Positions 1-64,000 of a stretch of DNA of 64,000 nucleotides are shown here, one piece after another; the stretch's first letter is position 1, and every line of letters starts with the position of its first letter. This DNA is from Streptosporangiaceae bacterium. Lineage in GTDB: Bacteria; Actinomycetota; Actinomycetes; Streptosporangiales; Streptosporangiaceae. A model generated the notes under the pieces. That model ran no database searches and was not told where the DNA came from. It was given only the letters and a program-made list of their open reading frames with translations. A program made the translations under genes and the position numbers. The DNA lies in the NCBI GenBank assembly GCA_019245115.1, contig JAFARZ010000005.1, forward strand, positions 1 to 64,000, read 5' to 3'.

Positions 1-377
1 TTGCGGGGCTTGGCCGCCTCGTGGACCGGTATGGTCAGGGTCAGCACGCCTGCCGCGTAGTCGGCGGCGATCTTGTCAGCGTCGAGGGTCTCACCGAGGA
101 AGACCTGCCGGGTGAAGGCGCCGTAAGGCCGCTCGGCGACGATCATCTCGGCCCCGCCGGCTTTCACCGGGGTGCGTTCGGCGCGGACGGTCAGCACGTT
201 CTGCTCGACGGTCAGGCTGATCGAGTCGGCGTTGATGCCGGGCAGGTCGAAGTGGATGTAGAAGGTGTCGCCCTGCCGGTAGGCGTCCATCGGCATCGCC
301 GCGGGCCGGGCGGCGGTGCCGAGCACCTGCTGGGTGAGCCGGTCCAGCTCGCGGAACGGGTCGGTGCGCATGAGCAT
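1..377 (-). CDS. Hsp20 small heat-shock protein (3' end cut by window edge)
   Basis: Small heat-shock protein of the Hsp20/alpha-crystallin family, an ATP-independent cytoplasmic holdase for unfolding proteins. The 125 visible residues carry the alpha-crystallin domain: DLPG at 44-47, a VRAERTP strand near 64-70, and the family signature GVLTLTIPV at 110-118. The start ATG (375-377) sits behind a strong GAAGGAGG ribosome-binding site; a second in-frame ATG follows two codons later. The gene leaves the window on the left, and only a short C-terminal tail should be missing compared with the usual 140-150 residues. The assignment is secure; the physiological trigger is not visible. Confidence 0.95.
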
Positions 378-949
378 GATCGGTGCCTCCTTCGCCAGTG
401 CCGGTTGTCATGTCACGCTCATGGCATCTATATAGCATCCCAGAGAATTACCTGACAAGACTCGACTGAGATTTTCTCTTGGGTCATACTGGAGGACAGG
501 TGACGTGCGGCAGCCCGTGCGAAAGGAAGAAACCCGGCAGCTGCAGGCCGAACTGGCCCGCCTGCGGGAACTGACCGGCGGCCGCGATGAATAGCTACGG
601 TTCCAGCGACATCGATGTCGCCATCGCGCAGAGATGGCAGCCGGCGCTCGCGCGCGAACGCGGCGACAGCGACCTCGGTCCCGGTGAGATCGGCCGAATA
701 ATCAACGAAGGTAGCCGCAAAGCTACCGGGAATGGGAGGGACGTTCTGCTGCCCTGGTCACACATTAGGTGGAGCGTACTTGTCAGGTCGGCGGGAGCAT
801 CGGTGACGCGGTGGCTGTAGCGCGGTTGTGACGAAACGCAGACGCCACCAACACCGTCTTCCTCTGAGGTGGAGGCATGGACCCCACAGCGGTCCGTGCC
901 GAGGGCACGGTGCCCCGGCTTCGGCAGATGATCACGAAAAGGAGAGGCC
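378..949. other. intergenic region between Hsp20 and the TPR protein
   Basis: I find no convincing gene here. A 29-codon open frame at 505-594 begins with GTG behind a GGAGGACAGG box and encodes a charged, helix-prone peptide (RQPVRKEETRQLQ...). It could be a tiny coiled-coil protein or the tail of a lost regulator. At 600-630 there is a sequence related to the palindrome at 34291. The rest, including open frames on both strands from 587 to 820, lacks actinobacterial coding character. Confidence 0.5.
600..630. promoter_or_regulatory. copy of a GACATCGATG-CGCCATCG motif shared with 34291-34325
   Basis: The core GACATCGATGTCGCCATCG recurs on the opposite strand at 34291-34325 as GACATCGATGGCGCCATCG, with flanking GGTTCCAG or GGCTCCAG also shared. 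By eye about 24 of 28 positions agree. At 34291 the motif is a perfect palindrome; here it is imperfect. It may be an operator for one regulator or the scar of a small repeat. It lies 320 bp upstream of the TPR gene, far for a classical operator. Confidence 0.35.
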
Positions 950-2245
950 GTGGCTGATGGCGGAGAATGGGACCGGCGTTCGCTGCTCCGGGGCGCCGCC
1001 GTGGTGGCCGGCGCCGCCGCGACCGCGCCGCTGCTGGGCAAGGCGACCACGGCGCAAGCCGACGGCAATGACGCGGACGCGTTGTTCAAGGCCGGGAAGT
1101 TCGCCCAGGCCGGCCGCCTGTATGAGGAGATCCTGCGAAATGACCCCAACAACCTGGAGGCGGCCCGCCAACTCGGCTATGTCGGGCTACTGTCCAACAA
1201 CTTCCCCCAGGCTGAGAAGTACCTCACGATGGCCCTCAAACTGTCACCCGACGACAAGGAAACCAACAAGCTCCTGGGTGACTGCTACATCCGGCAGGAC
1301 AAATTCTCCCTCTCGATACCTTGCTGGCAAGCGGCCGGCAAGGAAATCTACGCCGAATGGTTCGCGGCACTCCGCGGCACTCCATATCAGATCTATGGCG
1401 ACACCGCCCGGCTGCCATGGCAGCAGATGGACCCCGAACCGCTGGTAGAGGCCTCGGTCAACGGCGGAGCGCCGAAGAGCTTTACGTTCTACACCGGCGA
1501 GCCGTGGCTGGGCATGTCCGCGGCAGTAGCCACGGAGGCCGGGCTTACCGCCGTGGCCAAGCAGCAGATCACTTACCTGGACGGCACCGCGTGGCAGTAC
1601 TTCGGGGTGCTGGACTCCTTCAAGATGGGCGACATCGAACTGCGCAACATCCCCGTGGAGTGGTCGGAGACGGATCAGGCTTCGCCCGGGGGCCCCGACG
1701 ACGGCATCATCGGCACGTGGGTCTTCTATCACTTGCTGACCACCTTCGACTACGCGGGCCAGTCGCTGATCCTGCGCCGCCCGACCCCAGAAACGGCCAG
1801 GACGGCACGCGCCGCCGCCAACCGAGCGGGCGCCGAGCCCCTGCCCCTGTGGCTGGCCAGCGAGCACATGCTGCACAGCAGCGGCAGCGTCGCCGGCTCC
1901 GGCACACAGGTGGTGGCCCTTCCCATCGGCGGAACCAGCGAATGCGCCGCGATCATGCCCGAGGAAACGGCCAGGCAACTGGGGGTCCGCATCGACTACG
2001 ACCGCCCGCTCCAGACCTTCGGCCACAGCCACCCAACCGTCACCTACCCCTGCTACCCGAAGGAGATCAGCCTCGGCAACGCCACCGCCAAAGAGATCTA
2101 CTGCAACACGGACCCGGACATGCCGCTCACCCCCTACGGGTTCGACATACCGAACACCCTCTTCCACAGCTTCTACAAGCCCTACAACCTCACCCTCGAC
2201 TTCACCGGCATGAACCTCTACATCGCCCGCGGCAAAGCCAGCTGA
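950..2245 (+). CDS. Tat-exported TPR protein with a retropepsin-like domain lacking the catalytic Asp
   Basis: Exported protein of 431 residues. The N-terminus has a twin-arginine signal (RRSLLRG at 9-15, then an Ala-rich hydrophobic stretch to about residue 37). Residues 41 to about 125 form tandem tetratricopeptide repeats (ALFKAGKFAQAGRLYEEIL, then NNFPQAEKYLTMALKLSP). The rest resembles the retropepsin-like fold that often follows TPRs: the strand-turn normally read as D-T-G-A is here YTGEPWLGMS at 181-190, so the catalytic Asp is replaced by Tyr. A protease role is therefore doubtful and a binding role more likely (inference). GTG start 950 follows AAAGGAGAGG. The gene stands alone, with a terminator-like hairpin behind it. 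Confidence 0.75.
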   Translation: MADGGEWDRRSLLRGAAVVAGAAATAPLLGKATTAQADGNDADALFKAGKFAQAGRLYEEILRNDPNNLEAARQLGYVGLLSNNFPQAEKYLTMALKLSPDDKETNKLLGDCYIRQDKFSLSIPCWQAAGKEIYAEWFAALRGTPYQIYGDTARLPWQQMDPEPLVEASVNGGAPKSFTFYTGEPWLGMSAAVATEAGLTAVAKQQITYLDGTAWQYFGVLDSFKMGDIELRNIPVEWSETDQASPGGPDDGIIGTWVFYHLLTTFDYAGQSLILRRPTPETARTARAAANRAGAEPLPLWLASEHMLHSSGSVAGSGTQVVALPIGGTSECAAIMPEETARQLGVRIDYDRPLQTFGHSHPTVTYPCYPKEISLGNATAKEIYCNTDPDMPLTPYGFDIPNTLFHSFYKPYNLTLDFTGMNLYIARGKAS

Positions 2246-2258
2246 CCGCGGAAATGAC

Positions 2259-2323
2259 CAGGCCGGCCTGCATTGCCGCGATGTAAGGGGTGAGCATGCC
2301 GACGTCGCGGTGCGGCCGGCCTG
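2259..2323. terminator. long GC-rich hairpin after the TPR gene
   Basis: CAGGCCGGCC at 2259-2268 pairs perfectly with GGCCGGCCTG at 2314-2323. Inner segments (TGCCGCGA against TCGCGG) extend the stem. It lies 14 bp after the stop codon of the TPR gene. There is no T-run, which is usual for actinomycete terminators. Confidence 0.55.
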
Positions 2324-2441
2324 CGAAGTCAGCTCTCCGTCACTCGTCCGCGAGACGGTATACCTCGGCGCCGGCACGGCTTGCCGCACGCAGGACTGTC
2401 ATGTACTTTCTTAACGGAAACTACTTGACGAAGGAGCCCGA

Positions 2442-2918
2442 ATGCCCGAGGTGACAGGAGACCCGACCGCACTGGAGCAACTGCGGGTGCAGCGGGGCCG
2501 GCTGGCGGACCGGATACGGGCGCCGTGGTGGTACCTGGCCGGTATCGCCATCATGTGGGCACTGGTCTTCGCGGCCCCCTTCGGCTCGCGGTACCTTCCC
2601 CGGGGCATTAGCCCCTACCCGCCCATCCTGGTCGCCGCGCTGGCGGTGGCCAGTCTGCTGAAGTGGGGCCAGGCCCTGACCACCGGGATGAAGGTGGGCT
2701 TCCGGAACCTCAGCTACCGCCCGGGCCGTCCCGCGGGGATCGCGATGCTCGTGGTGAGCATCGCCGCCAACGGGAGCGAGACCTCCCTGATCCGCCGCGG
2801 CCTGCTCGTGGCCGCGATCGCAGTCGCGGTCCTCGCCGTCGCGGCGGAGGTGGCCGCCCAGCAGGCCCTTCTGCGGGCGATCCGCCAGGACCTGCGAGCC
2901 GGCGGAGGAGCGGCGTGA
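2442..2918 (+). CDS. small integral membrane protein, unknown function
   Basis: Protein of 158 residues with a charged N-terminus (about 1-27) and three to four hydrophobic segments: WWYLAGIAIMWALVFAAPF near 29-47, a PPILVAALAVASLL segment near 60-75, a weaker GIAMLVVSIAAN segment near 99-110, and GLLVAAIAVAVLAVAAEVAA near 120-140. I do not recognise a family with certainty; actinomycetes often place such a protein before a MarR-like winged-helix regulator. Its stop overlaps the GTG start of the next gene (GTGA), so the two are translationally coupled. The membrane protein is probably the regulator's partner or target (inference). Confidence 0.7.
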   Translation: MPEVTGDPTALEQLRVQRGRLADRIRAPWWYLAGIAIMWALVFAAPFGSRYLPRGISPYPPILVAALAVASLLKWGQALTTGMKVGFRNLSYRPGRPAGIAMLVVSIAANGSETSLIRRGLLVAAIAVAVLAVAAEVAAQQALLRAIRQDLRAGGGAA

Positions 2919-3304
2919 CCGCCACGGCCAAGCCAGATCCGCTCATTCACCCGATCACCCGGTTGTCGATCTGCGGGCTGCTCGCGGCTGGCGCGGACTG
3001 GGTCGAGTTCGCCGCGCTGCGCGATGCGGCCGGGATCAGCGACTCGGTGCTGTCGAAACAGTCCCGCGTGCTCGAAGACGCCGGGTACGTGCAAGTCCGC
3101 AAGGGCGCGGTCGGCCGGCGGCCGCGCACGTGGTTCCGGCTCACCGCGGAAGGCCGCCAGGCGGTGGAGGGTCATCTGGCCTGGCTGACCGAGCTGGAGG
3201 AGGCGGTCTCGGCCAGCACCCGGGATGCGCCGCAGGCCAGTCCCCTCCCTGGTGACCGCGACCAGCCGCGCCGCGTACCGCCGCCTCTGCTGGGCAGCAC
3301 CTGA
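2915..3304 (+). CDS. winged-helix transcriptional regulator (MarR/PadR-like, DNA-binding domain only)
   Basis: Protein of 129 residues with a winged helix over residues 10-100: helix LLAAGADWVEFAALRDAAG, recognition helix region ISDSVLSKQSRVLEDAGYV, and a wing with RKGAVGRRPRTWFRLTAEG. It matches the short winged-helix transcriptional regulators of actinomycetes that act as dimers. The tail from about 108 (TRDAPQASPLPG...) is Pro/Arg-rich and likely disordered. GTG start 2915 overlaps the stop of the membrane-protein gene, so this pair is one operon. The ligand and target are not visible. Confidence 0.8.
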   Translation: MTATAKPDPLIHPITRLSICGLLAAGADWVEFAALRDAAGISDSVLSKQSRVLEDAGYVQVRKGAVGRRPRTWFRLTAEGRQAVEGHLAWLTELEEAVSASTRDAPQASPLPGDRDQPRRVPPPLLGST

Positions 3305-3391
3305 GCTGGTTCTGACCTGCACGGCCAGGCGGGCGCTACACCCGCAGCGTCGGCGTAGCGCGCGAGCTGCGGCATTGGGCCGCCGGGTGTT

Positions 3392-3662
3392 TCAGGCTAC
3401 GAGGACTACCTCGACTCCGACCGCGTCATAGGTCCCGCGTGCGCGCGTCTCTCGTTGCGAGGGCAACGCCGTGCTCCTTGGCGGCGAGGGCCACCAGCCC
3501 GTCGTACACCGCGCCTCCCGCAATACCCAGGCTGCTCAAGGTTGAGTGGACCTTCCGGGCAGACGAGCCGCTCAACACCAGCGGCGTCGTGAACCGCGCA
3601 TCGGGCAGGCGTGCGGCATCTTCAGCGGAGAGCCTGGCATCGCCTGGCAGCTGGCCCGGCAT
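3392..3662 (-). pseudogene. PIN-domain (VapC-type) toxin remnant, 5'-truncated and frameshifted
   Basis: This reads as the C-terminal half of a PIN-domain RNase toxin. The frame from 3662 encodes LPGDARLSAEDAARL and later GGAVYDGLVALAAKEHG and LATRDAR, the last conserved helix and strand of VapC-like proteins. It then hits TGA at 3426-3428. Shifting one base near 3437-3445 restores the family ending (RGTYDAVGVEVVLVA, stop at 3392-3394). The N-terminal half with the first acidic residues is absent, and no antitoxin gene lies nearby. The fragment abuts the reductase gene on the same strand (ATGA overlap at 3660-3664). It is most likely inactive. Confidence 0.65.
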
Positions 3663-4249
3663 CAGCCCCTGCGGATGCGGTAGCGCATGTGCGTGACGTG
3701 CTGCGCGAGATCCTCGACCTGCGGGGTGGTCAACCGGCGGACCGCGTCGAGCTCGATGTGCTCCGCGGGCAGGTTGTCGAACAGCCTTCGTCCCTGCCCG
3801 AGCAGGACCGGTACGACGTGCAGTTCCAGTTCGTCGAGCTGCCCTGCCCGCAGCAGCGCCTGCGCCGCCCCGGCACCGTGCACCATCACGTCGCCGTCTC
3901 CGGCTGCCGCGCGGGCCTGTGCGGCGCACTGGTGTACGTCGGTGACGTAGCGGACGCCGCCCGGTGGCGGGTCCTCCGGGACGTTGTGGGTCAGGACGAA
4001 GATCGGGACGCCATCGTGATGGTCACCCTGCCAGCGGTGGGCGTGTTCGTAGGTACGGCGGCCGGATATGACAGCGCGGGTGGCCAGCACCTCGGTGTAC
4101 ACCTGTCCGCTAGGTCCCGGGTCGTTGCGCCGATCGAGCCAGTTGAAAAGGCGGAACCCGCCGATGCCCATCGGGGTGTCCAGGCTGTCCCGCGGCCCGG
4201 TGACGTAACCGTCCAGGGATATGGTCATGTACAGCCGGATGAGTGCCAT
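3662..4249 (-). CDS. dihydrofolate reductase/RibD-fold family protein
   Basis: Protein of 195 residues of the RibD C-terminal (bacterial-type DHFR-fold) family, NADPH-dependent reductases that are mostly uncharacterised. It has the family opening (LIRLYMTISLDGYVTGP), SGRRTYEHAHRW near 62-73, a PIFVLTHN strand, VMVHGAGAAQALLRAG for the nucleotide-binding turn, and LDELELHVVPVLLGQGRRLF. A paralogue lies 4 bp upstream, so the two form an operon. Such proteins occur widely as stand-alone reductases. A direct role in folate or riboflavin synthesis cannot be claimed. Confidence 0.85.
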   Translation of the reverse strand: MALIRLYMTISLDGYVTGPRDSLDTPMGIGGFRLFNWLDRRNDPGPSGQVYTEVLATRAVISGRRTYEHAHRWQGDHHDGVPIFVLTHNVPEDPPPGGVRYVTDVHQCAAQARAAAGDGDVMVHGAGAAQALLRAGQLDELELHVVPVLLGQGRRLFDNLPAEHIELDAVRRLTTPQVEDLAQHVTHMRYRIRRG

Positions 4250-4253
4250 CGCC

Positions 4254-4853
4254 TCAGCCCGCCGTTCTTACCCGGTAGCGCAGGTGCGCCACACCCGGCC
4301 CGTCCACGGCACGGAGCAGTTCGAGCTCGATGTGGTCGGGTGGCATGTCCTCGAAGAGCGGTTCACCCTGTCCGAGTAGGACCGGGATCAGGTGAATCTG
4401 CAGTTCGTCGAGGACGCCTGCGGCAAGGGCCAGCCGAGCGGTGCGGGCTCCGTGGACCAGTACGTCCTTGTCGCCGGCCGCATCCTTGGCCATGTTCACC
4501 GCGGCCGTGACGTCGCTTACATAGGTGACCCCGGGCCATTGCAGCTTGGGATCGGGCTGATGGCGGCTCAGGACGAGGATCGGCACGCCATCGTGGTGGT
4601 CGCCGCCCCAGCCGTCGGCGAGCTCGAACGTCCGCCGGCCGACGACGACCGCCCCGGTGGCCATGGCCTCGTCCAGGATCTCACGGTTCACGCCCGCCAG
4701 GTGGCTGCCTGTTCTGTGCTCGGCGTCGGCATCCGGCAGAAACCACTCATGCAGCCGCTGCCCTTTGTCACCGAGCCCGTTGCCCGGCGCCACATTCGGC
4801 CCGGCGATGAACCCGTCCACCGACATCGACATGTACAGCACGGTTTTACTCAA
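4254..4853 (-). CDS. dihydrofolate reductase/RibD-fold family protein, paralogue
   Basis: Protein of 199 residues, same family and layout as its downstream neighbour: VLYMSMSVDGFIAGPN at the start, VVGRRTFELADGWGGDHHDG in the middle, VLVHGARTARLALAAG for the nucleotide-binding turn, and LDELQIHLIPVLLGQGEPLF towards the end. The first codon is TTG at 4853, with AAAGGA about nine bases upstream. The pair probably arose by tandem duplication; the sequences have diverged well beyond recent duplication. Substrate unknown. Confidence 0.85.
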   Translation of the reverse strand: MSKTVLYMSMSVDGFIAGPNVAPGNGLGDKGQRLHEWFLPDADAEHRTGSHLAGVNREILDEAMATGAVVVGRRTFELADGWGGDHHDGVPILVLSRHQPDPKLQWPGVTYVSDVTAAVNMAKDAAGDKDVLVHGARTARLALAAGVLDELQIHLIPVLLGQGEPLFEDMPPDHIELELLRAVDGPGVAHLRYRVRTAG

Positions 4854-4916
4854 GTTTCCAATCCTTTCGGTACCGGACGCTCAGGCGGGGTGGCAGGAAT
4901 CGCCGTCCCCGGGAGG

Positions 4917-7900
4917 TTAGCCGGTTACGGTGACGCCGTCGGGAACGTTGCCGACCTCGACGGCGGCACCCGGCGTACCGGTCGCGACCGTCACGGGGAC
5001 GACGTTGTTCACGTTGGTGTCCACCACCCAGGCGATCGTTCCCGCTGAGTTGAAGCCCACCGCGTAGGCGCCGGAACCGGTCGGGATGAACGTACCCGGC
5101 GTTCCGCTCGCGACCGTGACCGGGGTGACGCCACCCGCGCCGAAATCCGCGACGTAGGCCATCGCCCCGCCCGGTGAGATCTGGACGTACTGCGGGTCCG
5201 CGCCGACCGGCATCGTGCTGGTCACGGTGTCGGTCTGGGCGTCGATGACCGACACCGAGGACGACCCGCCGTTGGTGATGTAGACCCGCTGGCTGTCCGG
5301 GGTGACCGCGACACCGAACGGCGCCGCGCCGACCGCGATCGTGTGCGTGACGGCGCCGGTGGCCAGGCTGATGTCACTGACCGTGCCGCTGCCCTGGTTG
5401 GCGACCCACAGCCGGGTGCCGTCCGGGCTCACCGCGAGCCGCTCCGGCTGGGTGCCGACCGTGACCGGGGTGCCGGCGGTCAGCGTCGCGACGTCGATCG
5501 GCTGCACGGTGCCGTCACCGAAGTTGGTCACCCACACGGTCTTGCCGTCCGGCGTGGCGGACACATCGGCGGCGATGCTGCCGACCGGGATCGTCTTGAC
5601 CACGGCGTTCGTCATGGTGTCGATAACGGTGACGTTGTTGCTGTTGTTGTTGGCCACGAACAACAGCCCGCCGGTGACGATCATGCCGTCGGGCCCGCTG
5701 CCCACCGGGATCGGCGGGCCGGCCGTATCGGTCTGGGTGTCAACCGGCGTGACCGTGTTGTCGCTGTAGTCCGACACGTAGGCGGTCGGAATCGACTGGC
5801 CCGCGGTGGCGACCGTCACCAGCAGCGAGGTCCGCGGAATAACGGCTCCATTGGCCGCCTGCGAGGTGAACGTGATCTGGTAATACCCCGGAGCCATGGA
5901 CGCGGCGGCGCTGATCGTCACGGTCGTCGAGGCGGTGCCGCCGGGCGGGGCCGTGATCGTGCCGTTCGCGGGCGATGCCGTCAGCCCGGCCGCCGCGGTC
6001 TCGTGCCAGGTAACCGTCGCCGGACCGGACGTGCCGAGCGTGTTGTCGTTCTCAACCGTGATGCTGGTCGAGGCTCCGGGCGCCAGCCGGACCTGAGCCG
6101 GGCTGAGGCCGAGCGCGGCCCTCGTGCTCGGCGGGAAATCCACCGGGCCAGCCGGGAACGACGGCGGGGCGTCGGCGGCCGCCGTGCCCCAGTTCGTGTC
6201 CGGGGTCGCGGAGAGGGTGAAATCGAGCTCGTGGGCGCTGGTCAGGTCGATCCAGGTGTGCTCCGTTGGCCGTCCGTCCACCGTCAGCGCGTGCACATAG
6301 GTGTCGCCGGCGCCTTGCGCGTTGACCGTGAGGTTGCCGAACGCTCCGTGGATCACCTCCTGCGAGAATTGCGGCGTCCCGATCACGAGCATCGGCACGC
6401 CCGGTGTCTGCGGGTACAGGCCGAGCGCCGCCCAGACGTACCAGGAACTCATCGCGCCGAGGTCGTCGTTGCCTGGCTCGCCACCCGGCGTCAGCGAGTA
6501 AAGCTGACTGGTGATCTCGTGCACGACATCCTGCGTCCGCCAGGGCTCGCCGGTGCTGTCGTAGACCCAGGGCGTGTCCAGCGCCGGCTCGTTCCCGGCC
6601 CAGTTGTATGGCTCGTCCGGGCCCACGTTGAGCTGGGAGAAGTACTCATCAAGCCGTGCGCTGGCGGCCGTGTCGCCGCCGATGCCCTGGACCACGCCGC
6701 TCAGGTCCTGCGGAACCATCCACGTGTACTGGGCGGCGTTGCCCTCCTGGAAGCCGTCCTGCCCGAATCCGGTGAGCGCGGGAACCGCCGGCCCCGAGGG
6801 AAACGCGCCATTGACGTCACGCGGCTCGATATAGCCATCGGCCGTGTCAAAGATGTTCTGCCAATCCTGGGACCGGGCCGTGAAAACTCCCGCCGTTCGT
6901 TCCTGATCAAGGTCGAGGGCCAGCCGGGAAATAGCGAAGTCGTCGAGCGCATACTCGAGCGTCTCGGAGGCCCCGTTGGGGACGGGACTGATCGAATCGG
7001 AGCCGATGTTCGGCACGTAGCCCTTGGCGATGTAGGCGGCGCCGTTCGGACGTTCGACGTACCAGCCCTGCCCGGGCGTGCCGGTGCTGTCGTCCGCGCC
7101 GCGCACCATGTCGGCGAGCGCGGTGGTGGCGTCAAAGCTTCGGGCGCCGAACGCGTAGCTGTCAGCGAGGATCGGGTCGGCGGCGTCGCCGTTCATCACC
7201 CCGGTGTAGCCGTTGGCCACCGGCCACTTCGGCAGCCAGCCGCCCTGGGCCGCGTCGTTGAGCAGCGAGGTCGCCATGTCGCCCGCGATCCGCGGGTCGA
7301 TCGTCGCGAGCAGCGGCACCTCGGACCGGTAGATATCCCAGCCCGAATAGTCGGCGTACTGAGCGTGCCCCGGCGCGACCTGGTGGACCTTGCCGTCGAA
7401 GCCGATGTATGAACCGTCGGCGTCGCTGAACAGGCTCGGCTCAAGCGACGCGTGGTACAGCGCGGTGTAGAACGTCGCCCGCGCCGTGCTGGCGCCGCCG
7501 CGGATGGCGATCGCGTTCAGCTGATGGTTCCAGGCGGCGGTGGCGTGGGCCGCGACCGCGCCGACGTTCCAGGTATGCGCCTCGGCGGCCAGGTTGCCCA
7601 GCGCCCCGTTGATGCTCACGTACGAAATCGCGGTCTGCATCCCGACGACCGGGTCGTGGCTGGTGTCGAACGTGGCCCAGCCGCCGGCCACGACTCCGGA
7701 ACCCTGCGTGCCCGACTTGGCCGAGTACTGCTTGCGTAGCGGCTTCTGCTTCCCCTTTACCGTTACCGAGGTGGCGCCGGGAGAACGGGTGACCTGTGCC
7801 TGGGTGGTGCCGCCCCAGGTGCCTGACGTGGTGAACGGGTGGTTGAACCGGGCGGCGAAGTACACGGTGTACGTGTCCGGCTGGCCGCAGAAGCCGCCGC

Positions 7901-8519
7901 TGGTCACCGCGCCGGCGATCTCGTCGTCGCCGATCGCCTGGAACGTCGCGGCGGAGCCGCCATTCGCGCTGTCCGCGACCTTCACCAGCAGCTGCGCGCT
8001 CGTGGTGGCGGGGTAGGTGAAGCTGGCCAGGCCCGTGCGGTCGGTGACGGCGAGCTGGGTCCGGATCCCGCCGGCGGTGACGGCGTATGAGCCGGGGTGG
8101 GCGACCTCGGTATCGTGGCTGAAGGCCGCCTGAGCATCGCCCGGGTCAGCCGGTATCGCACCCGCCAGCGGCAAGATGGGGAAGTCGCCGGCGATCGCGC
8201 AGCCCGGCCCGGAAAGGTGAGCGAGGCTGAACCCGGTAATGTCCGAATCCGCGTAGTTGTACCCGCCGCCGTCTGGCCGGGACGGCGTGTCGGGGCTCCA
8301 CTGGAGCATGCCGAACGGCATGTCGGCGCCCGGGAACGTGTCGACCTGGCCGACGACCGAGCCGCCGCTGCCCGTGCCCACCATCGGGTCCACCAGCGCG
8401 GCCGGGTTCTGCGAGGTGGCGTTCTGCGAGGTTGCGGCCTGGGCTGGCGCCGGGGATAGCAGCACGACCGTCAGCGTGGCTGCCGCGAACGCAGTCAAAC
8501 TGGCTGACAACGTTGTCAC
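4917..8519 (-). CDS. secreted GH92 family alpha-mannosidase with C-terminal YVTN beta-propeller
   Basis: Large exported protein (1200 residues). The GTG start gives a Sec signal peptide (LTAFAAATLTVVLLSPAPAQA, about 8-28). Residues about 40-790 are a GH92 exo-alpha-mannosidase: VDPMVGTGSGG and FPGADMPFGMLQWSPDT at the start, GYSGWDIYRSEVPLL-like motifs in the barrel, and GNDDLGAMSSWYVWAALG near 690-707. GH92 enzymes are calcium-dependent and act on alpha-linked mannose. Residues about 805-905 look like an NEW3/CARDB-type beta sandwich (TVTISAAASMAPGYYQITF). Residues about 910-1200 are seven or so YVTN/YNCE repeats (TPDGKTVWVTNFGDGTV and similar), a propeller. The fusion suggests surface binding plus mannan or glycoprotein trimming. 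Confidence 0.9.
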   Translation of the reverse strand: MTTLSASLTAFAAATLTVVLLSPAPAQAATSQNATSQNPAALVDPMVGTGSGGSVVGQVDTFPGADMPFGMLQWSPDTPSRPDGGGYNYADSDITGFSLAHLSGPGCAIAGDFPILPLAGAIPADPGDAQAAFSHDTEVAHPGSYAVTAGGIRTQLAVTDRTGLASFTYPATTSAQLLVKVADSANGGSAATFQAIGDDEIAGAVTSGGFCGQPDTYTVYFAARFNHPFTTSGTWGGTTQAQVTRSPGATSVTVKGKQKPLRKQYSAKSGTQGSGVVAGGWATFDTSHDPVVGMQTAISYVSINGALGNLAAEAHTWNVGAVAAHATAAWNHQLNAIAIRGGASTARATFYTALYHASLEPSLFSDADGSYIGFDGKVHQVAPGHAQYADYSGWDIYRSEVPLLATIDPRIAGDMATSLLNDAAQGGWLPKWPVANGYTGVMNGDAADPILADSYAFGARSFDATTALADMVRGADDSTGTPGQGWYVERPNGAAYIAKGYVPNIGSDSISPVPNGASETLEYALDDFAISRLALDLDQERTAGVFTARSQDWQNIFDTADGYIEPRDVNGAFPSGPAVPALTGFGQDGFQEGNAAQYTWMVPQDLSGVVQGIGGDTAASARLDEYFSQLNVGPDEPYNWAGNEPALDTPWVYDSTGEPWRTQDVVHEITSQLYSLTPGGEPGNDDLGAMSSWYVWAALGLYPQTPGVPMLVIGTPQFSQEVIHGAFGNLTVNAQGAGDTYVHALTVDGRPTEHTWIDLTSAHELDFTLSATPDTNWGTAAADAPPSFPAGPVDFPPSTRAALGLSPAQVRLAPGASTSITVENDNTLGTSGPATVTWHETAAAGLTASPANGTITAPPGGTASTTVTISAAASMAPGYYQITFTSQAANGAVIPRTSLLVTVATAGQSIPTAYVSDYSDNTVTPVDTQTDTAGPPIPVGSGPDGMIVTGGLLFVANNNSNNVTVIDTMTNAVVKTIPVGSIAADVSATPDGKTVWVTNFGDGTVQPIDVATLTAGTPVTVGTQPERLAVSPDGTRLWVANQGSGTVSDISLATGAVTHTIAVGAAPFGVAVTPDSQRVYITNGGSSSVSVIDAQTDTVTSTMPVGADPQYVQISPGGAMAYVADFGAGGVTPVTVASGTPGTFIPTGSGAYAVGFNSAGTIAWVVDTNVNNVVPVTVATGTPGAAVEVGNVPDGVTVTG

Positions 8520-8638
8520 CTATGCATAACAACACATAGACCAACAGATTGCCACGGGTTGGCGACCAGAAAATCGATCGCGGTGGAGCAGCGGCTACGA
8601 ACAGATACCTGGCAGATACACCAGGTGCCGGGTAATGT

Positions 8639-10450
8639 ATGCGGTGTTCGATGGAGCGGCGGGGTAACAATGGATGCCAGGTGAGCACCGGTACCGACAC
8701 CGGTCAGCGCCGCCGCCGCGTGCGGCTCACCCCGCTACGGTCGATCGCGGTCGAGTTCACCGGGAGCCGGGCCGACGAGGGACCGCTCACCCTGGGCCAG
8801 CTCCACGTCTACACGTGGCTGAGCCAGATGCCCGACCACTTCCACGCGAACCTGTACGTCGAGCTCCCGGTGCCCGCGATGGCGTCCATCGACGACGTGG
8901 CCGAGGCGACCGCGGTGCTGATCGCCCGGCACGAGAGCCTGCGCACCAGCTACCTGCCCGGCGAGCCGCCACGCCAGCGGGTCGCGGCGTCGGGTGTCCA
9001 GATGCTGGAGGTCTGCTCGCTCGGCCGGGGACAATGGGGACCGCGGGACCGCCCCGCGGCGGCCGAGGCGCTCAGCCAGTGGCTACGCGAGTCCGATCCG
9101 GCGCGAGGGCCGCTTCGCCTGGCGGTGGCCATCGCTCCCGACGCGGGCGACCGGGTCATCGCATGCGCCGCCGGGTTCACGCACCTGGCCGTGGACCATG
9201 GCGCAATTGAGGTCCTCAAACGCGACTTCGCCGGCCTGCTCGGCGATCCCGCGCGACGCCAGGCCGGGCCGCCCGGCCACCAGCCGATGGACCAGGCCGA
9301 ACTGGAGGCGATGCCGGCCGAGCAACACAAGGCCGAGGCAGCACTGGACCACCTACGGGAGCAACTGCGGCGGATGCCCCGCTGCCTGTACGCCTTGCCG
9401 GGCACCAGAACCAGCGGCGAGTCGCTGGCGGTGGAGCTGTCATCGGCCGGCGCCGCGATGGCCGTACGGCAGGTGGCGGCACGCACCCGGACCAGCCGGT
9501 CCAGCGTCGTGCTCGCGGCCATCTGCGCTGTGATCGCCCGCCGCTCCAACTATCCGGAACTGGTGTTCCCGCTGATATCCGGCAACCGTTTCGAGCGTCA
9601 TCTGCTGAACTACGTCGGTCCCCTGGCGCAAGGCACCATTGCCACCGTCGAGATTGCCGGAAGAAGCTTCGACGAGCTGGCCGCCCACACCTGGACCAGG
9701 GTGATGGAGGCGAGCAGGCACGCCAGGTTCGACACGGCCAAGCAGGTCGCCATGAACGAACTGATCGAACATGAGCGGGGCCTGCGGCCCAACTTCGACC
9801 CGTTGTTCAACAGCCTCGTCGCTGAGTCATGGTCCGGACTGACCGCGGGCGTCGGGTTCCAGCCCGAGGAGATCGACCTCGCGCTCGCCCGGACCGAGCT
9901 GCGGTGGCGCCCGGTGCCGGTCCCCGCAGCGCCGATCCGGTTCACCCTTCACCAGATCGACGGCTGCCTACGGCTGGACATGTGGAGCGGTGACACCGGC
10001 CTGGTGCCGCGGGCCGAACTGGAGTCGGTGCTGCTGGCCACCGAACGCCTGCTGGTGGCCGCCGCGCACGCTGACGTGCCCGGCAGCCAGATGGCCGGGC
10101 TCATCGGACTGGAACCCATCGCCGGCATCCCGGACCGGATATGGATAGACCACTGCTGGGTCGACGTAGCCGATGTTCAGCGCCTGGTGGATGAGGCCGT
10201 CGCGCCCGCCGCGGCCCGCGTCTTCGCCTCGGCAGACGGCCGCCCGCTGACCGCCTACCTGGCCGCCACCGACGCCATCCGCACGCCGCAACAGGCACAC
10301 GCCCGGTGCATGGATGTCCTCGCCCACCACCCCACGGCCATCACCCCACGCCACTACGTCATATGCCCCACCGCGCCGTCCGAGGCGACCGACCCCACCG
10401 CCTGGCCCGTACCTCTGGCCACCGGCACCGGCCGGGCCAGGCACAGGTAG
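8639..10450 (+). CDS. stand-alone NRPS-type condensation domain protein
   Basis: Protein of up to 603 residues with the condensation-domain fold of non-ribosomal peptide synthetases: PLTLGQLHVYTWL near 50-62, ATAVLIARHESLRTSYLPG near 90-108, and the core motif THLAVDHGAIEVL near 180-192, where the canonical HHxxxDG has lost its first His. A later ISGNRFERHLLNYVGPLAQG segment matches the latch region. The last 90 residues (RLVDEAVAPAAARVFA...) resemble the C-terminal lobe of an adenylation domain. No carrier protein or adenylation gene is adjacent, so it may act as an acyltransferase on a free substrate (inference). Alternative starts are 8651 and GTG 8681. The 3' end overlaps the convergent GT87 gene by 97 bp. 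Confidence 0.75.
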   Translation: MRCSMERRGNNGCQVSTGTDTGQRRRRVRLTPLRSIAVEFTGSRADEGPLTLGQLHVYTWLSQMPDHFHANLYVELPVPAMASIDDVAEATAVLIARHESLRTSYLPGEPPRQRVAASGVQMLEVCSLGRGQWGPRDRPAAAEALSQWLRESDPARGPLRLAVAIAPDAGDRVIACAAGFTHLAVDHGAIEVLKRDFAGLLGDPARRQAGPPGHQPMDQAELEAMPAEQHKAEAALDHLREQLRRMPRCLYALPGTRTSGESLAVELSSAGAAMAVRQVAARTRTSRSSVVLAAICAVIARRSNYPELVFPLISGNRFERHLLNYVGPLAQGTIATVEIAGRSFDELAAHTWTRVMEASRHARFDTAKQVAMNELIEHERGLRPNFDPLFNSLVAESWSGLTAGVGFQPEEIDLALARTELRWRPVPVPAAPIRFTLHQIDGCLRLDMWSGDTGLVPRAELESVLLATERLLVAAAHADVPGSQMAGLIGLEPIAGIPDRIWIDHCWVDVADVQRLVDEAVAPAAARVFASADGRPLTAYLAATDAIRTPQQAHARCMDVLAHHPTAITPRHYVICPTAPSEATDPTAWPVPLATGTGRARHR

Positions 10451-11664
10451 AGCAGCGCGGAATCGACAAACACGAGCAGGGTGAGCACGTAGTAATTGCC
10501 GACGATCAATTCCAGCCCACGCCAGGTGAACTCGACCGTCCCGTAGTTCCCGCGGTTCGGCGCGAGAAGCAGCAATCCGCGCGGCAGCAGGGGGGCCTCG
10601 GGGTCGTAGCCGCCCTGGTTGCCGATAGGCACAGGCCACCAGCCAAACAGGCCCACCACCAGCGCGGCGCCGAGGATCCGGTAGCCGAGGCGCCGTGGCC
10701 CGTACGCGGCGAGGACAAGTGCCGGAATCACGTAAACGTAGTGGTGCGACCAGCTGATCGGGGAGACCAGCAGGCCGGTCGCGGCGCACGCAACCAGGCC
10801 GAGTAGCTCGTGGCCACGTCGGCTCGCCAGTATCGAGGTGGCGAGCCCGGTGATGCCGACGACGATCGCCGCGACCAGCCAGTACACGTGAGCGTCGGGC
10901 CCGGCGTGAGTTAGGCGCAGTATGACGCCATTAAGGGACTGGTTGTCCAGGTGGAAGGGTCTGCTGCCCGGCCGGGTGATCTTCCCGCCCCAGTAGACCG
11001 CGGAGGCGTGCGGCAGCAGCGCGAACCCAAGCCCTACCGTAACCGCGAAGGTCAGCGCGCTGACCGCCGCGGCCTTTACTCGCCGCGTGAATAGCAGGTA
11101 CAGAATGAAGATCAACGGCGTGAGCTTGATCCCCGCCGCCAGCCCGATTCCGATGCCCTTGCCGTTGATGCGGTCCGGCAGCGCGAGATCGCCCACCACC
11201 AGGGCCAGCAGCACGAGGTTGATCTGCCCGAAGAACAGTGTCATCGCGACCGGTTCGAGCCAGAGGCTCACCGCGGCGATCGCAAACGCAGCCGCCGCCC
11301 TGGCGAGGCCGACGGGGCGTCCGGCGAGCCCCAGGGAAAGGTACGCCACCACCGGCAGCAACCCGATCGTGAGCACCGCCAGCCCGACCTGCCAGGTGGC
11401 GAACGACGCACCGCTCCCCGCAGCGAACGCGACCGCGGCGAACGGCGTGTAGATGAACGGCAGCTTCGCCGCCCCGAGCTCCAGCGCATAGAGCATCGTC
11501 GGCTGGTTCCGCACGGCGATGCCGCCATCCCGGTAGACGGCCGTGTCGATCTGCGTCCAGTAGTACTGCGGGGACGCGTGGATGAGCAGGACATGACCGG
11601 CCACGGCCAGCAGGAACAGTGCGACCGCGGCCATGAGCCAGGTGGCTGGCCGTATTCGAGTCAC
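10354..11664 (-). CDS. GT87 family polyprenyl-phosphate mannosyltransferase-like membrane protein
   Basis: Polytopic membrane protein of 436 residues with about ten hydrophobic segments. It fits the GT87/DUF2029 family that contains the mycobacterial mannosyltransferase PimE: the first loop has WTQIDTAVYRDGG, with the essential Asp in a Y-x-D-G context, then PFIYTPFAAVAF, FFGQINLVLLALVVGDL, and GIKLTPLIFILYLL. These enzymes use polyprenyl-phosphate-mannose outside the membrane. It starts with GTG at 11664. Its last 97 bp overlap the end of the convergent condensation-domain gene. A secreted mannosidase gene lies 2 kb away, but a functional link is conjecture. Confidence 0.85.
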   Translation of the reverse strand: MTRIRPATWLMAAVALFLLAVAGHVLLIHASPQYYWTQIDTAVYRDGGIAVRNQPTMLYALELGAAKLPFIYTPFAAVAFAAGSGASFATWQVGLAVLTIGLLPVVAYLSLGLAGRPVGLARAAAAFAIAAVSLWLEPVAMTLFFGQINLVLLALVVGDLALPDRINGKGIGIGLAAGIKLTPLIFILYLLFTRRVKAAAVSALTFAVTVGLGFALLPHASAVYWGGKITRPGSRPFHLDNQSLNGVILRLTHAGPDAHVYWLVAAIVVGITGLATSILASRRGHELLGLVACAATGLLVSPISWSHHYVYVIPALVLAAYGPRRLGYRILGAALVVGLFGWWPVPIGNQGGYDPEAPLLPRGLLLLAPNRGNYGTVEFTWRGLELIVGNYYVLTLLVFVDSALLYLCLARPVPVARGTGQAVGSVASDGAVGHMT

Positions 11665-11773
11665 CGATCCGTCTCTTCAGCCTTGAACCAGCCTAGTCAT
11701 GTTCGCTGACCATGATGTCAAACCGGGACCGATTTCGTGCCGATCAGGGACCTGGCCGCTTCGTAAGGTATAG

Positions 11774-12769
11774 ATGAATGGAGAGGGAGTGAGCCGCGTG
11801 CCTGCTCGCGCGCTATTTCATACCGCGCCACGCCGTGTGGAGATCAGGGAACTGCCCGCACCACGGCCCGCGGCCGGTGAGGTCCTTGTCCGCACCGTGC
11901 GCTCCGGCATAAGCGGTGGCACCGAACGGCTGGTGTACCGCGGCGAGGTCCCGGCCGACATGGTGCTGGACGACACGATCGACGCGCTTGGCGGTACCTT
12001 CTCCTATCCCTTCCCCTATGGGTACGCGTGTGTCGGCGAAGTAGCGGAGTCCGGCCAGGCGGTTTTCGCGTTCCATCCGCACCAGGACGTATTCGCGGCG
12101 CGGCCTGATGAACTGATTCCGCTGCCTGGAGTCGATCCCGCGTCCGCAACCTTGTTGCCGCTGGTCGAGACGGCGCTGCAGGTGACACTAGATGCGGGGG
12201 CCGGATATCGCGACCGGGTCATCGTGCTCGGGGCCGGCGTGCTCGGGCTGCTGACCGGCTTGCTGTTGCAGAGCGCTGGGTGGCGGCCGCTGATCGCCGA
12301 GCCGCAGGCGTGGCGCCGCACTGTGGCCAGCAGCCTCGGCGTCACCACCGCAGCGCCAGAGGAACTGGTGAAAGAGGAAGTTCCACTGGTCATTGACGCC
12401 AGCGGTAACCCGGATGCGCCAGCGATGGCGCTGAATTTGCTGGCCCACGAGGGAACCCTGTTGATCGCGTCGTGGTTCGGCACCAAACCAGTGGTGCTGC
12501 CGCTCGGCGGCGCCTTCCACCGGCGGCGTCTGATCATCCGCAGCACTCAGGTTTCCACGGTGCCGGCCCGGCTGTCCGGGACCTGGACCCGGTCCCGGCG
12601 CCGCCGGGAGGCCGTCGAGCTGCTGTCCGGACTACCGTTGGCAAAGCTGTGCACTCACGTCTTCGCCTTCGCCCACGCAGCCGAGGCGTTCCAAGCCGTG
12701 GACCAGGGGATACCCGGGTTGATGCATGCCGTTCTCGACTACGACAGGAGTGCTGCCGGTGACCTTTGA
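11774..12769 (+). CDS. zinc-type medium-chain dehydrogenase of a PTPS-linked locus
   Basis: Protein of 331 residues of the medium-chain dehydrogenase superfamily. N-terminal GroES-like part: EIRELPAPRPAAGEVLVRTVRSGIS, SGGTERLVYRG, and YGYACVGEVAESG. The Rossmann part has VIVLGAGVLGLLTGLLLQSAG with the dinucleotide motif. The structural-zinc cysteine cluster of classical alcohol dehydrogenases is absent, as in BchC-like members. An AGAGGGAG box also supports a GTG start at 11798. The stop overlaps the PTPS-like gene start, so the two are coupled and probably act in one pathway. The substrate is unknown. Confidence 0.85.
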   Translation: MNGEGVSRVPARALFHTAPRRVEIRELPAPRPAAGEVLVRTVRSGISGGTERLVYRGEVPADMVLDDTIDALGGTFSYPFPYGYACVGEVAESGQAVFAFHPHQDVFAARPDELIPLPGVDPASATLLPLVETALQVTLDAGAGYRDRVIVLGAGVLGLLTGLLLQSAGWRPLIAEPQAWRRTVASSLGVTTAAPEELVKEEVPLVIDASGNPDAPAMALNLLAHEGTLLIASWFGTKPVVLPLGGAFHRRRLIIRSTQVSTVPARLSGTWTRSRRRREAVELLSGLPLAKLCTHVFAFAHAAEAFQAVDQGIPGLMHAVLDYDRSAAGDL

Positions 12770-13136
12770 GGTCGGGTTGAGCCGAAACGTCCGTGCCTTC
12801 CACATCATGCCGGGACTGCCCGGGCCAGAGGGACAACTGCACGATCATGACTACCGGATCGAGATCGTGGTGGATCGCGAGCAACTCGACGACCGGGGCA
12901 TGGTCTGTGATCTGGATGTACTGGAAGCGGCGCTGACCGAGCTGACCAGCCGCGTCGACGGCCGCAACCTGGAGGAGATACGGCCAGCCGAGGCCGAGGC
13001 GGTCACAGTCGAGGTATTCGCCCGCTGGGTGCACGACAGCCTCTCGCCCGCCGTCGCCGCCGCGGGCGGCGAGGCACTGGCGGTGCGGGTGTGGGAGACT
13101 CCCGTCGCGTTCGGCGGATACCACGCACGCTGCTGA
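12759..13136 (+). CDS. 6-pyruvoyl-tetrahydropterin synthase / QueD family protein lacking the usual catalytic Cys
   Basis: Protein of 125 residues of the PTPS/QueD fold (T-fold), which converts dihydroneopterin triphosphate to pterin or deazapurine precursors. Zinc ligands are visible as His15 (RAFH), His28 and His30 (LHDHDY, usual LHGHNY). GMVCDLDVLEAAL and NLEEIRPAEAE match the family, and VWETP keeps the substrate-binding Glu. The residue block before LHDHDY (PGLPGPEGQ) has no Cys, where PTPS and QueD carry the catalytic one, so the chemistry may differ. GTG start 12759 overlaps the dehydrogenase gene by 11 bp. Confidence 0.85.
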   Translation: MTFEVGLSRNVRAFHIMPGLPGPEGQLHDHDYRIEIVVDREQLDDRGMVCDLDVLEAALTELTSRVDGRNLEEIRPAEAEAVTVEVFARWVHDSLSPAVAAAGGEALAVRVWETPVAFGGYHARC

Positions 13137-13239
13137 CAGGATGGGCTGGGAGGCTGAACCGTTCTGCTGACATGATCGTTTTAACTTTCATGAGAAACAG
13201 TCGACACAACATTTTTCGTGGTTCTCGCGGGGCAGGTTT

Positions 13240-13881
13240 ATGACACTGGGCTGGGATAATCCCACGGCAGATCCCACCACTACGATCTTGCTGAGACACG
13301 GCGATACCCGACTATCACCCGAGCACCGCTTCAGCGGACAGCGCGACCTCCCGCTAAGCGCCAGCGGAACCCGGCAGGCCCAGGCCGCTGCCTGCCGCCT
13401 GGCTACCGGCGCCTCGATCGACGCCGTGGTCAGCTCGCCATTGCGGCGCGCAGTCGACACCGCCGTCATCGCGGCCGCCAAGCTGGGCCTGACAGCGGTC
13501 ATCGATGATGATCTCCGGGAAACGGACTACGGTGACTGGGATGGCTTTACCCTGGCAGAAATCCAGCAGCGATGGCCCGCGGCCGTGGCAGCCTGGCGGC
13601 GCGACCCCGAACAGGCGCCGCCGGGCGGGGAGAGCTTCGCCGACACCGCACACCGGGTAAACCGGGCCTGCGACCGGCTGCTGCGGGACCACGGCGGCCA
13701 GACCGTCCTGGTGGTAAGTCACGTCACCCCGATAAAGATCCTGCTGTGCCGTGCTCTCGGCGTTCCGCTCGGCACCATTTACCGGCTATATCTCGGCTCC
13801 GCCTGCATTAATGAGGTCCAGTGGTACGGCCCCGGATTTGCCGCCGTCCATTGCGTCAACGACACCAGCCACCTCCCCTGA
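13240..13881 (+). CDS. histidine phosphatase superfamily (phosphoglycerate mutase-like) protein
   Basis: Protein of 213 residues. The catalytic LLRHGDT motif (His20 in RHG) is near residues 18-24. The second conserved block VVSSPLRRAVDTA is near 67-80, the acid DLRETDYGDWDG near 93-105, and the second catalytic His sits in LVVSHVTPIK. It belongs to the CobC/GpmB-like branch that dephosphorylates small metabolites. Its place after the dehydrogenase-PTPS pair suggests it may remove a phosphate from a pathway intermediate, but there is a 103-bp gap and the link is inference. It meets the convergent sulfatase-fusion gene with one base between them. Confidence 0.85.
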   Translation: MTLGWDNPTADPTTTILLRHGDTRLSPEHRFSGQRDLPLSASGTRQAQAAACRLATGASIDAVVSSPLRRAVDTAVIAAAKLGLTAVIDDDLRETDYGDWDGFTLAEIQQRWPAAVAAWRRDPEQAPPGGESFADTAHRVNRACDRLLRDHGGQTVLVVSHVTPIKILLCRALGVPLGTIYRLYLGSACINEVQWYGPGFAAVHCVNDTSHLP

Positions 13882-13882
13882 C

Positions 13883-16315
13883 TCAGCGGGTACTGAAGGC
13901 GTTGAGGAACTGATTGCGGAAGGCGTTCATTGGCTCGAGCGGAGCGGAGGGGCCGGGCAGCAGCCCGGCCTGCCAGCGCCAGGACGCAATCTGCCTGAAC
14001 ACGGACGGGTCGCGGGCGACGATCGAGATCGGCACCTCATGGCTGGCCTCGTTGCCGCTGACAGAGGTACCGGGCTGCTCGTCGCCGAGCAGGATAAGCA
14101 CGAGGTTCGGGTCATTGAGCTCGGTGACCCATGAGGTGAGGGCCTGCAGCGAGTACTGGATCGACGTGCCGAAGGCCTGGCGCTCCTTGCTGGCACTGCC
14201 CAAGACGGAGAGCGGGTTCTCGCCGCGCGCGGGCATCGGGTCGAATATCGAGCCGTCGCCGACCTTGTTCCAGGGCACCATGACCGGCAACGGGGCCCAG
14301 GGAGTGTGCGAGGAGACCGTGACGATCTGGGCCATCACGGGCTTGTGGCCTGGTTTGAGTTCGAGCCGCTGGAACTCGGCCAGGGTGTACTGGTCGGGCA
14401 TCGAGGCGTAGCTGAACCTCGGGCCCCGGTAACCGACCTGGTACCGGTCATATTGCTGGTCGAAGTGGTAAAAGGACGCGCCGGTCGGCCAGTAGCGGTT
14501 GTCGGCGGGAGCGTCGTAGACGGTGCGCCAGCCGGCCTTGTCGAAGGCGTCGCTGAGGGTGAACCGGTGGCTGGCGGTGAGCTCGGCATACCGCTGCTCG
14601 CTGTCGACCCACAGCCCCGACTGCAGAGTGGAGTGGGCGAACCAGCTGATCCCGCCGAACGTCGGCGAGGTGATCCAGGCACTCCGCGTGGACCAGCCGG
14701 CGCGGGCCAGCGAGGCGGTGTCCCCGCGCAGGCTGGCATCGACGCCGGCGGAGAAGTCCGTGCCCTGGACGGCGACCTGCCCGTAGCTTTCGACGACGGC
14801 GAAGATGACATCCTTGCCGCGCAATCCGGTGAGCAGGCCCGAAGCCGGGATGCTGGCTTCAGGGTCGGAACCGTTGAGGGCCTGCTCGAACTGACGCTGA
14901 TCGCGGAGCGCCACCTGGGTGTCGCGCACCTGCGCGACGACCAGCCCCGCGGTGCTGGTCGAGGCGACCGGGGATCCCGGGACGAATCGCAATGACAGGC
15001 CCGCGCACAGCGCCCAGACCGCGGTGAGGCCGGCGAGTGCGCGAACCGCGGGGCGACGATGCCGGGCGGCCACGGTGGAGACGTGAATCGCTGACGCGGT
15101 GATCGCGCCAATGACCAGGACGAGACCGATCAAGAGCGCGGCGAGAGCAATGTTTGTGCGCGTGGTACCGATCGTGTCGCGTACCACGCCGATGGCCGGG
15201 GAAAGGTCGCCCCAGTCGAGCACCGGGTTGAACGCCCGATCGATCTCCGCGTAGAACGCCATGTTGAGGAGCTTGAAGAGAGTGAGCAGGCCGAACAGGA
15301 TTCCGGCGACCGCGGCCACGATCCGTCGCGGCCAGGCCGGAAGCACCAGCGCGATGGCAACCAGGCCCAGCCCTTCCACGGGGATGCTGGCAAAGGCGGC
15401 CGGGGTGAGCTGGTAGAGACGGTCGGGCGCGACGAGAACACCCCACACCAGCACGACCGAAAGCACCATGATGGCCAGCCGCAGAGCCCGGCGGGTGCGC
15501 GGGCCGGCGCCGGTCCGGTACAACCAGATCACGTCGCGGCCGAACGACTCCGCCAGCAGCAGCAATGCGGCGCCGACCGCGATCATCCCGGTGAGACGGT
15601 CGACCTCTCCGGATGCGGCGACGGTGAGCACGATGCCCTGGACCGCGGCCACGACCTTGCGCCAGTACCGGAATGGCAACGGCGCGGCCAGCCACGGGAT
15701 CAGCCAGCCCGCTAGCAGCAGCACGTAACGGGCGGCGCCGATAACCAGCACCCAGCCGCCGTAGTCCTGGGACACGGCGATGCTGAGCAGCAGGATGAGG
15801 AAGGCGTCGACCTCGCCGTCGATGCGGGCGCCGAGGGGGGTGACGGTGCCGGTCCGGCGCGCCACCTGCCCGTCCACCGCGTCGAGGGCCAGCGCGACGG
15901 AGGACAGGGCGACCAGCGCTGTGATCGACACCGGCCGGCCGAACGAGTCGGCAACCAGGCCCGCGACCCCGGCGATCAGCAGTGTCCGGGTAAGGGTGAC
16001 CCAGTCCGCCGGGAGTATCGCCGGCTGGTCACTGCGCATGCGGGCGGTGACAAGCAGCGCGACCGCCGCCGAACCGGTGGCCAGCCCGGCGATCCAGCCG
16101 GCGACGCCGAGACCAGCCGTGGCGGACACGACGCCGAGCAGGGCGGCGGTGGCGAGCATCCCCAGGATCGTCGCGAGCCGGATCGTAGGCAGCGGCGTGC
16201 CATTGTCCGCGGGCCGGGTCGCAGGCGGCGCCAAACTGGCCTGGGCCTCGTCCGCAGGCTGAATGGTACGAATGGTACGCACCACGCCTCCCTCTCCGCA
16301 CCCGGCTGCCGTCAT
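13883..16315 (-). CDS. CDP-alcohol phosphatidyltransferase fused to a sulfatase/phosphotransferase-fold domain
   Basis: Membrane protein of 810 residues joining two enzymes. Residues about 100-260 are a CDP-alcohol phosphatidyltransferase with the full signature D145-x2-DG-x2-AR-x8-G-x3-D166-x3-D170. Residues about 280-450 add further membrane spans. Residues about 500-770 have the alkaline-phosphatase/sulfatase fold: FAVVESYGQV near 505-514, SPTFGGISWFAHSTLQSG near 550-567 with the Thr/Ser nucleophile region, VSSHTPWAP near 667-675, and LLGDEQPG near 742-749. Known relatives of that fold move phosphoglycerol or phosphoethanolamine outside the membrane. The fusion suggests that a CDP-activated head group is attached to a lipid and then modified outside (inference). 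It faces away from the flippase gene across a 116-bp divergent promoter region. Confidence 0.85.
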   Translation of the reverse strand: MTAAGCGEGGVVRTIRTIQPADEAQASLAPPATRPADNGTPLPTIRLATILGMLATAALLGVVSATAGLGVAGWIAGLATGSAAVALLVTARMRSDQPAILPADWVTLTRTLLIAGVAGLVADSFGRPVSITALVALSSVALALDAVDGQVARRTGTVTPLGARIDGEVDAFLILLLSIAVSQDYGGWVLVIGAARYVLLLAGWLIPWLAAPLPFRYWRKVVAAVQGIVLTVAASGEVDRLTGMIAVGAALLLLAESFGRDVIWLYRTGAGPRTRRALRLAIMVLSVVLVWGVLVAPDRLYQLTPAAFASIPVEGLGLVAIALVLPAWPRRIVAAVAGILFGLLTLFKLLNMAFYAEIDRAFNPVLDWGDLSPAIGVVRDTIGTTRTNIALAALLIGLVLVIGAITASAIHVSTVAARHRRPAVRALAGLTAVWALCAGLSLRFVPGSPVASTSTAGLVVAQVRDTQVALRDQRQFEQALNGSDPEASIPASGLLTGLRGKDVIFAVVESYGQVAVQGTDFSAGVDASLRGDTASLARAGWSTRSAWITSPTFGGISWFAHSTLQSGLWVDSEQRYAELTASHRFTLSDAFDKAGWRTVYDAPADNRYWPTGASFYHFDQQYDRYQVGYRGPRFSYASMPDQYTLAEFQRLELKPGHKPVMAQIVTVSSHTPWAPLPVMVPWNKVGDGSIFDPMPARGENPLSVLGSASKERQAFGTSIQYSLQALTSWVTELNDPNLVLILLGDEQPGTSVSGNEASHEVPISIVARDPSVFRQIASWRWQAGLLPGPSAPLEPMNAFRNQFLNAFSTR

Positions 16316-16431
16316 CCCTCATAAGTGACAACGGGTCCTCGGTCACGCTGGTTCACCTACCGGCCACGGGCTCGCTATGCGGCCGCGGCCGGACGGTTGA
16401 ACTATTTGTCCAGCCGACCCGTGTAACAGGT

Positions 16432-17451
16432 GTGGCGTTCTTGCCCTCAGTTGCGGCCAGGACCGGCGCGGCTGTCCGTCGCTTCGGCCCGTCGTTGCTG
16501 CGTCTGGCCGTCGGCGTCACCGTACTATGGTTTCTCGGGCGGCATATGGGCGCGGCGCCGTTCGAGGACGGGCTGCGCGCGGTCACCTGGCAGGCGATCC
16601 TGGCCGCCGCCACGCTCACCGCCCTGACCACGGTTTGTTCGGCCTGGCGGTGGCGGGTCGTCGCCCGGGCGCTCGGCGTCGACATTGGCTTGCCAGGTGC
16701 GGTCTGTGCCTACTACCGTTCCCTGTTCCTCAACTCCGTGCTCCCCGGCGGGGTCCTCGGCGACGTGCACCGGGCGGTTACGCACGGCCGGCGCGCTGGA
16801 GACGTCGCGCGCGGGGTGCGCGCGGTGGCGTGGGAACGGCTGTGCGGTCAGGTCATCCAGGCCGTGGTGACCGTCGTCGTGCTGCTGACCCTGCCCTCGC
16901 CGGTCCGGCCCGCGCTGCCGTACGTTCTGGCCGGTGTCGCGGGCGTAGCCGGGTGTGCCGCGCTGGTTCTCGCCGCCGGCCGCCGCGGCCGGTCGCGGCT
17001 GACACGCGCCGCCCGGGCCGTTGCCCTTGACCTGGGCGGCCTGCTGGCCCCAGGGGTGTGGCCGCAGCTCACGCTGGCCTCGGGGCTGGTCGTCGCCGGG
17101 CACACGGCCACGTTCGTCATCGCCGCCCGTGTCGCCGGCTGCACCGCACCCCTGGGCGAACTGATCGCGCTGCTGATGGTGGTCCAGACCGCGGTGGTGA
17201 TCCCATTGAGCGTCGGCGGGTGGGGACCACGGGAGGGGGCTGCCGCCTGGGCCTTCGCCGCAGCAGGGCTCGGCGCGGCCAAGGGGGTCACGGTCGCCAC
17301 CCTCTATGCGGTGCTCATGCTGGCCGCGGTTGTCCCGGGCGCGGGCCTGCTGCTGGGGGACGCCGTCCGCCGCCGTCGCGGCCCGGGACACTCGGGCGAG
17401 TCGAGAGAACCTGATCCGGCGCCGCGGACAATGGAGGCCGTTCGTGGCTAG
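16432..17451 (+). CDS. MprF N-terminal-like flippase (lysylphosphatidylglycerol synthase TM family)
   Basis: Polytopic membrane protein of 339 residues of the UPF0104/LPG_synthase_TM family, related to the flippase half of MprF. Conserved segments are YYRSLFLNSVLPGGVLGDVHRA near 98-118 and RAVAWERLCGQVIQAVVT near 133-150, plus PLSVGGWGPREGAAAWAF near 262-280. Such proteins are thought to move lipid-linked products across the membrane. It starts with GTG 16432. Within this locus it is the natural exporter for a glycosylated or head-group-modified lipid (inference). The stop codon lies inside a hairpin shared with the convergent methyltransferase gene. Confidence 0.85.
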   Translation: MAFLPSVAARTGAAVRRFGPSLLRLAVGVTVLWFLGRHMGAAPFEDGLRAVTWQAILAAATLTALTTVCSAWRWRVVARALGVDIGLPGAVCAYYRSLFLNSVLPGGVLGDVHRAVTHGRRAGDVARGVRAVAWERLCGQVIQAVVTVVVLLTLPSPVRPALPYVLAGVAGVAGCAALVLAAGRRGRSRLTRAARAVALDLGGLLAPGVWPQLTLASGLVVAGHTATFVIAARVAGCTAPLGELIALLMVVQTAVVIPLSVGGWGPREGAAAWAFAAAGLGAAKGVTVATLYAVLMLAAVVPGAGLLLGDAVRRRRGPGHSGESREPDPAPRTMEAVRG

Positions 17452-17477
17452 CCGGGCGAGCGACTAGCCCGGCTAGC
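17447..17477. terminator. bidirectional hairpin between convergent genes
   Basis: GCTAGCCGGGC at 17447-17457 and GCCCGGCTAGC at 17467-17477 form a perfect 11-bp stem with a 9-base loop, between the ends of the flippase gene and the convergent methyltransferase gene. The stop codon of the flippase gene lies in the left arm. A near-direct repeat (CTAGTCGGGCGAGCG) follows just downstream. Confidence 0.7.
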
Positions 17478-17479
17478 GC

Positions 17480-18394
17480 CTAGTCGGGCGAGCGGCCCAC
17501 GAAATCAAGCTGGTGAGCGATGTATACCAGCTCACCCGCAGCCAGCTGCCGACCGCGCACGGCCAGCCAGTCGGCCAGGTCCGCCGGTTCCACCTGATCC
17601 TGGCGACTCCGCAACGCGTTCTCGATCGTGCCAAGGATGCTGCGCAGGAAGTAAGCCTCATCGCCCGGGTAGTTCCCATCCGGGTCGGCGCTTACGACCC
17701 AGTCCGACGACCCGGCCGCCAGCGCGGGCACCCCCGCGGCCCGCAGGTAGTGGAACAGGCGACGGCCCGTCCGGCTCTCCCCGGCCGGCCGGCCATAGCG
17801 AAAGCGCTCATCCATGTCGCGGTGGTAGGCCCGCATGACCCGGTCGTCGCTGGGGTGGCCGGGCGCGAAGATGCTCTCGCCGTCGTAATTGATGGTGAAC
17901 CAGTAGACGCCGCCGGGAACCAGCAATCGCAACAATCCGGGCAGGACGGCCGGCACGTCCACCAGGTCCAGGACAGCGTTGGCGATCAGCACATCGGCCA
18001 GCGGCCCGTGAGCGGCCTCCAGGTACCTGCCGAGCTCGGCGTGCACCAGGCGCACCCGCAGATCACCCACCCGCAGCCCATCCGGCAGCGGGCCGCTGCG
18101 CAGGCCCCGCGCGGCCGCCCAATCGCACAGCCACCGGCGAGAACAATCCAGCAGCTGCCGATCCGCGTCCAGCAAGATGTACTCGCCAAGGCCGACCACG
18201 CCCCAGTCCATCAGGCGGGCCACCATCGTTCCCAGGCCAGCGCCAACCTCCAGCACCCGCGGCGCGCCCGCGGGCATGAGGCGGCGCAACCCGGCCAGCA
18301 CATGCCGGTTGAGCGCCCGGTCATCCACCGTCGTCTTCGCGGCCAGGTAACGGGCATAGCCGGAGGTCATCGGAGCTTCGTCGAAGCAAGTCAT
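17480..18394 (-). CDS. class I SAM-dependent methyltransferase
   Basis: Protein of 304 residues when started at ATG 18394, which overlaps the stop of the upstream methyltransferase gene (ATGA); an in-frame extension to 18454 is possible but less likely. The SAM-binding motif RVLEVGAGLGTMVARL is near residues 44-60, an acidic motif II LLDADRQLL follows, and LIANAVLDLVDVPAVLPGLLRLLVPGG gives motifs III-IV. The C-terminal part has a YPGDEAYFLRSIL segment typical of a family found beside PTPS-like genes. Substrate unknown. With its neighbour it makes a two-methyltransferase operon. Confidence 0.85.
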   Translation of the reverse strand: MTCFDEAPMTSGYARYLAAKTTVDDRALNRHVLAGLRRLMPAGAPRVLEVGAGLGTMVARLMDWGVVGLGEYILLDADRQLLDCSRRWLCDWAAARGLRSGPLPDGLRVGDLRVRLVHAELGRYLEAAHGPLADVLIANAVLDLVDVPAVLPGLLRLLVPGGVYWFTINYDGESIFAPGHPSDDRVMRAYHRDMDERFRYGRPAGESRTGRRLFHYLRAAGVPALAAGSSDWVVSADPDGNYPGDEAYFLRSILGTIENALRSRQDQVEPADLADWLAVRGRQLAAGELVYIAHQLDFVGRSPD

Positions 18395-19185
18395 TGCTTC
18401 TCGGCTACCATCGCGAACTTGCGCACCCGCCCGCCGCTGAGCCATTCGCTCCACAGCTGATGGGCGGTGATCAGCTCGGCGGTGGCCTGCGTCCCGATCT
18501 GGGCGGCGATCTGAGGTGAATCAGCTTGGTAACAGCGCAACAGCGCTGCCGCCATCGTGTGATGGGCGGAGCTGTACTCCTGCCGCCAGGTCACGGCCAG
18601 CCCTACGTTGCGCAGCACGCCGGTCAATTCCGCCAGCTCGATGGGCCAGACCGTATCCGCGCCGGGCATCCGCGCCCGCTCCCGCTGGGTGAGCGGCCGG
18701 CCTTCCTCGACCGTGAACGCGAAACGCCCGCCCGGCTCCAGCACACGCGTCACCTCACCCATCAGGGCATCCTTGTCCGGGAAGGCCAGCATCGTCTCCA
18801 GCAGGAATATCACCTCGAAGCGGCCCTCGGGCAGCGGCGGGAGGTGAGCTTGCTCGAAGCGGCAGGGAAGACTCCCGGCCAGCTGCCGGGCGGTGGCCAG
18901 CGCGGTGGCGGAGTGATCGACACCCAGGTAGTCGCATCCCGAGTCCGCCGTGATCATCCGGCCCGGGCCGGCCACCCCGCAGCACAGGTCGAGCACCGAG
19001 ACGCCGGGGCCGACCCGGGCCTGGTGAGCCAGCCTCCTGACCTCGGCCGCACGCATGAAGCTCTCCTGGCCGACATACTCGCCCGCGGGGTAGGCGGTCG
19101 CCCGGGCCCGCTCCAGCGCCGTCAGGAATGGCGCTCGCTGATCCTGTCTCACATCAGATCCCGAACGTCTCAGGCCGAACCGCAT
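18391..19185 (-). CDS. class I SAM-dependent methyltransferase
   Basis: Protein of 264 residues or slightly fewer (an in-frame GTG at residue 12 is an alternative). Motif I VSVLDLCCGVAGPGRMI is near 63-79, YLGVDHSATALATAR near 86-100, and the LEPGGRFAFTVEEG block gives the post-motif strand. The AYPAGEYVGQESFM stretch before motif I is characteristic of a small-molecule methyltransferase subfamily. It is the first gene of the pair ending at 17480 and is transcribed away from the GT4 gene across a 60-bp gap, so a shared promoter region is likely. Confidence 0.85.
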   Translation of the reverse strand: MRFGLRRSGSDVRQDQRAPFLTALERARATAYPAGEYVGQESFMRAAEVRRLAHQARVGPGVSVLDLCCGVAGPGRMITADSGCDYLGVDHSATALATARQLAGSLPCRFEQAHLPPLPEGRFEVIFLLETMLAFPDKDALMGEVTRVLEPGGRFAFTVEEGRPLTQRERARMPGADTVWPIELAELTGVLRNVGLAVTWRQEYSSAHHTMAAALLRCYQADSPQIAAQIGTQATAELITAHQLWSEWLSGGRVRKFAMVAEKQ

Positions 19186-19245
19186 CCACTGCTGCCACGT
19201 ACTACCTTGTATGACTTATGACGGATCGGCGGCGGGTGTGGTTCA

Positions 19246-20376
19246 GTGCGGGTCCACGTAGTAGTCCCCGAGGAGTTCGATAATCCCGGCCTGCCTACCG
19301 GTGGCAACATCTATGACCGGAGGATCTGCGCCGGGCTGGCCGAGGCCGGCTGGGAGGTGCTGGTCGCGACCGTCGCCGCGCCGTGGCCGGTACCCAGTCT
19401 GGGCGCCCGCGCCGACCTGGCCCGCATCGTTTCCGCCATCCCCGACGGTGAGACCGTCCTGATCGACGGGCTCATCGCCTCGCCGACCGCCGCGCAGTTG
19501 CTGCCACACACCGGACGGATCCGAATGACGGTGCTGCTGCACATGCCTCTGGCAACCGCCCTCGACACACACCATGATGCCAGCGCGGAGCGCTCCGAAC
19601 AGGCCGTGCTCCGCGCGGCCACCGGCGTGGTCGTTACCAGCGAATGGACCCGCCAGCAGGTCCTGACCCGATACGCGATCCCGGCCTGCCGGGTGCATGT
19701 CGCCCGGCCGGGCGCCGATCGGGTCGCTGCCCCCGCCCGGCCCGTCCGCGGCCACCTGATCTGCGTCGGAGTCCTCGGCCCCCACAAGGGGCAGGACCTC
19801 CTCGTCGAGGCACTCGCCGGCGTCGCTGACCAGGACTGGCATTGCCTGCTGGCCGGATCGCTCGACCGTCATCCGGACTTCGTCGAACAATTGCGGACCC
19901 GTATCGCGCGCCTCGGCTACGGCCACCGCGTCCGGCTCAGCGGCGTCCTGGCCGGCGCGGCGCTCAGCCACGCGTATACCACCGCCGACCTGCTCGTCGC
20001 GCCGTCCCGCTCGGAGACCTACGGCATGACCGTCACCGAAGCGCTCGCCCACGGCCTGCCCGTCATAGCGGCCGCCGTCGGCGGGCTGCCCGAAGCGCTC
20101 GGCTTCAGCGCCGATGGCACCCGCCCCGGCCAGCTGGTCCCTCCCGGCGATCCGGCTGCGCTCGCCGCCGCGCTCGGCGACTGGCTGGGCGACGAGCGCC
20201 ACCGGCAGCGGCTACGGGCCGCCGCACGACAGCGGCGGTGGACCCTGCGCGGCTGGGAACAGACCACGCAAGAGATAGCGAACGCACTGACCGCCAGAAC
20301 CGCCGAACAGGATGAAGGAGCGTCCGATGACAATCAGGACCGAGAGCCGCATAACAATCGCCAGCAGCGCCGGTGA
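19246..20376 (+). CDS. GT4 family glycosyltransferase
   Basis: Protein of 376 residues with a GT-B fold. GTG start 19246 gives a strand (RVHVVVPEEFDNPGLPTGGN) with the N-terminal glycine loop. The C-terminal nucleotide-sugar part has LICVGVLGPHKGQDLLVEAL near 170-189, DLLVAPSRSETYGMTVTEALAHGLPVIAA near 251-280 with the conserved E-x7-E pattern, and GLPEALG. These are retaining enzymes using GDP- or UDP-sugars. It probably adds the sugar in the PTPS-linked locus. Its 3' end overlaps the following SRPBCC gene by 50 bp. Confidence 0.9.
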   Translation: MRVHVVVPEEFDNPGLPTGGNIYDRRICAGLAEAGWEVLVATVAAPWPVPSLGARADLARIVSAIPDGETVLIDGLIASPTAAQLLPHTGRIRMTVLLHMPLATALDTHHDASAERSEQAVLRAATGVVVTSEWTRQQVLTRYAIPACRVHVARPGADRVAAPARPVRGHLICVGVLGPHKGQDLLVEALAGVADQDWHCLLAGSLDRHPDFVEQLRTRIARLGYGHRVRLSGVLAGAALSHAYTTADLLVAPSRSETYGMTVTEALAHGLPVIAAAVGGLPEALGFSADGTRPGQLVPPGDPAALAAALGDWLGDERHRQRLRAAARQRRWTLRGWEQTTQEIANALTARTAEQDEGASDDNQDREPHNNRQQRR

Positions 20377-20800
20377 GGTGTGGGCGTATGTCTGTGACGT
20401 CGGACGCTGGCCGGAGTGGGCGCCAACGGTTCTCGAATGCCGGGTTCGCGGCGGAGCTGAGCTTCAGCCCGGCTCGCAGGTGGACCAGCGGGCCAAGGAC
20501 CTGTGGTGGACTCACAACCGGAGCCAGGAAGTGACCGCGGTGGAGGCGCCGCGCCACGTGGCGTTCGCCGGGACAATGGGTGCGTCCCCGGCGCGCTGGG
20601 GAATGGAACTCCAGCCGGCGGACGATGGGCAGACCGACGCCATGATGTGGATTGAGGTCGATCTCGCGGGCATCATGCGCGTGATGCCCGGCCTTCTCAA
20701 GGGCAGAATCCAGCGTGTGAGCGATCTCGAGATGGCGTCGATCAAGGCCGCGGTCGAGGCCGAGGCCGAGGCCGCTGCCCGGGAAGACGCGGCGTCCTAG
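20327..20800 (+). CDS. SRPBCC (polyketide-cyclase/START-fold) family protein
   Basis: Protein of 157 residues with the helix-grip fold for binding hydrophobic small molecules. ITIASSAGEVWAYVCDVGRWPEWAPTV at the start is the standard family motif, and the long C-terminal helix follows PGLLKGRIQRVSDLEMASIKAAVE. ATG 20327 is preferred over 20312 because AAGGAG lies at the right distance before it. It overlaps the GT4 gene and is followed directly by a methyltransferase whose ATG comes right after its stop codon. Function unknown; it may bind a lipid or a pathway intermediate. Confidence 0.8.
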   Translation: MTIRTESRITIASSAGEVWAYVCDVGRWPEWAPTVLECRVRGGAELQPGSQVDQRAKDLWWTHNRSQEVTAVEAPRHVAFAGTMGASPARWGMELQPADDGQTDAMMWIEVDLAGIMRVMPGLLKGRIQRVSDLEMASIKAAVEAEAEAAAREDAAS

Positions 20801-21499
20801 ATGGGTGACCCTACGCGAGAGCACCTGATCGAGACATACCGCAAGAAGGCGAAGCACTACGACATCACCTCCCGGCTCTACCCCGCGCCCGGCTACCCCC
20901 AGCGGGCACAACGCCTCCGGGCCGTGCAAGCGCTCGGCCTTCGCGCGGGTGACAGCGTGGTCGACATCGCATGCGGTACTGGCCTGAACTTCCCGCTGAT
21001 TGAGGAGGCGATCGGTCCTGACGGCCGGATCGTCGGCGTCGATCTGACCGACGCGATGCTCGCCCAAGCCCAGGATCGGATAGAGACGAACGGCTGGAGC
21101 AATATCAGCCTCGTGCAGGCCGACGCGGCCGAGTTCGACTTCCCAGCCGAGGTCGACGCGATCCTGTCCACGTACGCCCTGTCGCAGGTGCCCGAGTGCG
21201 CAGAGGTCATCGCCCACGGCGCCGCGGCCCTCTCCGGAGGCGGACGCTGGGTCGTGCTGGATCTCAAGGTTCCCGACAACACGCCTGGGTGGCTAGGGCA
21301 GCTCGGAACCGCACTTGTGCGGCCTTTCGCCGCCATAGACGAGTGGATCATGCGCCGTCCGTGGGAGGTGATTCGCGCAGCCATGCAGGAAGAACTGGCC
21401 GATCTCTCCTGGACCGAGTTGTTCTTCGGAACCGCCTTCCTCGCTGCCGGGGCGGGAGCGTTTCCGTGCGACGATGACAGCAATGGACTCTTACGTTGA
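20801..21499 (+). CDS. class I SAM-dependent methyltransferase (UbiE-like)
   Basis: Protein of 232 residues. Motif I VVDIACGTGLNFPLIEEAIG is near 50-69, then RIVGVDLTDAMLAQAQDRI, and AILSTYALSQVPECAEVI for motif II-III. The UbiE/Coq5-type layout indicates a C- or O-methyltransferase for a quinone- or lipid-like substrate. The start codon follows the SRPBCC stop codon with no gap, and the 3' end overlaps the AraC gene by 26 bp, so these are co-transcribed. Confidence 0.85.
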   Translation: MGDPTREHLIETYRKKAKHYDITSRLYPAPGYPQRAQRLRAVQALGLRAGDSVVDIACGTGLNFPLIEEAIGPDGRIVGVDLTDAMLAQAQDRIETNGWSNISLVQADAAEFDFPAEVDAILSTYALSQVPECAEVIAHGAAALSGGGRWVVLDLKVPDNTPGWLGQLGTALVRPFAAIDEWIMRRPWEVIRAAMQEELADLSWTELFFGTAFLAAGAGAFPCDDDSNGLLR

Positions 21500-22316
21500 G
21501 CGTCCGCCGTTGCCGGGATTGGCGGGGGTGGTGCGGACCGTCTGGATCCAGCGCACCGGTGGGGCGGCGTATGTGCAACGGCACCTGCCCACGGGCGGGG
21601 TTGAGATCCACTTTCCGATCGGCGGCCAGCCCCAACTGGTTGGCCCGCTGACCGGTCCGGAGATCGAGGTCATTCCCGCGCACACCACCATCGTGGGCGT
21701 GCGGTTCCAGCCAGGGACCGCGCCGCCCCTGCCCACGGTGCTCGACGACCTGGCGGACCAGCGCCTTGGCCTGGCGGAGCTATGGGGAAGCTCGGTGGAC
21801 CGCCTGGTGGAGGCGATGGCCGGGGCCGGGACGCCCGAACGGGCGCTCATATTCTTGCAGGCCCACCTTCTTCGGGAATTTCGACGTGCGGTCCCCGTGG
21901 ATCCGCTGGTGGGCGAAGCCGCGAAGGCACTGATGCCCTGGTACCCGATCAGCATCGACACCCTCGCCACTCACCTGGCACTGTCCGTCAGCCAGCTGCG
22001 CCGCCGCTGCCTGCACGCAGTCGGGGTGAGTCCCAAGGTCCTCCAGCGGACGTTGCGTTTTCAGGGCTTCCTCGCGCTGGCTCAGGCCGGCGCCACCGCC
22101 TCGGGCCGGCGTGGTGGGGACGACATGGCGGGACTGGCGGTTGACGTGGGGTACGCCGACCAGGCCCACCTCAGCCGGGAATGCCTTCGCCTGACTGGCC
22201 TCACCCCGCGCCAGCTCCTCGGCGGCAGCGTCGACCGGTGCGCGTGTGGCCATGAGCATTCGGCCTCCTATGAGCCCTTCCTTGCCACCCGTAGCAGGCC
22301 GCCACTGCGAACCTGA
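21474..22316 (+). CDS. AraC family transcriptional regulator
   Basis: Protein of 280 residues with an N-terminal effector domain of the type common in actinobacterial AraC regulators (LPTGGVEIHFPIGG, and GVRFQPGTAPPLP near 80-92). The C-terminal double helix-turn-helix has ISIDTLATHLALSVSQLRRRCLHAVGVSPK near 160-190 and AVDVGYADQAHLSRECLRLTGLTPRQLLGG near 222-251. It probably controls the adjoining FAD-oxidase and epimerase genes or the upstream methyltransferase operon (inference from position). The ATG at 21474 or 21483 can both serve as start. Confidence 0.9.
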   Translation: MTAMDSYVERPPLPGLAGVVRTVWIQRTGGAAYVQRHLPTGGVEIHFPIGGQPQLVGPLTGPEIEVIPAHTTIVGVRFQPGTAPPLPTVLDDLADQRLGLAELWGSSVDRLVEAMAGAGTPERALIFLQAHLLREFRRAVPVDPLVGEAAKALMPWYPISIDTLATHLALSVSQLRRRCLHAVGVSPKVLQRTLRFQGFLALAQAGATASGRRGGDDMAGLAVDVGYADQAHLSRECLRLTGLTPRQLLGGSVDRCACGHEHSASYEPFLATRSRPPLRT

Positions 22317-22318
22317 CC

Positions 22319-23698
22319 TTGCTGGAATTGTTCAAGACCCGTCGTCACGCCGTTCATAGTCTCGGATTCGTGTCCCGCCTAGCCAAGTTCCGCACCTCAC
22401 TCGACGGCGAGTTGTTCAGCCCTGACTCGCCGGGCTATGAAGCGATCCGCCGCCCGGTCAACGCCGCGTACCGGGAGGTGCGTCCCCGGCTCGTGGTTGC
22501 TTGCCGCTCCGTCTCGGACGTTGTCGGCGCCATGACATACGCGACAGCCACCGGGGACCGAATCGCCCCGCGGGGCGGGGGGCACTGCTTCGCGGGCCGG
22601 TCGTCGACGGACGGGATCGTGCTCGACCTGTCTGGCCTCGGTGGAATCAGCGTGGCCGATGACCGGGTCGCCACGATCGGAGCCGGCGCCCGCCTGGGAC
22701 AGGTGTACACGGCGCTGCACGCCTGCGGCCAGACCCTGCCCGCCGGGTGCGGTCCCACCGTCGGCATCACCGGCCTGACCCTGGGCGGCGGGATAGGCCT
22801 GCTCGGGCGCAAGCACGGGCTGACCTGCGACCGCCTCGTCGGCGCACAGGTCGTGCTCGCAGACGGAAGCGTCGTGGATTGCGATCATGACCATGAACCA
22901 GACTTGTTCTGGGGTCTCCGTGGCTCGGGCGGCGGCCAGTTCGGCGTGGTCACCTCACTGCGGTTCGGCACCGTCTCTGAGCCGGTGACCACCCGCATCG
23001 AGGCGCACTGGCCGGACATCGCGCTCGCGGAACTCGCCGCCGCCTGGCAAGCCTGGGCACCGGACGCCCCGGACGGACTCACCGTAAACCTCACCCTTAC
23101 CTCTGAGCCCGGCGCGCCTGTCCAGGCCACCCTCTTCGGCGCTGCTACTCTCCAGGAGAGACCGGCCCGGGAGCTGCTGCAGGAGTTCGCCGACCAGGCG
23201 GGCGTGGCCCCTGTGATCGAGTTGCGCACCGGCCTGCCCTACCAGGATCTGAAACACACCTTCGCCGACCTGGACCCGCGGGATCTGCCCGGACGCGCCC
23301 TGCGGATCCGGTCGGAGTTCTTTTCCCGCGCGATGTCCGACCGCACCCTCGCATCGCTGCTAACCGAGCTCGGCGGCCCACGGTCCGTGGGCCGGCGGCA
23401 GCTCTCGTTCACCGCGATGGGCGGGGCCTACAACCGGGTCGCCGGGGACGCCACCGCGTTTGCCCACCGCGGCGAACGCTTCCTGCTCGAGCACATCGCC
23501 GACGCGGCCGACCCGTGGGCCGACCGTTCCTGGGCGACCGCCCACGCCGACGGGTCGGGGCGTGTCTACCCGAATTTCCCCGACCCCGCGCTCGAGGACT
23601 GGGCCGCGGCGTACCACGCGGGCAACTACCGTCGGCTGGCTGCGGTCAAGAAGGCCTACGACCCGCACCGGTTCTTCGACTTCCCCCAAGCCATCTGA
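22319..23698 (+). CDS. FAD-linked berberine-bridge-type oxidase
   Basis: Protein of 459 residues from TTG 22319, or 442 from GTG 22370, which looks equally good. The PCMH FAD-binding domain has the covalent-flavin histidine in APRGGGHCFAGRSST (His89 from TTG) and ITGLTLGGGIGLLGRKHGLTCD. The Cys expected for a second flavin bond is not in the usual place. The C-terminal BBE segment is clear (RVYPNFPDPALEDWAAAYHAGN, KKAYDPHRFFDFPQ). Such enzymes oxidise sugars, lactones or secondary metabolites using O2. It starts 3 bp after the AraC gene and is followed by an epimerase gene. Confidence 0.85.
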   Translation: MLELFKTRRHAVHSLGFVSRLAKFRTSLDGELFSPDSPGYEAIRRPVNAAYREVRPRLVVACRSVSDVVGAMTYATATGDRIAPRGGGHCFAGRSSTDGIVLDLSGLGGISVADDRVATIGAGARLGQVYTALHACGQTLPAGCGPTVGITGLTLGGGIGLLGRKHGLTCDRLVGAQVVLADGSVVDCDHDHEPDLFWGLRGSGGGQFGVVTSLRFGTVSEPVTTRIEAHWPDIALAELAAAWQAWAPDAPDGLTVNLTLTSEPGAPVQATLFGAATLQERPARELLQEFADQAGVAPVIELRTGLPYQDLKHTFADLDPRDLPGRALRIRSEFFSRAMSDRTLASLLTELGGPRSVGRRQLSFTAMGGAYNRVAGDATAFAHRGERFLLEHIADAADPWADRSWATAHADGSGRVYPNFPDPALEDWAAAYHAGNYRRLAAVKKAYDPHRFFDFPQAI

Positions 23699-23713
23699 CT
23701 ACGAGGTGATCCG

Positions 23714-24634
23714 ATGATCCTCATCACCGGCGGGCTGGGCATGATCGGCGCCCACACCGCCCGCGCGCTCACCGACCTCGGGCACGACGTCGTCGTCACC
23801 GCGCACCGCCAGACCGCGGTACCGTCGTTCCTCGCCGGCCGGGTCACCGTGGAACCCCTGGACGTCACCGACCGGGACGCCCTGCTCGCCCTGGCTGGCC
23901 GCCACGACGTCAGCGACATCGTCCACCTCGCCGGCAGCATCCCCGGGAAAGACCCGGTCGGCTTCTTCCGCACCGACACGACAGGACTCCTCAACGCGCT
24001 GGACGCCGCCCGCGCCTGGGGCATCCGCAGATTCGCCGTGGCCAGCAGCCTCGGCGTCTACATCGGCCGGGCCGAGACCCGCTGGCACGAGGAGCTCGCG
24101 CTGCCCGCCGCGGACCTGCCGCACCTGATCATCGCCTTCAAGAAGGCCGCCGAGCCACTCACCACGCACAGCCTGCAGGGCAGCGGCGTCCAGCCGGTCG
24201 TGCTGCGGATCGGGACCATCTGGGGACCGCTCGTCGACCCCGAGTCACCGTTTTTCCACATACCGCCCTACATCAGCACCGTGCTCCGCGGCCGGCAGCC
24301 GCGGCCGCTGCACGCCGACGACGGCTTTGACTGCTGCTACGCACCCGACGCCGGCCGCGCGATCGCCCTCCTGATGACCGCGCAAACCCTGCGGCACGAC
24401 ACCTACAACGTCTCCAGCGGCCGGCCGGCCACCAACCGCGAATTCGCGGACGCCTTGCAAGCGATCACCCCTGGTATGCGGCTCGGTCTCTTGCCCGGAC
24501 GGCAGCATGGCCCTGGCGAAGATCCCTATCTCGACATCACCCGGCTCACCCGCGACACCGGCTTCACGCCAGCCTTCGACGTCGCCACGGCGGTCGCCGA
24601 CTACATCAAGTGGCGCGCCAGCAACCCCCGCTGA
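23714..24634 (+). CDS. NAD-dependent epimerase/dehydratase family protein
   Basis: Extended short-chain dehydrogenase of 306 residues. The dinucleotide motif is TGGLGMIGAH near 5-14, the DVTDRDAL strand gives the adenine pocket, and VHLAGSIPGKDPVGFF follows. Where the catalytic Tyr-x3-Lys normally lies the protein has LIIAFKKAAEPL; the Lys-Glu spacing is kept but the Tyr appears to be Ile. That makes a classical epimerase activity uncertain. It lies 15 bp after the FAD-oxidase gene and probably shares its transcript. A strong hairpin follows downstream. Confidence 0.8.
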   Translation: MILITGGLGMIGAHTARALTDLGHDVVVTAHRQTAVPSFLAGRVTVEPLDVTDRDALLALAGRHDVSDIVHLAGSIPGKDPVGFFRTDTTGLLNALDAARAWGIRRFAVASSLGVYIGRAETRWHEELALPAADLPHLIIAFKKAAEPLTTHSLQGSGVQPVVLRIGTIWGPLVDPESPFFHIPPYISTVLRGRQPRPLHADDGFDCCYAPDAGRAIALLMTAQTLRHDTYNVSSGRPATNREFADALQAITPGMRLGLLPGRQHGPGEDPYLDITRLTRDTGFTPAFDVATAVADYIKWRASNPR

Positions 24635-24690
24635 AGGAGCACACATGCTTGACCCGACGTGCTGATCACCCGCATTCCTGGTGCTGAACC

Positions 24691-24730
24691 GACGACACGC
24701 CGAGGTTGGGGCCCCTCCCGGCGTGTCGTC
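24691..24730. terminator. 12-bp stem hairpin after the epimerase gene
   Basis: GACGACACGCCG (24691-24702) and CGGCGTGTCGTC (24719-24730) form a perfect 12-bp stem with a 16-base loop, 57 bp after the epimerase stop. It is a likely factor-independent terminator although no T-run follows. Confidence 0.65.
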
Positions 24731-24744
24731 GCCGTATTCCTAGC

Positions 24745-24828
24745 CGTGCAGCTTTTGTCCCTTTCGCCGGATTCGCTGGGCAGATTTTCGTGGTTAATCC
24801 GGGCCTGGTGGTTACTTTTGTGCAGCAT
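24745..24828 (-). repeat. R1 core: 84-bp segment shared with the two 233-bp miniature elements
   Basis: The reverse strand matches 32674-32757 at about 74 of 84 positions and also matches 60146-60229, with no gaps. All three read as an open frame starting ATG-(C/G)TG-CAC-AAA-AGT and ending AAA-AGC-TGC-ACG. Only the core is present here: the flanks with the terminal inverted repeats are missing or unrecognisable. Confidence 0.75.
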
Positions 24829-24928
24829 GTGCGCGTTCCGAAACAAATCGAGTCTGCGGCGTGTCGTGGCGGGTGCCGATTTTGTCCAGATATGACCGTT
24901 ATGTGACGGCGGCTGCGGTGGACGACGT

Positions 24929-25001
24929 GGAAGAAAAGAGCTTCGCGGAAGGTAGGGCGCCGGTTTCCGGCACCTTTTCTTCCAAAGGGCTCTTTTCTTC
25001 C
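24929..25001. repeat. R2 nested-hairpin repeat, copy 1
   Basis: 73 bp. The outer arms GGAAGAAAAGAGC and GCTCTTTTCTTCC pair perfectly over 13 bp. An inner stem GCGCCGG/CCGGCAC encloses TTT. Related copies lie at 36615-36684, 44011-44083 and 48699-48771. Confidence 0.8.
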
Positions 25002-25298
25002 CACTGAAGGATGGCCCATGTGTCCGCTATGTATCGATATGCATACTTCACCCAGGCTGTTCAGCGCACTCTAGCAAAGACGACATGCCCAACATGCCGC
25101 AAACGCACGTTATTTTGGCACGCGCACCCCGTGCTACAAATCCACCACGAAGCGTATATCCACCACGCCAGTCGTGGCATCACCGGACAGCTACGGTCGG
25201 CCAGGCGAGCGTAATTCACCGGTACTGCCCCTCATGACCGACATGTCATCCTGTAATGCTGAACCCAAGCCTAATATAGGGACGCCAAATAGTAATAG

Positions 25299-25317
25299 CG
25301 ACATGTGTGTCATGTCG
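25299..25317. promoter_or_regulatory. operator-like inverted repeat
   Basis: CGACATG and CATGTCG are perfect 7-bp arms around a 5-base spacer, about 190 bp upstream of the DUF1345-like gene. It may be a regulator binding site or a chance palindrome. Confidence 0.3.
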
Positions 25318-25509
25318 AGTGACAAGTCGAACGAAGATACGACTGTGTGCGCCTGCCGTGGGAGCGCGAGGTCAGATAACAGCCTCTCCGCTGTAGGGAA
25401 TGGCACATTCACTACAGGGGGACGTGATCTGCGGACGTAGCGTGAGCCGACTCGTTGCCGGTAGCTCGTCGGCACCCATCGTGACCGGCCCGCCGGCCAC
25501 ACTGGTGTG

Positions 25510-26370
25510 ATGGCTGGAGACAGTGAAGCGAACGAGCGGGACAAGCCCGTCGACAACGCGCTGATCATGGAGTGCGTGCGAGCGCTGCACGGCGGGCTGG
25601 ACGAGCTCGAGCGCCACATAGCACGCCCGGAACGCCCGGAACGCCCGGAACGCACCGCTAAAGCTAAAGCTCAAGCTGAAGCTCAAGCTAAAGGCGCCGC
25701 GCCAGATGTCACGCCCGCCTGGAAACGCCCCACTCAAGGCGAGGCTCGCTGGCAGGCGGCGCTCTGTGTGGCCGGCGCTGTCGCGCTCCAGTTCGCGGTG
25801 CCCGAACGGCTTGTCCTGGTGCACCCGTTCTGGATACTCCCCACAGCACAGGGATTGCTGCTGGCGGCGCTCGTGGTGGCCAACCCGAAGCACATCAATC
25901 GGCGATCCCGCGCCATCCGGATGCTCGGCCTCACGCTGGCCGCCTTCCTCAGCCTGGCCAACGCCTGGTCGGTGGTACGGCTGGCGATCGGGCTGGTAAA
26001 CGGCACCGAAGGCGAGAACGCGGGACCACTCCTGATCACCGGCGGGGTCATCTGGCTCACCAACGTCATTGTCTTCGCCCTGTGGTACTGGGAGCTCGAC
26101 CGCGGCGGCCCGGTCGCCCGGGCGCACGCCACCCGCCTGTACCCTGATTTCCTGTTCGTGCAGATGACGACGCCGCATATGGCGCCGCCGCACTGGGAGC
26201 CGAAGTTCAGCGATTACCTCTATGTGTCGTTCACGAACGCCACCGCCTTCAGCCCCACCGATACGATGCCGCTGTCCCGCTGGGCGAAGATGGCGATGAC
26301 GGCGCAGGCCGCCGTCTCGATCGTCACCGTCGCGCTCGTGGTGGCCCGCGCGGTCAACATATTCAAGTAA
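25510..26370 (+). CDS. DUF1345-like integral membrane protein
   Basis: Protein of 286 residues. The N-terminus has a charged low-complexity stretch with tandem Arg-Pro-Glu units (25628-25654) followed by Ala-Lys/Ala-Gln/Ala-Glu dipeptides. It then has about five membrane spans (AALCVAGAVALQFAVPERLVL, PTAQGLLLAALVVA, IRMLGLTLAAFLSLANAW, PLLITGGVIWLTNVIVFALWYW, and a C-terminal span). The block SDYLYVSFTNATAFSPTDTMPLS resembles the conserved end of DUF1345 membrane proteins. ATG 25510 is preferred; GTG 25507 is the codon before. The next gene begins 9 bp after it, so the two are an operon. Confidence 0.7.
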   Translation: MAGDSEANERDKPVDNALIMECVRALHGGLDELERHIARPERPERPERTAKAKAQAEAQAKGAAPDVTPAWKRPTQGEARWQAALCVAGAVALQFAVPERLVLVHPFWILPTAQGLLLAALVVANPKHINRRSRAIRMLGLTLAAFLSLANAWSVVRLAIGLVNGTEGENAGPLLITGGVIWLTNVIVFALWYWELDRGGPVARAHATRLYPDFLFVQMTTPHMAPPHWEPKFSDYLYVSFTNATAFSPTDTMPLSRWAKMAMTAQAAVSIVTVALVVARAVNIFK

Positions 26371-26379
26371 GGACGAATA

Positions 26380-27882
26380 GTGACCAACACCGAGCCGAGT
26401 GTGAACGACGTGTTCTTCGTAACGCTCACTCGCGTCGCGAACCGGTCCGCGCTGTGGGGCGCGGCGGCCGCCGGGCTCGCGCTCGCGGGCGGGCCGCGCG
26501 GGAGGCGAGCGGCGGCGCGTGGCATGGCCGCCGTCGCGCTCGCCTCGGTCGCGGTCAACGGTCCGGTAAAGCAGGCGTTCCGCCGCCCGCGGCCCACGCG
26601 CAGGCCGCCGCTGATCCGGATGCCACGCTCGTCCTCGTTCCCGTCCGGGCATTCCGCCTCGGCGTTCGCGTTCGCGACCGCGGCCGGGGCGACGGTGCCC
26701 GCCGCCGCGACGGTACTGGTACCGCTCGCCGCCGCGGTCGCCTACTCCAGGATCCGCGTCGGCGTGCACCGGCCCAGCGAAGTCGTGTTCGGCAGCGCGC
26801 TGGGAATCGCCTCCGGCGCGCTGGTCAGCGCGGCCGACCGGCGGCGTCGAACCACCCAGGCGAAGCCCGCCAGCGGACTGCCCGCCAGCGGACCGCCGGC
26901 CAGCGGACCGCCGGCCAGCGACCTGCCCGCCGGTGTCGTGCTCGTCACCAGCCGGTTCGCCGGGCACAGCGGCGCGCTCGAGTCCGCCCGCGAGCAGATG
27001 CGGCGCGGCGGCCTGGAGATCGTCTCCGAACTCGATGTGTCGGACATGACCGGCCTGCGCGACCAGATCCGTGCCTCGGCGCCACAAGGCCCGCGGCTCG
27101 TGGTCGCCGCCGGCGGGGACGGCACCGTCGGCGCGGTCGCCGACTGCCTGGCCGAAACCAATTGTGTCCTCGGTATCTTGCCGCTCGGCACTTCCAACGA
27201 CTTCGCGCGTTCGCTGGGCATCCCGATCGATCCCAGGCGAGCGGCCGCCCTGCTGACCCAGGGCAAGATCGCTGGCGTCGACCTCGGCCGCCTGGTGGTG
27301 CCGGGGCAGCCCGCCAGGCATTTCGTGCACGCCGCCACGGTCGGCCTCAACGTCAACTTCGCCAAGCTGGCCACGCGGGCGTCGATGCGGGCTCACCTCG
27401 GGCGCCTGACCTACCTGATCGCGGCCCGCAACGCGCTACGCGCGCGCCCGGCCTTCGCGTGTGAACTGCGTCACGACGGACACACCGAGAAGCTCGCCCT
27501 CACCCAGCTTTCGGTCATCAACGCGCCGGTCTTCGGCGGCGCGCTCGGGCTCAGCGTCGAGGGCTCCGACCCCGACGACCGCCTCCTCGACGTCCTGGCG
27601 ATCGAGGACCTCCCGGTCCGCCGCCTGCTGCTGGCCGGCTGTTTCCTGTTGCTGCGGGTCAGACGGCAACTCCCGGGCGTCCACACCTTTCATATCCGCA
27701 CGCTCCACGTGCACACCGAGCGCCCGCTCGACGTCGCCCTCGATGGCGAGGTGCTCGGGCGGCTACCCGGCGACTTCGAGGTGGTCGGTGAAGCGCTGCG
27801 CGTGATCACCCCTCTAGACTTCGTAGACGTTGTCGAGGGAGAAGCACCACCATCCGTTCGTTTAAAAAGATCTTTTAACTAG
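26380..27882 (+). CDS. PAP2 phosphatase-diacylglycerol/lipid kinase fusion
   Basis: Protein of 500 residues joining opposite activities. Residues about 1-155 are a PAP2-type lipid phosphatase: K64-x6-RP, SFPSGHS at 86-92, and SR-x5-H at 123-130, although the following acidic residue is Glu. Residues 163-183 are a linker of tandem PASG units (12-bp DNA repeats). Residues about 185-500 are a YegS/DgkA-type lipid kinase with AAGGDGTVGAVAD near 243-255 and LPLGTSNDFARSLGIP near 267-282. The fusion is known in actinobacteria and suggests turnover of phosphatidate or isoprenoid phosphates at the membrane. GTG start 26380. A hairpin overlaps the 3' end. Confidence 0.9.
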   Translation: MTNTEPSVNDVFFVTLTRVANRSALWGAAAAGLALAGGPRGRRAAARGMAAVALASVAVNGPVKQAFRRPRPTRRPPLIRMPRSSSFPSGHSASAFAFATAAGATVPAAATVLVPLAAAVAYSRIRVGVHRPSEVVFGSALGIASGALVSAADRRRRTTQAKPASGLPASGPPASGPPASDLPAGVVLVTSRFAGHSGALESAREQMRRGGLEIVSELDVSDMTGLRDQIRASAPQGPRLVVAAGGDGTVGAVADCLAETNCVLGILPLGTSNDFARSLGIPIDPRRAAALLTQGKIAGVDLGRLVVPGQPARHFVHAATVGLNVNFAKLATRASMRAHLGRLTYLIAARNALRARPAFACELRHDGHTEKLALTQLSVINAPVFGGALGLSVEGSDPDDRLLDVLAIEDLPVRRLLLAGCFLLLRVRRQLPGVHTFHIRTLHVHTERPLDVALDGEVLGRLPGDFEVVGEALRVITPLDFVDVVEGEAPPSVRLKRSFN

Positions 27883-27894
27883 AACGTCGGTGGT
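27846..27894. terminator. hairpin with GGTGGT arm (R4 copy 1) at the end of the lipid kinase gene
   Basis: ACCACC (27846-27851) pairs with GGTGGT (27889-27894). Inside, CGTTC pairs with GAACG and GTTTAAAAAGATCTTTTAAC forms the top. It overlaps the last codons of the kinase gene. The right arm reads GAACGTCGGTGGTACCAC, shared with hairpins at 42841 and 63090. Confidence 0.65.
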
Positions 27895-27977
27895 ACCACC
27901 TCTGAACCACCGCTCTTGTCGAATCCTCCGTGTCCGCCCCACTATGGGGATGAGGGAACTGGTAAGTAGGGGCGTGT

Positions 27978-30656
27978 ATGCCGATCGCGTCGATTGAACG
28001 CACGATCCAGGACGCCTATCTTCAGCTCAGCCGATCGGCCGCTGTGGCGCGGCACTGCCGCCGGCGCTACCTGGACGACCAGCCACGACGGCCCGCGGCG
28101 CCCGGCCTGGCCTCGCTGACCGCCGCCCATCCGTGGGCGCTGAGCGGCTTCGGTGACGCGGCCTGGGACGCCTACCGGCCCGACCTCGACGCGCCGCCGC
28201 CGGATGGATTGCGGATCGGCGTCCTGCGGGACGGTAAGCTGCCGGTCGTGCCGGCGCTGGCCAGGTTCGCCGGGCACGGCCACATCCTGATCACCGAGTC
28301 CGGATTCACCGAGGGGGCACGGTCGCTGTTGCAGGCGCTGGCGCTCCGGCTGGCCACCGCCACCCGGCCGGGCACGGTGCGGTTCGCGCTCGCCGATCCG
28401 GTCGGACAGGGGCGGTACCTGAGCGCGTTCCTCAGGCTGCCCGCGCAGCTCCGGGAGGGCACCGGGATCGCGGCCGGTACCGACGAGATCGAGGCGCTGC
28501 TGACCGCGCTCACCCGCCATGTCGTGGAGGTCACCCAGACCCGGCTGACCAATGTGTACGACTCGGTGGAGGACTACAACGCGAGCACCACCGGGACAAC
28601 GGTGCCGTACCACGTCCTGGTGCTGGCCGGTTTCCCGGCCGGTGTCGGGGACCGGGCCGCCGACCTGCTGAGCAAGCTGGCCCGCAACGGCCCGCGCGCC
28701 GGGCTGTACATCCTCGCCACGGTGGATCCCTGGCAGCGGATGCCCCGCGGCTTCGACCTGACCGCGCTGACCGCGCTGGGCACGAACGTGGGCCTGTCCC
28801 ACGACGGCGACCTCACCTGGGATGATCCGGATTTCGGGGCGAGCGTGATCGAGCCGGACCAGATGCCCGTCGCCGCCCGGGTCAACCCGTTGCTGGACGC
28901 GGTCGGGGCCGCGGCCGGCGCGGCGGTTCGGGATCTTCCGTTCGGCCGGATCGCGATCGCCGCGGCGCGGCGCTGGGCCGGCTCCACCGCGGACGGCCTG
29001 AACGTGCAGATCGGCGTGGACAGCAAGGGTGAGCCGCAGCACTTCGTGATGGGCGTCCGGGGGGTGCACCACGGGCTGGTGGGCGGAGACGTCCGGATGG
29101 GCAAGACCAACCTGCTGCACGTGCTGATCTGCCAGCTCGCCCTCCGGTACCCGCCGGAAGAGCTCGAGCTGTACCTGCTCGACTTCAAGGAAGTCGAGTT
29201 CGACGCCTATCTGACCGAGCGGCTGCCGCACGCCCGCGCGATCGCGTCCCGCACCGACCGCGAGTTCGGCCTGAGCATGCTGCGCCGGTTCCACGACGAG
29301 ATCAACCGGCGGGCCAGGCTGTGCCGTGAGGCGAAGGTGACCGATCTGGCCGACTACCGGCACGACACCGGTCAGCCGCTGCCGCGGGCCCTGGTGGTCA
29401 TGGACGAGTTCCAGGTGCTGTTCAGCTCCGAGGACCGGCTGGCCCGCGAAGCCGGCCAGCTCCTGGCCGACATCGCCAAACGCGGCGCGGCGTTCGGCCT
29501 GCACCTGCTGCTGGCCACCCAGTCGCCCGGCGGACCGCTGACCGCGTACCTGCGGCCGGTGTATGAGCAGATGGCGCTGCGGATCGCGCTGGGCTGCACC
29601 CAGCCGACCGTGTCGCAGGCCATCCTGGGGGAGGGGAATGACGCCGCCACCAGGCTGGTCCGGGCCGGGGACGCGATCTACAACGACCGCCGGGGAGAGG
29701 GGGCCAACCCGGTCATGCGGATCGCGGCGCTGCCCACCCGGGAGCGGCTGGAGCTGATCCCGGCGATCCGGTCGATCCGGGCTCTGGGAGACGGCGGGGA
29801 GTACGCGGCGCCGGCCAGCTTCGACCCCGACGCTCCGGCGGACTTCCGTACCCACCCGGCCTGCGCCGCGTTTTCTGCGTTTTCCGGCCAGTGGCCGGAG
29901 CGGGGCAGCGCTGTCGAGGCGTGGCTCGGTCAGGCGGTCGAGATCAAGCCGGCCACGACCGCCACGTTTGAGCATTACGCCCGGTCGAACCTGCTCATCG
30001 TCGGGGGTGAGGAACGTGGCCATGGGCTGTTGCTGGCCACGCTGCTCAGCGTTGCGGTCCAGCGTTCCCCGGCCGACGCCAGCTTCACGATCGCCGAGTT
30101 CACCCGGCCTTCGTCGCCGTTCCACGATTTCTTCGCCGCGGCGAAGGACCTGCCGCACGATGTGCGGATCGCCGACCGCAGGACCGCCGGGGAGGAGCTG
30201 GAGGCGCTGATCGGGGACCTGGACGCGCGTCTGGACGGCACCGGGTCCGGGCCCGAGCGGTTCTTTTTCATCGCCGGCATGCACCGCTGGTACGAGCTGG
30301 TGACCGAAGGCGACTATGGACGCCCCAGCGAGACCTCCGCCGATCTGGTCCGGCTGGCCGGTCAGGGGCCGGACGCCGGTATCCACGTGGTGGCGTGGGC
30401 CGACAGTTACGCCACCGCCGAACGTGCGCTGCGGCGAACCGGGATAGGCCATTTCGGCCTGCGCGCGGTGCTCCGCGTGTTCTCGCCTGCGGAGAGCGAT
30501 TCGCTGCTGGGCGTGTCGGCGGCCGCCAGCCTGGACGACAACCGTGCCCTGTTCCGTGACACCGAATGGCCCATCGAACAGGTCGAGAAGTTCAAGCCGT
30601 ACTCGATCGCGTCGCTGCGCGCCTTTACCCAGGCCGCGTTCCGGAGTTCATCGTGA
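27978..30656 (+). CDS. FtsK/EccC-like multi-domain ATPase heading a five-gene operon
   Basis: Protein of 892 residues. The central FtsK/SpoIIIE domain has Walker A GDVRMGKT at 370-377, LLDFKEVEFDAYL near 400-412, Walker B ALVVMDEF at 471-478, and the LLATQSP sensor near 511-517. Two flanking modules look like degenerate copies of the same fold: ILITESGFTEGARSLLQAL near 103-121, and LLIVGGEERGHGLLLATLL near 672-690. A three-module row resembles EccC of type VII secretion more than the chromosome pump FtsK, but no transmembrane segment is evident at the N-terminus. Walker A has Met-Gly-Lys-Thr instead of Gly-Ser-Gly-Lys. It starts with ATG 27978 after TAGGGG, and its stop overlaps the next start (GTGA). 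It probably powers protein or DNA movement together with the four small downstream products. Confidence 0.85.
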   Translation: MPIASIERTIQDAYLQLSRSAAVARHCRRRYLDDQPRRPAAPGLASLTAAHPWALSGFGDAAWDAYRPDLDAPPPDGLRIGVLRDGKLPVVPALARFAGHGHILITESGFTEGARSLLQALALRLATATRPGTVRFALADPVGQGRYLSAFLRLPAQLREGTGIAAGTDEIEALLTALTRHVVEVTQTRLTNVYDSVEDYNASTTGTTVPYHVLVLAGFPAGVGDRAADLLSKLARNGPRAGLYILATVDPWQRMPRGFDLTALTALGTNVGLSHDGDLTWDDPDFGASVIEPDQMPVAARVNPLLDAVGAAAGAAVRDLPFGRIAIAAARRWAGSTADGLNVQIGVDSKGEPQHFVMGVRGVHHGLVGGDVRMGKTNLLHVLICQLALRYPPEELELYLLDFKEVEFDAYLTERLPHARAIASRTDREFGLSMLRRFHDEINRRARLCREAKVTDLADYRHDTGQPLPRALVVMDEFQVLFSSEDRLAREAGQLLADIAKRGAAFGLHLLLATQSPGGPLTAYLRPVYEQMALRIALGCTQPTVSQAILGEGNDAATRLVRAGDAIYNDRRGEGANPVMRIAALPTRERLELIPAIRSIRALGDGGEYAAPASFDPDAPADFRTHPACAAFSAFSGQWPERGSAVEAWLGQAVEIKPATTATFEHYARSNLLIVGGEERGHGLLLATLLSVAVQRSPADASFTIAEFTRPSSPFHDFFAAAKDLPHDVRIADRRTAGEELEALIGDLDARLDGTGSGPERFFFIAGMHRWYELVTEGDYGRPSETSADLVRLAGQGPDAGIHVVAWADSYATAERALRRTGIGHFGLRAVLRVFSPAESDSLLGVSAAASLDDNRALFRDTEWPIEQVEKFKPYSIASLRAFTQAAFRSSS

Positions 30657-31567
30657 CCACGCAGCAACCGGCGGTCCAGCCCGCCACTCCCGCCTCGCCC
30701 TACCTGCGCCTGCGCCAGGCGGTACGCCCCGCCATATTCGCCCAGCGTCTGCTGGCCGGCGACGCCGAACGAGCCAGCAGCCTGGCCGCGGAGTGCGAGG
30801 AACTCCTCATGCTGTCCCGGGAGCTGATCAAAGCCACCGGCCGCGTCCACCTCCTCGACCCAGGCCGGTCGTCCGCCCTCGACCCGGGCCGGTCGTCCGC
30901 CCTCGACCCGGGCCGGTTGTCTGGTCTCGACCCGGGCCGGTCGTCTGGTCTCGACCCAGGTCCGCCGCCCCCCTCTCCCAGCATGTCGGACATTTCCGAA
31001 ATGTCCGACATATCAGGGACTCTCAATCGGCAGGAGCTGCTCCTGGACGCGTACGCGGAAGCAGGGCTGGGATGGGCGAAGGTGGTCGGCAGCCTGATGG
31101 CCCTGGCCGGGACGCTGCTCGGCCGAGGCGAATGGGAGGACGTGCGCCGGCTGGCCGACATCCTGTTCGAAGCGGGGGAAAGCTACGCGGCCAGGGACCT
31201 CCGTGCGCAGCTTTCCGGAGCCGTCTGGGAAACGTACCAGGATCAGCTACAACGCATTACCGACAAAATGCCACCCAACGACATCCGGAACAGCATAACC
31301 GCGCTGCGGACGATCCTTCTCGAAACCCCGGAGGATTTCGCCGATCGAAACCGGGATGTCAATCGTCTTCTGGCGCCGCTCGCCGCCTCGATACTCGCGA
31401 TCATGAAAGGCTACGCTATCGAGATACCCCAGGACAGCAGGGTCGAACACATAGCAGGAGGCGGGGTCGCCAGGTACCCGGAAATTGTCAGGACGAGCCT
31501 CGATGAGCTCTCTGCCGAATTCGAGGGACTCGTGCAGTGGCTTGGACGGGCCAGAAGGAGCACATGA
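30653..31567 (+). CDS. 304-residue protein of the FtsK-like operon, unknown family
   Basis: I do not recognise a family. GTG 30653 overlaps the ATPase stop codon. Residues 1-67 are helical (YLRLRQAVRPAIFAQRLLAGD, then AAECEELLMLSRELIKATG). Residues 68-104 are a low-complexity linker made of 24-bp DNA repeats encoding LDPGRSS(A/G). Residues about 111-121 (MSDISEMSDIS) are encoded by a DNA palindrome. From 122 onward there is an all-helical domain (ELLLDAYAEAGLGWAKVVGSLMALAGTLLGRGEWEDVRRLADILF...). There is no signal peptide or membrane span. The linker suggests two folded parts joined flexibly; a scaffold or adaptor role for the ATPase is inference. Confidence 0.75.
   Translation: MTTQQPAVQPATPASPYLRLRQAVRPAIFAQRLLAGDAERASSLAAECEELLMLSRELIKATGRVHLLDPGRSSALDPGRSSALDPGRLSGLDPGRSSGLDPGPPPPSPSMSDISEMSDISGTLNRQELLLDAYAEAGLGWAKVVGSLMALAGTLLGRGEWEDVRRLADILFEAGESYAARDLRAQLSGAVWETYQDQLQRITDKMPPNDIRNSITALRTILLETPEDFADRNRDVNRLLAPLAASILAIMKGYAIEIPQDSRVEHIAGGGVARYPEIVRTSLDELSAEFEGLVQWLGRARRST
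30854..30964 (+). repeat. 24-bp in-frame tandem repeat
   Basis: About four and a half units of 24 bp beginning CTCGACCC(A/G)GGCCGGT, at 30854, 30878, 30902, 30926 and 30950. Each unit encodes Leu-Asp-Pro-Gly-Arg-Ser/Leu-Ser-Ala/Gly. Unit number probably varies between strains. Confidence 0.85.
30983..31011. repeat. 29-bp palindrome inside the coding region
   Basis: Arms of 14 bp (ATGTCGGACATTTC and GAAATGTCCGACAT) flank a single central base. The palindrome stays in frame and encodes Met-Ser-Asp-Ile-Ser-Glu-Met-Ser-Asp-Ile. An imperfect relative lies at 36236-36260, and half-sites with CCGACATTTC lie at 36705 and 48666. Confidence 0.8.
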
Positions 31568-31903
31568 GTGGCTGGGGTAATCAATGACGTCGAGGCTCTG
31601 GCGGAGTTCAGAGTTCACCTGATGCAGTTCAACCGGGAGCTGGCGGAGAGCTTCGCGGCCATTCGTGGTCACTGGCTCGAGCTGGGCGACGTCTGGCGGG
31701 ACGACATGTACCGGCTGTTCGGCGAGGCGCTGGAGGAGGTCACTCCAGGGATCGAGGTATACCTGTCGGCGACCGAAGGCCATGAGGCGCATCTGGCCGC
31801 GCTGATCGAGCAGCTTCAGGCCTATCTCGACACCGGTCTGGTGGCTACCGGGCGCGACCACAGCCGGCGCGATCAGGGGCGACGTGACCAGGGTCGACGC
31901 TGA
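31568..31903 (+). CDS. small helical WXG100-like protein of the FtsK-like operon
   Basis: Protein of 111 residues predicted all-helical. EALAEFRVHLMQFNRELAES forms one helix. The turn HWLELGDVWRDDMYRLFGEAL is followed by a second helix ending in EQLQAYLDTG. The W-x-x-D-x5-F pattern recalls WXG100/ESAT-6 family substrates, but the Trp-x-Gly turn itself is not exact. GTG 31568 directly follows the previous stop codon and has GGAG upstream. The tail (RRDQGRRDQGRR) is a short Arg-rich repeat. The gene overlaps the next by 20 bp. Possible partner or substrate of the ATPase (inference). Confidence 0.7.
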   Translation: MAGVINDVEALAEFRVHLMQFNRELAESFAAIRGHWLELGDVWRDDMYRLFGEALEEVTPGIEVYLSATEGHEAHLAALIEQLQAYLDTGLVATGRDHSRRDQGRRDQGRR

Positions 31904-32339
31904 CATCGAGGCGCTCAAGGAGTTCCACGCCGCGCTGATCCGGTTCCGTGACGCGCAGCGGGAAGTGGCCGCCCGGGGCGGCCAGGAGGTCGAGGCGGCC
32001 CGCGCGTCCCTCGCCGAGCGGGCCGGCCACTGGCGATCCGTGCTCGAGCAGCGCCAGGCTGAACTCGACGTCTGCCGGCGCCGGGCCGCCCAGGCGCCGG
32101 CGATGGACGACGAGGTCGACTGTGCGGGCTACGTCCATGCCGTCGCCGAAGCGGAACAGCGGCTTGAGCAGATCCGCCGCTGGCAGCAGCGGGTCGAGGA
32201 GGAAGCCAGCGTGTTCGTCGGCGTCGCGGGCCGGTTCCGCAACCTGCTGGAGAACGATCTGCCCCGGACCCAAGCCCACCTTTCGGCACTGATCACCCGC
32301 CTGGAGGCCGCGCGCGGCGTCCAGTCTCCGGGTTCCTGA
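31884..32339 (+). CDS. coiled-coil protein of the FtsK-like operon
   Basis: Protein of 151 residues, very rich in Ala, Arg, Glu and Gln with heptad character: RFRDAQREVAARGGQEVEAARASLAERAGHW in one helix, RSVLEQRQAELDVCRRRAA in the second, and VAEAEQRLEQIRRWQQRVEEEASVF in the third. Two conserved-looking Cys residues (DVCRRR and DCAGYVH) are present. GTG 31884 lies inside the preceding gene. Its length and helical hairpin layout would fit a rod-like adaptor. I know no named family for it. Confidence 0.7.
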   Translation: MTRVDADIEALKEFHAALIRFRDAQREVAARGGQEVEAARASLAERAGHWRSVLEQRQAELDVCRRRAAQAPAMDDEVDCAGYVHAVAEAEQRLEQIRRWQQRVEEEASVFVGVAGRFRNLLENDLPRTQAHLSALITRLEAARGVQSPGS

Positions 32340-32341
32340 TC

Positions 32342-32557
32342 ATGCCCGCTCAGATAGACACCGACGGCGGACACTCGCTCAGCCTGCTGGCCGACGCCTG
32401 GGACAAGGCCGCGCAGCACTGGCACGACGAAATGGCCCGTGACTTCGACGTCCACCACGTCCGGCCGTTGCTCGACGAATCCCGCACCTACCTGGACGCC
32501 CTCCGCGACCTGATCGAAGTCCTGGATACCGCCACCCGCGACACCACCCCGTCTTGA
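32342..32557 (+). CDS. 71-residue helical protein, last gene of the FtsK-like operon
   Basis: Short protein with two helices: SLLADAWDKAAQHWHDEMARDF and VRPLLDESRTYLDALRDLIEVL. The W-x-D-x5-F-x5-V-x-P pattern matches the middle of the 111-residue protein encoded two genes upstream (VWRDDMYRLF...VTP), so the two may be paralogues. It begins 2 bp after the previous stop codon. A miniature transposable element starts 8 bp after its end, which may have removed or separated further operon genes. Confidence 0.65.
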   Translation: MPAQIDTDGGHSLSLLADAWDKAAQHWHDEMARDFDVHHVRPLLDESRTYLDALRDLIEVLDTATRDTTPS

Positions 32558-32564
32558 CCAGGGC

Positions 32565-32797
32565 CTAGAGTGCCAGTCAAGTAATCCCGAGTATCACCGC
32601 GGCCGGAAGTCCGCGCGGCGGGCCGCTCAGATTACTGCGGTAATTCGGGGCTATGCGGTGACTTTGGTGCACTATGCTGCACAAAAGTCACCGCGAAGCC
32701 CATATCAACCACGAAAACTTGCCCAGCGAATCCGGCGAAAGGCACAAAAGCTGCACGTCCAGCGGATCCAGCCCACTACTTGACCGGCACACTCTAG
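32565..32797. mobile_element. 233-bp miniature inverted-repeat element (R1 copy A)
   Basis: Begins CTAGAGTGCCAGTCAAGTA and ends in the near-inverse (TACTTGACCGGCACACTCTAG), so it has roughly 19-bp terminal inverted repeats with CTAG at both outer ends. A second element of the same length lies at 60037-60269, about 88% identical by eye. Inside, GGTGACTTTGGTGCA and TGCACAAAAGTCACC form a 15-bp stem with one mismatch, followed by the 84-bp core. It has no transposase gene, so it must move in trans. CTAG or TA duplications are known for IS5- and IS630-type elements; the family here is not determined. Confidence 0.85.
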
Positions 32798-34224
32798 CGG
32801 GCAGCGGGCTGGGCGTGGAGGACGTCCCGGTTCAGGTGCTTCTTGATCAGTTGACCGAGTTCGGCACCGTTGATGAGGGTTATCCGGTTGCGTCGCGCGA
32901 ACTGCTCGCCGGCCTCGCTGAACCAGGATGTGGTGACCAGGACGCCGGCGGTGGCGTTGTGGTCGGACATCGCTTCGGTCAGGACGTGAACGGATTCGAG
33001 CCCGACCTGGTCTGCCGAGGACTCGGCTTGCAGGAGGCAGGCACCGTCGGAGAACAAGCTCTTGCTCGTCACGACCGCGCTCATCCGGCTACCTTCGGCT
33101 GGGAGCGCGGTCCAGCCTTCGGCGCCCATCGCCACGAACAACTGCCGGAGCAGGTGCTCGAACTCGGCGGCTGATACCTTCAGCAGGTTGGGGCGGGATT
33201 CCAGGCCGGCGATGACATCGGTGCCTTCGGCCAGACGGAACCGTTGCGGGTCGAAGGCCATGAACGGCTGCACGGCCTCCAGACCGTACGGATTTGGTGA
33301 CAACAGCCCGTTCAGGTGTGTCACGCACGCGATCGGCTCCACGTCGGCCAGGACCAGATCGTCGAACGCGGGCCGGTCCACCGCCAGGCTGAGCAGATGC
33401 GGACGGATGGGTTTCCCGGTCGCCGGATCGACGGTGCTGGCGCGCCCGTTGAAGACAACCGCCGCCACGACATCGGGCTGCGTGGCGCTGAATATCTCGT
33501 GCAGCGTGCGCAAGGCAATAGCGCAGATGAGCCTTTTGTAACGCTGCTTGACCTCGTTCTCCGGACGTGGCACCGGCTCCACCGCGTCGCGCGTCCTGGC
33601 ATACCGGAACGCCCGCATGGTCGGCACTATGCGCCGTGGCGGCAATTCGAATTCCACCACCACGTCGCGGTTCTCCGGACGATAGACGACCCGGTTCTCT
33701 CGTGGGAAGACCTCCGGGTACAGCGAGGCGGCGAGCACGCAGGTGACGAACCACTCGACCGATTCGGCATTTCCGGTGCCGAAGGCGGCCTGCTGGGCGA
33801 CGACATAGGCGTTCCGCCTGGCCGCTTTGGCGCGCTCCTCGGTGATCTCTTTATCGTGGTGCGCTTTAGCGGCGGCGAGGGCGTCGAGCCGCTCGGCTTC
33901 TTGCCTGGTGTGGTCCGAGCGGGCCGCCTCGAAGCGGGCGCGCGCTGCCGCCACCTGCCGCCCATAGCGCGCACCGCGAAACAATCGGCTGAGCAGGCCG
34001 GGGCGGACCGGCGCGAAATCGCCCCACTCCGGCGCGGGTGCTGCGATGCCCAGCGGTCCGGGATCGAATTGCGGCGTCTGCGGCGTGACCATGAGATGTC
34101 CGAAGCTGAATTCCTTGCGTCGCAGCGCACTCACCAGTATCTGGTCGAGCACCTTGATCTGTCGCGCGACCCCGGCCGTCCAGTCCTCCGCCTGCCGCTG
34201 CTGGGGATCCTCTTCCTGCTCCAT
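32794..34224 (-). CDS. Mrr-like restriction-endonuclease-fold protein with degenerate active site
   Basis: Protein of 476 residues. The first 130 residues are charged and contain a coiled coil (ARARFEAARSDHTRQEAERLDALAAAKAHHDKEITEERAKA region, about 90-130). The middle (160-340) is of unknown type. The C-terminus has the Mrr-cat layout: SAAEFEHLLRQLFVAMGAEGW near 350-370, SKSLFSDGACLLQAESSAD near 385-405, and GVLVTTSWFSEAGEQFARRNRITLINGAELGQLI. The catalytic Q-x-K is here Q-A-E-S, so nuclease activity is doubtful. The stop codon TAG is supplied by the CTAG end of the adjacent miniature element, so the original C-terminus may have been a little different. It faces the FtsK-like operon. Confidence 0.75.
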   Translation of the reverse strand: MEQEEDPQQRQAEDWTAGVARQIKVLDQILVSALRRKEFSFGHLMVTPQTPQFDPGPLGIAAPAPEWGDFAPVRPGLLSRLFRGARYGRQVAAARARFEAARSDHTRQEAERLDALAAAKAHHDKEITEERAKAARRNAYVVAQQAAFGTGNAESVEWFVTCVLAASLYPEVFPRENRVVYRPENRDVVVEFELPPRRIVPTMRAFRYARTRDAVEPVPRPENEVKQRYKRLICAIALRTLHEIFSATQPDVVAAVVFNGRASTVDPATGKPIRPHLLSLAVDRPAFDDLVLADVEPIACVTHLNGLLSPNPYGLEAVQPFMAFDPQRFRLAEGTDVIAGLESRPNLLKVSAAEFEHLLRQLFVAMGAEGWTALPAEGSRMSAVVTSKSLFSDGACLLQAESSADQVGLESVHVLTEAMSDHNATAGVLVTTSWFSEAGEQFARRNRITLINGAELGQLIKKHLNRDVLHAQPAAR

Positions 34225-34290
34225 GCCCCTGTCCGGTCCGCGTCAACGACAGATACCTCACGACGATAGCCCCGCGCGTCCACTCTTACG

Positions 34291-34312
34291 ACATCGATGG
34301 CGCCATCGATGT
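34291..34312. promoter_or_regulatory. perfect 22-bp palindrome upstream of the Mrr-like gene
   Basis: ACATCGATGGC and its exact reverse complement are joined without a spacer, giving a 22-bp palindrome 67-88 bp upstream of the start codon at 34224. A partial version (GGCGCCATCG) recurs at 34348-34357, and an imperfect one lies at 609-626. The shape suits an operator for a dimeric regulator. Confidence 0.45.
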
Positions 34313-34408
34313 CACTGGAGCCCGACAAAACCCCCACTCAGCGCGATGAATGGCGCCATCGTCACGCTGCGAGCGGTGATCCTTTTCGGGTGCCGTTACC
34401 CTCAGGCG

Positions 34409-35956
34409 TCAGAATCTGCGTTCGCCGTGCGTTACGCCCTCGTGGGTCTTGGCCGGGTGCGCGTTGGCCACCGGGCTGGCCGTGGGCGACTGGCCGTGGC
34501 CCGATGCCGTGGCCGGGAACCAGCCGGTGAACGCGTCGGTCGGATTGGCCGGCTGTCCCGAGTTCGCCTCGACAAACAACGGCCGGAATCCGCTGCCGTC
34601 GGGGCTCAGTCCCTCGTAGTCGCCGACGAAGAAGCCGCCGGCGTTCGGCGCGGACAGCAGGTCGAATGGCGCCGCGATCTGGCGTTCGGTGAAGTGCTCG
34701 CCCCCGCGCGGCGAGGTGGCCAGCCACGTGGAGGTGGGCAGGGTGGTGGTGTTGCCAGGCTGCAGGGTCCGGATGTCGTAGTAGGTGACCCCGACGACGC
34801 CGTCGCCACTCACCGCGACCGTGGGAGTGAAGGCCAGCGCCTGGGGCGCTCCGTTGACCCGGACCGGCGCGGACCAGGTGCGGCCGCCGTCGGTGGAGTG
34901 GACGAGCTTGATCTGGTCGTAAGCGCCGCCGTTGAAGTCCGTGCCCTCCGCGGCCAGGTAAAGCTCGCCGGTGCGTGGGTCGATGGCGACCGAAGGCAGC
35001 CCGGCACCGGTCCGCAGCGCGTCACCGTTGTTCGGATCGGTGTCGGCCGCGGAGGTGTCTGGTGTGACGGTCACCGGGGAACTCCAGGTCCGGCCTCCGT
35101 CGTCGGAGCGCACCACTGACTCGTTGGCGGACACCAGCGTGGTCGCCGTCGGGTCGGTGAACGTGAGCAGGTCGAAGAAGTCGTAGAGCCGGCCGGTCCG
35201 CGGGTCGCCGACGATGATGTTGCCGAGTGTCTGCTGGTTCAGCGCGGTATTGACCATGACTTGCGGCTGGCTCCAGGTCCGGCCGAAGTCGTGCGTCACG
35301 GACAGCATCCCCGGCCCGGTGAACTTGCTGCCGTCTCCGTTGGGGCCGAAATCGAGCCGGTCCCACACCACATAGGCGGTGCCTATCCGGACCGGGTCCG
35401 CCGTGACCGAGGTCTTGTCGTCACCGAACTCGGCCGACGGGTCGTCGATAATGTCGGTTACGTGCTGCCAGGTCCGCCCCCCGTTGTATGAGGTGGCAGC
35501 GGCGACCCCGGTGGCGTTACGCGCCGGATCGTCGCCCAAGGCGGCGGCGTACGCGGTTCCGTCCGGGCCGAAGCTCACCCACGGATCGGATGCCCGAGCG
35601 TACAACGACAGTCCGCCGGGCGCGCATGCCGAGAAGGGGAGCGGCGTCTCATGGAAATCTCTGCCATTGACCGAGTAAACGGCGGAGATCCCGCGTGCGG
35701 CGCCATCGGACCAGCGGTCCTGCTGGAAGACGCCGATGACCCGGCCCGGGTCGTGCGGGTCCACCGAGACGTCAGGCTCGACCTCGGCGCCCGGATAGTT
35801 GACGCCCGTACCATCTCCGCCCAGCGTACAGCTGGCAAACGGATCACCCTGGGAGACCCGTTGTACGCCGTCGAGGGGAGTGACAGCCGCTGCTGCCGTC
35901 GTCACGAAACCGCTGAGAAGTATTGCGCCCGCCGCTGCGCCGACCCACGCCCGCAT
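34409..35956 (-). CDS. secreted BNR/Asp-box repeat protein (sialidase-like propeller)
   Basis: Exported protein of 515 residues with a Sec signal peptide (VGAAAGAILLSGFVTTAAAA near 5-24). It carries Asp-box motifs S-x-D-x-G-x-T-W in several blades: SYNGGRTWQ, THDFGRTWSQ, RSDDGGRTWSS and STDGGRTWSA. The six-bladed propeller is typical of sialidases and other BNR hydrolases. I cannot find a complete sialidase catalytic set (Arg triad, Tyr-Glu pair), so substrate and activity remain open. The last 40 residues are Pro/Ser/His-rich. No neighbour on the same strand, so it is a single transcription unit. Confidence 0.8.
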   Translation of the reverse strand: MRAWVGAAAGAILLSGFVTTAAAAVTPLDGVQRVSQGDPFASCTLGGDGTGVNYPGAEVEPDVSVDPHDPGRVIGVFQQDRWSDGAARGISAVYSVNGRDFHETPLPFSACAPGGLSLYARASDPWVSFGPDGTAYAAALGDDPARNATGVAAATSYNGGRTWQHVTDIIDDPSAEFGDDKTSVTADPVRIGTAYVVWDRLDFGPNGDGSKFTGPGMLSVTHDFGRTWSQPQVMVNTALNQQTLGNIIVGDPRTGRLYDFFDLLTFTDPTATTLVSANESVVRSDDGGRTWSSPVTVTPDTSAADTDPNNGDALRTGAGLPSVAIDPRTGELYLAAEGTDFNGGAYDQIKLVHSTDGGRTWSAPVRVNGAPQALAFTPTVAVSGDGVVGVTYYDIRTLQPGNTTTLPTSTWLATSPRGGEHFTERQIAAPFDLLSAPNAGGFFVGDYEGLSPDGSGFRPLFVEANSGQPANPTDAFTGWFPATASGHGQSPTASPVANAHPAKTHEGVTHGERRF

Positions 35957-36372
35957 TACTGGGCTCCTTCCGGGAAGCCGGTTTCCCCCGGGATGAGATT
36001 AACGCACAGCCCGACATCACGGGTGCCGGATCGGACTGCCAAAGCAGGAGGTTACTGTCGGCGATCACGATATGGATCCAGCCCACACCCCACAAACGCC
36101 CACCCCCCCACGCTCCATACCGTCCGCACCGCTCACAATGCTCACACGTTGCCGCACCGTGCCCGCCCTCCACACGCCTACGCCATTCACGCTGCTCACG
36201 CTGCCGCACCGCGCCCGCCCTTCGTCGACGTGATGGTCGACATTTCATAATTTGTCCGACTGGCTGTAGCCATTCACCAAGCGTCGTGGGCTCGTACCGG
36301 CCCGGCAGGTCCCGGCGCAGGGAGCCCAGGTACACATCTCGCCACTCTCATCCCGCCTGCATCAGGGCGCGC

Positions 36373-36428
36373 CCGGATGAATGTGGCAGCCACCCGGTTA
36401 TAACCGGGTGGCTGCCACATTCATCCGG
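36373..36428. repeat. perfect 56-bp palindrome without spacer
   Basis: The 28 bases from 36373 to 36400 (CCGGATGAATGTGGCAGCCA... to ...CCCGGTTA) are followed at 36401-36428 by their exact reverse complement. There is no loop and no mismatch. It could be a very strong terminator, a cruciform or protein-binding site, or the residue of a mobile-element junction. Confidence 0.9.
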
Positions 36429-36614
36429 ACAGGGATCCGAATCGAACCGCTGATGCTACCTGAATAGCCACCGGTGCCCTATCGAGACGCTGTGCGGCGT
36501 GTCAATGACGCCACACTTGGCACAGGAGTCTCGCTCCGCACCTATTACGGATTGGCTACGACTGGCTCGGGATCGGCGGGGCAGATTTCGGGCGGCTCGG
36601 GCTGATGCCGAGGA

Positions 36615-36684
36615 GGAAAAGAGCCCCGCGGAAATTTAGGTACCGGAAATCGGCACCTTTTCTTCCGCAGGGCTCTAAATTTCC
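36615..36684. repeat. R2 nested-hairpin repeat, copy 2
   Basis: 70 bp. Stems are AGAGCCC/GGGCTCT, GCGGAA/TTCCGC and AGGTACCG/CGGCACCT. The inner segment AGGTACCGGAAATCGGCACC aligns with the centres of the other copies. The outer arms GGAAA and TTTCC are preserved but differently spaced. Confidence 0.75.
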
Positions 36685-36748
36685 ACGGGGAGGGCTGAGG
36701 GGATCCGACATTTCAGTATTTGTGACTCGAGGATCGCAGCCGCAAGCT

Positions 36749-36798
36749 TATCGCGGACGTTTTATCCTCCGCATTCGGCGAGGTAACCGTCCGCGATA
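36749..36798. repeat. inverted repeat TATCGCGGACG
   Basis: TATCGCGGACG at 36749-36759 and CGTCCGCGATA at 36788-36798 are perfect 11-bp arms with a 28-base loop. It lies about 130 bp beyond the stop codon of the small secreted protein (minus strand) and could be its terminator or an operator. Confidence 0.55.
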
Positions 36799-36929
36799 GT
36801 CCAGTGACCAGTGGGATATCCGCTAAATGGTGATATATCCGGCGCGGGGTCGGGCGTCAGAGACGGGGGGCCGAGGTGGCAGGGACGGGGATTTCGGCGG
36901 GGATCGGGCGTTGGCGGGGCTGGTTCCAG

Positions 36930-37346
36930 TTAACAGAAGAAATCTCCGCATACGGCGGACATGAACGCGGTATCCGAATAGCTGGTCGTCGTGCCACCTA
37001 CATGGACGGCCACGGACACCGTCAACGAGACGTCTTCGGCGTTCGCGGAGACTCCGTCGAATACACAGAGATCACTCGTCGAGGTGCAGCTGCCGGATTC
37101 AACGGTGTATCCCGCGGGGTAGGTCCACGTATAGGTCGCGGAGCCGGACGCTCCCTGGAGCCAGAAAACGACGCCATATGACGATGCGCCCACGTTGGTA
37201 CCGCAGAACCCGGAACTGAATATGTCATCGGAGCTCGGCTGGATGTTGCAGGTCAGCGACGGGGCGCTTGATGCCGAGGAAGCAGGGATGGAGAGGGTGC
37301 CGAAGGCGACTATCAGGGCGGCGAGCATCACAAGCTTTTTGAGCAT
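36930..37346 (-). CDS. small secreted protein with four to five cysteines, unknown function
   Basis: Protein of 138 residues when started at ATG 37346; the upstream extension lacks coding character. Residues 1-25 form a Sec signal peptide (MLKKLVMLAALIVAFGTLSIPASSA). The mature part is Ser/Thr/Gly-rich with Cys in LTCNIQ, GFCGTN, SGSCTSTSDLCVF and VCGDFFC, and ends directly after that last Cys. The disulfide-rich beta-strand character resembles small exported proteins of actinomycetes, but no family is recognisable. It stands alone. Confidence 0.65.
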   Translation of the reverse strand: MLKKLVMLAALIVAFGTLSIPASSASSAPSLTCNIQPSSDDIFSSGFCGTNVGASSYGVVFWLQGASGSATYTWTYPAGYTVESGSCTSTSDLCVFDGVSANAEDVSLTVSVAVHVGGTTTSYSDTAFMSAVCGDFFC

Positions 37347-37421
37347 GCCTATCAGCGTGAATGGGCGGCCATGCCCCGTCAACGTGCCCCAAAGGAGTCC
37401 CAAAGGAGTCTCAAAGGTGCG

Positions 37422-39446
37422 CTAAAGGCCTCGCAGGTGTCCTGTCGCGGTTGTCCGGCCGGTGCGATCGCTCACCTGCGTCACGATCTCGCCGTCGGCG
37501 GACCCGGCTGCCGTGGCGATGAGGCCTTGTCCTTCGAAAAGTGGCGCGGCGAGGCGGTACTCGAACGAGATCGGGCGGTCCAGCGGCGTCCGTCCGCGGG
37601 CCGCTTCCGCCATGGCGATGGCTTGCAGCGGTCCGTGCACGACCAGGCCCGGATACCCCTGCTCGTTCCGGGCGAAGTCGCGGTCGTAGTGGATCCGGTG
37701 GGCGTTGTAGGTCAGGGCGGAGAACCGGAACAGCAGGACCGGGGTCGTCTCGAGTTCGAGCTGGCCCACCTGGCCGGGGATCTCCGCGGCAGGCTCCGCA
37801 AAGCCGGCGTCATCACCAGTACCGGCGCCATTACCAGTACCGGAAAAGCGCGCGGGCTTGCGGTATACGATGTCCCGCTCATCCTCGATGAGCACCCGCC
37901 CGTCCTGGCTGTAGCGATACCGGTGGGTGACGAGCCGCAATGGCCCGCTCCGCCCGGTCTTGATGACATCCGCCACCACCGAGTGGGTCAGGGTCGCGGA
38001 CGAACCGGTGATCAGCGGGCCATGCCAACGCACCCGGCCTCCGGCGAACATGCGCGCCGTCAGCTCATCTCCGTCATCGATCGCGCGCGTGAGGTGCCCA
38101 TCGAACCCCAGTTCCGACTGTGCGGGACGCTCCAGCAGGTACAGCCAGTGCCACAGCAGCGGCAGCGCCAGGCCACCCGAGCGCGGCACGGGAGCGGGTA
38201 CGCCCAGGACACCGGCGAGCGCGAGCGCGGGGACTTCGGAGAGGGCTTCGGTCTGGCGCGATAGCGGATCGGGGTCCGTCGCATCGGCCAGGCCGTTCGG
38301 GAAATTGAGAATTCTGGTCTTGATCTGTTCGGTGTGCTGGCCTACCGCGGGAACCGTTCCGATGATCTCCGGGCCGCCGTCCGGCAGCAACGGCGAGCGA
38401 AGGGCGCGGATCGGGCCGCCGGGTGTGGCCGCGGATGCCCATCGTCGGCGCGCAACGAGTTGCGGGTGGGTTTCGAGGCTGGCCGGGCTGCCCATGGCGG
38501 TGTTGGCGATGCCCGCCCGATCCAGGCTGTCCCGGGCCTGGGCCAACGTCAGGCCGGCCAGGGCCGACTCGATCACGGCCTGAAGCTGGCCCGCATTGGC
38601 CACCCGCGAGGGGTTGTGCGCGAACCGCGGGTCGGTGGCCAGGCCGGGCTGCCGGAGGACCTCGGCGCACAGGCGCACCCACTCGCGGTCGTTCTGCACG
38701 GCCAGGAACACCTCCTCGTCCCCGGCGAGCCGGAACGGCCCGTAGGGGGCGATGGTGGCGTGCCTGCTGCCGGTCCGCTCCGGCGGCCGGCCGCCATAAG
38801 CGCTGTAGTAGTAGGGCTGGCTCATCCATTCGCCGAGCGCGTCGATCATGGCGATGTGCAGGTCGGTGCCGGACCCTGAGGCGCACCGGGCATACAGCGC
38901 GGCGAGCACCGAGCCGAAGGCATAGACGCCGGTGGCGATGTCGGCGACCGAGATCCCGGCCTTGGCGCGTTCCGGCCCGGTGCCGGTCACCTCCAGCAGC
39001 CCGGCGTCGGCCTGGATGAGCAGGTCGTATGCCTTCCTGTCGCGGTATGGTCCATCGGGACCATAGCCGGAGATCGAGCAGACGATCAGGCGCGGATGGG
39101 CCCGGCGCAGCTCGGCCAGGTCCAGCCCGAGGCGGCCCATCGCTCCGGGGACCAGGTTCTGGACCAGGACATCCGCGCCGGCGATGAGCCGCCGCGCGAC
39201 GTCGGCGCCGACGGGATCCTTGAGGTCGAGCGCGATGCTTTCCTTGCCGCGGTTGAGCCAGACGAAGTAGCTGGCCTGGCCGTTCACAGTGCGGTCGTAG
39301 CCGCGGGCGAAGTCCCCCTGTCCCGGCCGCTCCACCTTGATGACCCGCGCCCCGAGGTCGGCCAGGTGGCGAGTGGCCAGCGGCGCGGCCACCGCCTGCT
39401 CGATCGCGACCACCGTCACCCCGGAAAGCGCTCCCGCGAGTGTCAT
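37422..39446 (-). CDS. family III (CaiB/BaiF) CoA-transferase fused to a MaoC/HTD2-like hydratase
   Basis: Protein of 674 residues. Residues 1-380 are a family III CoA-transferase: GVTVVAIEQAVAAPLATRHLADLGARVIKVE near the start and catalytic Asp141 in RKAYDLLIQADAGL, then GVYAFGSVLAALYAR. Residues about 400-674 resemble FAS1-type MaoC/HTD2 hydratases such as mesaconyl-C4-CoA hydratase: ARMFAGGRVRWHGPL, and the hot-dog core TYNAHRIHYDRDFARNEQGYPGLVVHGPL with the Asp/His pair. A transferase and a hydratase in one chain would pass an unsaturated acyl-CoA directly. Stop-start overlap (ATGA) with the dehydrogenase gene marks an operon. Itaconate, mesaconate or methylcitrate derivatives are possible substrates (inference). 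Confidence 0.85.
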   Translation of the reverse strand: MTLAGALSGVTVVAIEQAVAAPLATRHLADLGARVIKVERPGQGDFARGYDRTVNGQASYFVWLNRGKESIALDLKDPVGADVARRLIAGADVLVQNLVPGAMGRLGLDLAELRRAHPRLIVCSISGYGPDGPYRDRKAYDLLIQADAGLLEVTGTGPERAKAGISVADIATGVYAFGSVLAALYARCASGSGTDLHIAMIDALGEWMSQPYYYSAYGGRPPERTGSRHATIAPYGPFRLAGDEEVFLAVQNDREWVRLCAEVLRQPGLATDPRFAHNPSRVANAGQLQAVIESALAGLTLAQARDSLDRAGIANTAMGSPASLETHPQLVARRRWASAATPGGPIRALRSPLLPDGGPEIIGTVPAVGQHTEQIKTRILNFPNGLADATDPDPLSRQTEALSEVPALALAGVLGVPAPVPRSGGLALPLLWHWLYLLERPAQSELGFDGHLTRAIDDGDELTARMFAGGRVRWHGPLITGSSATLTHSVVADVIKTGRSGPLRLVTHRYRYSQDGRVLIEDERDIVYRKPARFSGTGNGAGTGDDAGFAEPAAEIPGQVGQLELETTPVLLFRFSALTYNAHRIHYDRDFARNEQGYPGLVVHGPLQAIAMAEAARGRTPLDRPISFEYRLAAPLFEGQGLIATAAGSADGEIVTQVSDRTGRTTATGHLRGL

Positions 39447-40627
39447 GGGGCGACGTCCCCGCGCTTGATCAGGCCACGGACGATGACGTTCCGCTGGATC
39501 TCGTTGGTGCCTTCACCGACGATCATGAGCGGTGCGTCGCGGAAGTAGCGTTCCACGTCGAACTCGGTCGAGTAGCCGTAGCCGCCGTGAATACGGACCG
39601 CGTTCAGCGCGATCTCCATCGCTGTCTCGGAGGCGAACAGCTTGGCCATGCCGGCCTCGAGGTCGGCGCGGGCGCCGGTGTCATAGACCCGGGCCGCATG
39701 CCAGGTGAGCTGTCGGGCGGCGGCCAGCTTGGTGGCCATGTCAGCCAGGTAGTTGCCGACCGACTGGTGTTGCCAGATAGGTACTCCGAACGCCTCGCGG
39801 TGGCGGGCATAGGCCAGCGAGTCCTCCAGCGCGGCGCGGCCGACGCCGAGGGCGCGGGAGGCGACCTGGATGCGCCCGATCTCCAGCCCGCGCATCATCT
39901 GCGCGAAGCCGTGGTTCTCGCCCGCGGCGCCGCCGAGCAGGCTGGACGACGGGGTGCGGTAGCCGTCGAGGATGATCTCGCAGCTCTCGACGCCCTTGTA
40001 ACCAAGCTTGGGCAGGTCGCGTGACAGGTGCAGGCCTTCGTGCGGCTCGGCCAGGAGGATGCTGATGCCGGCGTGCGGCGGATCGGCGTCCGGGTCGGTC
40101 TTGCACATCAGCGCGATGAGCTGCGACCGGCGTGCGTTGGTGATCCAGGTCTTGCTGCCGGTGACGACCAGTTCGGCTTCGCCCTCGCCCTCGCCCCCGC
40201 GCTGGCGCCGAGCGACCGTCCGCATGGCCGCCAGGTCGGAGCCGCCGCCCGGCTCGGTGAGCGCCATCGCCGCTCTGACCTGGCCCGTTGCCATTCTCGG
40301 CAGGTAGCGGTCTTTCTGCTCGTCGGTGCCGTATTCACGGATGAGCGTCGCGACGACCGTATGGCCGCCCATGGCCCCGGCCAGGCTCATCCAGCCCCGG
40401 GCCAGTTCCTCGGTCACGGCGGCGAAGCACTGGGCCGAGACGCACGCGTCCCCCCACGGCTCCGGGATGGCCAGCCCGTAGATACCCATCCGCTTCATCT
40501 GCTCGATGAGTTTGTCCGGGTAGGTGTTGGCGTGCTCGAGGTCGCGGACCACCGGCTTGACTTCGCGGTCGACGAATTCCCGGACCAGCAGGACGATCGC
40601 GGCCTCTTCGTCAGGTAGTTCGAGCAC
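39443..40627 (-). CDS. acyl-CoA dehydrogenase
   Basis: Protein of 394 residues with the complete acyl-CoA dehydrogenase fold: N-terminal helical domain, AAMALTEPGGGSDLAAMRT near 133-151 and KTWITNARRSQLIALM for flavin binding, and the C-terminal LNAVRIHGGYGYSTEFDVERYFRDAPLMIVGEGTNEIQRNVI. The catalytic base lies in or near the family's usual Glu of YFRDAPLMIVGEGTNE. It forms trans-2-enoyl-CoA for the fused hydratase encoded next. It overlaps the upstream MmgE/PrpD gene by 17 bp and the downstream gene by 4 bp. Confidence 0.92.
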   Translation of the reverse strand: MLELPDEEAAIVLLVREFVDREVKPVVRDLEHANTYPDKLIEQMKRMGIYGLAIPEPWGDACVSAQCFAAVTEELARGWMSLAGAMGGHTVVATLIREYGTDEQKDRYLPRMATGQVRAAMALTEPGGGSDLAAMRTVARRQRGGEGEGEAELVVTGSKTWITNARRSQLIALMCKTDPDADPPHAGISILLAEPHEGLHLSRDLPKLGYKGVESCEIILDGYRTPSSSLLGGAAGENHGFAQMMRGLEIGRIQVASRALGVGRAALEDSLAYARHREAFGVPIWQHQSVGNYLADMATKLAAARQLTWHAARVYDTGARADLEAGMAKLFASETAMEIALNAVRIHGGYGYSTEFDVERYFRDAPLMIVGEGTNEIQRNVIVRGLIKRGDVAP

Positions 40628-41351
40628 GACGGGCCTCCATAGTGGTGCTGAGCTGGGCCCGCACGATATCGGCGGCGTTGTGCCAGGTCAGCGAGCGCCA
40701 GTCGACACCGCTGCCGTGCAGGCAGTCCTCGAGCTTGGCCGCGAACTGCGCCGGCGTGGGCGGGCGTGCCGGTGAGCCTGGCGGATGCTTCAGGGCGGCA
40801 TGGATCTTCTGGCCAGTCTGGGTGATGACCTCGGCCTCGAGTTCGCCGTCGAGCAGCCCGCCACCGTCGAGCAGCTCGCCGCTGCTGGGCTCCCCGGCGC
40901 CGCCGGGCTGCCCGCCACCGCCGGGCGTCAGTTCGGTGTCTACCCGGCGCAGGAGCGACTGGGCTTCGGGGCGGCAGACCGCCTCGTCGGTGAAGCTGGC
41001 GAAACCGGTGTGCTCGTCCAGCAGCGCCAGGTAGGCCCGCTCATCGCCGCCCGCGGCCAGCACGGCCGGCACGCACACCACGCTGACCTGCGTCGTGGAC
41101 CGCATATGCAGATCGTCGAAGTCCAGTACGTGCCCGATGGCTCCCCAGCGCAGCGGCTCAGGCATTCCCTGAGTAAGCCCCGCCACGGGATGATCTCTCG
41201 CCGCGACCGTCACGGCCACCGTGTCGAGCAGCGCCCGGTGAGCAACCTCGAGATCGTCGCCGGTGGGCACGTACGTTTCCGCCCACGCGGCCAAGCTTTC
41301 CGCCGTGTCCCGCGCTGACACCTGCACGCTCCTTACTTTCCCTCCCTTCAA
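40611..41351 (-). pseudogene. MmgE/PrpD family protein with internal deletions
   Basis: An open frame of 246 residues where the family has about 450. The first part shows HRALLDTVAVTVAARDHPVAG and then GHVLDFDDLHMRSTTQVSVV with the conserved D-x-D-D. The next block jumps to the C-terminal part (LLDEHTGFASFTDEAVCRPEAQSLLRRV). About 200 middle residues and a shorter stretch before GHVLDF are missing. A Gly/Pro/Glu-rich insert (GGGGQPGGAGEPSSG) lies between about 145 and 175. The frame is intact, so a truncated protein may be made, but it should lack the active-site half. It is the first gene of an acyl-CoA operon. Confidence 0.65.
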
Positions 41352-41390
41352 CCGTAGTTCTTAAGGCATCGGCGGACGCGCCCGCGGTGG

Positions 41391-41873
41391 TCAGATCGCG
41401 TACTTCTGCACGAGGGCGCCGACACGGGGAAGCGCGGCCGTCACATGCCTGGCCGCCTTGTCGCGGACCGCGCCGTAGGCCTTCGTGATTACCGGGCGGT
41501 TGGAGGCCGCGCCCCGCGCGTCGGTCACCGAAAGCAGGGCCTGCGACACCTCCTCGCTACGTTCAGCCAGGTAGCGGCCGAACTCCGAGCCGGACTCCGA
41601 GCCGGACTCCGAGCCGACCTCCGAGCCGTCGGCGGTGCTGAAGTCCGCCCAGTAGGGCTCCAGCTCCTCCGTCATCCGCGGCAGCAGGGTCTCCACCATG
41701 TAGCGGACGTGGCCAGGAGAGAAGACGACCACCGTCTTGTAGGCCAGCTTGACCGCGGTCCCGGAGATGCCGGACATATCCGATACCTCCTGCTCGATCA
41801 GCGTGTGGCAGTCGGCAATCACTTTCGGCCGGGTCTCCGGCGCGAGCAGCATCTCCTGAAGCGTGGCAGCCAT
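41391..41873 (-). CDS. conserved actinobacterial protein (possibly DUF6918 type), unknown function
   Basis: Protein of 160 residues. The opening ATLQEMLLAPETRPKVIADCHTLIEQEV and SGISGTAVKLAYKTVVVFSPGHVRYMVETLLPRM look like a small helical family found widely in actinobacteria, perhaps DUF6918, from memory. A Gly/Ser/Glu linker encoded by a repeated GGACTCCGAGCC unit (about 41584-41628) separates it from a C-terminal helix. There is no signal peptide. It lies between unrelated genes. Confidence 0.6.
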   Translation of the reverse strand: MAATLQEMLLAPETRPKVIADCHTLIEQEVSDMSGISGTAVKLAYKTVVVFSPGHVRYMVETLLPRMTEELEPYWADFSTADGSEVGSESGSESGSEFGRYLAERSEEVSQALLSVTDARGAASNRPVITKAYGAVRDKAARHVTAALPRVGALVQKYAI

Positions 41874-41985
41874 GGCGGCACTCCTTAGTCACAAGCGGTG
41901 TTGCCGGGCACATCCCGTCAGGCATCAGATCCTGGCGAAGGCGCTGGTGATACACCACCCTGACCGGCGCGGCGCGCTCCGTGGA

Positions 41986-42342
41986 TCAGGCGCTCAGCTT
42001 GTCCCGTTCACCTCTGGTCAAGCCGGCCACCACCAGCTCGTAAGACTGATGGGTCAGATCAAGGACTTCATCGTCGGGTACCGAGCCGTCGAGCGCGATC
42101 GTGTTCCAGTGCCGCTTGTTCAGGTGGTAGCCCGCGGTGATCGCCGCATACCGGCGGCGCAGGTCGACAGCGAGATCCGGATCGCATTTGAGGCTGACGC
42201 TGCCAGCGGATCCGTCCATATCCACTATCGCGAATATCTTGCCAGCGACCTTGAACACGGCCGCTCCCTCACTGAACGGGTAGTCCTCGATCGATCCTGG
42301 CTTGGCGCTGCACGCCGCGATGACTTTGTCCCTCGACGACAT
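41986..42342 (-). CDS. MmcQ/YjbR family protein
   Basis: Protein of 118 residues (ATG 42342; the 18 codons upstream look non-coding). It has the YjbR fold, a double-wing-like domain of unknown biochemical role: SIEDYPFSEGAAVFKVAGKIFAIVD near 15-40, SVSLKCDPDLAVDLRRRYAAITAGYHLNKRHWNTI near 47-82, and LDLTHQSYELVVAGLT near the end. The conserved GYHLNKRHWN motif makes the family call strong. It is transcribed away from the cupin gene with a 71-bp gap. Confidence 0.9.
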   Translation of the reverse strand: MSSRDKVIAACSAKPGSIEDYPFSEGAAVFKVAGKIFAIVDMDGSAGSVSLKCDPDLAVDLRRRYAAITAGYHLNKRHWNTIALDGSVPDDEVLDLTHQSYELVVAGLTRGERDKLSA

Positions 42343-42413
42343 GGCCACCCCGCCTATTTGCCCCCACCGGCCCCGCACAAAACTTGGTGGACACATCGGC
42401 GAGGATAAGACGT

Positions 42414-42824
42414 ATGACAGGACTGAGCTCGATAGCCGCCAAGGTCAACCTCACCGGGGTACTGGCGACCTTCGATGACATCTACAGCCCGCGCATCATC
42501 GGCCGGGTCAACGACTACGACGTCAAAGTGGCGCACGCCCAGGGCGAGCATGTCTGGCACGTCCACGATCACACCGATGAGTTCTTCCTGGTGATCGACG
42601 GCCAATTCGCCATCGCGTGGCGCGAGCCCGATGGCGGGGAACGCGCCGTCGAGCTTCACGCCGGTGACATATTCGTGATTCCCAAGGGCATCGAGCACAA
42701 GCCTTCCTCAGCGGGCGGCGCGATCTTGATGTTCGAGCCGTCCGGCACGCTGACAACCGGCGACCGGCACGAAGGCGACATCCCAGCGCACGTCGACAGC
42801 ACCACCGGCCGGGACATCAGCTGA
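42414..42824 (+). CDS. cupin domain protein
   Basis: Protein of 136 residues with a single cupin barrel. Motif 1 is HVWHVHDHTDEFFLVIDGQF near 43-62, with the metal ligands H-x-H-x4-E; motif 2 is LHAGDIFVIPKGIEHKPSS near 79-97, with the final His ligand. The start ATG 42414 follows GAGGATAAG. The substrate cannot be deduced. A hairpin terminator follows within 20 bp. Confidence 0.9.
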   Translation: MTGLSSIAAKVNLTGVLATFDDIYSPRIIGRVNDYDVKVAHAQGEHVWHVHDHTDEFFLVIDGQFAIAWREPDGGERAVELHAGDIFVIPKGIEHKPSSAGGAILMFEPSGTLTTGDRHEGDIPAHVDSTTGRDIS

Positions 42825-42840
42825 TTTGGAGATTTATAGA

Positions 42841-42866
42841 GAACGGCGGTGGTACCACAGCCGTTC
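42841..42866. terminator. hairpin with GGTGGTACCAC centre (R4 copy 2)
   Basis: GAACGGC and GCCGTTC pair on the outside, and GTGG with CCAC inside, with one mismatch between them. It lies 17 bp after the cupin stop codon. The GAACGGCGGTGGTACCAC arm is shared with hairpins at 27846 and 63090. Confidence 0.75.
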
Positions 42867-42882
42867 AGTGTGAATTGGTCTG

Positions 42883-43080
42883 TCAACTTTCGCGAGGTGG
42901 CATCAACGCGAAGCTGTCAGGCGTGGCGCCGGGCGGACGGTTGCCCTGCCAGGTGACGGTCAGACGGCTGAACCACGGCCCCTGCGCGGAGGTCTTCGCG
43001 GCCGAGAGCGTAACGGCGACCGGATAGGTGCCGGTCTGGCCGGCCGCGGTCACGCCTGCCTCGCCGTCCGCGCGCCTCTG
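42883..43080 (-). pseudogene. possible C-terminal gene fragment
   Basis: The frame ending with TGA at 42883-42885 encodes ADGEAGVTAAGQTGTYPV, then a Thr/Ser/Val-rich beta-like segment (VTLSAAKTSAQGPWFSRL, then TVTWQG) and ends ALMPPRES. This reads like the end of an exported protein. The upstream part runs into the divergent GNAT gene and loses coding character. I could not identify the family, and the region may simply be non-coding. Confidence 0.3.
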
Positions 43081-43120
43081 GCCTTTACGGAGTGGCGCGG
43101 CCACGCTCAGATACAAGCGG

Positions 43121-43690
43121 ATGAGTATGGTCGCAGTGATGGACCTTGACAGTGGCTGGCCCGCTGAGCGGCTTGACTTCGAGCCTCTCGTTGTGGCGCA
43201 CGCCGCCGAACTCGCGCCGCTGCTTGACGACACCTCGTTGCATGAGTTCACCGGTGGCGCGCCGTTGCCGCCCGCGGCGCTGGCCGCCCGCTATTCGCGA
43301 CTGGCGACGCGCCGCTCACCTGACGATGACCAGATGTGGGGCAACTGGGTGATGCGCGTGCGCGCTACCGGTCAGGCGGTCGGGACAGTGCAGGCGACGC
43401 TCCCCGCGGCAGGTCCCGCGGCCGGCCCGGCCGAGGTCGCCTGGGTGGTTGTCCGGGCCGCGCAGGGCAACGGCTATGCCAAGGAGGCCGCGCGCAGCCT
43501 CGTCGCCCGGCTGCGGGAGGCCGGCTGGTCCGTCGTGGCTCATATCCATCCGGGCCACCTGGCCTCCCAGCAGGTAGCCCGTGCCGCTGGCCTGTCGCCG
43601 ACCGCGGACGTCCACGACGGCGAGATCCGCTGGGCCAGCACACCCGCTTTACCGACGTCGCGGCTTCGCACCGCCGCCGGATTGCCCTGA
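43121..43690 (+). CDS. GNAT family N-acetyltransferase
   Basis: Protein of 189 residues (ATG 43121; 43127 and 43139 are alternatives). It has the GNAT fold: FEPLVVAHAAELAPLLDDTSLHEFTGG at the N-terminus, then VGTVQATLPAAG, and acetyl-CoA binding AEVAWVVVRAAQGNGYAKEAARSLVARLREAGW near 106-138 (Q-G-N-G-Y-A pyrophosphate loop). It ends with HPGHLASQQVARAAGLSPT, as in RimJ/RimL-like enzymes. The target is unknown. R3 repeat copy A begins right after its stop codon. Confidence 0.85.
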   Translation: MSMVAVMDLDSGWPAERLDFEPLVVAHAAELAPLLDDTSLHEFTGGAPLPPAALAARYSRLATRRSPDDDQMWGNWVMRVRATGQAVGTVQATLPAAGPAAGPAEVAWVVVRAAQGNGYAKEAARSLVARLREAGWSVVAHIHPGHLASQQVARAAGLSPTADVHDGEIRWASTPALPTSRLRTAAGLP

Positions 43691-43766
43691 ATGTCCAGTT
43701 ATTCCCGAACGGGATGCGGATTAACGCGGAACATCGGTGCTAGGCGGAAGCCAGGTGTACGAATAC
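43691..43766. repeat. R3 repeat, copy A (76 bp)
   Basis: Aligns without gaps with 48891-48966; 62 of 76 positions match by eye. Shared blocks are ACGGGA(T/C)GCGGATTAA, GCGGAACATC and TGTACGAATAC. In this copy GGAACATCG at 43729-43737 can pair with CGATGTTCC further on at 43773-43781. Confidence 0.75.
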
Positions 43767-44010
43767 AGCGCACGATGTTCCGTCCAGCACCAAATTTCCG
43801 CGCTATATGGAGGTGAAGGGCAAAAGCCTGGGTCGGGCCGCGCCCGAGGCAATGGCGCCAGCGGCACGCTGAAGACCCTGGATCTTCAAACTCGGTAGTT
43901 ACGTTTGCGGCATGCCTTGTGATGTGCCCGTATTCGCCAGAACACGCGCTAGCCAGCCTGGCGAATCACCATATATCACCATAGAGCGCCCCCAGAGGCC
44001 AGTCCTTTAC

Positions 44011-44083
44011 GGAAGATAGGAGCCTTCTGGAAGAAAAGGTACCGGAAACCGGCGCCCAACCTTCCAGGAAGCCCCTTTATTCC
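44011..44083. repeat. R2 nested-hairpin repeat, copy 3
   Basis: 73 bp. Outer arms GGAAGATAGGAGC and GCCCCTTTATTCC; inner arms begin GGAAGAAAAGG and end CCTTCC, around ACCGGAAACCGG. The centre is nearly identical to copy 4 at 48699. Confidence 0.8.
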
Positions 44084-44294
44084 ACGTCGTCGAGCGCGTG
44101 CCCCGTCACAAACCGGCTATTTCTCAGCAAAACCGGCGACCGCCCACGGCACGGTGGGACCCGCCCAGCCCGCGGCCGCCCAGCCCGCGGCCGCCCAGGT
44201 CGCGGAACCGGCGGAAGTAGGAGATAGTCGCTTCAAGCTGACGGAAAGGCCAGCGAACGGACCGGAAGCGGACAGCTGCGAAGGGACGAGGTCA

Positions 44295-44798
44295 TTGGGT
44301 ATCAACCAGCGCGCACAGGTTCGCATGACCGACGAGGAAGCGGCGCTGTTCCTCCAGCAGAGCCGGACCGCGACGGTCGCGACGATCGGCCCCGGCGGGT
44401 TCCCGCACCTTGTCGCGATGTGGTACGGCCTCCTCGACGGAAAGGTGTGCTTCGAGACAAAGGCCAAATCGCAAAAGGTCGTCAACCTGCGCCGCAACCC
44501 GGCGGTCAGTTGCTCGGTCGAGGCGGGGGAGTCCTATGACCAGCTCCGTGGCGTCGCGATCGAAGGAACCGCGACGATCATCGACGACACATCCAGCGAC
44601 GAATACTGGGCCGCCGCGATCAGCGTGTTCGAGCGCTACCAGGGCGCGTACACCCCGCAGCTGCGGCCGCTCGTCGAGCAGATGATGAACAAGCGGGTGG
44701 TCATCCGCGTCGACCCGGTGCGCGTCCGGTCGTGGGATCACCGCAAGCTCGGGCTCGCCGCGCTGCCCGTAGCCGGATCGACAGCCCAGTACCTGTAA
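44295..44798 (+). CDS. pyridoxamine 5'-phosphate oxidase/F420-fold (PPOX) family protein
   Basis: Protein of 167 residues from TTG 44295, which follows GGGACGAGG; ATG 44325 is the next option. The split-barrel flavin/F420 fold is clear: MTDEEAALFLQQSRTATVATIGPGGFPHLVAMWYGLLDG near 11-50, CFETKAKSQKVVNLRRNPAVSC, and a C-terminal VVIRVDPVRVRSWDHRKLG. Such proteins bind FMN or coenzyme F420 and reduce varied small molecules or bind biliverdin. It stands alone upstream of the TetR gene. Confidence 0.88.
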   Translation: MGINQRAQVRMTDEEAALFLQQSRTATVATIGPGGFPHLVAMWYGLLDGKVCFETKAKSQKVVNLRRNPAVSCSVEAGESYDQLRGVAIEGTATIIDDTSSDEYWAAAISVFERYQGAYTPQLRPLVEQMMNKRVVIRVDPVRVRSWDHRKLGLAALPVAGSTAQYL

Positions 44799-44831
44799 GC
44801 ACCGGAAAGCGCCTGCTCATGCACCTCAAGT

Positions 44832-44844
44832 AGACTGAGATTTC
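44832..44844. promoter_or_regulatory. AGACTGAGATTTC motif upstream of the TetR gene
   Basis: It lies about 50 bp before the TetR start and matches AGACTGAAATCTC in front of the amidohydrolase at 46822 in 11 of 13 positions. The TetR protein may bind both sites, giving autoregulation and control of the amidohydrolases (inference). Confidence 0.45.
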
Positions 44845-44891
44845 CATTTCGCTTCACGAAGGCTTGCTCCACGAACGCCTGGAGGCGCGAC

Positions 44892-45506
44892 GTGCTCCAG
44901 ATCGCCGGGCCGCCAGCGCCCGAGACGTTGCGGCGCGACCAGTTCGCGCGCCGCCAGCGCATCGTCCGCGCCGCCCTGCGCGCCCTGGCCAGCGCCGGGA
45001 GCGACTACGACCAGGTGAAGATCTCCGAGGTGGCACGCGACTCCGGGGTCGCGCTCGGCACGCTGTACCGTTACTTCGCCTCCAAGGAGCACCTGTTCGC
45101 CGCCGTGTTCGTGGAATGGGAGGGTGCGCTCAAGAAGAAGCTCGACAAGGAGCCCCCGCGGGGCGTCACCGAGGCGGACCGGCTGCGCGACGTGTTCCAC
45201 CGCACGATAAGGGCGTTCCAGCTTCAGCCGCAGTTCTACCGGGTCGTGATGATGCTCACCGCGACGGCCGACACCTATGCGGCGGACCTGTACCAGTCCG
45301 TCTCCTCGCAGTTCCGCGACACCGTGCAGACGGCGTTCACCGGGCCGTTCGACGACGACCGCCACGCGATTTACAACACGGTCAATTCGGTGCTGGACAC
45401 GTCCTTGCGCTCCTGGGTGATGAATCACCTGACGATCTCCGATGTCTACGAGAACGTCGACAACGCGATCCGCCTGATCTACGAGTATCAGCCCAGCCCC
45501 GCTTAA
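44892..45506 (+). CDS. TetR family transcriptional regulator
   Basis: Protein of 204 residues. The helix-turn-helix is textbook: QRIVRAALRALASAGSDYDQVKISEVARDSGVALGTLYRYFASKEHLFAAVF near 22-73. The C-terminal ligand domain has a NTVNSVLDTSLRSWVMNHLT segment, like KstR-type regulators of lipid or aromatic metabolism. GTG 44892 has GGAGG in front. It meets the amidohydrolase gene tail to tail with a 4-bp overlap. Probable target: the two amidohydrolase genes and itself. Confidence 0.9.
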   Translation: MLQIAGPPAPETLRRDQFARRQRIVRAALRALASAGSDYDQVKISEVARDSGVALGTLYRYFASKEHLFAAVFVEWEGALKKKLDKEPPRGVTEADRLRDVFHRTIRAFQLQPQFYRVVMMLTATADTYAADLYQSVSSQFRDTVQTAFTGPFDDDRHAIYNTVNSVLDTSLRSWVMNHLTISDVYENVDNAIRLIYEYQPSPA

Positions 45507-46687
45507 CTCAGCCGCCGGCTGAGGCCGGCGCCGTTGGCGAACATCACCTTCTCGCACTGGGCCGGCGTGTACCCGAAGTTTTCCAGGTCCTTGATGTACG
45601 ACGCCGGCTCGGCCAGTCCCTCGACGTGCGGGTAGTCCGAGCCCATCACGATCCGGTCCACGCCGATCAGGTCGCGGAGCGACGCGAGCTGGTCCTCGTA
45701 GAACGGCGACACCCAGATGTGCCGCCGGAACGTCTCGCGCGGATCCTCTGGGAACAAGAAAGGCATCTGCCCGAACGCCTTGGCCAGCTTCTCGAACAGA
45801 TGGAACACCCAGTCCGAACCGTTCTCGATCGACCCGATCCGGAGCCGGCCGAACCGCGCGAACAAGCCCAGCGCCAGCATGCTGGCCATCGTGTCCTGCA
45901 ACGGATTGGCCGACGAGAGGCTGCGGAAGCTCGTGATGCGGAACGACTCGGTGTTCCCCGACTCACCCCAGTCGGTCAGGTATTGCGTGTAGCGGGTCTC
46001 CCCGCCGTGGTACAGCACGGTGATCCCGGATTCATTGGCCCGGGCCCAGAACGGATCGAACATCGGGTCGGCGGGGGAGCGGCCGCCGATCGGCGTCATG
46101 ACCGGACCGGGCACCATGACGACGAACCGCGCGTCGCGCGACAGCGCCCACTCCAGTTCGCCCACGGCGTTTTCGACGTCCACCAGTGTGATGTACGGCG
46201 CGGCGAAGATCCGTTCCCGGTACGCGAACCCCCAGTCCTCGTCCAGCCACCGGTTGAAGGCACGGAACGCGGCGGTGAGCGCGGGCACGTCGTCGATCAG
46301 CGCCTGTTCCATGCCGACGCCCAGCGTGGGCAGGAAGATCGCGCCCCGCAGACCCTGCCGGTCCATCGTTGCCAGCCGGGCGTCGCGGTCCCGGTATTCC
46401 GCGCGGATGGGCTCCAGCTCCCCGAACAGCTCACGGGCCGACGCCTTCTTCGGGTTGCGGCCGCGGAAGTACTCGTCCATCGCCCCGGGCTTGGCCACCG
46501 GGTCGAACGTCGGATTCGGGATGAAGCGGTTGATCTTGCCGCCGACGAGCAGCCGCGTCCGCCCGTCGATCTGCGCCCACTGCATCGCCCGCTTCCGGTA
46601 TTCCGGCTCGATGTGGCGGCTGAAGGCGTCCAGCGCCTCGTAGTAGTGGTTGTCGCAGTCGAACAGCGGGAATGGCGGCATGGTCAT
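45503..46687 (-). CDS. amidohydrolase family 2 protein
   Basis: Protein of 394 residues (ATG 46687; GTG 46696 is possible). It is a metal-dependent TIM-barrel enzyme of the amidohydrolase-2 (ACMSD-like) group: FPLFDCDNHYYEALDAF at the start with the D-x-x-H ligand pattern, LGVGMEQALIDDVPALTAAFRAFNRWLDE, HGGETRYTQYLTDWG, and the C-terminal DRIVMGSDYPHVEGL with the catalytic Asp. Related proteins hydrolyse or decarboxylate aromatic and lactone compounds. It is transcribed divergently from a second amidohydrolase gene, and the operator-like site between them suggests co-regulation by the TetR protein. Confidence 0.88.
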   Translation of the reverse strand: MTMPPFPLFDCDNHYYEALDAFSRHIEPEYRKRAMQWAQIDGRTRLLVGGKINRFIPNPTFDPVAKPGAMDEYFRGRNPKKASARELFGELEPIRAEYRDRDARLATMDRQGLRGAIFLPTLGVGMEQALIDDVPALTAAFRAFNRWLDEDWGFAYRERIFAAPYITLVDVENAVGELEWALSRDARFVVMVPGPVMTPIGGRSPADPMFDPFWARANESGITVLYHGGETRYTQYLTDWGESGNTESFRITSFRSLSSANPLQDTMASMLALGLFARFGRLRIGSIENGSDWVFHLFEKLAKAFGQMPFLFPEDPRETFRRHIWVSPFYEDQLASLRDLIGVDRIVMGSDYPHVEGLAEPASYIKDLENFGYTPAQCEKVMFANGAGLSRRLS

Positions 46688-46770
46688 ACATCTCACACTA
46701 GAAGTAGGTTCTCGTCATTGACAAGATCTAAAGACCTACCCTTAACACGAACGTACTGTGGTTTCTCTTG

Positions 46771-46788
46771 ACGAGACTGAAATCTCGT
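46771..46788. promoter_or_regulatory. ACGAGA-6-TCTCGT inverted repeat between divergent amidohydrolase genes
   Basis: Perfect 6-bp arms around CTGAAA. It overlaps a TTGACG element (46768-46773) that could be a -35 box for the + strand gene. The embedded AGACTGAAATCTC resembles the site at 44832 before the TetR gene. Confidence 0.5.
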
Positions 46789-46821
46789 TCCATAGTGACC
46801 TGCGTAGGAAGGGGTTCTTCC

Positions 46822-47691
46822 ATGGGCATGCCGTCCCGCGCCGGGATCGTCGATACGATGATCGGCTTCCCGCAGGAGGGGTCCGGGCAGTACGACTTCA
46901 TCCGCAGGCAGACGAAGGATCGTTCGTCGCGCGAGGAGATGGAGTTCCCGGTCGAGTACATCTTTAAGGACGTGCCCAAGGGTCTGCCCACCTCCGACCC
47001 GGTCTCGGTCACTCTCCACGAGATGGACCGGTTCGGTATCGAGATCGGCATGATCGGCGTCGGCGACGAGACGTCGCGGACGGCGCTGAAGCAGCACCCC
47101 GACCGTTTCGTGGCGTGCGGCAACATCGACGATCCGAACGACGTCGGCGGCACGGTGCGCAGGCTCCGCCGGGAGTTCGAGGAGTTCGGCATCAAGGCGG
47201 CCAGCGTGTTCCCGGCCGGCACGTTTCCGCAGGTGGCGATCGACGACCCTAAGATGTACCCGGCCTACCAGACGTGCGTGGACCTGGATATCCCGGTCTT
47301 CTGCTGCGCCGGCGTTCCCGGGCCGCGGCTGAAGTTCGCGCCGCAGGAGGTCGCCCGGATCGACGTTGTCATGTACGACTTCCCCGAACTGGTCTTCGTT
47401 ACCCGGCATGGCTGTGAGCCGTGGGAGAAGCTGGCCGTCAAGCTCATGCTCAAGTGGCCGAACCTGTACTACTCCACATCGGCGTTCGCGCCCAGGTACT
47501 ACCCGCGGGAGATCATCGACTACGCCAACACCCGGGGCGCGCACAAGATCATCTACGGCGGCTACTTCCCGATGGGCCTGAGCCTGGAGCGCATCTTCTC
47601 CGACATGCCGCACGTGCCGTTCAAGGTTGAGGTCTGGCCCGGGTTCCTCGCCGGGAACGCGCGCCGCATCCTGAAGATCAGCGCATCCTGA
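46822..47691 (+). CDS. amidohydrolase family 2 protein, shorter paralogue
   Basis: Protein of 289 residues from ATG 46822, behind GGAAGGGG. It is an amidohydrolase-2 TIM barrel: SVTLHEMDRFGIEIGMIGVGD near 60-80, KQHPDRFVACGNIDDPN, AIDDPKMYPAYQTCVDLDIPVFCCAG, and the closing strand KIIYGGYFPMGLSLER where family members carry G-S/T-D. The Asp is missing in that motif (G-G-Y), and the N-terminal H-x-H is not seen, so the metal centre is altered. It may be a non-catalytic or different-chemistry partner of the divergent paralogue. The alpha/beta hydrolase gene begins 4 bp after its stop. Confidence 0.8.
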   Translation: MGMPSRAGIVDTMIGFPQEGSGQYDFIRRQTKDRSSREEMEFPVEYIFKDVPKGLPTSDPVSVTLHEMDRFGIEIGMIGVGDETSRTALKQHPDRFVACGNIDDPNDVGGTVRRLRREFEEFGIKAASVFPAGTFPQVAIDDPKMYPAYQTCVDLDIPVFCCAGVPGPRLKFAPQEVARIDVVMYDFPELVFVTRHGCEPWEKLAVKLMLKWPNLYYSTSAFAPRYYPREIIDYANTRGAHKIIYGGYFPMGLSLERIFSDMPHVPFKVEVWPGFLAGNARRILKISAS

Positions 47692-47695
47692 AGCT

Positions 47696-48634
47696 ATGAG
47701 TCCGCAGCCGCCCGCCTGGTTCAGCGCCGCCCTCGCCGCCCCCGCCGACGAAGGCGATGTGGCAGTTCACGGCGCCCGCATCCACTACCGAGCCTGGGGC
47801 GAGCGAGGGACGCGCGGAGCCGTCCTGGTCCATGGCACCGCGGCGCACGCCAGATGGTGGGACCACATCGGTCCGCAGATGTCGGCTGGCCTGCGCGCCG
47901 CGGCCGGAGGCCCAGGCCAATTCCGCACCGCGGCGCTCGATCTGTCCGGGCACGGGGACAGCGACTGGCGGGACCGGTACAGCCTGGAGCGCTGGGCGGA
48001 GGAGGTCATGGCGGTCGCCGCCGACGCGGGCGTATCGGGTCCGCCGTTCATCATCGGCCACAGCCTGGGCGGCACCATAGCGATCCGCGCCGCATCGGTC
48101 TACGGCGCCAGCCTGGCGGGGATCGTCGTCGTCGATTCTCCGCTGTACGAAGCCCTCCCCGAGCAGCGGTACATGGCCATCGCCTTCCGCGGCGATCGGA
48201 CTTATCCCAGCCGTGAACAGGCGCTCGCCCGGTTCCGCCTGGTGCCGGAACATCCGGTGCTGCCCTATGTCCGCGACCACGTCGCCGCCTGGTCGGTGAC
48301 CCGCCGGGACGACGGCGACTGGGGCTGGAAGTTCGATCGGAGCCTGTTCGCGAGCATGGAGCCGAGCTGGCCGCTCGGCCGGCCGGCCGATTGCCGGGTC
48401 GCGATCCTGCGAACCCAGCACGGGATGATGACCCCGGAGATGGCGGACCTGCTCTGCGAGCGGCTTGGCCAGGTGGCGACGATGGTGGAGATACCGGCGG
48501 CAGGCCACCACGTGCTGCTCGACGAGCCGCTCAGCCTGGTGACCGCCCTCCGTACCCTGCTGGCCGGATGGGACCATCCGCCGGGCCCGGCGTCCCAATC
48601 GCCCGATACCGCGCGCGGCGCTATGATACCGTAA
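47696..48634 (+). CDS. alpha/beta hydrolase
   Basis: Protein of 312 residues. The alpha/beta-hydrolase fold is clear: VLVHGTAAHARWWDHIGP for the oxyanion-hole strand, LDLSGHGDSDWR, the nucleophile elbow GHSLGG near 121-126, and the catalytic His in PAAGHHVLLDEP near 269-280. The acid probably lies in the strand before that. It is an esterase, lactonase or C-C hydrolase by family. Its 4-bp distance from the amidohydrolase gene shows one transcript, which could open a ring or lactone and then cleave it. Confidence 0.88.
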   Translation: MSPQPPAWFSAALAAPADEGDVAVHGARIHYRAWGERGTRGAVLVHGTAAHARWWDHIGPQMSAGLRAAAGGPGQFRTAALDLSGHGDSDWRDRYSLERWAEEVMAVAADAGVSGPPFIIGHSLGGTIAIRAASVYGASLAGIVVVDSPLYEALPEQRYMAIAFRGDRTYPSREQALARFRLVPEHPVLPYVRDHVAAWSVTRRDDGDWGWKFDRSLFASMEPSWPLGRPADCRVAILRTQHGMMTPEMADLLCERLGQVATMVEIPAAGHHVLLDEPLSLVTALRTLLAGWDHPPGPASQSPDTARGAMIP

Positions 48635-48698
48635 CGCCTGCAAACGTTTGCGGGAGGCCGCATTTCCGACATTTCCTGATAATGCCCCGCCGTCTCAT

Positions 48699-48771
48699 GG
48701 AAGATAGGGGTCATTTGGAAGAAAGGGCGCCGGAAACCGGCACCCTTTCTTCCGCGAGGCCCTTTTATTCC
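48699..48771. repeat. R2 nested-hairpin repeat, copy 4
   Basis: 73 bp. The inner arms GGAAGAAAGGGCGCCGG and CCGGCACCCTTTCTTCC pair over 17 bp with one mismatch around AAA. The outer arms are GGAAGATAGGGG and CCCTTTTATTCC. It is the best preserved copy. Confidence 0.85.
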
Positions 48772-48890
48772 GCGTCGAGTGTAGCCGCTGTACGCGTGCT
48801 GAGTTCGAAAGGCCCGGACCTGTCGGCCGTATGAGGCGCGGGGCCAGTTGCGGACCGAAGTAACGATTCCCGCCGCTGCCGGATCACCGA

Positions 48891-48966
48891 ATGTCCGGTG
48901 AATCCCCAACGGGACGCGGATTAAGGCGGAACATCCATGCTACACGGAAACAAAATGTACGAATAC
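48891..48966. repeat. R3 repeat, copy B (76 bp)
   Basis: Ungapped match to 43691-43766 (62 of 76). It ends 6 bp before the stop codon of the PfkB gene on the opposite strand. Confidence 0.75.
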
Positions 48967-48972
48967 GACGGG

Positions 48973-50034
48973 CTAATTTCCAAGTAGCATGGAATTTCCA
49001 CGCCAACGTGCTGTTCGCTGTCGAGGCGGGTGTCGCTGGACACAGAGGGTTAAACCACCGCCGTTCTCGGTAAATAAGACAATTGAGGCTCGCTGGGCAA
49101 GTTTCGTGGCCGCGGTCAGGTCCGGGGCGGCGGCGGTGCCGCCCGGCGCGCCCACCGAGAGGGCGCCGGTGGCACAACCGAGCGCGGCTGCCTCGGGCAG
49201 GGTCAGGCCGTTGAGCAGGCCCGCGATCAGTCCGGCGTTGAAGCAGTCGCCCGCGCCGGTGGCGTCGGCCGGCGTCACCGGCGGGAGGCTGACGTGGTGC
49301 CGTACCGGCCCGTCACAGCACAGCGCGCCTCGCTCGCCGAGCTTGATGACCAGCCTGCGGCCGACGAGCCCGCGGCCGGCCGCGGTGAGAACCCCCACCG
49401 CCCCGTCCAGGCTGGACTCGCGGCTCAGCGCAAGCGCCTCCGCCTCATTCGGCAGCAGCACGTCAGTCTGCGCGATCGCCGCGGACAAGCGGACCCCGCC
49501 CCATCGGCCCGTTGGATCCCAGTTGGTGTCCAGCGACGTGGTGGCGCCCGCTGCCCGGGCGGCGGTGAACAGCGAGGCCAGACCCGGTCCCAGGGACTCA
49601 GAAAGCAGGAAGTACGAGCTGGCATGGACATGCCGGGCCCGGGCCAGCAGAAACCCCGGGACGTCCGCCGCGGTCAGTGAGGCCATCGCGCCGAGCGCGG
49701 TGAGGATCGCGCGGTCCGCACCCGACGACATTGCCACCGTCATGCCGGTGGGCAGGTCGTCGCGGATGACGACCGCGCTCACGTCGACCCCGGAACCGGC
49801 CAGCTGGTCCAGCATGAACCGCCCGGCCGGGTCGGCGCCCACCGCGGCCACGAGGCAGACGCGAAGCCCCAGCCGGGCCGCGGCTACCGCCGTGATCGCG
49901 GCGGATCCGCCGATGACCAGGCTGATGCCTTCCACCAGCTTCTCCTGCTGGCCGAACGCGGGGGTGACGTCGCTACCCAGCACGAGCACGTCCGGGTTGC
50001 AGTCGCCCAGCACCACCAGGTCATGCGGTGACAA
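48973..50034 (-). CDS. PfkB family carbohydrate kinase
   Basis: Protein of 353 residues. It is a ribokinase-fold sugar kinase: LVVLGDCNPDVLVLGSDV at the start, ISLVIGGSAAITAVAAARLG for the first signature, DTNWDPTGRW in the substrate side, and the catalytic TPADATGAGDCFNAGLIAGLLNG near 254-276 with the G-A-G-D base. The last 35 residues (after KLAQRAS) are unusual, Arg-rich and end near repeat R3, as if the 3' end had been replaced. In this cluster it may phosphorylate tagatose-6-phosphate or a related hexose. It is the last gene of the seven-gene operon and overlaps the DeoR gene by 14 bp. Confidence 0.88.
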   Translation of the reverse strand: MSPHDLVVLGDCNPDVLVLGSDVTPAFGQQEKLVEGISLVIGGSAAITAVAAARLGLRVCLVAAVGADPAGRFMLDQLAGSGVDVSAVVIRDDLPTGMTVAMSSGADRAILTALGAMASLTAADVPGFLLARARHVHASSYFLLSESLGPGLASLFTAARAAGATTSLDTNWDPTGRWGGVRLSAAIAQTDVLLPNEAEALALSRESSLDGAVGVLTAAGRGLVGRRLVIKLGERGALCCDGPVRHHVSLPPVTPADATGAGDCFNAGLIAGLLNGLTLPEAAALGCATGALSVGAPGGTAAAPDLTAATKLAQRASIVLFTENGGGLTLCVQRHPPRQRTARWRGNSMLLGN

Positions 50035-50806
50035 CGTCCACCCCGGCGGCCTCCAGCCTCGCCACGTCCGAAGCGCCTATACCCGCGTCGGTGACCAGGA
50101 CGTCTATCTCGCGGATCGTGCAGATCCTGGCGAAGGCACGGCCTCCCACCTTGGAGCTGTCCGCGACGATGATCACCTGGTTGGCCTGGCGGGCCATCAG
50201 CCAGTTGATGCTCGCCTCGCCTTCGTGATGGGCGGTGGCGCCGGCCGCGGCGTCGATCCCGTCCACGCCCAGGATGGCCAGGTCGAGCGTGACCTGCTCC
50301 AGCACGCTGGTGCCCAGCGGCCCGGTGAGCTCATACGACTGCGGCCGGGCCACCCCGCCGGTTACCACGATCTTGATGTGCTGGCGTATCGCGAGGTCGG
50401 TCGCGATGTTGAGCGCGTTGGTGACCAGGGTGAGCGCCGGTGTGGCGCTGCCCGAGCCGAGGTCCGGGCGGGTGGCCAGCGCCCGCGCCACCTCGGTCGT
50501 GGTGGTGCCGCCGTTGAGCCCGACGATCTGGCCGGCCCGCACCATGCCGGCGGCCAGCGCCCCGATGCGCTGCTTCTCCGAGGAATGGCGCTCGGTCTTG
50601 TACCGCAGTGGCAGGTCATAGGTCACGCCCTGCGCGATGGCGCCGCCCCGGATCCTGGTGAGCATCTGCTGGCTGGCCAGCTCGTCGAAGTCACGGCGGA
50701 CGGTGGCCGGGGACACGTCCAGCGCCTTGGCGGCGTCTTCCACCTGGAGCTGGCCGGCCTCGGCCAGCAGTTCCAGCAGTTCATTCCACCGGCGATAACG
50801 GCTCAC
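50021..50806 (-). CDS. DeoR family transcriptional regulator
   Basis: Protein of 261 residues. The N-terminal DeoR helix-turn-helix is RWNELLELLAEAGQLQVEDAAKALDVSPATVRRDFDELASQQMLTRIRGGA near 6-56. The C-terminal sugar-phosphate sensor has IVGLNGGTTTTEVARAL near 93-109 and VVTGGVARPQSYELTGPLG. It should repress or activate the operon in response to a sugar phosphate. The inverted repeats in the divergent region at 55698 and 55745 are likely binding sites (inference). Confidence 0.92.
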   Translation of the reverse strand: MSRYRRWNELLELLAEAGQLQVEDAAKALDVSPATVRRDFDELASQQMLTRIRGGAIAQGVTYDLPLRYKTERHSSEKQRIGALAAGMVRAGQIVGLNGGTTTTEVARALATRPDLGSGSATPALTLVTNALNIATDLAIRQHIKIVVTGGVARPQSYELTGPLGTSVLEQVTLDLAILGVDGIDAAAGATAHHEGEASINWLMARQANQVIIVADSSKVGGRAFARICTIREIDVLVTDAGIGASDVARLEAAGVDVVTA

Positions 50807-50827
50807 GGACGCACCCTCCGATCACGA

Positions 50828-51661
50828 TCACGCTCTGATCACGCCGAGCAGCCGGGCGACCTCTTCGGCCAGCGCCTGCCGCCCAGCCGCACCGTACGCC
50901 CGAGGGTCCACCATCGCAGCGTCATCGGCCAGGCACCGGCGGATGGCGGCGGTGAACACCTTGTTCAGCTGGGTCGCGATGTTGATCTTCGTCAGGCCGG
51001 CCCCGATCGCGGCGGCCAGGTCCCGGTCGGGCACCCCCGACGAGCCGTGCAGCACCAGCGGGACGTCGACCGCCCGCCGGATCGCACCGATGAGCCCGAA
51101 ATCAAGGACCGCGTCACGGGTCAGCATGGCGTGCGAGCTGCCGACCGCTACCGCCAGCGCGTCCACGCCGGTCGCCGCCACGTAATCCGCCGCCTCCCCT
51201 GGAACGGTGCGGGCCACGGGCGAATGCACGCCGTTCTTGCCGTCGATCTCCCCGAGTTCCGCTTCGACCCATAGTCCCCTCGGCTGGCACCACCGGGCAA
51301 CCTCGGCGGTGGCCTTGACGTTGTGCGCGTATCGCAGTTTCGAGGCGTCGTACATCACCGATCCGAAGCCCAGCCCGGCCGCCTCCTGGACCAGCTCCGT
51401 GCTGGTCGCGTGGTCCAGGTGCACCGCGACCGGCACCGCTGCCGAGCGCGCGATGGCCACGCAGGCCCGGCCGACGGGCGCCAGGGCGCCGTGGTAGGCG
51501 GCGCAGTTCTCGCTGATCTGCAGCACGACCGGGGCGTGGGCGGCTTCCGCGCCGGTGACGATGGCTTCGGCGTGCTCGACGCCGATGACGTTGAACGCGC
51601 CGACGCCACGGCCAGCCGCGCGGGCCGGCCCGATGATCTCGTACATCGCGGACAGCGGCAT
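50828..51661 (-). CDS. class II fructose/tagatose-bisphosphate aldolase (GatY/KbaY type)
   Basis: Protein of 277 residues. The zinc-dependent aldolase fold is clear: AFNVIGVEHAEAIVTGAEAAHAPVVLQIS near 22-50, zinc ligands in VHLDHATS near 79-86, VEAELGEIDG near 131-140, SSHAML near 174, PLVLHGSSGVPD near 199-210, and KINIATQLN near 223-231. The GatY/KbaY subgroup cleaves tagatose-1,6-bisphosphate, and close relatives act on related sugars. Its neighbours (SIS protein, PfkB kinase) fit the galactosamine/tagatose route. The SIS gene stop codon precedes it by 2 bp. Confidence 0.9.
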   Translation of the reverse strand: MPLSAMYEIIGPARAAGRGVGAFNVIGVEHAEAIVTGAEAAHAPVVLQISENCAAYHGALAPVGRACVAIARSAAVPVAVHLDHATSTELVQEAAGLGFGSVMYDASKLRYAHNVKATAEVARWCQPRGLWVEAELGEIDGKNGVHSPVARTVPGEAADYVAATGVDALAVAVGSSHAMLTRDAVLDFGLIGAIRRAVDVPLVLHGSSGVPDRDLAAAIGAGLTKINIATQLNKVFTAAIRRCLADDAAMVDPRAYGAAGRQALAEEVARLLGVIRA

Positions 51662-51663
51662 CC

Positions 51664-52560
51664 TCAGCGCCTGGTCAGGATTACCGAACGGGTCAGGTTG
51701 CGCGGCCGGTCCGGGTCCAGTCCGCGGGTGCGAGCCGCCGCGACGGCGAGCATGTGTACGCGGACCAGTTCCGCGAGCGGGTCCTCTTCGCCGGCCCAGC
51801 AGAGGCCGCCCGTCGCGGCGATCTCGTCAGCCAGGCCGTCCGGTGAGGTGCCGAACAGCCACACGATGCTGCCTTCGCCGGTCACCGCGGCCGGACCGTG
51901 CCGGTATTCCATGGCGGGGTAGGCCTCGGTCCACAGGCCGGCCGACTCACGCAGCTTGAGTGCGGCCTCGTTGGCCAGGCCGTACGTCCAGCCGGTGCCG
52001 AGGAAGGTGAACTGCCGGGCGGCCAGTAGCTCCACCGGAAGCGCCGTCGCCAGTATCCGCTCGGCCGCCTCTGCCGCCGGGCCGGGGTCGTGCCCCAGGT
52101 GCGCGCGCAGCAGGGCCAGCTCGGTGGTGGCGAACCGTGTCTGGACGACCGATTCCTCGTCCGCGAAGCTCAGGTCGATGACATCGTCGGCCGCTCGCGC
52201 CACGGGTGTGTCAACCCCCGTGGTGATGGCGACCGTCGGCACGGTGCCACGCAGCCTGCCGAGCAACTGGAGGATTTCGGTGGTGGTCCCGGACCGGGAC
52301 AGCACCAGGACGCGGTCGTACCTCCGGCGCACGGGCATCTCCGATGCCGCGAAGGCATCGGTTTCCCCGTGCCCGGCCGCCTCTCGCGCCGCTGCGTAGG
52401 CCTGGGCCATGAACCAGGAGGTGCCGCAGCCCGCGACCGCGACTCTCTCGCCGCGGGCCGGCAGCGATGCCGCGACGGCCGGATCCGCCGCGAGCTGCCC
52501 GGCCCGCCGCCAGCACGCTGGCTGTGACGCGACCTCCTGCTCCGTCTGCTCGCCTGTCAA
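51664..52560 (-). CDS. double SIS-domain sugar isomerase/deaminase (AgaS-like)
   Basis: Protein of 298 residues with two SIS folds: VAVAGCGTSWFMAQAYAAAREAAG near 42-65, VLVLSRSGTTTEILQLLGRLRG near 84-105, and FTFLGTGWTYGLANEAALKLRESAGLWTEAYPAMEYRHGP near 183-222. AgaS-type enzymes convert galactosamine-6-phosphate to tagatose-6-phosphate; others are glucosamine-6-phosphate isomerases. The cluster context favours a galactosamine-type substrate, but no deacetylase gene is present. It lies 15 bp after the permease gene. Confidence 0.9.
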   Translation of the reverse strand: MTGEQTEQEVASQPACWRRAGQLAADPAVAASLPARGERVAVAGCGTSWFMAQAYAAAREAAGHGETDAFAASEMPVRRRYDRVLVLSRSGTTTEILQLLGRLRGTVPTVAITTGVDTPVARAADDVIDLSFADEESVVQTRFATTELALLRAHLGHDPGPAAEAAERILATALPVELLAARQFTFLGTGWTYGLANEAALKLRESAGLWTEAYPAMEYRHGPAAVTGEGSIVWLFGTSPDGLADEIAATGGLCWAGEEDPLAELVRVHMLAVAAARTRGLDPDRPRNLTRSVILTRR

Positions 52561-52575
52561 AAGTGTCTCCCTCTC

Positions 52576-53430
52576 TCATGTGCCTGCTAGACCCGTGGCG
52601 GCCACCGAACGGACGAAATGGCGCTGGGCCAGGAAGAAGATCAGCAGCATCGGCGCGAGGCTCATCACGTTGCCCGCCATCAGCAGGGTCCACTGGGTCG
52701 AATGTGAACCCTGGAATGTGGCCAGTCCCAGCGGCAGCGTCATCTGGCTGGTGGACGTGACCGCGATCAGCGGCCACAGGAAGTTGTTCCAGGAATCCAG
52801 GAACGTCAGCGCGGCCAGCGTGGACAGCGCCGGGATCGCCAGTGGCAGCACGATGCGGATCAGCACGGTCAGCCTGCTGGCCCCGTCCACCCGGGCGGAT
52901 TCCTCGTACTCCAGCGGGAGAGTGCGGAAGAACTGGCGCAGGAAGAAGATGCCGAACGCGGTTGCCGCGTTGGGCAGGATGAGCGCGCCGATGTGATTGA
53001 TCCCGACCGCGGCCAGCACATGCACGCCCAGCCATTTGGTGATGATGAACTGCGGGATCATCGTGACCTGGAACGGCACCATGAGCGTGGCCATGATCAC
53101 GGCGAACAGGACGCCCCGGCCGAGGAAGCGGAATCGCGCGAACGCGTACCCGGCCAGCGAGCACAGCACCAGGTTGCTGACCACCGTGACCGCGGCGACC
53201 ACGACGCTATTAAAGAAGAATCTAACGAACGGCGCGCCGTGCAACGCATCCGGATAGTTGGCGAACCTCAGCACGTGCGGGGTGAGCACCGGCGGGAAGC
53301 GCAGCGCCTCCGCGGGGGTCTCCAGCGAGGTCACCAGCAGCCAGATGAACGGGAAGATCAGTACCAGCGTGGCCGGGATCAGCACCAGATGCCACGGGCT
53401 GAACGGCAGCCGCGATCGGATCGCCGTCAT
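52576..53430 (-). CDS. sugar ABC transporter permease (MalG type)
   Basis: Protein of 284 residues with six membrane spans (WHLVLIPATLVLIFPFIWLLVTSL first). The coupling-helix EAA motif is YEESARVDGASRLTVLIRIVLPLAIP near 181-206. It forms the membrane channel with the product of the gene upstream, and its start overlaps that gene by 4 bp (ATGA). No ATPase gene is in the operon; actinomycetes commonly share one MsiK-type ATPase. Confidence 0.93.
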   Translation of the reverse strand: MTAIRSRLPFSPWHLVLIPATLVLIFPFIWLLVTSLETPAEALRFPPVLTPHVLRFANYPDALHGAPFVRFFFNSVVVAAVTVVSNLVLCSLAGYAFARFRFLGRGVLFAVIMATLMVPFQVTMIPQFIITKWLGVHVLAAVGINHIGALILPNAATAFGIFFLRQFFRTLPLEYEESARVDGASRLTVLIRIVLPLAIPALSTLAALTFLDSWNNFLWPLIAVTSTSQMTLPLGLATFQGSHSTQWTLLMAGNVMSLAPMLLIFFLAQRHFVRSVAATGLAGT

Positions 53431-54371
53431 GATCGGTAATAGGTGAAGCGTCGGCCGGCCCGGAACTGGATCACGGTGACCACGATGATGACGAGGAACA
53501 GGAAGTACGCGATGGCCGACGCGTACCCGAAGTTGAACTGCTGGAACGCCTGGTCATAGAGGTAGTAGACGAGGACAGTGGTCGCGTTGAGCGGACCACC
53601 CTGGGTGCTCAGGTACACCTCGTCGAACAGCTGGAGCGCGTTGATCGTGAGCCACACGGCCAGGAACAGCGTCGCCGGGCTGAGCAGCGGAAGGGTCACC
53701 CGGCGGAACGTGTGCCAGTGCCCGGCCCCGTCGATCGCGGCCGCCTCCAGCAGGTTCTGCGGGACGCCCTGTAGCGCGGCCAGGTAGATGACGACCGCGA
53801 AGCCGGTCCAGCCCCAGATCGTCATGATCACGATCACGTACAGCGCCTCGGACGGCGAGTTCAGGAACTGCTGCTGCGGTATGCCGGCCTTGCCCAGCAC
53901 GTAGTTGGCGATCCCGTAGGAGGGGTCGAACAGCCAGATGAAGACGATCGCCTCGCTGATGGTGGAGATGGCCATCGTCGCGTAGGCGGCGGTCCGGTAC
54001 AGCGAGATGAAGCGGATCTTCCGGTTCATCGCCACGGCCAGGAACAGCCCGGTGACCATGGTTCCCGGCACGAACAGCGCGGTGTAGATGAGCGTGTGCT
54101 GGATGGCCTGCGCCACGATCGGGTCGTGCACCATCTGCCGGTAGTTCTTCAGGCCCACGAACGGAGTGTCCGGAGTAAGCAGGTTGTTCCGCTGGAAGGA
54201 CATCACCGCCGACCAGACGATGGGCGCCGCGCCGAACAAGACGATGATCGCGACGCCGGGGGTGACGAAGGCCCATCCGGTGAACTGCTCCGAGGCCATC
54301 TTCGCGCGGCGGCGCTGCCGGGGTCTGGTCCCCGCTTCCCTTGGCCGCAGCAAGGTGCCGGAAATCGCCAT
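53427..54371 (-). CDS. sugar ABC transporter permease (MalF type)
   Basis: Protein of 314 residues with six membrane spans. The EAA loop reads NLLEAAAIDGAGHWHTFRRVTLPLLSP near 212-238. The N-terminal 30 residues are Arg-rich (TRPRQRRRAKMASEQF). Its start overlaps the solute-binding protein stop codon by one base. Together with the following permease it imports the sugar bound by the lipoprotein. Confidence 0.93.
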   Translation of the reverse strand: MAISGTLLRPREAGTRPRQRRRAKMASEQFTGWAFVTPGVAIIVLFGAAPIVWSAVMSFQRNNLLTPDTPFVGLKNYRQMVHDPIVAQAIQHTLIYTALFVPGTMVTGLFLAVAMNRKIRFISLYRTAAYATMAISTISEAIVFIWLFDPSYGIANYVLGKAGIPQQQFLNSPSEALYVIVIMTIWGWTGFAVVIYLAALQGVPQNLLEAAAIDGAGHWHTFRRVTLPLLSPATLFLAVWLTINALQLFDEVYLSTQGGPLNATTVLVYYLYDQAFQQFNFGYASAIAYFLFLVIIVVTVIQFRAGRRFTYYRS

Positions 54372-55687
54372 CAGCTCGCGGCGAGGGCCTGGTTGACCTG
54401 CTGCGCGGCGGCGGCCAGCGCCGCCTGCGGCTGGCTCTTGCCGAGCAGCACCGACACGATCATCGTGCCGAGGATCTGTGAGATCTTCGGGTATTGCGGG
54501 ATCTGCGGCCGGGCCTGGCGGACGTTGGCCAGGTTGGTGACGAACGTACTCACCCCGGGCAGAGTGCTGTTCATCTGCTGGCTGAAGCCGCTCGCGTCAC
54601 CCACTGACTGCCGGGTGGGCAGGTCGCCGGTCTGCATCGAGAAGTACTTGACCTGGGCGGGCGCGGTCAGCCACAGGAGGAACTTCTCCGCCGCGGCGAC
54701 GTTGGCCGCGCCGTTGTTGAACACCACCCAGTTGTCCGGCCCGGAGATGGTCTGGTGGCCTTTTCCGTCTGGGTAGGCCGGCATCACCTGCACTCCGTAC
54801 TTCACGTTGGTGAACGTGGCCAGGTCCCAGGGCCCGGTGACCAGCATCCCGATCTTGCCCGAGTTGAACAGGTTGTCGTACGCGGAGTCGGTCGGGTCCA
54901 GGTACATCGACCTGTCCGTGACGGCCATGGCGCGCAGCGTGTTCAGCGACGCCAGCCCGGCTGGTGAGTTGAACGCGGCCTGCTTGCCGTCCGCGGACAG
55001 CAACTGTCCGCCGGCCTCCCACAGCAGGGCCTCCCAGTGCCACACCGTGTCCTCGTTCCCCGGGGTCACGTACGCGGTGCCGTACTGCTTGATGGCTGGA
55101 TTGGTCAGCTTCTTCGCGTCCGCCTGGAACTCCTGCCAGGTCCAGTCCGGACCTGGTGGCGTCAGCCCAGCGTTGGCGAACAGCGTCTTGTTGTAGACCA
55201 CGGCCAGGTTGTCGACCAGCGCGGGGACGCCGATCACCTTGCCGTTGACGGTGGCCACGTCCCGCTCGCCCACCCAGAAGTCGTTCCAGTTGACTCCCGG
55301 CTGCTGGACCGCGGTGCTCAGGTTCACCACCTGGGGGATCTGCGCCACGTTCGGCGCCCACGAGCCGTAAAGGTAGGCGATGTCCGGCGGGCTGCCGCCG
55401 CGTACCGCGGTCAGCACCTTCTGCAGCGAGTCGTCGTTGTTCACGAACAGCGTGCTGACCTTCTGACCGGGATGCTGGTGCTCGTATTCGCTCACCAGGT
55501 ACGCGAACGCCTTCGCCTCGACCTGCGTGTAGCCCTCCCAGATCTGGATCGTGCTGCTGCCCTTCGCTCCGCCGCTGCCCGAGCTCGCGTCGGTCCCGCA
55601 CGCCGCCAGGCCGAGCGCGGCCACGGTGATCACGGTGATCGGACCAGCTACGGCAGCCCGCAGCCCATGCTTTGCCATCACGCTCAC
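54371..55687 (-). CDS. extracellular sugar-binding lipoprotein of an ABC importer
   Basis: Protein of 438 residues. The signal peptide ends with a lipobox LAAC (LGLAACGTDASSGSGG near 25-40), so the mature protein is lipid-anchored outside. The family 1 binding fold is supported by TIQIWEGYTQVEAKAFAYLVSEYEHQHPG near 46-74, GKVIGVPALVDNLAVVYNKTLF, and the family's C-terminal PQAALAAAAQQVNQAL. It captures an oligosaccharide or amino sugar. It is the first gene of a seven-gene minus-strand operon (binding protein, two permeases, SIS, aldolase, DeoR, PfkB). Confidence 0.93.
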   Translation of the reverse strand: MSVMAKHGLRAAVAGPITVITVAALGLAACGTDASSGSGGAKGSSTIQIWEGYTQVEAKAFAYLVSEYEHQHPGQKVSTLFVNNDDSLQKVLTAVRGGSPPDIAYLYGSWAPNVAQIPQVVNLSTAVQQPGVNWNDFWVGERDVATVNGKVIGVPALVDNLAVVYNKTLFANAGLTPPGPDWTWQEFQADAKKLTNPAIKQYGTAYVTPGNEDTVWHWEALLWEAGGQLLSADGKQAAFNSPAGLASLNTLRAMAVTDRSMYLDPTDSAYDNLFNSGKIGMLVTGPWDLATFTNVKYGVQVMPAYPDGKGHQTISGPDNWVVFNNGAANVAAAEKFLLWLTAPAQVKYFSMQTGDLPTRQSVGDASGFSQQMNSTLPGVSTFVTNLANVRQARPQIPQYPKISQILGTMIVSVLLGKSQPQAALAAAAQQVNQALAAS

Positions 55688-55697
55688 CGTCCAGACC

Positions 55698-55723
55698 TGA
55701 TCAAAGTAAGCAAGTTTTGATCA
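55698..55723. promoter_or_regulatory. TGATCAAA-10-TTTGATCA inverted repeat between divergent sugar genes
   Basis: Perfect 8-bp arms separated by 10 bp, 11 bp upstream of the binding-protein gene start and 73 bp upstream of the GH4 gene. The layout fits a DeoR-family operator. An extra TTTGATCAATAG half-site overlaps the right arm. Confidence 0.65.
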
Positions 55724-55744
55724 ATAGTTTGCAGGTCTCGCGGG

Positions 55745-55758
55745 GTTGTTGCAACAAC
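55745..55758. promoter_or_regulatory. perfect 14-bp palindrome GTTGTTGCAACAAC
   Basis: It lies 38-51 bp upstream of the GH4 start, in a position that could block or activate that promoter. It is unrelated to the TGATCAAA repeat, so it may serve a second regulator. Confidence 0.55.
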
Positions 55759-55795
55759 TTGATTGAAACTCGGCCGGATGTAACACTAATGGACC

Positions 55796-57139
55796 ATGAT
55801 CCAGGTGACCTTCGTCGGCGCGGGCAGCGTCGAGTTCACCCGGAACGTGGTGACGGATCTGTGTGGTTACCCCGAGTTCCGGAACGGCCTGAAGCTGACG
55901 CTGTACGACATCAGCGCGGAGCGGCTGGCCCACGCCGAGCGGCTGGCCAGCAGGATCTCCGCGCAGACCGGAGCGGGCGCGGTGGTGACCGCCACTGCGG
56001 ACCGGCGTGCGGCACTGGCCGGCGCGGACTACGTGATCAACGAGGTGCAGGTCGGGGGGTACGTCGCCACCCGCGCGGACTTCGACATCCCCGCTCGGTA
56101 CGGCGTCCGTCAGACGATCGGGGACACGATCGGCATCGGCGGCATCTTCCGCGGCTTGCGGACGATCCCGGTGGTGATGGCGCTGGCGCGGGACATGCTG
56201 GAGGTCTGCCCGGACGCCTACCTGCTCAGCTACAGCAACCCCATGGCCATGCTGCCGTGGGCGGTGTACGAAGGCACGGGTTTCACCCGCGTGTTCGGGC
56301 TGTGCCACTCGGTCCGGGACACCCACGCCTTCCTTACCGGCCTGGTCGGTGCCGACCCCGCCCGGGTTCGGTTCCTCACCGCGGGCTTCAACCACCAGGC
56401 GTTCGTGCTCCGCTTCGAGCAGGATGGTGAGTCCCTGTACCCACGGCTGGCTTCGGCCATCGACAGTTCCCCCGAGCTTGCTCGGCGGGTCCGGGTGGAG
56501 ATCTTCCGCCGGTTCGGGTACTTCCCGACCGAGTCCAGCGAGCACTCAGCGGAGTACGTGCCGTGGTTCATGCGCCATCACGATCAGCTCGAACAGTTCC
56601 GCATCTTCGTGGGCGACTACCTGGCCCGGTCCGAGGAGAACCTGCGCGAGCTGGAATCGCTGCGGAAGGCGCTGGACTCGGAGGGTTTTCTGAGCGGCCG
56701 CGCGGCGGCTCAGCCGACGCGCGCGCTCCAGCAAGCACCGGAGCTTTCGCCCACGCACGAGCTCGCGTCGCTGTTCATCCACGCGCTGGAGACCGGAACC
56801 GAACGTGAGCTGCACGTCAACATCCGCAACGGCGGGCTTATCTCCAGCCTGCCCGACGAATGCTGTGTCGAGGTGCCATGCGTGGTCGGCGCGAACGGGG
56901 CTAAACCGGTGCCGGTCGGCGCGCTTCCGCCGCAGCTGGCCGCCCTGAACCGGACGTTCCTCAACGTGGTCGAACTGACCGTCCGGGCGGCGCTGGCGGA
57001 ATCGCGCGAGCACACATACCAGGCCGCGCTGCTCGACCCGAACACGGCCGCCACGCTGACCACGACCCAGACCGTCGCGATGTGCGACGAGCTGTTCCAG
57101 GCGCACCGCGACCTGCTCCCCTGGGCCCACCCTCGCTGA
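55796..57139 (+). CDS. GH4 family glycosidase (alpha-galactosidase/6-phospho-glycosidase)
   Basis: Protein of 447 residues of the NAD- and Mn-dependent GH4 family: VTFVGAGSVEFTRNVVTDL near 4-22 for NAD binding, TLYDISAERLAHAERLA, SNPMAMLPWAVYEGTGFTRVFGLCHSV near 147-173 with the metal-binding Cys-His, and LTAGFNHQAFVLRF near 192-205. MelA-type alpha-galactosidases have this C-H-S-V motif. It stays in the cytoplasm (no signal peptide) and would cleave imported alpha-galactosides. It is divergent from the ABC operon and shares its regulatory region. Confidence 0.92.
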   Translation: MIQVTFVGAGSVEFTRNVVTDLCGYPEFRNGLKLTLYDISAERLAHAERLASRISAQTGAGAVVTATADRRAALAGADYVINEVQVGGYVATRADFDIPARYGVRQTIGDTIGIGGIFRGLRTIPVVMALARDMLEVCPDAYLLSYSNPMAMLPWAVYEGTGFTRVFGLCHSVRDTHAFLTGLVGADPARVRFLTAGFNHQAFVLRFEQDGESLYPRLASAIDSSPELARRVRVEIFRRFGYFPTESSEHSAEYVPWFMRHHDQLEQFRIFVGDYLARSEENLRELESLRKALDSEGFLSGRAAAQPTRALQQAPELSPTHELASLFIHALETGTERELHVNIRNGGLISSLPDECCVEVPCVVGANGAKPVPVGALPPQLAALNRTFLNVVELTVRAALAESREHTYQAALLDPNTAATLTTTQTVAMCDELFQAHRDLLPWAHPR

Positions 57140-57171
57140 CCCCCGCCCGCCCCGCCCGCCCCTTCCCATGA

Positions 57172-57816
57172 TCATGCTTCGACCGCGTAGACGATCACGT
57201 TGCTCAGGTAGGTCCCGAGAGCGGCGTCGAAGGTGCCGCCGCAGGTGATCAGGCGCAGCTCCGGGTCCGGGGCCGGGTCATATACGGCCCGGGTCGGAAA
57301 GGAGCTCTTCAGGTACGTCTCTGTCCTGGTGACGCGGAAGACGGCGAGCGTGCCGTCCGCTCGCCGGACGTAGACCTTGTTCCCTTTCCGCAGGCTGGCG
57401 AGCCGGTAGAAGACCCCGGGGCCGGTGCGGGAGTCGATGTGCCCGGCGATCACGGCCGGCCCGATCGCGCCCGGCCGCGGACTCCCGGTGTACCAGCCCG
57501 CGACGGACGTGCTCGACGGCACCTGCAACACGCCGCTTGCCGCCAGCCCCAGGCGGATCAGCGTCGTGTTCACGCCGATCACCGGGATCGTGAGCCAGAC
57601 AGGCGTGGCCACCGGGCGGGAGTCCGCTGGCTGCGGCGGTGCCGCGATCCGGCCCGTCGGCGCGGGCAGCGGGGCGGTCAGCGCCGCCGGCCGCGCGGCC
57701 GGTGTGTGCTGCCGGGTGGTTAGCAACCCGGCGACACCCACCCCGGCCATGACCAGGCCGGCTGCCACGAGGCAGGCCACCAGGCCGATCGGAGTCCTCG
57801 GCTGGCCGGCGTGCAC
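57172..57816 (-). CDS. class E/F-type sortase
   Basis: Protein of 214 residues from GTG 57816, which lies 2 bp after the stop codon of the DUF4397 gene; longer in-frame starts overlap that gene and are less likely. There is one N-terminal membrane anchor (IGLVACLVAAGLVMAGVGVAGLL near 9-31) and a Pro/Ala-rich linker. The sortase barrel has the catalytic His in AVIAGHIDSRTGPGVFYRL near 129-147, the Cys in ELRLITCGGTFD near 189-200, and the usual Arg nearby. It attaches proteins to the cell wall or pilus-like structures. Confidence 0.9.
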   Translation of the reverse strand: MHAGQPRTPIGLVACLVAAGLVMAGVGVAGLLTTRQHTPAARPAALTAPLPAPTGRIAAPPQPADSRPVATPVWLTIPVIGVNTTLIRLGLAASGVLQVPSSTSVAGWYTGSPRPGAIGPAVIAGHIDSRTGPGVFYRLASLRKGNKVYVRRADGTLAVFRVTRTETYLKSSFPTRAVYDPAPDPELRLITCGGTFDAALGTYLSNVIVYAVEA

Positions 57817-57818
57817 GC

Positions 57819-58697
57819 TCAGGCCCGCAGCCGGGTCAGCCGCGTCACCCGCCAGCGTCGCAGCAGCCACATCCTGGTGGCCCCGGCCAGCACGAGGGCC
57901 GAACCCGCCGCGATGAGCACCAGCCACATGACGGTCGAAGCGGGTCCCTGCGGTGCGGTGCCACCCAGGCCGGTCGCCACTCCGCTGGCCGGTATCGAGG
58001 TGTTCCCCGCCGCGTCCTCCAGGTCGACGACTTCCAGCCCCTTCGACCCGTCCAGCACGACCAGCGTGTGCACGGTCTCGGCGGCGAGCGTGACCGCCTT
58101 GTTCGCGTCACCACCGGCGGCCGTGACCCGAATGGTATCGGTTCCCGGGGCCACGGTCTGGTAACCGCTCACCGAGGCGAAGGCCAGGCTGGGCGCCACG
58201 GTGTGCCCGCCGAGGGCGACGTTGACCACATGCTGCAGCAGCGACGCCTGGATCACCCGCACCAGCGCGTGGTCCGGTGGCGTCGTGAGCTGGTCGTCCA
58301 GGATCGTCAGCCGGAGTCCCGACTCGGGGCCCATGCCGGCCACCGTGTACGCGTGACCGGGCTCGATCTGCACGCTGGTGGACAGGACCGGCGAACTGGT
58401 CGCCGCCGCGCCCGCGGCGCGCATGGCCACGCTGTACTGGCCGGACGCGACCCGCTCATAGGGCGAAACATCCCCGTAGCCGACGTGTTTGAGCACGATC
58501 ATCGCGCTGGAATCGCCGAACGAGTACAGGTATACGTCCACGGCTGGCGTGTTGGGCGACAGGTGCGCGAGCCGGATCCATCCGTCGCCGGAGCCGGTAC
58601 CAGCGCCTGCGGCTGCGTGGGCGGCCACCGGAGCGGTGACGCACAGGGCTGGCACCGCCAGCAACGCGAGTATCCGTGCGAGGACATGACGCTTCAT
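57819..58697 (-). CDS. DUF4397 cell-surface protein, likely sortase substrate
   Basis: Protein of 292 residues: Sec signal peptide (ILALLAVPALCVTAPVAAHAAA near 8-29), two DUF4397 repeats (WIRLAHLSPNTPAVDVYLY near 40-58, ALVRVIQASLLQHVVNVALGG near 143-163), a Gly-rich GVATGLGGTAPQGP stretch, a C-terminal membrane span (MWLVLIAAGSALVLAGA) and a basic tail (RRWRVTRLTRLRA). This is the layout of a wall-anchored protein, although no exact LPxTG or LAxTG can be seen. The sortase gene follows it immediately. Confidence 0.88.
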   Translation of the reverse strand: MKRHVLARILALLAVPALCVTAPVAAHAAAGAGTGSGDGWIRLAHLSPNTPAVDVYLYSFGDSSAMIVLKHVGYGDVSPYERVASGQYSVAMRAAGAAATSSPVLSTSVQIEPGHAYTVAGMGPESGLRLTILDDQLTTPPDHALVRVIQASLLQHVVNVALGGHTVAPSLAFASVSGYQTVAPGTDTIRVTAAGGDANKAVTLAAETVHTLVVLDGSKGLEVVDLEDAAGNTSIPASGVATGLGGTAPQGPASTVMWLVLIAAGSALVLAGATRMWLLRRWRVTRLTRLRA

Positions 58698-58737
58698 TGA
58701 AATCCCACCCCATTTCTGTGTTGCTGTGACTGGCCGT

Positions 58738-59820
58738 TCAGGGCCCGCCGTTCAGGCCGAGCGGACTCGGCGCGTCGAACTCGACATTGAGCAGGTACTG
58801 GCCATCCGGTTGCCGGACGAGCCGCGCCTGAGCCGGCTGATATGGCGGCTGCTGAGCGAGCAGGAACGAAAGCATCGCCTGCATGCCGGCCTGCGGCCCG
58901 GCGCCGATCTCGGCGTCCCGCAGCGGGACGTCCGCCGCGCCCGGCGACGAATCGCCGAAGGCCGCGACGCTCACTTGCTGCTGCCCCGGCATCGGCTGGG
59001 CCGCCAGCGCGGCCAGCGTAACCAGCAGGCGCGGGTCGACGTTGCCCGCGGTGAGCGCGACCCGCGCCGCCTCGGAGGCGTGAATGCGCTGGTTGCGAAG
59101 TAGCTGCTGGCCGGCCGCGACCCGGGCGCCACGATCCGCGGCCTGGCTCGCCTCGAACGACCGCGCTCCGTCGGGCGCTACGTACCTGACTTCGATCCTG
59201 GCCGGACCGGAGCCGAAGCTGGCGATCACCTCAGGTGCGTAGACGCTGGCCAGCCGGGCGCCGAACTGATCGCGCACCGCCAGGGTCGCCACCACGATCT
59301 CCGCGCCGAGCGGATCGGCGGCCGACAGCCGCAGCACGAGCAGCCTGCTGGCCGCCAGACCGGTCGCCTGTAGCGCCGAGCACATCTGCGGGTCGCACGC
59401 CACTATGGCGCTCGGGCTCACCTGACGCGCCATCCAGATGGCCACCTGGGCGCGGGTGAACGACGCCATCTCGGATTGCGCGGCCGCGCTCGGACTGCTC
59501 GCGCGCTGGCCGCCGGCGTTCTGACCGGCCGCGCTCTGGGCTGCACGGCCGCCATGGCTGGTGCCCGAGGCCGGACCAGCCGTGGAACCATGCGAAACCA
59601 CGTTGACGGTCACGACCGCGGTTGCCAAACCGACCACCACCCACGCGGCCACCGCGACAAAGCGCTGGCGCCCTCCCGCCGACCGCCCGGTTCCCTTGCG
59701 CCCCTGCCACCACAAACGAAGCACCGCCGCCATGATCACCGGCCACGGCGGCGAATCCCGCCGTGGCGCGGTTCCCTGCTGCGCGAGAGCGCTGTTTTCT
59801 CGCCCACCCCTTGCTCCCAC
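58738..59820 (-). CDS. membrane-anchored extracytoplasmic protein of the sortase group, unknown family
   Basis: Protein of 360 residues, or 331 if started at ATG 59733. One N-terminal membrane span (FVAVAAWVVVGLATAVVTVNVVS near 54-76) is followed by an Ala/Ser/Gly/Gln-rich linker and a soluble C-terminal domain (MASFTRAQVAIWMARQVSPSAIVACDPQMCSALQATG near 117-153). Two Cys in this segment could form a disulfide. GARLASVYAPEVIASFGSG and QQQVSVAAFGDSSPG follow. Actinomycetes often place such a gene next to DUF4397 and sortase genes. Function unknown. Confidence 0.7.
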   Translation of the reverse strand: MGARGGRENSALAQQGTAPRRDSPPWPVIMAAVLRLWWQGRKGTGRSAGGRQRFVAVAAWVVVGLATAVVTVNVVSHGSTAGPASGTSHGGRAAQSAAGQNAGGQRASSPSAAAQSEMASFTRAQVAIWMARQVSPSAIVACDPQMCSALQATGLAASRLLVLRLSAADPLGAEIVVATLAVRDQFGARLASVYAPEVIASFGSGPARIEVRYVAPDGARSFEASQAADRGARVAAGQQLLRNQRIHASEAARVALTAGNVDPRLLVTLAALAAQPMPGQQQVSVAAFGDSSPGAADVPLRDAEIGAGPQAGMQAMLSFLLAQQPPYQPAQARLVRQPDGQYLLNVEFDAPSPLGLNGGP

Positions 59821-60036
59821 GCAATTCCGCGGTGAGCGGAACGTGGTATGAGGCCAGTATCACACAATGTCAGCATTCGGGGTATACGCGCACGGCAGCG
59901 ACGTGCCGTATCCGCTCGGCGCCTGCGGCGGTTGCCAGCGAGCCGCCGCGGCGGTTGCCGTCACGGGAGCGGTAATTCCCGTCGTGGCTCCCAGCCGGCC
60001 GTACGCAGCGAGGCCAAGGCGGAGGGGGCACTGCTG

Positions 60037-60269
60037 CTAGAGTGCCAGTCAAGTAATCCCGGGTATCACAGCGGCCGGATGTCCGCGCGGCGGGCCGCTC
60101 AGATTACTGCGGTAATTCGGGGTCCTGTGGTGACTTTAGTGCACTATGGTGCACAAAAGTCACCACGAGGCCCGAATCAACCGCGAAAACATGCCCACCG
60201 AATCCGGCGAAAGAGACAAAAGCTGCACGGCCAGCGGGGTCCAGCCCTACTACCTGACCGGCGCTCTAG
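60037..60269. mobile_element. 233-bp miniature inverted-repeat element (R1 copy B)
   Basis: Starts CTAGAGTGCCAGTCAAGTA and ends TACCTGACCGGCGCTCTAG. It is about 88% identical by eye to 32565-32797 and of the same length. GGTGACTTTAGTGCA and TGCACAAAAGTCACC form the internal stem; the 84-bp core is at 60146-60229. Both copies carry CTAG at each end. Confidence 0.85.
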
Positions 60270-60429
60270 GGCCTGTCTAGTGCCGCGTCTGTCTACGTTT
60301 GCCCGGTTGGTATGCGGTGAGCCTGCTGGACCGCAGGGGCCGGTGCCGGCAGCACAGGCCTCGCGTGCGGCCAGCCCGCCGGCGGCCAGCCCGCCGGCGG
60401 TCGGCCCGGTGCCATCCGGCTGACTACGA

Positions 60430-60463
60430 TTTCCTGAGCCGAAAATATTTTCGGCTCAGGAAA
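60430..60463. repeat. perfect 34-bp palindrome (possible terminator)
   Basis: The 17 bases TTTCCTGAGCCGAAAAT are followed by their exact reverse complement. As RNA it would form a strong A/U-tipped hairpin. It lies right behind the stop codon of a possible gene tail at 60423. A C-A7 run follows at 60471-60477. Confidence 0.8.
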
Positions 60464-61122
60464 CTGGCTTCAAAAAAACGGCACGTCTCCTGCCCCCGCA
60501 CCGGATCTACGGGGCGGACGGGGGCAAACATAACCGGTCGCGGCATAGCTCAGGTTTTAACGTCGAGCTTGGAAGCGTTATCACCTTCCAGTTCGACTTG
60601 TCACCCGCTACGTCGCACATGTCACCCGTACGTCGATTCCCCGCCCCGAAATGCGGCTTATGTCCAGCACTACCGGGTGACATGTCAGCCAGGACGGCAA
60701 TGCCGGTGAATTAGGCCCGCCTGGCCAGCCGCCACTGGCTCGCGATGCCACGGCTGGCGTGGTGGAATTACGCTTCATGGTGACTTTGTAGTACCGGAGT
60801 CCCACGTATCCACCGCAAGGCGTAAAATCACCGCACAAACCTGCGGATCCATGTCCGTCAAATGCGGATATGAGCGACAGGCGGAGCAACTGGCGACGGC
60901 CGTACGGCCCGGGTCGGCTTCGCTGAGCGGTTAAGTTACCGGCATTGGCCAGGACGGGTGACAAGTGGCAGGCGGGCCACATCGGCCGGCTGCCGGCGGC
61001 CGGCGCGGGCGTTTTGCGCCGGAAAGGTGTAGTCATCACATGGGCGGTGCACCTGACTGCTAGGAGGAGACGCCTGGAGGTTCAAACTCGTGTCTAGAAC
61101 GTGGCCGGGGGCGGATGCATGA

Positions 61123-61179
61123 GGGGATGGATGGCGCAACATGCCCCTTGGGCGGGGATGGTTGGCGCAACGTACCCCT
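61123..61179. repeat. two direct repeats of 26 bp, period 31
   Basis: GGGGATGGATGGCGCAACAT at 61123 and GGGGATGGTTGGCGCAACGT at 61154, each followed by (G/A)CCCCT. Only three differences over 26 bases. They lie 380-490 bp upstream of the GH62 gene. Confidence 0.7.
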
Positions 61180-61534
61180 AATACCCCAGGTCAACGCGAG
61201 CTGTGAGGTTAGTGTGACAAAAGTTGCAGCTCTGGGCACCGGTCGGCCAATTCTGCCGCACACCTTAAACAGGCACTGACCAAGAAGGTTGACCGCAAGC
61301 GGCCTCCTGACCTGAAGAGACAGGAATCTTCTCGCGAATGCGACCGCCCGCCCGCGGGCGAGGAGGCTAACGCCGGGAACCGTCGCGGGAGGGCGGTCCC
61401 GGGGGGTGGCGTTCACCCCGGGAAATACTGAAATTTTCAGTCGGGCGGGTGCGTGACCTGCGGCGCAGCGCGACCTGCGGGTCCGGGACTTCTCAGGCGT
61501 AAGCCGCCTTGCGAGCATCCCGGTTAGGACAGCC

Positions 61535-61554
61535 GGATGTTAGCGCTAACATCC
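61535..61554. promoter_or_regulatory. LacI-family operator GGATGTTAGCGCTAACATCC
   Basis: Perfect 20-bp palindrome with the central CG typical of LacI/GalR-family operators (TGTTAGCGCTAACA core). It lies 61 bp upstream of the GH62 start, where it would overlap or adjoin the promoter. The regulator gene is not in the window. Arabinose, xylose or an arabino-oligosaccharide is the probable signal (inference from the target). Confidence 0.8.
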
Positions 61555-61614
61555 AGCGCGGCACGACGCGGCTTTCGGCGCGACCCGGCATTTCCCTCAA
61601 ACAGGGGAGGATTT

Positions 61615-63060
61615 ATGCATATATCTCGGTACCGGGCCCGGTGGCTGGCCGCCTGTGCCGCCGTGATCGCTTTCGCGGCGGTCGCCTTCGCCGCGGGAGC
61701 GGTCAAGGCCGTGTCTTCCAGCGCGGCATCGACTGGTTGCTCGGTCACCTACAGCGTCGGATCGCAGTGGCAGAGCGGGTTCAGCGCCAACGTGACGATC
61801 ACCAACCTCGGCAGCCCGCTCAGCTCCTGGACGCTGACCTGGGATTTCACCGCGGGCCAGCAGATCACCCAGGGCTGGAGTGCGACGTATTCGCAGGCCG
61901 GCACCCTGGTCACCGCGGCCAGCGCGAGCTGGAACGGCAGTCTCGCCACCGGTGCGTCCACCTCGATCGGATTCAACGGATCGTGGAACAACGCCAGCAA
62001 CCCGGCCCCGACGGACTTCGCGGTCAATGGCGTCTCCTGCGACGGCGGCACGTCGCCCACTCCCACCCCGACCCCAACCCCCACGCCGACGCCGACCGGG
62101 TCCTTGCCGGGCAGTTTCAGCTGGTCGTCGAGCGGCGTGCTGATCAGCCCGCACTCCGACTCGCACAACATCATCGCGGTGAAGGACCCGTCGGTGGTGA
62201 ACTTCAACGGCCAGTGGTACGTGGCCGCCTCGACGGTGAACTCCTCAGGTAACTACGGCATGGAGTTCCTCAACTTCTCCAGTTGGTCCCAGGCCAGCTC
62301 TGCGACGCCGGTTTACGCCGACCAGACGGCCATCGGCGCCGGCTACAAGACCGCGCCGCAGCTCTTCTACTTTGCCCCGCAGAAGTTGTGGTACCTCGTG
62401 TATCAGACCGGCAGCAACGCGTCGTATTCCACCAACCCCGACATCACCAATCCCGCCGGATGGAGCGCGACGAAGAACTTCTATGCCAGCGAGCCGTCCA
62501 TCATCCAGCAGAACATCGGCTCCGGGTTCTGGGTTGACATGTGGGTCATCTGCGACAGCGCCAACTGCTACCTGTTCTCGATGGACGACAACGGGCACCT
62601 GTATCGCTCGCAGACCAGCGTCGCGAACTTCCCCGACGGCATGAGCCAGCCCGTTATCGCCGCGCAGAACTCCACCCCGGCGAACTTCTTCGAGGCCGAC
62701 AACGTATACAAGGTCGCGGGCGCCAACGAATACCTGCTGATCGTCGAGGCGATCGGCTCTGACGGCCGCCGGTACTTCACGTCCTACACTTCCAGCGCCA
62801 TCAACGGGACCTGGGCCCCGCTGGCCAGTACGCAGAGCAACCCGTTCGCCCGGTCCACCAACGTCACGTTCAGCGGTACCCCGTGGACCCAGGACTTCAG
62901 CAGTGGCGAAATGATCCGCACCGGCGACGACCAGACCCTCACCATCAGCCCGTGCAAGATCCAGTACCTGTACCAGGGCAAGGACCCGAGCGCTTCCGGC
63001 AGCTACAACAGCCTCCCCTGGCGCCTGGCCCTCCTGACCCAGACCAACTCAACCTGCTGA
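61615..63060 (+). CDS. secreted CBM2-GH62 alpha-L-arabinofuranosidase
   Basis: Protein of 481 residues from ATG 61615, behind GGGGAGGATTT. A signal peptide covers residues 1-37 (WLAACAAVIAFAAVAFAAGAVKA). Residues about 42-140 are a CBM2 cellulose/xylan-binding module (CSVTYSVGSQWQSGFSANVTI, then SSWTLTWDF, and the end Cys of NGVSCDGG). A Thr-Pro linker (TPTPTPTPTPTPTG) follows. Residues about 165-481 are GH62: IIAVKDPSVVNFNGQWYVAAST with the catalytic Asp in K-D-P, AGYKTAPQLFYFAPQKLWYL, and NFFEADNVYKV with the Glu. GH62 removes arabinose from arabinoxylan. Controlled by the LacI-type operator upstream. Confidence 0.95.
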   Translation: MHISRYRARWLAACAAVIAFAAVAFAAGAVKAVSSSAASTGCSVTYSVGSQWQSGFSANVTITNLGSPLSSWTLTWDFTAGQQITQGWSATYSQAGTLVTAASASWNGSLATGASTSIGFNGSWNNASNPAPTDFAVNGVSCDGGTSPTPTPTPTPTPTPTGSLPGSFSWSSSGVLISPHSDSHNIIAVKDPSVVNFNGQWYVAASTVNSSGNYGMEFLNFSSWSQASSATPVYADQTAIGAGYKTAPQLFYFAPQKLWYLVYQTGSNASYSTNPDITNPAGWSATKNFYASEPSIIQQNIGSGFWVDMWVICDSANCYLFSMDDNGHLYRSQTSVANFPDGMSQPVIAAQNSTPANFFEADNVYKVAGANEYLLIVEAIGSDGRRYFTSYTSSAINGTWAPLASTQSNPFARSTNVTFSGTPWTQDFSSGEMIRTGDDQTLTISPCKIQYLYQGKDPSASGSYNSLPWRLALLTQTNSTC

Positions 63061-63089
63061 CCGTCCGCGCCACTCGCCAGCCAGTCGAG

Positions 63090-63135
63090 CCACCGCCCGT
63101 TCGTTAGATAGATCTTTTGAACGAACGGGCGGTGG
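63090..63135. terminator. bidirectional 16-bp stem hairpin (R4 copy 3)
   Basis: CCACCGCCCGTTCGTT (63090-63105) and AACGAACGGGCGGTGG (63120-63135) form a perfect 16-bp stem with a 14-base loop, between the convergent GH62 and 63149 genes. Its right arm continues into GGTGGTATCAC, shared with hairpins at 27846 and 42841. Confidence 0.9.
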
Positions 63136-63148
63136 TATCACTCGCTGA

Positions 63149-63985
63149 TCAGCCGCTCACGACGCAGGCGTGAGCGGCGTTGGACCACAGCGACGTGACC
63201 GGGAAGGATCCGGTTGTCAGGTTGAGGTTGCCGTCTGGACCGCACAGGTCGCCGATCTCGGCGGTGTGGTCCGGTGTTGTCCAGCCGGCGTTGACGTCGG
63301 TCATGGTCTCGGCGTATTCGTGTGACAGCACGATCGTGTTGTTCTCGTTGATCGGCGCGTTGATCACGTTGTAGCCGTCGCTGGTGGTGGTGTGCCAGGC
63401 GAAGCCACCGCCGGCGCTGGTGCCGGGCGGGGAGAAGATGATGAACATTGAGCGCGCCAGGTTGGTGACGCCGAAGTGCGACGCGGCCTTATGCGCCTCG
63501 GTGATCAGGTCGTTGCCCGGCTGCGGCGGTGCCGCCACCGAGGAATCGAACCAGGTGCCCGCGTACACCGTACTGCTGGGGTAGGGGATGTGGACTGCGC
63601 TGGACGGGCAGGTCACCGTGCCGGTCGCAACCGCGTTGCAGTACTGGGTCAGGATCCTTGACCAGCGCTCGCTGCCTTTGCCCAGTCCGGAGAAGAAGCC
63701 TTGCGCGTTGGACTGGGCCGAGCCGCCCTGCCCGCCCCATTGCGAGCCGTAGAACACCAGGTACACCTTCGGGCTCTGCGTGATGACGCCCTGGGCGCCC
63801 CCGTTGTACTGCACGCAGGTGCCGCTGCAGGTGGCGGCGGCCGCGCTGGCTCGCGCCGCGCTGGCCGGCGCGGCGCTGGCTGGCGACGCGCCTATCGCCG
63901 CTGGCGCGAGAGCGCCGAGGACCGTGGCTGCCGCCGCGGCGGTGAAGCAGTGCCTGCGCGTGCTCCTGATCCGGAACAGGTTCAC
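63149..63985 (-). CDS. secreted protein with HEYAE motif, possible metalloprotein
   Basis: Protein of 278 residues. The signal peptide region (residues 1-38) is followed by an Ala/Ser-rich stretch. The mature part has CSGTCVQYNGGAQGVITQSPKVYLVFYGSQWGGQ, then a YCNAV/TVTC pair, and a conserved-looking block NENNTIVLSHEYAETMTDVNAGWTT. H-E-Y-A-E could hold a metal ion, and EIGDLCGPDGN follows near 245-255. I recall related secreted proteins in many actinomycetes but no firm enzyme activity. It converges with the GH62 gene and shares its terminator. Confidence 0.7.
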   Translation of the reverse strand: MNLFRIRSTRRHCFTAAAAATVLGALAPAAIGASPASAAPASAARASAAAATCSGTCVQYNGGAQGVITQSPKVYLVFYGSQWGGQGGSAQSNAQGFFSGLGKGSERWSRILTQYCNAVATGTVTCPSSAVHIPYPSSTVYAGTWFDSSVAAPPQPGNDLITEAHKAASHFGVTNLARSMFIIFSPPGTSAGGGFAWHTTTSDGYNVINAPINENNTIVLSHEYAETMTDVNAGWTTPDHTAEIGDLCGPDGNLNLTTGSFPVTSLWSNAAHACVVSG

Positions 63986-64000
63986 AGATACTCCTTTTCG

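Follow-up and report, generated by a model that had tools for sequence, protein, structure and literature searches.

Background

EccC-type ATPases together with WXG100 proteins are taken as a mark of type VII secretion, and WXG100 proteins are normally secreted. A class of FtsK-WXG100 loci has been linked to the TerY-P and CoCoNuT loci (PMC11090510). Specifically, type III-A CoCoNuTs encode the kind of ATPase discussed here together with a pair of WXG100 proteins and a nuclease with a coiled coil (Bell et al. 2024, PMC11090510), and in the part of that paper where Anantharaman et al. 2012 is cited the operon is stated also to stand alone. The Helicobacter pylori version has been called a minimal type VII set (PMC4978471), and its HP0062 protein is a solved hairpin with WRD at the bend (PMC3397514). 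Our literature search found no paper joining Planctomycetes, WXG100 and FtsK, which does not prove that there is none. Here we describe a five-gene operon of this kind in a stretch of Streptosporangiaceae DNA, of which the whole analysed length (64,000 nucleotides) is referred to as the window.

Operon structure and conservation

According to the open reading frame list, the operon comprises five tightly packed genes on the plus strand (positions 27978-32557): A (27978..30656) encodes a soluble EccC/FtsK-type ATPase of 892 residues, B (30653..31567) an all-helical and weakly TPR-like protein of 304 residues, C (31568..31903) a WXG100-type hairpin of 111 residues, D (31884..32339) a coiled-coil protein of 151 residues and E (32342..32557) a short WXG100-like hairpin of 71 residues. 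The GTG start of B at 30653 gives a 4-nt overlap with A, the start of C abuts B, C and D overlap by 20 nt and a gap of 2 nt separates D from E; reading frames and junctions agree with the preliminary description of the window, according to which all five genes overlap or touch.

Since B and C were missed by a simple codon-usage gene caller, the genes were tested through conservation. Orthologues of all five, with the order kept, are present in three other genera (genomes G002, G031 and G035; loci L044, L045 and L046, respectively), i.e. in four genera with the window, with tblastn identities of 65-76% for A and 37-53% for B. Third codon positions vary most in nearly every comparison, the exception being E against L046. 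The same-order orthologues and the excess of third-position substitutions indicate that A to E are real genes. Moreover, the flanks of the four orthologous loci share no nucleotide similarity apart from gene M (see below) and one 34-base match, so the block appears to move or survive as a unit. The operon is found in 4 of the 299 genomes of the window's family (~1%), and among 395 sampled genomes of the class there was no further orthologue beyond that of the window. The conserved co-occurrence gives good support to the earlier suggestion of a single complex, in which the products of A to E are predicted to form one assembly that includes an EccC-like motor.

The neighbours of the operon in the window are ordinary (DAGK/PAP2, DUF1345, epimerase, BNR and CoA-transferase genes). 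The gene directly upstream of A (26380-27882) encodes a PAP2 phosphatase fused to a diacylglycerol-kinase domain; L044 likewise has a PAP2 gene beside M, which is probably a coincidence.

The ATPase

Pfam FtsK_SpoIIIE matches residues 345-562 of A (3e-29), and this central domain carries a Walker A motif, GDVRMGKT (approximately residues 370-377), and a Walker B motif, MDEFQ (473-479). It is preceded and followed by a degenerate N and a degenerate C domain, both ATPase-like without P-loops. Exactly one GxxxxGK[ST] motif is present in 106 of 107 A homologues (none in the remaining one), and G375-K376 of Walker A and D476-E477 of Walker B are invariant in 40 aligned A sequences. The NCBIfam EccC domains match A at 1e-28 to 1e-29, far below their equivalog cut-offs, and an A profile matches EccC5 at 1e-41. 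With the structure model of A (pLDDT 85.6), Foldseek gave EccC (4nh0, E 1e-32) as the best match, and structures of FtsK motors ranked after EccC/EssC; the nearest motors to A are hence EccC/EssC by both sequence and fold. Domain by domain, the active domain of A is closest to D1 in 10 of 10 EccC proteins, and the corresponding active domain is labelled D2, not D1, by Bell et al. (PMC11090510). Attempts to match the outer domains of A to particular EccC domains gave ambiguous results, the active domain alone being clear.

Hydropathy revealed no transmembrane helix in A of the four genera (maximum 1.24), nor any transmembrane segment in B to E, and no match to the FtsK gamma (winged helix) DNA-reading domain was found in A with Pfam at E<1. 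In the model some 75 residues precede the first domain, with no long N-terminal coiled coil, while planctomycete A homologues have several hundred additional N-terminal residues. PADLOC also matches A to mad8 and SspH, through the common FtsK domain alone. Sequence, model and fold search thus uphold the first reading of A as one good FtsK domain with two degenerate ones, and the fold of A is of EccC type, with one active domain and no membrane anchor.

The B protein

B orthologues, of 241-257 residues and 37-53% identity, were detected in the three genera only. The B model is all helix (pLDDT 73.6), no fold match was obtained below E 0.07, and one of the orthologues weakly matches TPR_4 (E 0.009). 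In the alignment all three orthologues lack a low-complexity insert with LDPGRSS repeats (30857..31021, plus strand; SDISEMSDISGT), and in the model residues 73-120 have low confidence. In Anaerolinea (L082:3241-5925) the gene directly after A, between A and C, where B would lie, encodes a TPR-repeat protein of 894 residues that has two hydrophobic segments C-terminally; profile comparison gave no significant match between this protein and B.

Paired WXG100-type hairpins and the coiled-coil protein

Both C and E form hairpins, with WRD (W43, D45) and WHD (W27, D29), respectively, at the bend. Pfam WXG100 matches 33 of 38 members of the C family, and the nearest solved structure to C is HP0062 of H. 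pylori (E 1e-17). The E family, where the Pfam WXG100 match is weak and limited to 8 of 33 members, matches the C family by profile at E 2e-6. None of the 38 C or 33 E sequences deviates from the W and D of the bend, and W20 of E is invariant too. On these sequence comparisons C is assigned to the WXG100 superfamily and E is a shorter relative of C. The W-x-D-x5-F pattern that had been noticed in two of the small proteins belongs to C and E of the window and recurs in 61 of 66 C and 65 of 68 E homologues, so it is not due to chance. C and E are thus paired hairpins of WXG100 type that flank the coiled-coil D in gene order and whose bend carries WxD in place of WxG.

The D family is conserved in its position between C and E. 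While D of the window has no nuclease or effector domain, its counterparts in Chloroflexota, Proteobacteria, Acidobacteriota and Desulfobulbaceae reach about double the length, with added C-terminal domains that look like effectors. Read by eye, the D tail in L082 (GFDGI...EIKTN) resembles a PD-(D/E)xK nuclease, those in L076, L077, L141 and L145 resemble ParB and that in L115 a zinc-binding nuclease. Naming these domains with Pfam yielded a weak ParB_N match (0.03) for one and an Imm33-like match (7e-13) for another, and a PDB search with the L082 tail gave no match. At L095:309-1343 and L120:7174-8196 the D protein ends in an Imm33-like domain, the 7e-13 match being to one planctomycete D. 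A tandem pair of C-type hairpin genes precedes D in Thiodictyon (L141:7051-7614) and an Acidobacteriaceae bacterium (L145:12545-13101).

Distribution and genomic context

The survey outside the orthologous loci covered the best 80 relatives of A, with fetched loci. These are mostly from Planctomycetota, the others from Verrucomicrobiota, Lentisphaerota, Chloroflexota, Acidobacteriota and Proteobacteria. C-D-E lies in order beside A at 56 of the 80 loci and a partial set at 8 more; many of the remaining loci stop at A or close to it. Both arrangements, CDE-A and A-CDE, occur outside, and A precedes C-D-E, as in the window, in three. A and C-D-E stay associated from phylum to phylum in this neighbourhood survey, which the preliminary description had proposed, and a type VII channel does not accompany them. 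In a tree of the central domain the window group joins Anaerolinea L082 (support 90 by a quick method, with long branches).

The neighbours of some relatives are VWA, PP2C, kinase and CARF genes in Caballeronia; TerD in Rhodococcus; Hsp70, DnaJ-TPR and GrpE, also in Rhodococcus; HNH and SMI1 in Helicobacter; and WD40 or TPR proteins elsewhere. Such neighbours suggest roles in conflict or protein quality. In an Anaerolineae locus (L076:5545-9604) two proteins with a coiled coil and a WD40 propeller are encoded between C-D-E and A.

In Planctomycetota the neighbours of A are mostly ordinary chromosomal genes and not defence islands, and a search for recurrent neighbour families near C-D-E-A returned only common chromosomal families, such as kinases, proteases and sulfatases, and neighbours that a few close relatives share. 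The ATPase and hairpins might instead build an internal structure unrelated to conflict, as a housekeeping or developmental scaffold. We regard this as quite improbable: the module sits within a conserved chromosomal neighbourhood in some planctomycete clades, and most planctomycete D proteins have no toxin or nuclease domain, but it is present in 19 of 148 sampled Planctomycetota genomes (13%), which rules out a universal core role in the phylum, and in approximately 1% of the window's family, and its kin are embedded in conflict loci (PMC11090510).

The facing gene M and the DNA-pump alternative

The nuclease-fold protein that faces the operon, noted earlier as degenerate, is encoded by M (32794..34224, minus strand), a possible associate. 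M is a nuclease-dead relative of Mrr-type type IV restriction enzymes (PADLOC mREase_IV, 1e-103; Pfam Mrr_cat, 7e-18); it has lost the catalytic D and K of the PD-(D/E)xK fold (MSAVV...QAES), whereas GVDAVA...QAK is intact in 8 of 8 aligned relatives. M adjoins the operon at three of the four orthologous loci and is missing at the most divergent one; at all three it is nuclease-dead or nuclease-less, the nuclease domain being absent in two. Retention of M as a binding module is one possibility, decay another. One copy of an interspersed repeat of ~230 bp (32558-32793) separates E from M; further copies in the window are at 60037-60262 and 24745-24832, with imperfect terminal inverted repeats (CTAGAGTG...CACTCTAG). 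It has 57 matches in the genome, about 20 of them near full length, and looks like a MITE.

An alternative is a DNA translocase or DNA-processing defence, where A would pump invading DNA in the manner of FtsK and M would be a reader of modified DNA. That A belongs to the FtsK/HerA superfamily, that FtsK motors come next after EccC/EssC in the fold search and that a type IV restriction family member adjoins three of four loci are consistent with such a pump. The motors nearest to A in sequence and fold are nevertheless those of EccC, the search for a gamma domain found none, the most divergent locus has no M and near planctomycete A genes only common chromosomal families recur. We therefore give the DNA pump, one of the roles offered in the preliminary description, a slim chance; defence more broadly is plausible, by association only.

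Is the operon a type VII secretion system?

As pointed out earlier, EccB, EccD, EccE and mycosin are all lacking among the flanking genes scanned at the window locus. Genome-wide, EccB is absent from 24 of the 26 A-bearing genomes tested (the window genome and G031 carry it elsewhere), and YukC/EssB is absent from all 26, with a positive B. subtilis control; several of these genomes are drafts, such that single absences are weak and the overall pattern is strong. The YxxxD/E export signal is present in 1 of 38 C and 0 of 33 E sequences against shuffle expectations of 11.3 and 4.7, i.e. it is depleted. The window genome has a true ESX locus with EccB, EccC and three WXG100 matches on contig C224; a further EccC-like ATPase is encoded, together with a WXG100 protein, on contig C352.

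Because 24 of the 26 genomes encode neither EccB nor YukC and YxxxD/E is missing from C and E, ordinary type VII secretion by A to E is unlikely. The kinship with type VII systems is closer than first described, C and E being of WXG100 type, while membrane part and export motif are missing, which speaks against the minimal secretion device considered earlier. We likewise consider it unlikely that A drives C, D and E, or an effector of D type, out of the cell through a borrowed or unidentified channel: no transmembrane helix is predicted in A to E and the pattern of EccB, YukC and YxxxD/E is as above, even though EccB occurs in two of the four actinobacterial hosts, the window genome has its ESX locus and secretion is regarded as likely by Bell et al. 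(PMC11090510).

Comparison with described systems

The window operon resembles the CoCoNuT/TerY-P module in having three ATPase domains of which the central one alone is active, no transmembrane segment, and two WXG100-type hairpins (here C and E) with a coiled-coil protein. It differs in that its flanks lack McrBC, TerY-P, VWA, CARF, kinase or phosphatase companions, A lacks the long N-terminal coiled coil, D has no nuclease fusion (M being separate and dead), and B and the nuclease-dead Mrr protein are added. With H. pylori HP0062/HP0066 (PMC4978471, PMC3397514) it shares a WRD hairpin (3FX7) near an FtsK/SpoIIIE ATPase, there in a Gram-negative host; the partners there are a DnaK homologue and an HNH nuclease, and HP0062 crystallised as a homodimer whereas the operon encodes two different hairpins. 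Type VIIa (ESX) systems have in common with it the EccC fold (best match 4nh0) and WXG100 partners, but EccC has up to three P-loops and A has one, and the operon has no membrane anchor, EccB/D/E/MycP or export arm. Finally, type VIIb LXG toxins with Lap1/Lap2 (PMC9600955) likewise combine a long helical protein with two small WXG100-like hairpins, and the long protein has variable C-terminal domains, as D has in some phyla; this likeness is one of gene order and hairpin kinship, A-bearing genomes lacking YukC and D of the window lacking an effector domain.

A match to a described system, which the preliminary description had named as an outcome against it, therefore exists in part, to a computationally described class. 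The class as such has been outlined before (some CoCoNuT/TerY-P loci with their FtsK-WXG100 part, and H. pylori HP0062/HP0066). New are a four-gene core that stands alone, the pair of WxD hairpins around D and the C-terminal domains added to D in other phyla.

Proposed role

In our favoured reading, which we hold with evenly balanced confidence, the operon represents the FtsK/EccC-WXG100 class in stand-alone form and acts inside the cell, most likely in conflict or stress (such as phage defence) and not in export. This reading is argued by the single P-loop in 106 of 107 homologues, the EccC fold, the lack of transmembrane helices and of EccB/YukC and the depletion of YxxxD/E, together with ABCDE in four genera, C-D-E beside A at 56 of 80 loci and the kinship of C to WXG100 and of C to E. 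It is further argued by the patchy spread (4/299 and 19/148), by relatives beside CARF, TerY-P-type, TerD, HNH, Hsp70 and DnaJ genes and by the published TerY-P/CoCoNuT link. Counting against this reading are the lack of an effector domain in the window operon, the mostly ordinary chromosomal neighbours in the window and in Planctomycetota, the normal secretion of WXG100 proteins and the two hydrophobic segments of the L082 TPR protein.

By analogy with the Lap1/Lap2 hairpins on the LXG domain, gene order and hairpin kinship suggest that C and E would clamp the helical D and that the clamped D would be presented to a ring of A. Docking could trigger assembly of the ring and make the central domain hydrolyse ATP, and this would pull on or remodel D and its cargo. 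As D of the window is bare, the TPR-like B or the nuclease-dead M may bring in the client. A bolder version, which we offer tentatively and rather doubt, is that in several phyla an EccC-type ATPase without a channel never secretes and that its paired WxD hairpins serve to load and remodel a swappable coiled-coil effector, D, within the cell, as a conflict system set off by phage or stress.

The operon belongs to a wide and poorly understood class found mostly in Planctomycetes. If the proposed intracellular role is true, a motor with paired hairpins but neither channel nor signal would have another job inside the cell, perhaps older than secretion, and the compact four-gene core C-D-E-A makes this idea directly testable.
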